A DNA stretch of 28,968 bases, taken from positions 1 through 28,968 of the IMG/VR virus record IMGVR_UViG_3300031521_000286; one strand, 5' to 3'. Position numbers and translations under genes: made by a program. Positions 1 through 28,968 of the stretch are shown one piece after another (position 1 is the first letter of the stretch; the number at the start of each line of letters is the position of its first letter). The DNA comes from a virus. The notes under the pieces were generated by a model. The model saw nothing but the letters and a program-made list of their open reading frames with translations, did not search any database and had not been told where the DNA came from.

Positions 1-116
1 ATTTAGTTGATGATAAATTTTATAACACAAAAAATATACCAATTTCAAATGAAAGTATTAAAAAAATATTCGGTGATGAATATTTTGAATTTTTAAATAG
101 TGAAAAATTAATATAA
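1..116 (+). CDS. 3' end of an unknown protein (partial)
   Basis: An open frame enters from the left edge (first complete codon at 3) and ends at TAA 114-116, giving the last 37 residues of a protein. The fragment is Lys/Asp/Glu-rich and ends in FLNSEKLI; nothing in it identifies a family. The next gene starts 3 bases after the stop, so the two are probably co-transcribed. The call rests only on the open frame and tight spacing. Confidence 0.5.
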   Translation, partial: LVDDKFYNTKNIPISNESIKKIFGDEYFEFLNSEKLI

Positions 117-119
117 AAT

Positions 120-416
120 ATGAATATAACAGAATTACCAATATATGAAATGGAAATTATACCATTGACAGAAAAAGAAAAAAACCAAGAAATACATTAT
201 GGTACTAATGGTGGATTTACAATATGGATAGGTGGTGGAAGATGTCAAGATGGACATTTTATGGGAAATCATTATTATGATAATAAAGAACGTGGTGAAC
301 TATTAGTAGAATATATTACAAAGGTATGTAAACAACATCATGTATCAATAGTTGATACTATACAACAAATTGATAATAATTTAAGAATAAATGATGTAAA
401 ATATAAAAAGTTATGA
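120..416 (+). CDS. Hypothetical protein, 98 aa
   Basis: The frame codes for 98 residues from ATG to a TGA that overlaps the ATG of the next gene, the coupling typical of phage operons. A Gly-rich stretch (residues about 30-47) contains WIGGGRCQDGHFMGNHYY, with Cys and His residues that might bind metal, followed by a helical C-terminal half. I recognise no family. Spacing to both neighbours is tight and no promoter is visible between them, so it probably belongs to one multicistronic unit reaching 634. Confidence 0.7.
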   Translation: MNITELPIYEMEIIPLTEKEKNQEIHYGTNGGFTIWIGGGRCQDGHFMGNHYYDNKERGELLVEYITKVCKQHHVSIVDTIQQIDNNLRINDVKYKKL

Positions 417-634
417 TAAGTTTAGGTAATAATTGCTATTGTTACAATGAAGAGTGTAATCAAAAAGAATGGGAGAAACAAGGTAAAGAAGGTAAACGAC
501 AATATACCGTAGTAAGTGATTTTTGGTGTAAAGCATTTAAAATAGATGGTAAGACACCAAGGAGACCAAAATGTCCTTACTGTAAAAAAGCAATGACAGT
601 CACCGCAAATATGTCAGATGATTGGGATTATTAA
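413..634 (+). CDS. Small zinc-ribbon-like protein, 73 aa
   Basis: The ATG overlaps the stop of the preceding gene (ATGA). The protein has CYCYNEEC near residues 8-15, a further Cys at about 39, and CPYCKK at about 54-59. Two Cys clusters separated by about 40 residues are the usual layout of a zinc ribbon, so metal binding and a role in nucleic-acid or protein contacts are likely by inference. No specific family is recognised. It is the last gene before the host-type promoter at 641-672. Confidence 0.65.
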   Translation: MISLGNNCYCYNEECNQKEWEKQGKEGKRQYTVVSDFWCKAFKIDGKTPRRPKCPYCKKAMTVTANMSDDWDY

Positions 635-640
635 AAAATA

Positions 641-672
641 TTTGGTAGTTTGAAATATTTGTATTATCTTTG
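641..672 (+). promoter_or_regulatory. Bacteroidetes-type vegetative promoter
   Basis: TTTG at 641-644 and TATCTTTG at 665-672 are separated by 20 bp, matching the known Bacteroidetes consensus TTTG/TAnnTTTG. It lies 29 bases upstream of the ATG at 702. A near-identical copy lies at 26792-26823. Confidence 0.8.
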
Positions 673-701
673 TCCATTATTAATAATTAAACAAATTAAA
701 A

Positions 702-1016
702 ATGGAAAGAATTATAAGTAAATTGAAAAGACTTGACTTGTCTAATATTTCAAAACAAGATGCTAATGATATGATAGATTTTATTTTAACACTTGATAAA
801 AGTGAAATTAAAACTGCATTGTGTGTGATGATTGATTTTTTTTCTGCTACATTCGATGACAATGATATTTTTAGATTTGAAGATAATATTGAAAGTTTCA
901 TGGAAACTATTTGTAGCAACAAAAAAATTGAACCATATTTAGAAGAAATTCAATATGAAATTGAGAATCAAGATATTGAAAGTTATCTTGATAGAATTAG
1001 ACCATTATATAATTAA
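702..1016 (+). CDS. Hypothetical acidic protein, 104 aa
   Basis: First gene after the promoter at 641-672, so probably an early or middle gene read by the host polymerase. The protein is acidic and predicted largely helical, with Leu/Ile heptad-like spacing and a pattern of short helices (SNISKQDANDMIDFILTL, then YLEEIQYEIENQDIESYL). No membrane segment, signal or catalytic motif is visible. The next gene begins 13 bases after its stop. Function unknown; a small regulatory or host-takeover protein is only a guess. Confidence 0.7.
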   Translation: MERIISKLKRLDLSNISKQDANDMIDFILTLDKSEIKTALCVMIDFFSATFDDNDIFRFEDNIESFMETICSNKKIEPYLEEIQYEIENQDIESYLDRIRPLYN

Positions 1017-1028
1017 AATAGATAAATT

Positions 1029-1355
1029 ATGTCAGAAAAGAAAATAGATTTAGAAAAATTGTTCGAAAAACATGCTAATTGTCATGCATCTTATGATGCA
1101 ACTGAAAGAACATTAGACGAAGATGCATTTAAAGAAGCTATGTTAGATTTTGGTAAGCAATTACTTGAATTAGCAGCAGAAAATGCTATTAATCAATTTT
1201 GGGGAATGCATGATTATCATGGAGATCATGATTGTTTTAAATTGGATGAAGAAGGATGCTATACAACTAATTATACCAATGAAGATGGAAATGATGTTGA
1301 ATTATCATTTCATTTTGATAAACAATGTATTATCGACACAATTAATCAAATATAA
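1029..1355 (+). CDS. Hypothetical protein, 108 aa; paralogue of the next gene
   Basis: It starts with MSEKKIDLEKLFEKH and contains AMLDFGKQLLELAAENA at about residues 37-53, which recurs almost unchanged in the gene at 1363-1578. The C-terminal half is rich in His, Asp and Asn and ends in DKQCIIDTINQI, again matched in the neighbour. The two genes therefore look like a tandem duplication in which this copy has an extra segment (about residues 54-95) with GMHDYHGDHDC, possibly metal binding. No family is recognised. Confidence 0.7.
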   Translation: MSEKKIDLEKLFEKHANCHASYDATERTLDEDAFKEAMLDFGKQLLELAAENAINQFWGMHDYHGDHDCFKLDEEGCYTTNYTNEDGNDVELSFHFDKQCIIDTINQI

Positions 1356-1362
1356 TTATTTT

Positions 1363-1578
1363 ATGTTAGAAAAGAAAATAAATTTAGATGAAATAATTAA
1401 TATATGTATTAATAAAGATTATGAATCAAAATATAACAACATATGTAAAGATTCTATGTTAGAATTTGGTAAACAACTTCTTGAATTAGCTTGTGAAAAC
1501 GCAGATATAGACTATGAAGGTGGTATACCTGGTATTGATAAACAAACAATCAGAAACACTATTAAACAAGTAGAATAA
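1363..1578 (+). CDS. Hypothetical protein, 71 aa; paralogue of the preceding gene
   Basis: The frame is open further upstream, but that part overlaps the preceding gene; the ATG at 1363 gives MLEKKINLDEI, which aligns with the start of the 1029 protein and leaves a 7-base gap. SMLEFGKQLLELACENA and DKQTIRNTIKQVE match the paralogue. It is shorter, lacking the His/Asp-rich insert. Function unknown. It is the last gene before a candidate structured RNA and terminator. Confidence 0.7.
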   Translation: MLEKKINLDEIINICINKDYESKYNNICKDSMLEFGKQLLELACENADIDYEGGIPGIDKQTIRNTIKQVE

Positions 1579-1581
1579 AAT

Positions 1582-1715
1582 ATTATGTTACTGACCACAT
1601 TATATGGAAAGTAGACCAATGGACATTATGTGATTAATGGTTGCAGTATATTGGATGCGCACTTCTTTCTTGTAACGTAATTTTCCACCACTTATTTAAT
1701 AAGTGGTGGGTTTTT
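1582..1715 (+). ncRNA. Candidate structured RNA ending in a terminator
   Basis: This gap carries no convincing ORF and is clearly richer in G+C (about 37% over 1591-1680) than its surroundings. Positions 1582-1591 can pair with 1672-1681 (10 bp, one G-U), closing a region of about 80 nt. Inside it 1596-1603 can pair with 1625-1632 (7 of 8 bp), and 1643-1645 with 1656-1658. The closed domain is followed directly by the terminator at 1685-1715. It could be a small phage RNA or the structured 3' end of the upstream mRNA. No known RNA family is recognised, and it does not fold as a tRNA. Confidence 0.3.
1685..1715 (+). terminator. Rho-independent terminator
   Basis: A 10-bp perfect stem (CCACCACTTA at 1685-1694 with TAAGTGGTGG at 1700-1709), a TTTAA loop and then GTTTTT. 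It ends the unit begun at 641. Its T-run merges into the late-type promoter motif of the next gene. Confidence 0.9.
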
Positions 1716-1730
1716 ATATATAATAAAAAT
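1711..1730 (+). promoter_or_regulatory. Late-type promoter motif
   Basis: TTTTTATATATAATAAAAAT lies 12 bases upstream of the ATG at 1743 and directly follows the terminator stem. The same motif precedes several virion genes in this window. Confidence 0.5.
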
Positions 1731-1742
1731 AAAAATAAAATT

Positions 1743-2243
1743 ATGATTAAAAAATTTCATGAAATGTTTGAATCATTCGAACAAGTAACAAATGAAACAT
1801 ATGAAGATTTCAAAAATTCAATAATAACAATGGATGAATTTATAGATAATCTAAAAATAAAAGTAGATGTAAGATCAAATATTTTTTATCATTTTAGTCT
1901 ATCAGTATACGGATTTAAATTTATTAATTCCGCACCATGTTTAAAATATGACACAGATGATTATATTTTAAATAAAATAATATTACCAAGAAAATCACAT
2001 TGGTATGAACAATATGTTGGTAAAATGTTTGAACAATTTATTGAACAAAATGAAATAGTAAATGATGATACATCACTTAATGATAGATTATATGTATATG
2101 AAAGCGAACCATTAGAACCAAAAACTTTTAGTTATTTTAATTTTAGAAATGGTTCAATGAATTATGAAAAACTTAAATTAATTAAATTATTTGATAGAAT
2201 TGATATTCGTGGAAATGATAAATATCTATATAGAGTAAAATAA
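1743..2243 (+). CDS. Hypothetical protein with capsid-targeting-like N-terminus, 166 aa
   Basis: The frame is open back to 1641, but that extension would run through the terminator at 1685-1715; the ATG at 1743 sits just after the late-type promoter and is preferred. The protein begins MIKKFHEMFESFEQ, a looser version of the tag seen at 2261, 3793, 4225 and 4542. The remainder is mixed alpha/beta with no recognised domain. By analogy with T4 internal proteins, whose N-terminal propeptide directs them into the prohead and is cut by the gp21 protease, this may be an internal head protein. That role is inferred. Confidence 0.65.
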   Translation: MIKKFHEMFESFEQVTNETYEDFKNSIITMDEFIDNLKIKVDVRSNIFYHFSLSVYGFKFINSAPCLKYDTDDYILNKIILPRKSHWYEQYVGKMFEQFIEQNEIVNDDTSLNDRLYVYESEPLEPKTFSYFNFRNGSMNYEKLKLIKLFDRIDIRGNDKYLYRVK

Positions 2244-2260
2244 AAATAAATAATATAAAA

Positions 2261-2620
2261 ATGATAACAAAATATAACAATTTCATAAACGAAAATTCAA
2301 ATACTGATGATTTAGAATTAACTAATTTCAGACAATCTATTGAAGGATACGGTGAACCAAAAGAAAAATATTCATATTCTAATAATGAAGATGTGGATAA
2401 AACATATGATATAATAGAAAGTATTATATTTAATAATTTAGTTGCACAAAAAATGTTATCATATAATAATGAAGTTGATGCTGAATTGGATAATAACATT
2501 GAACAAGATTTTAAATTTTTAGATAGCGTTAATGCTGAATTTAGTAAAGGTGAATTAAATATTGGTGACACACCTAAAGATGTGTTTATTAAAGAATATA
2601 TTAAACATTCCATGAAATAA
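2261..2620 (+). CDS. Hypothetical protein with capsid-targeting-like N-terminus, 119 aa
   Basis: It starts 17 bases after the preceding gene and begins MITKYNNFINENSN. The I-N-E followed by N matches the (I/L)-x-E cut site known for the T4 prohead protease, 11 residues from the start. The mature part would be acidic and helical (DNNIEQDFKFLDSVNAEF, then FIKEYIKHSMK at the C-terminus). No catalytic motif is visible. Probably expressed late with 1743, from the same promoter. A packaged internal protein is the working guess. Confidence 0.65.
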   Translation: MITKYNNFINENSNTDDLELTNFRQSIEGYGEPKEKYSYSNNEDVDKTYDIIESIIFNNLVAQKMLSYNNEVDAELDNNIEQDFKFLDSVNAEFSKGELNIGDTPKDVFIKEYIKHSMK

Positions 2621-2621
2621 T

Positions 2622-2652
2622 TTTATTATTCCAAATATTTGTATTATCTTTG
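2622..2652 (+). promoter_or_regulatory. Bacteroidetes-type vegetative promoter
   Basis: TATCTTTG at 2645-2652 is preceded by AATATTTGTAT, as in the promoters at 641 and 26792. The upstream element is only TTTT/TTTA at 2621-2625. It lies 17 bases upstream of the ATG at 2670. Confidence 0.65.
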
Positions 2653-2669
2653 TATCAAATAAAAACAAT

Positions 2670-3179
2670 ATGGACAAACTAATATCAGAACTTAAAGACC
2701 AAACGGTTTCCCTTAAAGAACAATATATTGTTAAAACAATTGAATGGACTGAAAAGGATTATAAACGTAATGTTGAAAAAGCATCATGGAATGAAGAACA
2801 ATGGGCAAAACACTTAGGTGTTAGAACAAGAAATGTTGATGGATATATTTTATTTCATGATGGATTTTATAATACCAAGGAATCAAAGACATGGTATAAT
2901 GAAAGAAATACTGCTATTAGTATTAAAAATTTAGGATTAGAAAAATATACAGAAAAAAATGTCCGTGCTGCTAAGTTGCATTATGCAAATTCTATATTTA
3001 AATTAGCAGAACGAATTATAAAAAAAGGATTAGATAAAGATAATTTAACCCTTAAAACTACCCACATTGGTGTCAATATTGATACAAATATCACCGATGG
3101 TGCAAACACTGTGAAAGCGTTTACCATATTAGCTTACGGTGATGTTCAAAGACCACATTATAGATACTTAGTAAAATGA
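2670..3179 (+). CDS. Hypothetical protein, 169 aa
   Basis: First gene behind the host-type promoter at 2622-2652. The N-terminal part is charged and helical; residues about 48-75 are aromatic-rich (GYILFHDGFYNTKESKTWY); a helix (AKLHYANSIFKLAERIIKKG) follows; the C-terminus (THIGVNIDTNITDGANTVKA, ending RPHYRYLVK) is beta-rich. Nothing identifies a catalytic family, although the well-ordered C-terminal part suggests a conserved phage protein. Its TGA overlaps the ATG of the next gene, so 2670-3764 forms a tightly coupled three-gene unit. Confidence 0.75.
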   Translation: MDKLISELKDQTVSLKEQYIVKTIEWTEKDYKRNVEKASWNEEQWAKHLGVRTRNVDGYILFHDGFYNTKESKTWYNERNTAISIKNLGLEKYTEKNVRAAKLHYANSIFKLAERIIKKGLDKDNLTLKTTHIGVNIDTNITDGANTVKAFTILAYGDVQRPHYRYLVK

Positions 3180-3499
3180 AAGAATACTTAAAAAATAACA
3201 TATATTGGTTATTATTTATTAACCAATTTTTCATATATAAACTTGAAAAAAAGTACAATGTAAGTATTTATTTAGCAGAAAGTACTATATCAAGTCATAT
3301 GTTTTTAGATATTGAATTCGATTTTAAAGAAAGTGCATGGACTAAGGAAAATTTTAAACTTCATATTCATTCATCTAATGCTATCAATATGTTAAATGAT
3401 AGAGAATATTTAATATCAAATATAGAACATGTTGTAAATGACCGAATAAATAGTCGTATCGAAACAAATAAATTATATTCTAAAATAAATGGAAAATAA
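3176..3499 (+). CDS. Hypothetical protein, 107 aa
   Basis: The ATG overlaps the TGA of the preceding gene (ATGA), implying translational coupling. The N-terminus has a short hydrophobic stretch (IYWLLFINQFFIY, about residues 9-21) that is probably too short and too aromatic for a clear membrane anchor but could be peripheral. The rest is mixed alpha/beta with no known motif. It overlaps the following gene by 11 bases. Function unknown. Confidence 0.65.
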   Translation: MKEYLKNNIYWLLFINQFFIYKLEKKYNVSIYLAESTISSHMFLDIEFDFKESAWTKENFKLHIHSSNAINMLNDREYLISNIEHVVNDRINSRIETNKLYSKINGK

Positions 3500-3764
3500 T
3501 AAAAAAGAAATCGAAAAGAAAAATAGATTATTTGATTACCTTTTAAGTATTGGTTTTGATAAGCTATTTATAGTGGATATAAATATTCATCCACAACATT
3601 TAATAATTTTTAGACATATTGAATTTTATCGTGAACAGATTTTAGTTTTTCCTAATTATGATGAATTGCAATACTATAATTATGAAATAGCAATGAAATT
3701 TCTTGATGATTGGGGTTACTTAGATGATAATGAACTAAAAATATTTAAAAAATTATTTTTGTAA
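3489..3764 (+). CDS. Hypothetical protein, 91 aa
   Basis: It overlaps the end of the preceding gene by 11 bases in another frame; the start ATGGAAAATAATAAA is A-rich, as is usual for Bacteroidetes translation starts. The protein has a charged N-terminus, then alternating hydrophobic strands (DKLFIVDINIHPQHLIIF) and an acidic C-terminal helix. No family is recognised. It closes the three-gene unit that begins at 2670. Confidence 0.65.
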   Translation: MENNKKEIEKKNRLFDYLLSIGFDKLFIVDINIHPQHLIIFRHIEFYREQILVFPNYDELQYYNYEIAMKFLDDWGYLDDNELKIFKKLFL

Positions 3765-3792
3765 ATTAATATATAAAGAAAAAATATTATAG

Positions 3793-4221
3793 ATGAAACA
3801 TCTAAACACGTATAATGAAAATATGGATACACATTATGAAATTTTCAAAGGTGAAATAGAACGAATTGAAAGTATACCCGAAGATATTAAAATAAATGAT
3901 TATATAAAATCTCATTTATTTCAAAAAGGTGGAAATTATTATTTTGAAGATGACACTAATAGATTAATAAAAGTAGATATTCAGTTTGAAGGTGATGATA
4001 TTATTATTTTAAAAGGTGAAAAATATAAATTATCAAAGGATGCTATATATCCAGGTGCTATATATTTTGATTTACGATATCCTGATGAAATTAATGAATT
4101 ATCTGAACATAACCGTGATTCCCATGTAGATTTTGGATATAAACTGCATCTTAGTAATAATAAAGGTAGTAAATGGATAAACGCAAATGATTGTGACTTT
4201 GTTGCAAAAAAAATGAATTAA
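3793..4221 (+). CDS. Hypothetical protein with capsid-targeting-like N-terminus, 142 aa
   Basis: It begins MKHLNTYNENMDTHYEIF. The first seven residues are identical to those of the 4542 protein, while the rest differs, so the tag is shared without overall homology. Unlike its neighbours it lacks an I-N-E in register. The body is mostly beta (DDIIILKGEKYKLSKDAIYP, then GYKLHLSNNKGSKWINAN), suggesting a small barrel. It is first of a tight trio (gaps of 3 bases and then an ATGA overlap) with 4225 and 4542. An internal head protein is inferred from the tag only. Confidence 0.7.
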   Translation: MKHLNTYNENMDTHYEIFKGEIERIESIPEDIKINDYIKSHLFQKGGNYYFEDDTNRLIKVDIQFEGDDIIILKGEKYKLSKDAIYPGAIYFDLRYPDEINELSEHNRDSHVDFGYKLHLSNNKGSKWINANDCDFVAKKMN

Positions 4222-4224
4222 TAT

Positions 4225-4545
4225 ATGAAAAAAATACAAACATTTAATCAACATATAAATGAAAATAAAACAAATGATGAAACAACACCCGAATATTATT
4301 TAAAACAATATAGAGATGATGAAGTATTCACAAGTATTAAAAGAATAAAACGTGGTGAATTTAAAGATACCCAATATACAGGTCCTGAATATCGTGAATT
4401 ATTCATGGAATGGTATAATAAAATAAAACCATACTTAGATAATAATGATGAATGGGGTGCTTTGGAAATTTTAATTGATTGGGATGAAGAAACATTAGCA
4501 AAAATGGATATATACAGTTTAGTAAAAAAATATTTTAAAAAATGA
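4225..4545 (+). CDS. Hypothetical protein with capsid-targeting-like N-terminus, 106 aa
   Basis: It begins MKKIQTFNQHINENKT; I-N-E at residues 11-13 followed by N fits the T4 prohead-protease cut rule. The mature part is charged and helical, with YLKQYRDDEVFTSIKRIKRG and YRELFMEWYNKIKPYL, and ends in KKYFKK. It lies 3 bases after 3793-4221 and its TGA overlaps the next ATG, so the three tagged genes are translated together. No enzymatic motif is seen. Confidence 0.7.
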   Translation: MKKIQTFNQHINENKTNDETTPEYYLKQYRDDEVFTSIKRIKRGEFKDTQYTGPEYRELFMEWYNKIKPYLDNNDEWGALEILIDWDEETLAKMDIYSLVKKYFKK

Positions 4546-5120
4546 AACATTTAAACACATACACAGAACATATCAATGAATGGGTATCAAACCTTTCAAA
4601 AGTAAGAAACTTTCCAACTTACGGTGATAGTAATAGGTTTGATGATAAAAAAGCTATTAAAAAATTTGAAAATGAAACAGATTTTTATTCTATATACAAT
4701 GTAAACAAACATGATATTGGTAAATATCTTAATACATGGTTCAAAGGTAAACATTCAGAATTTAAAACTTATGTAACCAATGATGAAATGTGGACTGTTA
4801 AAAAAGTTGATAAAGATACAGCAATGCATTTGTATAATCAAGAATATAATCCTGTTTCAATTAGAATTGTTTGTCCAACAGGTGTAAAATTCATTAAAAA
4901 TGAACAAGGTGAAGATTTATATAATATGGTAGCAAGAATTCATTCAATTGATGATTCTTCATACGGTATATGGTTCAACCAAATACCATATTCAGAATTA
5001 GAAGATATTAGAACTAATATTATGAAATGGATGAACACTAAACCACTTTTAAACGGTGAAGAATTTTTAGATTATTGTGTTGAAATGGGTGCAGACCAAA
5101 ATGAAAAGGATTATAATTGA
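4542..5120 (+). CDS. Hypothetical protein with capsid-targeting-like N-terminus, 192 aa
   Basis: It begins MKHLNTYTEHINEWVSNL; I-N-E at residues 11-13 again fits the T4 prohead-protease rule. The body contains KKAIKKFENETDFYSIYNVN and later IRIVCPTGVKFIKNEQGEDL, with IHSIDDSSYGIWFNQIPYSE, and looks like a compact alpha/beta domain of unknown function. It is the last of the three-gene tagged unit and is followed by a weak hairpin (5121-5143) and a good terminator at 5161-5189. If packaged, it would enter the host with the DNA; its effect cannot be told from sequence. Confidence 0.7.
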   Translation: MKHLNTYTEHINEWVSNLSKVRNFPTYGDSNRFDDKKAIKKFENETDFYSIYNVNKHDIGKYLNTWFKGKHSEFKTYVTNDEMWTVKKVDKDTAMHLYNQEYNPVSIRIVCPTGVKFIKNEQGEDLYNMVARIHSIDDSSYGIWFNQIPYSELEDIRTNIMKWMNTKPLLNGEEFLDYCVEMGADQNEKDYN

Positions 5121-5160
5121 TTTGTAGCATAAACTACTACAAAAATTAATATTTGTAACA

Positions 5161-5189
5161 AAAACCACAAAATGATTTGTGGTTTTTTT
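5161..5189 (+). terminator. Rho-independent terminator
   Basis: AAAACCACAAA (5161-5171) pairs with TTTGTGGTTTT (5176-5186) around a 4-base loop and is followed by more T. As at 1685, its T-run runs into a late-type promoter motif. Confidence 0.85.
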
Positions 5190-5201
5190 ATATATAATAA
5201 G
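5183..5201 (+). promoter_or_regulatory. Late-type promoter motif
   Basis: TTTTTTTATATATAATAAG begins inside the terminator T-run. It lies 31 bases upstream of the GTG at 5233, which is the main reason to think that a gene follows. Confidence 0.4.
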
Positions 5202-5232
5202 TATTTATATAAAAATAAAACAAATACTATAC

Positions 5233-5484
5233 GTGTATAACAAAATTCCGCACACTCAATACAAAGATTTTATTGTTTTTTTAAAAAATAACAACTTTTC
5301 TTATAAAAAAGAAAAAGAAACCCTTTTTTATAAAAAATTAAATCTAATCATAAGAATAAATGCATCAACTGTTGATATTGATGTATTAACGGAATCACGA
5401 TGTTATTCTTTTACAAGGGAAACGACATCAGATTTATTAATAACATTTGTTGGGTATTTTAATACAATGTCAGAACACGCTTAA
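5233..5484 (+). CDS. Hypothetical protein, 83 aa, probable GTG start
   Basis: The open frame reaches back to 5179, but that part lies in the terminator. There is no in-frame ATG near the beginning; GTG at 5233, behind the late-type motif, gives a protein of 83 residues beginning (M/V)YNKIPHTQYKDFIVFLKN. The sequence alternates charged helical and beta segments (LNLIIRINASTVDIDVLTES) and looks protein-like. No family is recognised. The lack of an ATG lowers confidence. It lies directly before the large virion gene at 5551. Confidence 0.45.
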   Translation: MYNKIPHTQYKDFIVFLKNNNFSYKKEKETLFYKKLNLIIRINASTVDIDVLTESRCYSFTRETTSDLLITFVGYFNTMSEHA

Positions 5485-5516
5485 TTTTCCACACTAAAAC
5501 AAAAATTGCTTACTAA

Positions 5517-5536
5517 TTTTTATATATAATAAAAAA
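5517..5536 (+). promoter_or_regulatory. Late-type promoter motif
   Basis: TTTTTATATATAATAAAAAA lies 14 bases upstream of the ATG of the large virion gene at 5551. It is the cleanest match to the proposed late consensus. Confidence 0.55.
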
Positions 5537-5550
5537 TACAATAACAAATA

Positions 5551-8019
5551 ATGTACTATTTATTAGATAAAAAATCAGACCAAACTTTAACAATAAATTT
5601 TCTTGGAACTGAACAGTTTAATGTTAGTGATAAACTTACATTGTTTTCTGAATCAATTAAAGGTATAACTACAATAACTTCGTATACAGATACAGTAGTA
5701 GGTGAAACACCTAATGTTTATTTAAAGAAATATTTTCAATATAGACGTGAAGGTGATAAAGAATGGAGTGAAATGTATACAATTGACAACATTACATCAA
5801 TTCCAGTATTTAATAAAACTTACTTAAAGAAAGGTATTGAATATAAATTACTTTTTTTTAGAATGGATGACGGTGGTGCAAACTCTAATGTGGTTATAAA
5901 ACTATCTAATATATCATTTGGTGGAACATTTGATTATACAACATCTGATTCACAATTAATAATAAGTCCTAACGATGATTCTCAGGTATTTGAAATTTCA
6001 GACGTTTTAAAGATATTTAAAATAGATAACTATGAAGTTATATCATCATCTAAAATAGGTGTCACATATGACGTTAGCTATCGTTTTTCACAAGATAATA
6101 AGAGAACTTGGACTACATGGGAAAAACTAACTTTCGATAATATCAAAACTGCTAAGATTGATAAAATAAGATTCGTTAATCTACAATATTTATTCAAATT
6201 AAAACCAGGTGTTAAAACATCTGTTAAAATATATGATGTTATTATATATGGTGATATTCAAAATGTATCAGCAAATGCACTTAAAATAAATAGATTCGGA
6301 CTTACAGAAAATAGCGTAAATTTATATAGTAAATCACCAAATATTACAACCGAAACAAGTGGTATAAATAATAATTTAACTACTGCTAACGGTGGTGATT
6401 CAACAACACAAAGTTTAGTAAAAGAAAGTTCAGACTATCAATTACATATGAATTTCTTAACACAAGGGTTAAGTTGTTATCTTAGTGCGGGTACCGTAGA
6501 TGGGAAGACTGTTATTGATGATCTTGCTACACAAAATAAAGTAAATACGAACACACTATGGAACCCATATGAAATAAATAAAACAGTCGATTGGTATAAT
6601 TTCTTAGCAGGTACAATAAATGAAATGTTAGGATTTAAAATAGATTATCATAGAACTGACCCTGATGGTAGAGGTATTGATAAAATCATGTATGAATATC
6701 AACTATTTAATATTGTTGATGTTAAAATATTAAAAGTGTTAGTTCCCGAAAATAATTTTCCTGATAATCAAGTCGTTGTTAATCAATTTAACTTGGATTT
6801 ATTTGATACATTTAAAATTTGTATTTTAAAAGATGAATTTAAGAATGCTTTTGGTGACCAATTTAGACCTGGTAAGGAAGATATATTATATTTCAGTCAA
6901 ACAAATAGGATGTATATTGTTAAACACGCACAAGTACATAAAGATGTAATGAATGCGGGAATATATTATGATGTTGTATTAGAAAAATATGAAAAACGTG
7001 CAAATGTTATTAATAAGATGGAAGAATCTAAAAGCAAAATTGATTCACTTACAGCAAATACCACAATCGAAGAATTGTTTGGTATTGATAATAAAGAACA
7101 ACAAAATAAAATTGCAAATAAAGAACAAACTAAACCAAAATCACTTGACTTTATTAGAGAAAGTGTTAATGTTAATTTAAAATATAAACTTAATACTATA
7201 TTTAATGGTAATAATAAAGTAATGGAAAGTAATTATATATTAAGTGATATACCAGCAAACCAAACTGCTATTACATATACAGTTGAAGATAATGTTATGA
7301 TATCATCTGATAATCGTCTATTTTCTTTTTGGTTCAATATGCCAAATCAATATGATACGGATAAAGCAATAACAAAACGTGTTATAGATAGTTATAATAT
7401 ACCTTCTAATGGGATATATAATTTTATTGATAATATGACATCTGACCAAATAGGGTATAAAATATGGTATCAAAATGGTAAAATATGGTTTATGATGAAT
7501 GAAAAAATATATACATTGGATGCAAATATATTTACTAATGTTTGGTATGTATTACTTATTAATTTGAATCAAAGAACAAGTGAAATTACTATGACTATTT
7601 ATAGAAGAAATACTTCATTAGATTTATTATTAGTAAATCCTAAATCTTATGAAATGATTCAATTAAATATTGACACTGACCAAATGGATATAGATTATGA
7701 AATAAGTGCAAATGGGTTTAAACCAATTAATACAATTGAAACTGAAATCATAGAAACAGATTCTAAATTTATTCCAATGTTTACAAGTAAACAAGTTTTA
7801 AATGAAACATTTGAATTTAAGCATACTGAAAAACTATCAATAAAAGGTTCAAATATGTATTTAACGAACATTCGAATAATGAATGATTTAGTAAAAGAAG
7901 GTGAAGAAGATTATTTCTTAAATGAATTAATAGTTAGGGATGCACAATATCTAATACTTGGTGATAATGGTGAAAAGCAAATTAAAACAACCAATTACAC
8001 TAATAAAAATTGGAGATAA
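5551..8019 (+). CDS. Large virion structural protein, probable tail or baseplate component, 822 aa
   Basis: The N-terminal 250 residues are beta-rich and look like two related beta-sandwich modules (FQYRREGDKEWSEMYTI and later YRFSQDNKRTWTTWEKLTF have the same design). The middle (about residues 340-490) has FKIDYHRTDPDGRGIDKIMY and a segment with RPGKEDILYFSQTNRMYIV, a style seen in myovirus tail and neck proteins. Residues about 545-690 resemble a LamG/concanavalin-type sandwich (LFSFWFNMP, GYKIWYQNGKIWFMMN), often a sugar-binding module. It sits alone behind a late-type promoter and ends at a terminator. A structural role is likely; the exact position in the tail is not known. Confidence 0.65.
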   Translation: MYYLLDKKSDQTLTINFLGTEQFNVSDKLTLFSESIKGITTITSYTDTVVGETPNVYLKKYFQYRREGDKEWSEMYTIDNITSIPVFNKTYLKKGIEYKLLFFRMDDGGANSNVVIKLSNISFGGTFDYTTSDSQLIISPNDDSQVFEISDVLKIFKIDNYEVISSSKIGVTYDVSYRFSQDNKRTWTTWEKLTFDNIKTAKIDKIRFVNLQYLFKLKPGVKTSVKIYDVIIYGDIQNVSANALKINRFGLTENSVNLYSKSPNITTETSGINNNLTTANGGDSTTQSLVKESSDYQLHMNFLTQGLSCYLSAGTVDGKTVIDDLATQNKVNTNTLWNPYEINKTVDWYNFLAGTINEMLGFKIDYHRTDPDGRGIDKIMYEYQLFNIVDVKILKVLVPENNFPDNQVVVNQFNLDLFDTFKICILKDEFKNAFGDQFRPGKEDILYFSQTNRMYIVKHAQVHKDVMNAGIYYDVVLEKYEKRANVINKMEESKSKIDSLTANTTIEELFGIDNKEQQNKIANKEQTKPKSLDFIRESVNVNLKYKLNTIFNGNNKVMESNYILSDIPANQTAITYTVEDNVMISSDNRLFSFWFNMPNQYDTDKAITKRVIDSYNIPSNGIYNFIDNMTSDQIGYKIWYQNGKIWFMMNEKIYTLDANIFTNVWYVLLINLNQRTSEITMTIYRRNTSLDLLLVNPKSYEMIQLNIDTDQMDIDYEISANGFKPINTIETEIIETDSKFIPMFTSKQVLNETFEFKHTEKLSIKGSNMYLTNIRIMNDLVKEGEEDYFLNELIVRDAQYLILGDNGEKQIKTTNYTNKNWR

Positions 8020-8022
8020 AAT

Positions 8023-8050
8023 AAAAACTGATAAGAAATTATCAGTTTTT
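8023..8050 (+). terminator. Rho-independent terminator
   Basis: AAAAACTGATAA (8023-8034) pairs perfectly with TTATCAGTTTTT (8039-8050) around a GAAA tetraloop, directly after the stop of the virion gene at 8019. The flanking A and T runs could let it work in both directions. Confidence 0.9.
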
Positions 8051-8060
8051 CTATTTTTTA

Positions 8061-8092
8061 TTTGTTTATATGAAATTATTGTATTATCTTTG
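8061..8092 (+). promoter_or_regulatory. Bacteroidetes-type vegetative promoter
   Basis: TTTG at 8061-8064, a 20-bp spacer and TATCTTTG at 8085-8092. It fixes the start of the next gene at 8118, because the upstream in-frame ATG at 8070 lies inside the promoter. Confidence 0.85.
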
Positions 8093-8117
8093 TGTCAAAT
8101 TATATAAACTTAAATAT

Positions 8118-9002
8118 ATGGATAACAATATCAAACTGGATACATTTATAACTTTTAACATTATTAATAAAAGTGCAAAAAAGTATAAGTTATATATGTG
8201 GTCTTGTGGTAAGATGGCACAAGAAGCTATAAATGATTTACCTAAGTATCAAGCATTAAAAGATAGGGTAGTGTTAGCATGGGATGCTATTTCTTATGAT
8301 ATAGATGAAGTAGTATACCGTACTAAAACGAATTCAGAAGATTATGGTGTTATATATAATTTTAATCCTGCAACAAATACCGCACTAACACCTATTATAC
8401 AAAATACAAGAGTTAGATTGGAACTTAGATTGTATGATTATAGTAATAACCATGATACAAAAATAACATATGTTCATATGTGGTTACCAGGGATTGTAAA
8501 AATAAAACAAGTTAATGGATATATAGATGGTGAATATTTTAGAAGCAAACTACTTGAAACATATGGTACTACAACGTGCTTAGTTTGTGAAAAAACACTT
8601 GGTGTAATGAAAAAAGGTGAAGATTTTTATGGATTATATTTTGATAGTATAAAACTTATAAAAAACGGTGAAACGTTACCCGCACTTCCAGTTGTACTTG
8701 ATTCTTCAAATATTGTTTATGAAGCAGAAATAATAAATCCGTTCCCCGAAAAGATAATCATCGAAAAGATGGACATTGAAAAAATGAACGTGGTTGAATT
8801 ATTGAATTTAAAAGATAGAATAGATGAAAAATTATTTAAATATCAATATGATTTCACAGATGATGAATATGGATTTTATCTTGAAAACGAAGATTTTATT
8901 AAACCTGAAAATATTAAAGAATTTTATAAAATATATTTAAAGGATAATTTTAAAATTAAAAAGATGCGAATCAGAAAGATATTAGAAAAAGAAATGAGCT
9001 GA
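8118..9002 (+). CDS. Hypothetical protein, 294 aa, host-type promoter
   Basis: The frame opens at 8070, but that ATG overlaps the promoter; ATG 8118 (MDNNIKLDTF) lies 25 bases after the -7 element and is preferred. The protein has an N-terminal part with YKLYMWSCGKMAQEAINDLP, a beta-rich middle, a pair of Cys in CLVCEKT (about residues 155-160), and a charged helical C-terminal third (IIIEKMDIEKMNVVELLNLK). It is insulated by terminators on both sides and so is an independent unit. No family is recognised. The promoter type suggests expression by unmodified host polymerase, early or middle in infection. Confidence 0.7.
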   Translation: MDNNIKLDTFITFNIINKSAKKYKLYMWSCGKMAQEAINDLPKYQALKDRVVLAWDAISYDIDEVVYRTKTNSEDYGVIYNFNPATNTALTPIIQNTRVRLELRLYDYSNNHDTKITYVHMWLPGIVKIKQVNGYIDGEYFRSKLLETYGTTTCLVCEKTLGVMKKGEDFYGLYFDSIKLIKNGETLPALPVVLDSSNIVYEAEIINPFPEKIIIEKMDIEKMNVVELLNLKDRIDEKLFKYQYDFTDDEYGFYLENEDFIKPENIKEFYKIYLKDNFKIKKMRIRKILEKEMS

Positions 9003-9025
9003 TAATTTATCAGCTCATTTCTTTT
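8987..9025. terminator. Bidirectional terminator between convergent genes
   Basis: GAAATGAGCTGAT (8991-9003) pairs with ATCAGCTCATTTC (9009-9021), with A-run and T-run flanks. It overlaps the end of the + strand gene (stop 9000-9002) and lies just past the stop of the - strand gene at 9024, so it can serve both. Confidence 0.85.
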
Positions 9026-9509
9026 ATAGTGTTAATAACTTTTTTATATCCTTTGATGATAAATAAGTAAAAAACTTTTCTTTATTTTTAATTGTTATTG
9101 TTTCTAATGATTCTATGTTAGTTTTTATAATAGTAACATAATCAACCAATTCATCTATTCCCTTCTTATAAGTCAAGTTTGGTTTGTAATATGACGGAAA
9201 TTTATCTAAATACAATGATACGAATTTAGTAATTGATGATTTATTTATATAAAGTTCATCATTAATGATGCTACTTTTTATTTGTAAGTAATCAATGATA
9301 TCTTCATTGAACCTATGTACAAAATTATCAGTTTCTATTACTTTTAATAACCCTATTACATAAGCATCATTTTCACTTAAAGAAACTGGTTTATTATTTT
9401 CCACAACTTTTTCAATTTCCTTTTCATCCTTTTCATATAAACAAAACTTTTTATATTTATCCCATAAACATCTTTGAATTATATCGTTAGGTGTAACGAT
9501 TATTTGCAT
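9024..9509 (-). CDS. Hypothetical protein, 161 aa
   Basis: Begins MQIIVTPNDIIQRCLWDKYKK and is mostly helical, with NDAYVIGLLKVIETDNFVHRF (about residues 47-67) and a C-terminus ending SSKDIKKLLTL. The hydrophobic pattern indicates a compact all-helical domain. The style is that of conserved small proteins of large T4-like phages, but I cannot name a family. A role in late transcription or structure would be a guess. It starts 4 bases after the stop of the GIY-YIG-type gene, so the two are co-expressed, and it ends at the bidirectional terminator. Confidence 0.7.
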   Translation of the reverse strand: MQIIVTPNDIIQRCLWDKYKKFCLYEKDEKEIEKVVENNKPVSLSENDAYVIGLLKVIETDNFVHRFNEDIIDYLQIKSSIINDELYINKSSITKFVSLYLDKFPSYYKPNLTYKKGIDELVDYVTIIKTNIESLETITIKNKEKFFTYLSSKDIKKLLTL

Positions 9510-9513
9510 ATTA

Positions 9514-9834
9514 TTATAATTTGTTTTTTTCTAAAATGTTGTTACATTCTTCTAATTTTTGACAGGTTTGTAAAAACCCAACTTCTTCTAATATACTTAA
9601 TGAAAACCATTCACCATATGTTTTAAAATGATTGTATCGGTTATGTAATGTCCGTTCAATGGTTTGACCATGTTTTGTATCATACACTTCAACTATTCTT
9701 ATTTCATAAGGACATCCCGTTTGTAAAGATTTTATTCTTTCATTAACAGAACCTTTTGTTGAACCTATTTTATACAATCTGCAATCAGGTGTATCAATCT
9801 TCAATAAATAAATTTTGTTTTCGTACTTTTTCAA
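9514..9834 (-). CDS. T5orf172/GIY-YIG-family protein, 106 aa, TTG start
   Basis: Residues 8-80 carry the T5orf172/MUG113 pattern of the GIY-YIG nuclease superfamily: IYLLKI at the first strand, YKIGST at 21-26 in the GIY-YIG-like position, Arg33 in NERIKSLQTG, Glu60 in TIERTLHNRY as the probable metal ligand, and GEWFSL at 74-79. The domain fills the protein, so there is no separate DNA-recognition part. The frame has no in-frame ATG; TTG at 9834 is the likely start and lies behind a late-type promoter motif. It could be a homing-type nuclease, a DNA-processing nuclease or a host-directed factor. Confidence 0.75.
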   Translation of the reverse strand: MKKYENKIYLLKIDTPDCRLYKIGSTKGSVNERIKSLQTGCPYEIRIVEVYDTKHGQTIERTLHNRYNHFKTYGEWFSLSILEEVGFLQTCQKLEECNNILEKNKL

Positions 9835-9842
9835 AATATAAT

Positions 9843-9863
9843 CTTTTTTTATTATATATTCGA
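9843..9863 (-). promoter_or_regulatory. Late-type promoter motif (minus strand)
   Basis: On the minus strand this reads TCGAATATATAATAAAAAAAG, 8 bases or so upstream of the TTG at 9834. It supports a gene start here despite the lack of an ATG. Confidence 0.45.
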
Positions 9864-9884
9864 AAGTATTGAACCAAACACATA

Positions 9885-10193
9885 TTATTTAATATTTTCT
9901 TCTTCCACTATTTCTTTTAATTGTGTTTCAATTTGTACTTGAATTTCTTCTGGAATGACCGCTTCTTCATCCACTAATAATTCATCTTCATTTAAATCTA
10001 AACCAAGGTCAATTTCAATTTCACTGTTTTCTACAACTTCACCCGTCTTTTGTGTTTTTTCAAGCATTTGACGTTGTATGTCTAAATATTGTTCCAACAT
10101 TCGTTGTTTATATTTACGTTGTCCAATATTAATTTCTTCTGTACGTTGTTTAGATTTTTTTTTATGTTCCTTTCTGTTTTTTGATACTCCCAT
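9885..10193 (-). CDS. Hypothetical charged coiled-coil protein, 102 aa
   Basis: The N-terminal third is strongly basic (MGVSKNRKEHKKKSKQRTEE), the middle is helical and Gln-rich (KQRMLEQYLDIQRQMLEKTQ), and the C-terminal half is strongly acidic (LGLDLNEDELLVDEEAV). Such charge-split, low-complexity helical proteins are common among phage scaffold, core and DNA-binding proteins, but composition alone does not assign a role. It lies on the minus strand between 10256-10549 and the GIY-YIG-type gene, about 60 bases downstream of the former. Confidence 0.65.
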   Translation of the reverse strand: MGVSKNRKEHKKKSKQRTEEINIGQRKYKQRMLEQYLDIQRQMLEKTQKTGEVVENSEIEIDLGLDLNEDELLVDEEAVIPEEIQVQIETQLKEIVEEENIK

Positions 10194-10255
10194 AATTATA
10201 CTATTATTTTTTAATTGTTTATATCATATATCATATAATTATGATAAAGTTTGTA

Positions 10256-10549
10256 TTATTTTAAATATTCTTCTATTATTTTATCTTTATTCGGAATATT
10301 TTCATGTATGAAGAATACTAAATCATTAAAATATTCATAATCTTCAATTTTTTCTACTTCTAAATAATCTAATAATTTATCATCGGGGGATATTATTATA
10401 TCACCTTCTTTATTAAACCAATACCCAACTTCGAATGCTTCATCTCGAATCATTAAATTTAGTAATAGTGCTACCCCACTATTTACAATGTTTTGAACAT
10501 CTAATAATGAAATACTTACTTCATTAAAATTTTCATTTTCATTTGACAT
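10256..10549 (-). CDS. Hypothetical acidic protein, 97 aa
   Basis: Begins MSNENENFNEVSISLLDVQN, has a hydrophobic helix (VNSGVALLLNLMIRD, about residues 27-41) that is too polar for a membrane anchor, then FEVGYWFNKEGDIIISPDDK and an acidic C-terminal helix. No family is recognised. It is divergent from the baseplate gene at 10606, with only 56 bases between the two starts, and TATATATA-containing motifs point in both directions there, so the two may be switched on together. Confidence 0.65.
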   Translation of the reverse strand: MSNENENFNEVSISLLDVQNIVNSGVALLLNLMIRDEAFEVGYWFNKEGDIIISPDDKLLDYLEVEKIEDYEYFNDLVFFIHENIPNKDKIIEEYLK

Positions 10550-10566
10550 ATTTTTATAGTTATTTG

Positions 10567-10590
10567 TTTTTTATATATATAGCATAAAAA
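10567..10590. promoter_or_regulatory. Late-type promoter motif, possibly two-way
   Basis: On the plus strand TTTTTTATATATATAGCATA precedes gp25 (ATG 10606). On the minus strand the overlapping TATATATATAAAAAACAAAT (to 10562) precedes the gene at 10549. The shared TATATATA core is self-complementary. Confidence 0.4.
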
Positions 10591-10605
10591 TAAAATAGTT
10601 TTAAA

Positions 10606-10977
10606 ATGGCAACCGCAGATATTAGAGATTTTGTGATAAGAAGTGCAACAAATGCAAGATATAGAGTTGGGAATGTAACTGAAAACAGACCGATTGAAGT
10701 ATTACTTCAAAAGTTAGAAAATATACTACAATCGAATAAGGGTGATATTCTTGGTGATCCCGATTTCGGATGCAATTTAGAATATTATTTGTGGAGAACT
10801 GATGCACCAAAGGAATCCATTAGAAGGACAATCTATGAACAAGTAAATCAATATATACCCGAATTATTTTCTTATAATTTTAAGGCAGATGTTGAATTAT
10901 ACGAAGGAACTTACAGGGATATTATGTATGTAAATATTACAATACAAGATAATGAAGTTAATTTTATTCTTAGATAA
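10606..10977 (+). CDS. Baseplate wedge protein, gp25/GPW family
   Basis: At 123 residues it has the usual length of the gp25/GPW lysozyme-like family of contractile-tail baseplates. The key motif is DPDFGCNLEYYLW at residues 51-63, the counterpart of the family's (P/D)xFGxxL signature, preceded by a helix (VLLQKLENILQSNKGDIL) and followed by IRRTIYEQVNQYIPELF and a C-terminal beta segment. In related phages this protein is part of the conserved wedge core that holds the sheath initiator. It is 15 bases upstream of the terminase gene, and both are read from the late-type motif at 10567. Confidence 0.85.
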   Translation: MATADIRDFVIRSATNARYRVGNVTENRPIEVLLQKLENILQSNKGDILGDPDFGCNLEYYLWRTDAPKESIRRTIYEQVNQYIPELFSYNFKADVELYEGTYRDIMYVNITIQDNEVNFILR

Positions 10978-10992
10978 AAATATAATAAGAAT

Positions 10993-13188
10993 ATGAAAGT
11001 AAGTAAAAAAGAATTAAAAGAAAAGTATATAAATATTCTTTCAACAGAAAGGGTAAACGAAATATTAGATAAAAATAATAAGGGTGAAAAAATGCACCTA
11101 AATGAAAAAATCTGGTTTGATAACAAAATAGGTGTTAGAAAAGCGGGTATGAAATTTGCATCAACAAGAACAGAAATAGAAGAATTTACTAAATGTAAAA
11201 TGGATATTCACTATTTTGCAAATAAATATTGTCAAATTAAAAGAGAAGATGGTACGATAGGTCCAATGAAATTACGTGATTATCAAAAAGATATGCTTAA
11301 CTTATATCAGAATAAGTATTCACTTCTAATGGCATCAAGACAAACAGGTAAGACGATATCAGCAGCAATAACAATGCTACATTATGCGTTATTCAATACG
11401 AATAAAGGTATTATGATTGTAGCAAATAAAGGTAAAACAGTAGAAGAAATTGTAGAAAAAATCAAGAGCATTTATATGTTACTTCCTTTCTTCTTAAAAC
11501 GTGGTATAATCAATTGGAATTTAACAAGTATTATTTTTGATAATGGTTGTAGAATTAAAACTGAAAAAAGAACAAAAGAACCCGCAATTGGTTTTACTAT
11601 TGATTTATTATACCTTGATGAATTTGCACACATTCCACAAAATATTATAGAACCATATTATACTGCTGTTATTCCAATTTTATCATCAGTAAATGATTCA
11701 AGACTTATTATTACATCTACCCCAAAAGGTATGAACTTATTCTATAAACTATTAATAGATGCTGAATTACCACATGATGATCCAAATTGGAATGGGTTCC
11801 ATGCACTACGTGTTTATTGGTGGCAGATTAAAGGTAGAAGGGATACTAAAATTTTCATGAATGAAGTTAAAATGAAGAAGTTTGGTATTACAAGAGATGA
11901 CATTACAAAGATATTAGATGATTATGGATGTGGGTACTATTTCCAGACAGAAGATAATTTTAAGGGTATATATGTAAGGTATGATAAAGATAATGACCAA
12001 TCTAAGCATGACTTTTTAATGCAACTGCTAATAAAAGATATACCAATAGTAGAATTTACCCGAATAACAAATTGGGAAAAACAACAAACTAAAATTATTG
12101 GTGGTGAAGATGGTTTCAAACAAGAATACGACCTTCAATTCCTAACAGGTAATAAATTATTATTTGATAGTGGATTCATTGAAGAATTATATGATGGAAA
12201 AATAGATATGGAATATCGTGACATTCCACAATTTAATAAACGTCTTAACTTTTCATATAATGGGTTACAATTTGTTAAAAATTGTCCTGAATTATTTAAT
12301 ATGGATGATATTAAGAAATATCAAATATTTATAGGTATTGACTTAGCAGAAGGGTTAGGTGAAGATTATAGTGTATTTAATATATTTAGGTTAGTTCCTA
12401 AAACAGATGATGAAATAAGACGTTACAAGAGTAAATTCCTTGATATTTATGATTATTTCAAATTAGAACAAATAGGTGTTTATAAAACAAATGTTTATTC
12501 TGTTGAACAGGTTGCACATGTTTTATATTTATTATCATTTGAATTCTTTAATTCTGATAATGTACGTATTGTTTTAGAAAGAAATACATATGGTGATACA
12601 ATGTTAGCATATATGCCAAATGTATTTAAACAAGATAATGATTTTTCAAATCACGTCTTCCTAAGATATAAAGCAAAAGCAGAAGATAAAATAGCTAAGA
12701 TGGGTCTTAAAGTTAATAGAAATAAAAAGATGTTAATTAAAGATTATCAAGTTAATTCGAAGAAGGGTAATATGTTATTACATGATAAATTTACTATTCA
12801 AGAAGTTACAACATTTACTAAACACGATACACCAAGTGGTGAAATTACGTTTAAATCAGAATCAGGACATGATGATTTAATTATGAGTGCTATTACTTTA
12901 TCAACAGCATTCTCACATATTGGTTATCGTGATGCTATTGATTCACTTATTGAATCAATGGGTAATAAATTAAGTAAATTAATTACCGATTCAAAAGATA
13001 AAATAAACGAAGAAACACCCGATATTAATACTATTAGAGCAAGTTATAGTAAAATATATAAAAAACCTGCTCAAAATAATAACAATACAAGTGGTTATAA
13101 TAGTAATAATCCTTTTAGCGGAAATAACCAAAATAATACCAATTTTGGATCAATGATGAAAAGACAATTTGGTAACTTAAATTATTAA
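10993..13188 (+). CDS. Terminase large subunit (TerL), packaging ATPase and nuclease, 731 aa
   Basis: This is the motor that translocates DNA into the prohead and cuts it. The ATPase domain has Walker A SRQTGKT at 115-121, Walker B LLYLDE at 205-210 with the catalytic Glu, and the coupling motif TSTPKG at 241-246. FKQEYDLQF at 375-383 matches the start of the nuclease domain in T4 gp17-type enzymes. The RNase H-like nuclease has Asp450 (IGIDLAEG), Glu529 (VLERNTYG) and Asp627/Asp628 (GHDDLIMS). About 130 residues separate TSTPKG from QEYD, longer than in T4 gp17, so there is an insert near residues 285-365. The C-terminus is an Asn-rich low-complexity tail (about 690-715). Confidence 0.97.
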   Translation: MKVSKKELKEKYINILSTERVNEILDKNNKGEKMHLNEKIWFDNKIGVRKAGMKFASTRTEIEEFTKCKMDIHYFANKYCQIKREDGTIGPMKLRDYQKDMLNLYQNKYSLLMASRQTGKTISAAITMLHYALFNTNKGIMIVANKGKTVEEIVEKIKSIYMLLPFFLKRGIINWNLTSIIFDNGCRIKTEKRTKEPAIGFTIDLLYLDEFAHIPQNIIEPYYTAVIPILSSVNDSRLIITSTPKGMNLFYKLLIDAELPHDDPNWNGFHALRVYWWQIKGRRDTKIFMNEVKMKKFGITRDDITKILDDYGCGYYFQTEDNFKGIYVRYDKDNDQSKHDFLMQLLIKDIPIVEFTRITNWEKQQTKIIGGEDGFKQEYDLQFLTGNKLLFDSGFIEELYDGKIDMEYRDIPQFNKRLNFSYNGLQFVKNCPELFNMDDIKKYQIFIGIDLAEGLGEDYSVFNIFRLVPKTDDEIRRYKSKFLDIYDYFKLEQIGVYKTNVYSVEQVAHVLYLLSFEFFNSDNVRIVLERNTYGDTMLAYMPNVFKQDNDFSNHVFLRYKAKAEDKIAKMGLKVNRNKKMLIKDYQVNSKKGNMLLHDKFTIQEVTTFTKHDTPSGEITFKSESGHDDLIMSAITLSTAFSHIGYRDAIDSLIESMGNKLSKLITDSKDKINEETPDINTIRASYSKIYKKPAQNNNNTSGYNSNNPFSGNNQNNTNFGSMMKRQFGNLNY

Positions 13189-13208
13189 CTACTATTAACT
13201 ACTATTAT

Positions 13209-13239
13209 TTTGACTAATAGAATTTTTGTACTATCTTTG
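13209..13239 (+). promoter_or_regulatory. Bacteroidetes-type vegetative promoter
   Basis: TTTG at 13209-13212, a 19-bp spacer and TATCTTTG at 13232-13239, lying 24 bases upstream of ATG 13264. The upstream in-frame ATG at 13210 falls inside the promoter. Two copies of ATTAACTACT (13182-13201) lie just upstream. Confidence 0.85.
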
Positions 13240-13263
13240 TGTCATAATCAAATCCAAAAAATT

Positions 13264-14295
13264 ATGACACAAGATATTACATTATCATTCGGTAAATACA
13301 GAAATCAAAATATTTCTGTTGTTGCTAAAACTGATTTTAGTTATTTATATTGGTTATCTGAAAATGCATTTGATGCAAGTCTTAAAGAATCAGTGAAAAC
13401 TTTCATTGATGAATACAAACAAATTAAAGGTGAACAAGGTAAAACTATTATTGTTGATAATAACCTTACTTTTAATTTTGGTAAGTTTAGTGGTAAAACA
13501 TTTAAAGTAGTTTACCGTGAAAATCCACGTTATTTTAATTGGGTAGTTCGTACTTTTGTAGATGATACTGTATTGGTAGATTCAATAAATTTGTTTCTTA
13601 CTCAAATGAAACCTATACAAAAACGATTGAACAAAATCGTTAAATTTATTAAAGAACAAATCGCAGAATCAGAACGTATTGTGAAGTTCAACCAATACCT
13701 TGTACAAAAGGAAAAACAGAATGTTTTATATTCTGATATGCTTAATTTAAATCTTGATGATTTTTTTATTGTTAATGGAAGATATCTTTCTAATAAAATA
13801 TTTTGTAAAATTACAAGTATATCTATTGACAATCATAATGATGATACATTACACATTGGTTCAGTAAGAACGAATGTTGATTATTATTACTTTGATGCTA
13901 TTAAAGGTATGACTTTAATGCAAAAACATTATTATGATAAAACTGTCATTATCACAGAAGTACCAACTAAATATACCTTTGATTATGATATTTATTTTTT
14001 GGTTGAACGTAATCTTTATAATTCAGATGGTGTTAGTGTAAAGGATACAGATGAAAAATCTTTATTAAGAACTGAAACACATGAAGAAAGAATTATGTCA
14101 GATGTATGGGATAATGTAAGCTATACATATTTTAAAGATACTTTATTGTATGTATCAGGTGAGTTTGTTTCAAATAATGGTGCAAGGAATTCAATTTCTA
14201 TTAAAGATAAATTTGTTGTTTGTACTATTACTCAAACAAATTTACCAATGCTTATTAGATATTTGAAGTTAATAAAAATTAAATCCAAAATTTAA
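13264..14295 (+). CDS. Protein with two ExoX-C-like modules, 343 aa
   Basis: The ATG at 13264 (MTQDITLSFGKY) follows the promoter and is preferred. Residues about 7-35 (LSFGKYRNQN, then FSYLYWLSENAF) and about 69-98 (FNFGKFSGKT, then NPRYFNWVVRTF) are two copies of the FGK(Y/F)xGKTxxxVxxxxPxYxxWl motif found at the C-terminus of exonuclease X-like proteins and in many phage proteins. The remaining 240 residues are helical, then beta-rich, and unrecognised; no exonuclease catalytic motif is visible. It sits under a host-type promoter just before the clamp gene, so a role in DNA replication or processing is plausible but inferred. Confidence 0.65.
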   Translation: MTQDITLSFGKYRNQNISVVAKTDFSYLYWLSENAFDASLKESVKTFIDEYKQIKGEQGKTIIVDNNLTFNFGKFSGKTFKVVYRENPRYFNWVVRTFVDDTVLVDSINLFLTQMKPIQKRLNKIVKFIKEQIAESERIVKFNQYLVQKEKQNVLYSDMLNLNLDDFFIVNGRYLSNKIFCKITSISIDNHNDDTLHIGSVRTNVDYYYFDAIKGMTLMQKHYYDKTVIITEVPTKYTFDYDIYFLVERNLYNSDGVSVKDTDEKSLLRTETHEERIMSDVWDNVSYTYFKDTLLYVSGEFVSNNGARNSISIKDKFVVCTITQTNLPMLIRYLKLIKIKSKI

Positions 14296-14358
14296 TCAAC
14301 AAATAATAAACAAAATTTGTTTTTTGATATAAAATAGATAAACAAAAATATTTATATT

Positions 14359-15150
14359 ATGTCTAAAATAAATGAATTATCTTTTTCTATTAAAAAAGAA
14401 AGCATGTCACAGTTGATTGATGTACTTAAAGACCTATCAAAACTAAATGATAAGGTACTACTTAAAATAGATAAAAAGAATACATTAATATATTCAACAG
14501 TTGGAAATGGTAATGCTATAAACGCATTCAAAAATTTTATATTTAAGACTGATGATATATTTAAAGGAATGGGTGACTTTGATGAAACCATCCACTTTAT
14601 TATAAAAAGTGGAAAACAAATGTGTAACACATTAAGAATTATAGCAAGTTTTGATTCTGATGTGACGGGTAAGATTTTCTTTGATAGTGTTGGTACCACT
14701 GTATATGCTGATAGATTATATTTAAAAGTTGGTTCTAAATTAAGACAAAACTTTTATGGTGGTGATCCAAGGTCAATGAATATTAATATTAATATAAGCG
14801 ATATTAAAAAAATTGCAAATGTTGAAAATGCAGATTATTCATTCGATTTAGAAAGTGATGATTTTGATAAAATTAAAAAACTTTCATCATCCGAAGATGT
14901 AATAAATATCTACTACTTAAATGTTTATGAAAAGAATGAAAAGTTTTATATATCAGTTGGTGAAGGTCCTTGGGATATCACAGTAGCAGAAACAGAATAC
15001 AATAGACCTTGTTCATTAGCATTTCCAAAGAAGTATTTTAAAAGTATAAATTTAGTAAATAAAACTGTTAAAATTCATGTGTTTGATAATATGATATTAG
15101 CAGTAACCGAAAATAGTAACTTATTAATTAGTGTAGAAATAACAGTTTAA
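14359..15150 (+). CDS. Probable sliding clamp (PCNA/gp45-like), 263 aa
   Basis: The length and the two-domain beta-alpha-beta layout fit a trimer-type DNA clamp. It begins with a strand and helix (INELSFSIKKESMSQLIDVLKDL). The C-terminal part (INIYYLNVYEKNEKFYISVG, then LAFPKKYFKSINLVNKTVKI and a closing strand ending LLISVEITV) follows the order seen in T4 gp45. Pairwise identity is low, so the call rests on layout and context next to the terminase and ExoX-C gene. A clamp tethers the polymerase and in T4 also activates late transcription. A weak hairpin with a T-run (14298-14325) precedes it. Confidence 0.6.
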   Translation: MSKINELSFSIKKESMSQLIDVLKDLSKLNDKVLLKIDKKNTLIYSTVGNGNAINAFKNFIFKTDDIFKGMGDFDETIHFIIKSGKQMCNTLRIIASFDSDVTGKIFFDSVGTTVYADRLYLKVGSKLRQNFYGGDPRSMNININISDIKKIANVENADYSFDLESDDFDKIKKLSSSEDVINIYYLNVYEKNEKFYISVGEGPWDITVAETEYNRPCSLAFPKKYFKSINLVNKTVKIHVFDNMILAVTENSNLLISVEITV

Positions 15151-15168
15151 CAATTTAATATAATAAAT

Positions 15169-15309
15169 ATGGAAAATGATATTGATGAACAAACAGAACA
15201 GTATTATGATAATCAACAAATAAAACATTTAAAATCAATTAAAACCGATTTTTATGCAATTGGAATTGTTTTAGTTATTGGACTTGTTTGGTATTTCCTT
15301 TCAAAATAA
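15169..15309 (+). CDS. Small tail-anchored membrane protein, 46 aa
   Basis: A short gene with an ATG 18 bases after the clamp stop and TAA at 15307-15309. The first 28 residues are polar and acidic (MENDIDEQTEQYYDNQQIKH); residues about 29-44 form one hydrophobic helix (FYAIGIVLVIGLVWYFL) followed by SK. This is the layout of a C-tail-anchored inner-membrane protein. It could be a holin-like or other membrane-acting small protein; nothing decides this. It ends right before the bidirectional terminator at 15311. Confidence 0.6.
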   Translation: MENDIDEQTEQYYDNQQIKHLKSIKTDFYAIGIVLVIGLVWYFLSK

Positions 15310-15310
15310 A

Positions 15311-15343
15311 AAAAATCCCTACCGAAAAAGTAGGGATTTTTTT
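15311..15343. terminator. Bidirectional terminator between convergent genes
   Basis: AAAAATCCCTAC (15311-15322) pairs perfectly with GTAGGGATTTTT (15330-15341) around a 7-base loop, with A and T tracts on both sides. It ends the + strand replication/packaging unit and the - strand fibre operon. Confidence 0.95.
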
Positions 15344-17552
15344 ATGTGTGTAAATATGTAAATGTTATTTTATCCACTGTTCCTAAATCATATCCTGATA
15401 CGGGTTTTGAATTAAAATAGTTCCAATATAATAAATCACCCATTTTAATATTTGTTAAAACTTTTTTGGTTCTTCCACCATCATCTGAAAAATAACATTC
15501 ACATGCTTCATCATTTCCTAAAACTGCTTGTAGACCATTAATAGTAATTAACACACCCGAATTTGTAGAATTACCCGATAATAAAGGTGTAATACACGCT
15601 AACCTATTAGTTGTAGTAGTATTCAATGCACTCATGTTTATATTAGTAGTTGAAATTTTACTTATATAATCAGTTGAATTTATTTCTGTAATTAAACCTT
15701 CTAAATATAAATCCCTTGCAATTCTATTTGATTCTTCAATAGATAACATTGTTGATAAACTTGTTTCACCTGATACATTCAAACCACTGAAATCAATAAG
15801 TGTTAAATCACCATTTTGTTTTCGTAAAGTTAAAATACTTCCTTCTAATTCACCATCATTATAAGCTGTCCTATCTTGTAAAGATACAATTTCAATAGTA
15901 TCATATGTACCATCTGTTTTTGTAAATTTAAGAAGTCCATTTACTTCATCAACATTAGCATCAATAAAAGAATTATTATCAATTATAAAACTCTTAATTA
16001 TTGTTTCTAAATCAACACTTATATATTCAACACCTTCTTTATAAAAAATTAAAGTATTTGTAGTATTATCAAAGGTAACATCAGTAAGTCCTGTTTCATT
16101 GTTGATAATTGTTGATAAATCAATAGTAGTTAAATCACCATTTTGTTTTTTAAATGTTAATATATTATCTTCTAATATAGCATCATTATAAGCTGTTCTA
16201 TCTTGTAAACTTGCAATTGTAATTATATCATATGTTCCATCAACCTTTCTAAATTTAAGAAGTCCATTTATTTCATCTACAATAACATCAACAAATGAAT
16301 TATTATCTATTATAAAATCATTTATAATAGATTGTAAATCAATTGTATTATATAATAAACCTTCTTTATAAAATGATAATATATTAGTACTTTCATCAAA
16401 TTGAACATCTGTAATACCAGTATTTATCATTAATAAACTTAAATCAATAGTTGTTAAATCCCCATTTTGTTTTTTAAATAATAACATACTATCATCCAAA
16501 TAAACATCGTTATATGCAGACCTATCTTGTAATTCAGTTAATGATATCGTATCTGTTGTTCCATTAGCACGTGTAAATATAAGTTGATTAGTTGTAAGAT
16601 CAACTTTTGAATCAACAAATGAATTATCAACATTTAATATAATATCATTTAAATCCAATGATAAATAAGATTTTCCATTTTTAAAGAATGTTAAAATAGT
16701 TGAATCTGAATCATATGTAACATCACTAACACCATTAGCTACATCACTAAGTGGACTTAAATCAATTTCGTAATTATTACCGTCATATCTATTAACTGCT
16801 AATTTTTTTGTTGATGGATTGAATTGTATATTAGTTATAGTTTCAGTTATCTGTAATGTACTTAAATCTAATCTTGCTTCACCAATCGTGTTTTTATTAA
16901 ACACAATATTATTATTTTCATAAACAGCACTGTTGAAATATTTATCGGAAACATCACTTACATACTTACCAGTATATTGAAAGAAAGATGCTTTAATTGA
17001 ACCCCAACCCAAATCTTTAGGTGTATATTCTTCTTGAAATGAAACAATACCCGAATAATAATTTACAACCCAATTTCCTTCTGTTATAAATATTTCCGAA
17101 CCTGGTGTTCCTGATGTAGCATCATCACCCCTATATAATCTTAGTCTATATCCATTACTAATTTCATTCGTTAATTTATTTACAACATCTTCGGGTGCAA
17201 TAAACGGTCTTATATAAATTCCACCATCAGATACTTTACCCCTTTTATCAATTGGATATGAATTATCATAATAAAAACCATTTTCTATATATGAATATGA
17301 TTGTCCATTTGATCCATATATTTGATCCAATGGTACATTAATATAATTTGTTACAGAAGAATTAATAATTGATTCATTTTTAGCATCAGTGTAAGTAGAT
17401 GCAAAGGATATTGCATCAGTCCATATTTCATTTGTTTTTACTGTATGTGATGATTTATATCTACTTTCATAAATATTTTGATTTGCTTCTGTCATCACTT
17501 TTCCAAGTGAATGAAAATATGCTACCTTTCTTTCATATGTTGAAGAATCCAT
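15342..17552 (-). CDS. Tail fibre-like protein with three 108-residue repeats, 736 aa
   Basis: Residues 1-230 form a unique N-terminal region, probably the attachment part. Residues 274-378, 379-487 and 488-592 are three repeats; each has a (T)DVxF...F(Y)KxG...IDL unit, NSF(V/I)D, LLKFxKxDGTYD, then LQDR(T/S)AYND and FKKQNGDLTTIDLS. These are strings of beta hairpins, as in fibre shafts. Residues 634-736 are a C-terminal module shared with the protein at 19359 (ING, ECYFSDDGG, GDLLYWN, PVSGYDL). It is the last gene of the minus-strand operon, 21 bases after 17574. A long trimeric fibre whose C-terminal module may bind the receptor is the likely role. Confidence 0.75.
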   Translation of the reverse strand: MDSSTYERKVAYFHSLGKVMTEANQNIYESRYKSSHTVKTNEIWTDAISFASTYTDAKNESIINSSVTNYINVPLDQIYGSNGQSYSYIENGFYYDNSYPIDKRGKVSDGGIYIRPFIAPEDVVNKLTNEISNGYRLRLYRGDDATSGTPGSEIFITEGNWVVNYYSGIVSFQEEYTPKDLGWGSIKASFFQYTGKYVSDVSDKYFNSAVYENNNIVFNKNTIGEARLDLSTLQITETITNIQFNPSTKKLAVNRYDGNNYEIDLSPLSDVANGVSDVTYDSDSTILTFFKNGKSYLSLDLNDIILNVDNSFVDSKVDLTTNQLIFTRANGTTDTISLTELQDRSAYNDVYLDDSMLLFKKQNGDLTTIDLSLLMINTGITDVQFDESTNILSFYKEGLLYNTIDLQSIINDFIIDNNSFVDVIVDEINGLLKFRKVDGTYDIITIASLQDRTAYNDAILEDNILTFKKQNGDLTTIDLSTIINNETGLTDVTFDNTTNTLIFYKEGVEYISVDLETIIKSFIIDNNSFIDANVDEVNGLLKFTKTDGTYDTIEIVSLQDRTAYNDGELEGSILTLRKQNGDLTLIDFSGLNVSGETSLSTMLSIEESNRIARDLYLEGLITEINSTDYISKISTTNINMSALNTTTTNRLACITPLLSGNSTNSGVLITINGLQAVLGNDEACECYFSDDGGRTKKVLTNIKMGDLLYWNYFNSKPVSGYDLGTVDKITFTYLHT
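15777..16733 (-). repeat. Three tandem repeats (about 105-109 codons) in the fibre gene
   Basis: The units run 16733-16419, 16418-16092 and 16091-15777 on the minus strand. The block coding for LQDRxAYND recurs at about 15854, 16181 and 16505 with a period of 324-327 bases, a multiple of three, so recombination between units would keep the frame. The two downstream units are most alike at the DNA level. Confidence 0.85.
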
Positions 17553-17573
17553 TTATATTATTATTTTTTATTT

Positions 17574-19340
17574 TTATACCCAATAACTATCTATTATACC
17601 TATACCACCTATATATTTATTTACAGATGCAAAAGTATATTTTATTCTTAAATAACAGTAATTGGATGAACCACCATAACCTAATGTGAATCTTAATGCA
17701 TTGTTATTTATTAATCCTGTTCCAAATGCATAATCATTATTATCAATCCTACAACCTTTACCATTTGTTATAACACTACCATCATATAATTTATTTAAAC
17801 TAAACCATGTTGCACCTTTATCTATACTTATATCAACACCAACCCTATTGTTTGTAATATCACTTTCAGTAATATTATAATCACTAAATTCTATTATACC
17901 ATTAGATATACTACGTCCATCAGTACTGAATAATCTATAATAATATCTAACACCTACACATAAACTATAATCAGGTTCACTTATGAAATTATTATATAAT
18001 GTGAAATTATTTTTAGGATAAACTAATCTATTAGCTAAAACTTGTAACCCTGTTCCACCGTCATATGTTATTAAACTTTGTGTACTATCCCATGCTGATA
18101 AAGTACTATCTAATCTTTTTGTTTCACTTATGAATTTTTCATTACTTCTATTTGAATCATCTACCAATGTATCAATAATATACGGATATGTAGGTGAATC
18201 TTTACTCATAACTAAACCCCAATCATATAAGTTAGCAGTTATTTTTATATCATTAATACTATTTGTTGTGTGATTCCATGATGTATTATTAACCTTGTTT
18301 ATAGTCCAATCATTTTTAAGATAAGATACATTATTTGAATTGTATTTTGTGTTCCATGTGCTATCATAAAAAGTATCAAATGCACCACCTTCACCATTAA
18401 CTAATAAATTTTCGGTAAATGTATTTGTTCCAACTACTTCTAATTGTTTTGTTAATGGATACGTTAAATTATTTAAATCGTTTATCCCTGAAATATTAAC
18501 ACCTAACAACGAATTTTCTGTTAAAAAATTAACACCACTTAAAGTTTTCAAAACATAAGGTGTTGATACTGATAAACTTAAATTATTAGATACTGTTATA
18601 GATGCTGTGTCTGAATCAATAAATAAATCATTTTGTGAAAATGTATAAGAACCATCAACACCATCATTATGAATAATTGAAATTGAAAATCTACCACCAT
18701 TAGGTAATATATTATACATTTTTAAACTAACTATTAAATTTGCTTTGTATTTATTTTTATCCATGACAAAGTTTGATATTGTATATGTTATGTTGTTGTC
18801 AGTGATAGTATTATTACTATTTAATATTATTTCATGTGAAGTTAATATACTTGTTCCATCTGCATCATAAACGATTGTTTTAATAGTCGTGTCGATGCTT
18901 ATAATGCTTATCGGATCAACTGTTGTATAAGATAATGAATTAGTACCCTTAACGGTTTTAGCTACCGTAGAAGCACCCCAATTACCTATTTTGAATGGAA
19001 CACCTTCTGATGTTGGTAAAGAAATATATCTATCAGCTAAAGTAGGATTTACAACTAATGAATTTGTTAATCCGTCAGATGTATTAAAATGAGAAGCATA
19101 ATCAACAGGTGCAATATATATGTTAACTTTTTTACTTATTGAATCATCTACATATGCGTACACACCACCACCAATAAAATTAATCGCTGTTACATCTGTT
19201 AATATTTCTTCCCCTTCATCAATAATTGTTATACCCTTACCCAAACTACCTACTAATTCATCAACATATCCTTTTGTTGTTAAATCATCTTGTTCTATTG
19301 GGGTTTCACCTATTATTTGTTTACTTTTAATTCTTGGCAT
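17574..19340 (-). CDS. Tail fibre/adhesin structural protein, 588 aa
   Basis: The N-terminus has LTTKGYVDELVGSLGKGITI (residues about 20-40), the TTKGYVD signature found at the head of many phage tail fibres and related virion proteins. FNTSDGLTNSLVVNPTLADR and YISLPTSEGVPFKIGNWG follow. The rest is Asn/Ser/Thr-rich beta sequence with possible sandwich domains, and the C-terminus (FTLGYGGSSNYCYLRIKYTF) looks like a jelly-roll tip. It overlaps no gene, starts 18 bases after the 19359 gene and is followed after 21 bases by the repeat fibre, so the three form an operon. Confidence 0.7.
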   Translation of the reverse strand: MPRIKSKQIIGETPIEQDDLTTKGYVDELVGSLGKGITIIDEGEEILTDVTAINFIGGGVYAYVDDSISKKVNIYIAPVDYASHFNTSDGLTNSLVVNPTLADRYISLPTSEGVPFKIGNWGASTVAKTVKGTNSLSYTTVDPISIISIDTTIKTIVYDADGTSILTSHEIILNSNNTITDNNITYTISNFVMDKNKYKANLIVSLKMYNILPNGGRFSISIIHNDGVDGSYTFSQNDLFIDSDTASITVSNNLSLSVSTPYVLKTLSGVNFLTENSLLGVNISGINDLNNLTYPLTKQLEVVGTNTFTENLLVNGEGGAFDTFYDSTWNTKYNSNNVSYLKNDWTINKVNNTSWNHTTNSINDIKITANLYDWGLVMSKDSPTYPYIIDTLVDDSNRSNEKFISETKRLDSTLSAWDSTQSLITYDGGTGLQVLANRLVYPKNNFTLYNNFISEPDYSLCVGVRYYYRLFSTDGRSISNGIIEFSDYNITESDITNNRVGVDISIDKGATWFSLNKLYDGSVITNGKGCRIDNNDYAFGTGLINNNALRFTLGYGGSSNYCYLRIKYTFASVNKYIGGIGIIDSYWV

Positions 19341-19358
19341 TATTTATTATTTTTTTGT

Positions 19359-19964
19359 TTAAAATATTATTTTAACTAAATATACAAAATCAATTAAATC
19401 TGTTTCATCAAGTTTATATCCCGACACTGATTTATTCCAATATAGTTTGTCACCAATCCTTTCATCACCAAGTATCCTTTCTGTAATACCATCTACTGAA
19501 AAATAACAATCAAATGGATATACTTTACCACCAACACTCACTTCTACACCATTTATAAAAACCTTTACCATTGAATACGGTGCGGGTATTTCCCTAATTG
19601 GTGTACTACAAGCTAACGCACCATCAAAAGTTGAAACATTTGCTTTCATGTTTAAATTTAATTTTGAAAAAACTGTAATTTGATTGTTTACTGCTGTTAT
19701 ACTACCCGAAAACATATCTAATAATTCCTGCTTTATTCCACTAAGTCTTACTAATGCTGAACTTGCTTCTGCTGATGTTTCAAAATCTAAAACTATATCA
19801 GCTATACCTGGACTTTTAATTATTACCAAATTTGAATTTTTATAAAATACTGAAACACGTGGGTCAACACTATATTTTAATGTAGAAGATTTATCATATA
19901 TTTTTATTTTCACATCACCTTTAACAGGGTTTGTAACAAATGTTTTTAAATCATAATTTGCCAT
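19359..19964 (-). CDS. Virion protein sharing the fibre C-terminal module, 201 aa
   Basis: Residues 1-85 are a beta-rich domain ending in a helix (ALVRLSGIKQELLDMF). Residues about 101-197 match residues 634-736 of the repeat fibre at 15342: LNLNMKANVSTFDGALACST aligns with its TNINMSALN...LACIT, then FING, DCYFSVDG, GDKLYWN and VSGYKL. The small protein is therefore a short carrier of the same end module and could be a tip, a chaperone-like partner or a simpler adhesin. It has its own late-type promoter (19981-20000) behind a terminator and leads the fibre operon. Confidence 0.7.
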   Translation of the reverse strand: MANYDLKTFVTNPVKGDVKIKIYDKSSTLKYSVDPRVSVFYKNSNLVIIKSPGIADIVLDFETSAEASSALVRLSGIKQELLDMFSGSITAVNNQITVFSKLNLNMKANVSTFDGALACSTPIREIPAPYSMVKVFINGVEVSVGGKVYPFDCYFSVDGITERILGDERIGDKLYWNKSVSGYKLDETDLIDFVYLVKIIF

Positions 19965-19980
19965 TATTAGTGTTACTTAT

Positions 19981-20000
19981 TTTATAATATATATAAAAAT
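19981..20000 (-). promoter_or_regulatory. Late-type promoter motif (minus strand)
   Basis: The minus strand reads ATTTTTATATATATTATAAA, starting at the T-run of the terminator at 20001-20036 and ending 16 bases before the ATG at 19964. Confidence 0.5.
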
Positions 20001-20036
20001 AAAAACCCCATGATATTTTTATATCATGGGGTTTTT
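20001..20036 (-). terminator. Strong rho-independent terminator
   Basis: AAAAACCCCATGATAT (20001-20016) pairs perfectly with ATATCATGGGGTTTTT (20021-20036) around TTTT, the longest stem in the window. It ends the 20054-20530 gene on the minus strand, and its T-run leads into the promoter for 19359-19964. Confidence 0.9.
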
Positions 20037-20053
20037 ATAAGTGCTTTAATTTA

Positions 20054-20530
20054 TTAATCTAAAATAAGCATAAATTCTAAATTTCTTAATTGTTTTTCAG
20101 AAATTTCTTCTGGTAAATCTTCAAATGCAAGTTTCTTAAAATCAAATGTTAATTCTTCTTCCATTAATGAATTATATTCTTCCATTTGTGTGTATCTATT
20201 TTTAACGTCTTCTTCATATTCATCTGACAATTTCTTCAATTCTTCATTAAATACATCCATATCAATGATTTTATATTGGTCATTTTCTGTAATAGGATTT
20301 CCTTCATCATCTTTTTCTGAATGGTAAATACATAAATCAATTCGTTTTGTTTCAAATTCTTTAAATCCTTCTGATGGTTTTAGAATTTCTTCGAAAATTA
20401 ATTTATCTTCTTCTATTTGTGATTCAATTTTCTTTCTATTTTTCAAAACAGTAAATGCAAATTTTACACCTTTAAGTTCACTTACTTCATTTAGTGTGTT
20501 TAAAATTGCGGTAATATCATTTCTTTTCAT
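20054..20530 (-). CDS. DUF1617-like small phage protein, 158 aa
   Basis: The frame is open to 20593, but that extension lies in the terminator and promoter; ATG 20530 gives MKRNDITAILNTLNEVSELK. The sequence has the style of the DUF1617 phage family: an N-terminal helix, FAFTVLKNRKKIESQIEEDK, then DDEGNPITENDQYKIIDMDV, a helix, and a C-terminus with FEDLPEEISEKQLRNLEFML. The family is small, helical, of unknown function and often encoded near tail genes. Assignment is by pattern only. It is a single-gene unit between two terminators. Confidence 0.6.
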   Translation of the reverse strand: MKRNDITAILNTLNEVSELKGVKFAFTVLKNRKKIESQIEEDKLIFEEILKPSEGFKEFETKRIDLCIYHSEKDDEGNPITENDQYKIIDMDVFNEELKKLSDEYEEDVKNRYTQMEEYNSLMEEELTFDFKKLAFEDLPEEISEKQLRNLEFMLILD

Positions 20531-20544
20531 AATTTTAATATTGT

Positions 20545-20568
20545 TTTTATTTATTATATAAAAAAAAG
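20545..20568 (-). promoter_or_regulatory. Late-type promoter motif (minus strand)
   Basis: The minus strand reads TTTTTTTTATATAATAAATA, the T-run being shared with the terminator at 20561-20600. It lies about 15 bases upstream of ATG 20530 and argues for that start rather than 20593. Confidence 0.5.
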
Positions 20569-20600
20569 TATATTTTGTTTTAAAAAAATACACTTTTTTT
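20561..20600 (-). terminator. Rho-independent terminator (one mismatch)
   Basis: AAAAAAAGTATATTTT (20561-20576) pairs with AAAATACACTTTTTTT (20585-20600) with one mismatch and an 8-base loop. It lies 16 bases after the stop of the adhesin gene at 20616. Confidence 0.6.
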
Positions 20601-20615
20601 TAAATTATTTTATCA

Positions 20616-22067
20616 TTATTCAGTTACATTTATCGTTTTACGATAAGTGATATTGTTTCCTGATAAATCGGTTGCTGAATAAGTTACGTAATATACACCT
20701 ACTGTTGGTATATTCATATATTCAACGCTATTTATATCTGTTATAGTTACAGTATAATCAATTGTTTTAATTTGACTCAAATCTTTACTTGTTATTTCAG
20801 GTAATATAGAATTAATATTATCAGTAACTGAAATTACAGTCTTAGCAGTAATATCTTCTTTGGATATACCTAACGATTGATTTGAAGCATCCGTTGTTAT
20901 TGACATAGGAATTATATCATTTTCAGATACAAAGGTCACAACGGGTTTAGTAACATCAATAACTAATATAAAATTCATTATTGAAGTGTTATTAGCATAA
21001 TCTGATATAGATAATAAAATAGTATAAGAACCTTCTTCATCTATTTGTACTAAATTAACCAATTCACCATATCGTCTTATTTGAACTGCTAAATTTTTCT
21101 TATCTATTTCACCATCTCTTTCATCATTAACTGATAATATGAAATAATTTATTATATCTTTAGGATAAACAATAAATTTATTAGCAAGATTACCATTAAC
21201 ATGCATAGTATAAATATATTCAATAACAGGTAATACACCAACATTCATTGTTATTGATGGTGGTACCGTATCTACACCAGGTAATTCAGTTGTTAAATTT
21301 CTATTTAATGAATCTTGCATTGACCAATGTATTCTTGAATTTGCTTGATACATTTCAAATCTACTTAGAAATTCTAAATAAATAGTACTATCTGTTTTAG
21401 TATCTATTCTTACTAAATTGCTTTTTTCTTCAACTTGAATATTATCTATTTCAGTATAATTTAAATATAATGATACATTACCTTCATAATCAAGTAGTAT
21501 AAACTGTGTTGAACCATGATTATTAGTTGTTATATTAAATATACTATCAGTTGTGATGTTATTATGATATAACCCTTTCATTTTTATGATATTAGATGTT
21601 AAGTTATCACTGTCAATATCACTTTGTGTTAAATTACCAACCATTACATCAATGATTACCGTATAATCACTTGGATTATTAAGATATATTTGTGGAATTC
21701 TTTTTGTTGAATTACCCGATAACATCATTAATTTTCCAATATATTTTAAATCAGTTAAATTAGTATCAAAATAATATTCGATATATTGGTCTTCTTCTAT
21801 TAAAAGATATGGATTAACTTCATCATATGTTACTTTCAATAATAAAAATGTAACACTTTGACCTAAAAATCCATATAACAATGGTTGACCAAATGAATTA
21901 GGGTTTAATACTATTCTACTTGTATATTGTGATTCATACTGCATCTCTACACCTGCTAAATCAATTTTACCCAAAAGGTTTGGACCTTCTGTTGCTATAA
22001 ATGAACAATTATAAGGTTTTATAATCCTTGAAGTTTTTCCAAGCAATTTATTTTGTTGTACGTACAT
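20616..22067 (-). CDS. Adhesin-like virion protein with Ig-type (DUF5011-like) repeats, 483 aa
   Basis: The C-terminal half has bacterial Ig-like repeats: a PPSITMN strand near residue 275, then GSYTILLSISDYANNTSIMN near 352 leading to VTKPVVTFVSEND, and GVYYVTYSATDLSGNNITYR at 457-476, which is the GxYxVxYxaxDxxGN signature of DUF5011/HYR-type domains. The N-terminal half is beta-rich, with FIATEGPNLLGKIDLAGVEM. Such modules on phage tails usually help the virion hold on to cell surface sugars or proteins. It starts 9 bases after the tagged gene at 22077 and ends at a terminator. Confidence 0.7.
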   Translation of the reverse strand: MYVQQNKLLGKTSRIIKPYNCSFIATEGPNLLGKIDLAGVEMQYESQYTSRIVLNPNSFGQPLLYGFLGQSVTFLLLKVTYDEVNPYLLIEEDQYIEYYFDTNLTDLKYIGKLMMLSGNSTKRIPQIYLNNPSDYTVIIDVMVGNLTQSDIDSDNLTSNIIKMKGLYHNNITTDSIFNITTNNHGSTQFILLDYEGNVSLYLNYTEIDNIQVEEKSNLVRIDTKTDSTIYLEFLSRFEMYQANSRIHWSMQDSLNRNLTTELPGVDTVPPSITMNVGVLPVIEYIYTMHVNGNLANKFIVYPKDIINYFILSVNDERDGEIDKKNLAVQIRRYGELVNLVQIDEEGSYTILLSISDYANNTSIMNFILVIDVTKPVVTFVSENDIIPMSITTDASNQSLGISKEDITAKTVISVTDNINSILPEITSKDLSQIKTIDYTVTITDINSVEYMNIPTVGVYYVTYSATDLSGNNITYRKTINVTE

Positions 22068-22076
22068 TTTAGTTAT

Positions 22077-22367
22077 TTATTTTTTATTCATGAATTTTTC
22101 TAAATCTTCTTCTGTTATGTAATATTTACCTGCTGAATCTTCACCACCACCTAAAACAATTTTACCTGTTGCATCAACATTACTCCATGAATGATTTCTA
22201 AAATTTTTAAACATAAATCTTCTTTCTTCATCAGTAAGTTCTCTTTTAAAAGGTTCTACTGGTCTTGTGAATTTATCAAAACTTCTTTTAGGAAAACTTT
22301 CATTTTTAATACCCAATTCACTAAAATCACCACCAAAAAATTCTGTTATCATTTTAATATGTTTCAT
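22077..22367 (-). CDS. Hypothetical protein with tag-like N-terminus, 96 aa
   Basis: Begins MKHIKMITEFFGGDFSEL. MKHI resembles the start of the 3793 and 4542 proteins, and I-T-E at residues 7-9 or F-S-E at 15-17 could serve as prohead-protease sites. The remainder is basic, with SFPKRSFDKFTRPVEPFKRE, and ends in an acidic helix. It sits inside the minus-strand virion operon behind a late-type motif. It may be a head or baseplate component or another packaged protein; the tag match is weaker than in the left-hand cluster. Confidence 0.65.
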   Translation of the reverse strand: MKHIKMITEFFGGDFSELGIKNESFPKRSFDKFTRPVEPFKRELTDEERRFMFKNFRNHSWSNVDATGKIVLGGGEDSAGKYYITEEDLEKFMNKK

Positions 22368-22379
22368 TATAAATATATT

Positions 22380-22398
22380 TTTTTATTATATATAAAAT
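22380..22398 (-). promoter_or_regulatory. Late-type promoter motif (minus strand)
   Basis: The minus strand reads TTTTATATATAATAAAAAA, 12 bases upstream of ATG 22367. It is nearly identical to the motif at 5517-5536. Confidence 0.5.
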
Positions 22399-22405
22399 TT
22401 TTATT

Positions 22406-22822
22406 TTAAATATTAATCTTTAAACTAACAAATACCTTATCTTCTTTAGTAGTTATCCTATCAATTAAAGTATAAATTAAAATAGTTCTATGTTGAAGCT
22501 GCTCTAATAAATAATCAATAATTGTAGTTTCTAATTCTAACAAACCTTCTTCTGATTCTAAGTGGTCATGCTTTTCAAATGTGAATGTAATAGTTATTAC
22601 ATCAGTTGGATTAGATGTTAGATTAAAGTTATCAAGTTTAGATAATAACTTTAAATTAGTTGATAAATATGTTTCACCATTAATGTTAACTAAAGATAAA
22701 TCTTTTTCATATACTACTTTACTTAAAAATTCTGCATATTCACACATTTTTCCAATTTTTTCTTCATTGGTAACACCCAATTCTTCTATAATAGGTATCC
22801 ATTTTTTTACTGCTTTTGCCAT
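22406..22822 (-). CDS. Hypothetical protein, 138 aa
   Basis: The frame is open to 22894, overlapping the upstream gene, but ATG 22822 (MAKAVKKWIPIIEELGVTNE) lies 10 bases after that gene's stop and is preferred. It begins with a basic helix, continues with a helical EKIGKMCEYAEFLSKVVYEK and then beta strands (DVITITFTFEKHD), a helix (LLELETTIIDYLLEQLQ) and a final beta hairpin. It looks like a compact virion-operon protein; no family is recognised. Its position suggests assembly or a minor structural role. Confidence 0.65.
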   Translation of the reverse strand: MAKAVKKWIPIIEELGVTNEEKIGKMCEYAEFLSKVVYEKDLSLVNINGETYLSTNLKLLSKLDNFNLTSNPTDVITITFTFEKHDHLESEEGLLELETTIIDYLLEQLQHRTILIYTLIDRITTKEDKVFVSLKINI

Positions 22823-22832
22823 TTTTATAATA

Positions 22833-24146
22833 TTATTTTTTAAATTTTTCTCCACCTTTACCTTTTTTACCACCTGGTTCTTCACCTTGACCAAATCCAG
22901 GTTCTACATCAGGATATATTTCACCTGCACCATCTCTATCAAATTTAATATTGAAATAGTCATTGAAATTTAGTAAATCGACTTTTTGGAAAACATAATC
23001 TCTATTTAAATTTAATAGGTTATCAATATATCTTGAAATCTTATCTACCATCTTATTGAAAAATTCAACAGTAGATTCTTTCATAACACCAATCGGTTTC
23101 TTTCGGTATTTCTTAAATGAACCCAATATAACCTTAAATAAATATTCAATCTTATCGGATGATTTAATTAATAACTTCGTATCCTTATTCCTTATTAAAT
23201 CAGTATTGATTTTAAATTTATCATCTTTTATAAAGTTTGGAATAAAGAACTCCCAACTATTAATATCATCTTTCATGTTAGCAACATATTCATTGAAAAG
23301 TTGTGATATTAAATTAACATATATTTCATCTTTTGTTAATCCTTCAACCTTTATTTTATTTAAATCTTTAAGTTGTAAGAATTCAAGAAAGCTCGTTACT
23401 ATTAAACTAAATACTTGTGCATGTTCTGTTTGATTTTCACCTACATTCCTTGTGTATAATGGATTTAGGATAGCTAATGTGTATTTATCATCACCATCAA
23501 TCCTAATTATAATCTTTTCTAAATTATTATTATATCCACCTTCTTCCATTAAGAATGAACCTTCCATATGTGGATTCAATATATTATAAAAGAATTTTGC
23601 AAATGATTCATCACCAAATATAAATTTTAAATCTTCTTCTGATGTTTTAAGATATAAGTTAATGATTTCCAATTGTTTATCATTTAATTTCCCTTTGAAG
23701 ATAACAGGAACTGGATCAATATCAAATAGCTGTGCATATTCTACAATTTCTTCATAGTTGAATTTATGATGTCCACCTTTTACAATAGATGTTAATATTA
23801 AATTATTTTTTGGAATTCTATTATATTTTGTATTATTGTTTTCCATGTCTGGTAGATATTCGAATACAAACGTCCATTTTCTATTCAATATGTCTGTTAC
23901 ATAAGATGGTAAGGTATGGAAAAATGCATACGCTTTTCCGTAGAATTTTTGAATTGCTAAATCAATGAAACTCAATTCATCGTTCTTTATTGATTTTGGT
24001 TTGATTATAAAACGATCCCCGTCAAATCTTACATACAATTTACTTCCTTGTATGTCTTCATAAATAATTAGTTCTTTTCCGTCTAATTGTTTTATGAATT
24101 CTTCTGATGTAACTACATCATCATTTAAGTTAATTAGTTGTGACAT
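22833..24146 (-). CDS. RNA-ligase-like (nucleotidyltransferase-fold) protein lacking the nucleophilic Lys, 437 aa
   Basis: The order of motifs follows the ATP-dependent RNA/DNA ligase fold: a motif I-like RFDGDRFIIKPK at 40-51, motif III WTFVFEYLPD at 91-100, NRIPKNNLILTSI at 109-121, DPVPVIFKGKL near 144, motif IV-like MEGSFLMEE at 194-202, and KIIIRIDG at 211-218 in the motif V position. Active ligases have Lys in KxDG; here Arg40 takes that place, so covalent AMP transfer is doubtful. The C-terminal 200 residues are helical and end in a Gly/Lys-rich tail. It heads the tail-fibre operon. In T4, gp63 is both an RNA ligase and a tail-fibre attachment factor, a suggestive but unproven parallel. 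Confidence 0.55.
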   Translation of the reverse strand: MSQLINLNDDVVTSEEFIKQLDGKELIIYEDIQGSKLYVRFDGDRFIIKPKSIKNDELSFIDLAIQKFYGKAYAFFHTLPSYVTDILNRKWTFVFEYLPDMENNNTKYNRIPKNNLILTSIVKGGHHKFNYEEIVEYAQLFDIDPVPVIFKGKLNDKQLEIINLYLKTSEEDLKFIFGDESFAKFFYNILNPHMEGSFLMEEGGYNNNLEKIIIRIDGDDKYTLAILNPLYTRNVGENQTEHAQVFSLIVTSFLEFLQLKDLNKIKVEGLTKDEIYVNLISQLFNEYVANMKDDINSWEFFIPNFIKDDKFKINTDLIRNKDTKLLIKSSDKIEYLFKVILGSFKKYRKKPIGVMKESTVEFFNKMVDKISRYIDNLLNLNRDYVFQKVDLLNFNDYFNIKFDRDGAGEIYPDVEPGFGQGEEPGGKKGKGGEKFKK

Positions 24147-24162
24147 TTTTGTTATTATGTTA

Positions 24163-24178
24163 TTTTTTATATTATAAC
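24163..24178 (-). promoter_or_regulatory. Possible late-type promoter (minus strand)
   Basis: The minus strand reads TTATAATATAAAAAAT, upstream of ATG 24146. It is a weaker match than the other late-type motifs but in the right place for the fibre operon. Confidence 0.3.
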
Positions 24179-24198
24179 TTATATATTAAATAATAGTC

Positions 24199-24241
24199 GG
24201 TTAAAAATAAAATAAACTTTTTATTTAATTGAATGTATAAT
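24199..24241 (+). promoter_or_regulatory. Third promoter type, copy 1
   Basis: It begins GGTTAAAAATAAAATAAACT and ends in TATAAT at 24236-24241, 47 bases before ATG 24288. A near-identical element stands 48 bases before ATG 24811, so a shared promoter is likely. Confidence 0.5.
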
Positions 24242-24287
24242 GACTAAAACAATAGTAAGTTATGTGTGAAAAAATAAAAATATTTAA

Positions 24288-24716
24288 ATGTCATTAGACT
24301 TTAGATTTAATAAAGGAATATTATTATCTGATGTTCCTTTAAAAACAGAAATTACTATTAATACCCATGAAAATTCTATATTACTTAATCATCCTAATGG
24401 TGAAATTGTACATTGTGTTATAGATAAAGATTACCTTTATGGTGTGACAGCACGTGGTGGGGTTCCTTGTGAAATATTATATAATTTAATGATATCTTTT
24501 AATATTAAATTTATTGATGATAATTATACTGAAACATTATGTTATAATAGTTATTATAATCCAGATATGGAAATTACTGATTTTGATTTAGAAGAAATAT
24601 ATAATAACTGCATGATAGAATATGGGTTTGAATATTTAGTTTTTGAAGAACAATATAGAATTAATATAGAACAACGTAATCTTAAAATAGAAAAAATTTT
24701 AAAAAGAAATAATTAA
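24288..24716 (+). CDS. Hypothetical protein, 142 aa
   Basis: Divergent from the fibre operon and first gene of the right-hand accessory region. The N-terminal half is beta-rich (MSLDFRFNKGILLSDVPLKT, then IVHCVIDKDYLYGVTARGG); the C-terminal half is acidic and helical. Neither a membrane segment nor a catalytic motif is visible. It shares an upstream 45-bp element with the DUF262/HNH gene and is probably expressed at the same time. Function unknown. Confidence 0.65.
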   Translation: MSLDFRFNKGILLSDVPLKTEITINTHENSILLNHPNGEIVHCVIDKDYLYGVTARGGVPCEILYNLMISFNIKFIDDNYTETLCYNSYYNPDMEITDFDLEEIYNNCMIEYGFEYLVFEEQYRINIEQRNLKIEKILKRNN

Positions 24717-24719
24717 TGT

Positions 24720-24763
24720 TTGTTAAAAATAAATTAAACTTTTTATTAAATAGATTGTATAAT
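24720..24763 (+). promoter_or_regulatory. Third promoter type, copy 2
   Basis: TTGTTAAAAATAAATTAAAC begins the element and TATAAT lies at 24758-24763, 48 bases before ATG 24811. It differs from copy 1 at only a few positions. Confidence 0.5.
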
Positions 24764-24810
24764 ACATATAAAAAATAAAAACCTCGCTTGTATAGGTAAA
24801 GTGATTAATT

Positions 24811-26526
24811 ATGGAATTTAAAAACACTTCAAAACAAACTATTAGTATTTCAGAAGCTACAAAACTTGGTCAACTTCTCATTCGTTCAAATAGTATTGTT
24901 ATTAATTATGAAAACCAAAGACCCTATGTGTGGACAAGTGAAGAAATAACTCAATTATTAGATGATTTATATAGTGCTTTTAGTAATAATAATAAATATT
25001 ATCTTCATAATATTACACTAACAAATTATGATGATTATAAAACACCATCAAGATTGGTGGATGGACAACAACGTTTTACTACTCTTACATTACTCTTACA
25101 TTATTTAGCACAATCATTAGATAAACCCTATTATTATAATAGATTAATAAGTAACGTAACTAATGATTATGTTTTTAAAATTAATGGGTTTGAATTTGAT
25201 AAATTTAAATTTGTTATATCTGATGGGTGTGAGAATGAAGATGATGAAGATGATGAAGATCAAGATGATACACCACTAACTTATAAAGTAGCAGTAGATT
25301 TAATTAATTATTTTTTTAAAAATAACACAATTGATTATCAAGATTTTTTTTCGTGGTTGTTAGATCATGTTTCTTTTTCTGTGGTCGAACTATTAGATGA
25401 AAATTGTGAAGGATCATATTTTAAGGACGTTAATTCAAAAGGTAAACATATAAGTCAAGTTGATATGATTAAAAATACATTATTTTCTAAAGTAGAAGAT
25501 AAAGAACAACGTGATTTTTTGGTGAAAAAATGGAAAAAATTTGATGATGGTATTAATAATTTAATTAAAAAAGATTATAAACCAAAAACAGTAAGAGATG
25601 GTGATATTAAAGAAGGGATATTTAGAGATGTTTATAAAATAACAAAATTAGATACTGATCCAGTATACAAAAAAATAAACATGTATAAAGATTTTGTTAA
25701 AAAATATAATACATTTGAAGAAATCTTAGTATTAATTGAAAAATGTATAATGTATAATGAATGTATTTTAAAATACATATATAGTGAAGAAGATATTTAT
25801 AGATTACCAACCTTATTTTTTAGAGTACGAAAATTGAAATCCTTTATATCAACTATAATGTATGCTAAAGAAAAAAATTATTCAGTAGACATATGTTTAG
25901 AAATATTAAGTAGAATAACGCTATTTACACACACTGGTATAAAACAATTATATGATGCTAAATTAGATGCATTTCATAAATGTATACGAGATGGTAAAGA
26001 TGTTATATTATGGTATAATAATTTAATTGATACGTTAACAGTTCATGATTTAACACGTGATTTATATTATCAAAAAAATTCTAATGCACGTGTTAAATCT
26101 GCATTAGTTTTTATGGAAGCTAAAATGTATAATAAAGCTAATTATTTGGAAACAATTTGTGATAAAGATTTATTTAAAAGTTTTAATATAGAACATATAT
26201 ATCCAAAACATGATGATACAGATGCAAACAAATGGTTTAATAAGTTTGGTAATTTAACATTACTAAAAAATGGTAAAAATTCATCCATTAAAGATGAAAT
26301 GGAAAAAAAATCACCCGCTTATCAAGATGTCATAGATGGAAATATTTTAAGTAGAATACTTGTAACAAATGATCCTAATAAATATGTTTCATTGAGGGTG
26401 AATAATAAATATTTAGAAAAGTTAACACCATATAGTGTAGAAGAAATTATAGATTGGGATGAAACTAAAAGTATAAAAAGGAATAATGAAATGGCATTAT
26501 TATTCAAAGAAATGTTGAAAATGTAA
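24811..26526 (+). CDS. DUF262/DUF1524 (GmrSD-like) protein with HNH motif, 571 aa
   Basis: The N-terminal DUF262 part has NYENQRPYVWTSEEITQLLD (32-51) and RLVDGQQRFTTLTLLLHYLA (81-100); DGQQR at 84-88 is the family's nucleotide-binding signature. An acidic patch (about 138-152) follows. The C-terminal DUF1524/HNH part has IEHIYPKH (460-467) and FGNLTLLKNGKNSS (479-492), the expected EHIxP...GNLTLL...N order of a His-Asn nuclease. Fused GmrSD proteins are type IV restriction enzymes that cut modified DNA using nucleotide hydrolysis. Both halves look intact. It stands under its own promoter element and is followed after 4 bases by a small gene and then a helicase. In a phage it may block competing phages. 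Confidence 0.85.
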   Translation: MEFKNTSKQTISISEATKLGQLLIRSNSIVINYENQRPYVWTSEEITQLLDDLYSAFSNNNKYYLHNITLTNYDDYKTPSRLVDGQQRFTTLTLLLHYLAQSLDKPYYYNRLISNVTNDYVFKINGFEFDKFKFVISDGCENEDDEDDEDQDDTPLTYKVAVDLINYFFKNNTIDYQDFFSWLLDHVSFSVVELLDENCEGSYFKDVNSKGKHISQVDMIKNTLFSKVEDKEQRDFLVKKWKKFDDGINNLIKKDYKPKTVRDGDIKEGIFRDVYKITKLDTDPVYKKINMYKDFVKKYNTFEEILVLIEKCIMYNECILKYIYSEEDIYRLPTLFFRVRKLKSFISTIMYAKEKNYSVDICLEILSRITLFTHTGIKQLYDAKLDAFHKCIRDGKDVILWYNNLIDTLTVHDLTRDLYYQKNSNARVKSALVFMEAKMYNKANYLETICDKDLFKSFNIEHIYPKHDDTDANKWFNKFGNLTLLKNGKNSSIKDEMEKKSPAYQDVIDGNILSRILVTNDPNKYVSLRVNNKYLEKLTPYSVEEIIDWDETKSIKRNNEMALLFKEMLKM

Positions 26527-26530
26527 CAAA

Positions 26531-26791
26531 ATGAAAACACTAACATCCGAAGAATATATTGCAGCAAAGAAAGCAATAAAAGAATACGAACAATCTAATG
26601 AGATTAAAGAAGATGTATTCCCATATAATATACATGTAGGTGATACTATTGCACATGTTTGTAATTGTCGTTCTCACCATGGACTTCTAAGTGTTGTAGT
26701 AACAGAAGAATTACTTGAAAATATTCTTAAATATGAAACTACTGAAAATTATCATCAATTTAGAATAATGAAAAAATATAATGAAGAATAA
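26531..26791 (+). CDS. Hypothetical protein, 86 aa
   Basis: It starts 4 bases after the DUF262/HNH stop, so the two are co-translated. It begins MKTLTSEEYIAAKKAIKEYE (a helix), then INHVGDT-like beta sequence with HVCNCRSHHGLLSVVV, where two Cys and two His lie close enough to bind a metal ion. Nothing identifies it. Tight coupling suggests a partner, inhibitor or regulator of the restriction-like protein, but it could equally be an unrelated phage protein. Confidence 0.65.
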   Translation: MKTLTSEEYIAAKKAIKEYEQSNEIKEDVFPYNIHVGDTIAHVCNCRSHHGLLSVVVTEELLENILKYETTENYHQFRIMKKYNEE

Positions 26792-26823
26792 TTTGGTAGT
26801 TTAAAATATTTGTAGTATCTTTG
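26792..26823 (+). promoter_or_regulatory. Bacteroidetes-type vegetative promoter
   Basis: TTTG at 26792-26795, a 20-bp spacer and TATCTTTG at 26816-26823, 23 bases before ATG 26847. It agrees with the 641-672 promoter at all but two positions across more than 30 bases. Confidence 0.85.
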
Positions 26824-26846
26824 TCGAATAAATAAAAAAATAATTT

Positions 26847-28646
26847 ATGAGTATATTAACATCAATATTAGAAGTATCAGAAATTAATTTAAATAAGTTT
26901 AGAAACCCTGATTCAAATGAAGTATTACATGATAATCAAATTGAGTGTGCAGTTCGAATATTAAAACAATTTGATAACACTAAATACCCACGTGCTAATT
27001 ATATTGTAATAAAAGGATTTACACAAAGTGGTAAAACGGGTGTATTTACATCTTTGATAAATATAATCAATAATTTAAACAAATCAATACCTTGGAAAGA
27101 TCCGGTATTAAATATAAAAAAAATAGTATATATCACGGGTGATAATTCCAAAGCATTAACATCACAAACAAAAAAACGAACATTCGACCAAACATTTTCA
27201 GATGAATATAATGATGATGTAATTAATGTTATATTTGTTAAACAAAGTGATTGTACGAATGATTTGAAAGGTAAAGATATGAATCAAGTGCTTGGTGAAA
27301 ATTTTTCACTTGATAATACATTAATTTTTCTTGACGAAAGTCATTATGGTACAACTAATATAAAAAACAAAGTACCTAAATGGTTAGAATCATATGGTCT
27401 TGATTTGAAAAATAATAATAGTCTCCAAGAAAAAAATTCATATATAATATCTAATAGTGCAACACCATATCAAGAAATGGAAAGTGATATTGTATTATCA
27501 AAAGCGAGAATTATATTACATAAAGGTGAAGGATATGTTGGTATTTATGACTTTGCACCAAATATTATACCTGTCGATAGTCAATGGTCTAATAGGAATT
27601 CTTCTAAGGATTATCTGAGATGGAGTGGATTAATGCGGGAAACATACAATATGATTAAAGCAACTGGTGAAAATTTGTGTTCAATTGTTCGTATGAGTAT
27701 ATCAAACTATGAATTTCATAAATATATGATGAACTTATATTTTGATACAGAGGTTATTAATGTTTCAAACAATTCACTTAATTATAGAACAATGGAATCT
27801 ACTATAATTAGTTATTGTGAAACTGGTTTCAACCAATCATCTGGTAAATATTTAATGATTATTATTGTTGGTGGTTTACGTATGGGGATATCAATTGATA
27901 ATATTGTTAAAAATAAAATAAAAATGATTTATGATTATACTTCAACAGCTAAAGCTGTATGGACAACTGAACAAGGTCTTATTGGACGTATGACAGGTTA
28001 TCGTGAAGGTGATGCATGGAAAAATACCAAATTTTATATTAGAGGTGAACATTGGGATAAATTATCAGATTATTATTCTGATGTAAATAATGACGAATTA
28101 TTAACATTTAATACTCCCATTTCTTCTAAAAAAGTGGAAACAAAAATTTGGTCAGACGAAGAAGGATATGATGAATTAGATAGTAATATAATGATTGGTA
28201 TTGATATTATAAAAGATTATGAAAACATACATGATTCATTTGGAAGTGATATGATAAAAATATTTGGTGCTAAAAAATTCAAACAAATTTTATCAAAATA
28301 TACATCTGAAATAAGAAAATATTTAGAAAATAAAGATGTTTTTTTTAAAAATGCTTTAGTTATGGATCAACGAAAAAAACATACTAAAAATACATCATAT
28401 TCTTCTGAAAATTTCAATGCATCTGATTATCATAAGAAAGAATATTGTGATGAAAATATAGGAAGAAATGCTTATACGTATTCAGTTGATGACAGGGATA
28501 TTAATAATATTAAATTATTTGTTATTATAGGTGTGTTTAAATATTATAAGATAAAAAATAACACTGAAAAAATTCAATTCAACCCACTTGAAACTATGGA
28601 TACAAGTATAAAGGATACTGAAAAAATTGAATGTATACGTATATAA
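26847..28646 (+). CDS. SF2 helicase/translocase-like ATPase, 599 aa
   Basis: Motif I GFTQSGKTG at 57-65, a Ia-like VYITGDNSKALTSQT near 95, motif II LDESH at 162-166, motif III SNSATPY at 202-208, and a C-terminal RecA domain with VGGLRMGISID near 350 and motif VI QGLIGRMTGY at 376-385. This is a full superfamily 2 ATPase with a DESH box; the GGLRMGxS...Q-GRMxGY ending resembles the Z1/type III-like restriction translocase group. The last 180 residues are unrecognised. It has its own host-type promoter. It might be a phage DNA helicase or, with the DUF262/HNH gene, part of a defence-like cassette. Confidence 0.8.
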   Translation: MSILTSILEVSEINLNKFRNPDSNEVLHDNQIECAVRILKQFDNTKYPRANYIVIKGFTQSGKTGVFTSLINIINNLNKSIPWKDPVLNIKKIVYITGDNSKALTSQTKKRTFDQTFSDEYNDDVINVIFVKQSDCTNDLKGKDMNQVLGENFSLDNTLIFLDESHYGTTNIKNKVPKWLESYGLDLKNNNSLQEKNSYIISNSATPYQEMESDIVLSKARIILHKGEGYVGIYDFAPNIIPVDSQWSNRNSSKDYLRWSGLMRETYNMIKATGENLCSIVRMSISNYEFHKYMMNLYFDTEVINVSNNSLNYRTMESTIISYCETGFNQSSGKYLMIIIVGGLRMGISIDNIVKNKIKMIYDYTSTAKAVWTTEQGLIGRMTGYREGDAWKNTKFYIRGEHWDKLSDYYSDVNNDELLTFNTPISSKKVETKIWSDEEGYDELDSNIMIGIDIIKDYENIHDSFGSDMIKIFGAKKFKQILSKYTSEIRKYLENKDVFFKNALVMDQRKKHTKNTSYSSENFNASDYHKKEYCDENIGRNAYTYSVDDRDINNIKLFVIIGVFKYYKIKNNTEKIQFNPLETMDTSIKDTEKIECIRI

Positions 28647-28682
28647 ATTTTTGCAACTAAAGAATTTTAAACTAACATCTCA

Positions 28683-28692
28683 CGATATATCG
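28683..28692. promoter_or_regulatory. Palindrome upstream of the lipoprotein gene
   Basis: CGATATATCG is a perfect inverted repeat, and ACGAT (28682-28686) is also mirrored by ATCGT (28697-28701). It lies 18 bases before the ATG and could be an operator. No clear promoter is seen in the same 64-base gap. Confidence 0.25.
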
Positions 28693-28710
28693 GTTAATCG
28701 TTATTTTATT

Positions 28711-28968
28711 ATGAAGAAAATTATATTTATATTATTGTGTAGTGTATTATTGTTTAGTTGTGGTAAATCAGAAGAACCGATTGCTTTCAATTATGATTCC
28801 TTAATTGGTACTTGGGTTGAATATAAGCAAATGGATGGTGTATATGTTGATACAAATAAACCATACACTTTTGAAAAATCAGACACACGTGATACAATCG
28901 CATTTACACCATCTTATCAACAATTGAAATATTTAAAATATAATGGTGTTTGGTTTGTAGACCAATAT
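28711..28968 (+). CDS. Lipoprotein, 5' part (runs off the right edge)
   Basis: An ATG at 28711 opens a frame that reaches the window edge (86 codons). The first 17 residues are a lipoprotein signal peptide: MKK, a hydrophobic core, and the lipobox LFSC with Cys17. The next residues GKSEE fit the Bacteroidetes lipoprotein export signal (Lys followed by two acidic residues), which sends lipoproteins to the cell surface. The following LIGTWVEYKQMDGVYVDTNK resembles a lipocalin-like start (GTW). Phage lipoproteins often act in superinfection exclusion; that is inferred. A perfect 10-bp palindrome (CGATATATCG, 28683-28692) lies upstream. Confidence 0.75.
   Translation, partial: MKKIIFILLCSVLLFSCGKSEEPIAFNYDSLIGTWVEYKQMDGVYVDTNKPYTFEKSDTRDTIAFTPSYQQLKYLKYNGVWFVDQY

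Follow-up and report, generated by a model that had tools for sequence, protein, structure and literature searches.

Several small genes near one end of a virus fragment encode proteins that begin alike and whose bodies show no likeness to one another. The question raised by this locus is whether these beginnings are capsid-targeting propeptides of the kind found in bacteriophage T4, and whether the proteins behind them are delivered into the host. The window, by which we mean the whole stretch of DNA analysed, is a virus fragment of 28,968 bases (IMG/VR record IMGVR_UViG_3300031521_000286, positions 1 to 28,968). An earlier note had assigned a common tag to six of its genes, which are named here by their start positions. 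The tag held for 2261, 4225 and 4542; only its front half was found in 3793, 22077 was marginal, and 1743 was close to chance. As set out below, the tags are probably targeting propeptides of the T4 type, a reading drawn from sequence comparison.

Tagged genes in the window and placement of their phage

2261..2620, + strand: gene 2261, 119 amino acids, tagged; body with no Pfam domain and no phage relative
2261..2293, + strand: tag of 2261, MITKYNNFINE; predicted cut after Glu11; profile score 13.0
3793..4221, + strand: gene 3793, 142 amino acids, partial tag; no phage relative
3793..3831, + strand: partial tag of 3793, MKHLNTYNENMDT; front half only, without the I-x-E site; P = 0.003
4225..4545, + strand: gene 4225, 106 amino acids, tagged; body with no Pfam domain and no phage relative
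4225..4263, + strand: tag of 4225, MKKIQTFNQHINE; predicted cut after Glu13; profile score 22.3
4542..5120, + strand: gene 4542, 192 amino acids, tagged; N-terminal helix, flexible linker and conserved body
4542..4580, + strand: tag of 4542, MKHLNTYTEHINE; predicted cut after Glu13; profile score 22.9
22077..22367, − strand: gene 22077, 96 amino acids, marginal candidate, MKHIKMITEFFGG; without cleavage site
10993..13188, + strand: TerL (terminase large subunit), PHROG terminase E 8e-46; used to place the phage

The scores come from a tag profile trained on relatives of the phage only, with 9,304 internal methionines as the control. The best of these methionines scored 12.4, below the starts of 2261, 4225 and 4542, all three of which contain the core [Y/F]-x-x-[F/H]-I-N-E. 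The spacing from the aromatic residue to I-N-E is constant, and the distance of the core from the start differs by two residues; I-N-E, which had been described as equally placed in three proteins, occupies residues 11 to 13 in 4225 and 4542 and residues 9 to 11 in 2261. Gene 3793 starts with MKHLNTY, identical to residues 1 to 7 of 4542, via synonymous codon differences (CAT CTA AAC ACG TAT in 3793 versus CAT TTA AAC ACA TAC in 4542). The value for 22077 (P = 0.0008 per gene before correction) is marginal across about 36 genes. Gene 1743 (MIKKFHEMFESFE) was dropped as a member, with P = 0.04 against internal methionines and neither the core nor the cleavage site.

The bodies of the tagged window genes are mutually unrelated, as the earlier note had it (best E 0.03, not significant), and no Pfam domains were found in them. 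Searches with tblastn for relatives in phages returned none for 3793, 4225, 1743 or 2261. A literature search, most subscription journals being outside its coverage, found no paper on the tag sequences.

The best matches of the window TerL were records of 634 to 735 kb, at 41 to 47% identity in pairwise matches. The source study of these records put all five of its genomes larger than 634 kb in the Mahaphage clade, with Bacteroidetes as predicted hosts (PMC7162821). A weak gp25 baseplate match in the window is consistent with a T4-like myovirus. Megablast of the window against phages gave no match, an Rfam search found nothing, and no protease, scaffold or capsid genes were found within the 29 kb. 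Two intergenic stretches (window 640-690 and 2630-2670) contain TTTGTATTATCTTTGT, which resembles a Bacteroidetes-type promoter and fits the predicted host phylum.

Likeness to the T4 targeting sequence and enrichment at gene starts

The T4 internal head proteins IPII and IPIII start with MKTYQEFIAE. Targeting depends mainly on residues 4 and 7 of this T4 tag and processing on residues 8 and 10, with gp21 cleaving behind L/I-x-E (PMC9026906). The aligned counterparts of these four residues in the 13-residue tag are Y/F7, F/H10, I/L11 and E13, and 2261, 4225 and 4542 match all four, with His for Phe in two of them. The tags are thus like the T4 capsid-targeting sequence (CTS) of IPI, IPII and IPIII in being N-terminal, 10 to 13 residues long, built on a [Y/F]-x-x-F-I-x-E core and followed by unrelated bodies. 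In T4 the likeness extends to an S77 protease and cleavage after L/I-x-E, whereas here the site is read from sequence. The tags differ from the T4 CTS in usually being three residues longer (MK-YIK-TYEDFINE versus MK-TYQEFIAE), in having Asn in place of Ala before Glu and in permitting His at the second aromatic position. They also differ in number, with 20 to 55 tagged genes per huge-phage genome versus three to a few. Giant phages of the phiKZ/SPN3US type likewise have many head proteins that are cut after a short Glu-ending motif, by a gp21-related protease, and sent to the host (PMC5694885). However, their propeptides are mostly long (>100 residues in several SPN3US proteins) and have no common short tag, and these phages are no close relatives of the window phage.

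A grammar derived from T4, which in T4 itself matched IPII, IPIII and gp61.1, was applied to four huge-phage relatives of 462 to 735 kb. It fitted 55 gene starts in LR756501, 27 in LR756502, 21 in LR756504 and 23 in LR756500, compared with about 2 matches per genome among shuffled N-termini, an enrichment of about 10- to 27-fold. Internal methionines matched in only 1 to 9 of 1,559 to 3,374 cases in these relatives, and the reversed strict pattern gave zero matches in every genome searched. The motif, its restriction to gene starts and its enrichment in the relatives are direct observations. When N-termini were picked by residues 1 to 7 only, so that the cleavage site was not built in by the selection, Phi-x-E was enriched at positions 9 and 11 (40 each versus about 7 in shuffles). 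In many N-termini, however, the front half of the tag was not followed by a cleavage site. Tags in LR756501 are mostly of 10 to 11 residues in the T4 layout (MKTFNQFINE, MKNFTRFINE). Some relatives that have S77 showed no tag enrichment, PTm1 being one (1 match versus 0.6 expected).

Among the pattern matches listed, at least 135 of 159 in viral contigs were at gene starts, versus at least 15 of 119 in bacterial genomes; likewise among the matches listed, at least 24 of 120 viral loci held several tag matches, and no bacterial locus held more than one. A 34-kb viral contig (L259:5517-14600) has 15 consecutive tagged genes (MKHIKTFExFINE) with mostly unrelated bodies. Neighboring tandem genes in this array have near-identical tags, in which the amino acids are kept and the codons changed synonymously, and one pair has bodies that are 78% identical. 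The array includes a GH24 lysozyme-like gene, and a TerL-like fragment lies nearby. In T4, too, ipII and ipIII adjoin the lysozyme gene e. No cultured relatives of the L259 cargo for which proteomics might be possible were found.

The bodies behind tags in the relatives, among which about two false positives per genome are possible, include leucine-rich repeat (LRR) proteins, a DUF2201 metallopeptidase-VWA protein, an HNH nuclease, a T4 Rnl1-type RNA ligase, a methyltransferase, a radical SAM protein, a DeoC aldolase and PPK2. The PPK2 (LR756501 152222-153436) and the Rnl1-type RNA ligase (LR756502 491690-492961) begin with the tag and are candidate injected enzymes. Pfam gave no support for the idea that one tagged protein of LR756504 (LYHWTSKLEG) might be an ADP-ribosyltransferase.

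Orthologs of the 4542 body were present in LR756501, LR756500 and five viral contigs; the latter were found by a three-sequence profile, and single-protein scans of viral contigs for 4542 and 3793 gave no match. Their N-termini were MENLNDYKQFNE and MKISKFEKFVE (each followed by N), MKIKFATFNE (followed by S) and a degenerate MKHLKLFEELT, and one ortholog was tagless and began at the conserved body. One body thus occurs with different tags or with none, a modularity that is seen directly: the tag comes and goes independently of the body behind it. It follows that packaging of the 4542 body is not universal and that at least one relative does not package the protein or packages it differently. 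In L185, two neighbors of the 4542 ortholog are also tagged. In an AF2 model of 4542 (mean pLDDT 78.9), the N-terminal helix is of low confidence, the linker is flexible and the body is well predicted; a fold search with the model returned nothing significant.

Protease, capsid junction and scaffold-like repeats

An S77 domain was found in all seven T4-like relatives searched, three scoring above the Pfam cut-off and the rest more weakly, and an alignment of these proteases has the HP and SSR (catalytic-region) motifs of gp21 conserved. Among the tagged contigs searched, five of six had S77, namely, the five larger than 230 kb. All seven relatives also have a gp23-type capsid protein. Its N terminus has a segment like the K-W-x-P propeptide of T4 and then, in most relatives near residue 43, Phi-x-E followed by N or S, where the capsid protein is predicted to be cut. 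This junction, observed directly, matches that of the tags. Because this part of the alignment is so gapped, the T4 capsid cut falls in a different column.

The protease of the four largest phages runs on into about 10 to 13 repeats of 14 residues. The repeat unit, Y-S-E-Y-[I/L]-A-E-N-[L/V]-D-K-N-I-A (YSEYIAE...), resembles the T4 tag, and each repeat holds a possible Phi-x-E cut site.

L015-L018, L433: S77 domain with C-terminal repeats, YSEYIAENLDKNIA; proteases of LR756504, LR756501, LR756502, LR745206 and a 482-kb contig

The 482-kb contig, which was found by the tag alone, has 13 repeats. Other contigs have degenerate repeats in which, as in two window tags, His takes the second aromatic position. 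Fusions of a maturation protease to a scaffold are known from P2 gpO and the herpesviruses. The arrangement here is like these in that a maturation protease is joined to a scaffold-like C-terminal part, and unlike them in that the S77 domain precedes tandem 14-residue repeats resembling a cargo tag.

A profile made from the repeats only put the IPII and IPIII tags at the top of the T4 proteome (17.0; next, 11.9); with the cleavage residues omitted, the T4 tag ranked third among 953 Phi-x-E sites. N-termini showed an excess of upstream similarity to the repeat in LR756501 (p 2e-9), LR756502 (1e-5) and LR756500 (2e-5), and the test was not significant in LR756504 (p 0.15). The strict repeat-only profile did not separate N-termini in LR756502, whereas a version restricted to Phi-x-E sites did, so repeat mimicry constitutes moderate evidence only. 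The similarity favors, without proving, the idea that the tag may correspond to one scaffold unit.

Two other loci in LR756501 have related features. Positions 619760-620383 encode three scaffold-like repeats (KYAEYLAEQIDKSINYQEYIAEQLDKSIQYSEYVAE) within otherwise unrelated sequence. An 84-amino-acid protein (L163:8957-9211) joins a tag to a copy of the arm with which the phage's own major capsid protein begins (E 9e-11).

Proposed packaging route, its alternatives and other window genes

We hypothesize that the tag folds into a short amphipathic helix with an aromatic/aliphatic face made up of [I/L]4, [Y/F]7, [F/H]10 and [I/L]11. This face would dock on the scaffold inside the prohead, probably as a mimic of a single unit of the 14-residue repeat array that huge relatives have fused to their S77 protease. 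That protease would then cut after I-N-E, a cleavage that the capsid protein and scaffold repeats would likewise undergo; the mature body would stay in the head and would likely enter the host together with the DNA. The proposal of the earlier note, that the tag is a T4-type targeting propeptide with an (I/L)-x-E site, gains support from the tag enrichment, the S77 protease and the capsid junction in the relatives and from the modularity of 4542. We infer, with good support, that the tagged proteins would be packaged and cut. Their injection is plausible, and we think it somewhat probable that they are delivered into the host; docking, an effector function and an anti-defense role would be further inferences.

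One alternative is that packaging and cleavage do occur, and that the tagged proteins then work in head assembly or in condensing DNA within the capsid rather than as delivered effectors. T4 IPIII affects head assembly (PMC9026906), and the 84-amino-acid protein with the capsid arm appears structural. However, the RNA ligase, PPK2, methyltransferase and HNH nuclease, and the diversity of the bodies in general, are unlike assembly factors, and in T4 the internal proteins and Alt, which have such a propeptide, enter the host by ejection (PMC9026906); we regard a purely structural role as unlikely. The tag might instead be an uncut helix that docks proteins on another phage structure or on a compartment of the infected cell. 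The many N-termini with an amphipathic front half and without Phi-x-E would fit, as would the metabolic enzymes; PPK2, DeoC and radical SAM proteins are unusual head cargo and count against packaging. This explanation is more doubtful still, given that the T4 targeting and processing residues align, that Phi-x-E is enriched at a fixed place and that the capsid protein has the same junction.

Descent or recombination could also have left old paralogs with similar 5' ends and a functionless tag, as the L259 tandem neighbors with their near-identical tags and the one pair of similar bodies might suggest. This is very improbable in view of the conservation of amino acids through synonymous changes, both in 3793 and 4542 and in L259, the unrelated bodies and the orthologous body that has different tags or none across phages. 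Chance likeness in AT-rich small genes holds for 1743 and perhaps for 22077, but the shuffle, internal-methionine and reversed-pattern controls already refute it for 2261, 4225 and 4542, and as a general account it is negligible.

If the tags are targeting propeptides, then the dozens of tagged proteins in each of the largest phages suggest that huge phages probably ship many ready-made proteins, enzymes included, into the bacterium along with their DNA. More tentatively, huge T4-like phages may have a general system of cargo loading, in which the prohead protease is joined to a scaffold of tag-like tandem repeats, a single repeat-like unit at the N terminus gives any protein entry to the core and is cut, and 20 to 55 or more proteins per phage, among them enzymes, are injected as an early arsenal. 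A simple N-terminal rule would list unannotated huge-phage proteins as candidate injected effectors, and the idea that the tag imitates a scaffold repeat offers a testable model of cargo recruitment.

Elsewhere in the window, a protein at 24811-26526 matches the PADLOC models HEC-06 and Orf5 (E 6e-22) and is followed by a helicase-like protein at 26847-28646; the two could be a phage-borne defense or anti-defense pair. A small protein at 9514-9834 (− strand) has a weak match to PADLOC PDC-S57 and by eye resembles a GIY-YIG type nuclease. The protein at 15342-17552 (− strand) has internal repeats (LKFxKxDGTYDxI...SLQDRTAYND) and is probably a fiber.
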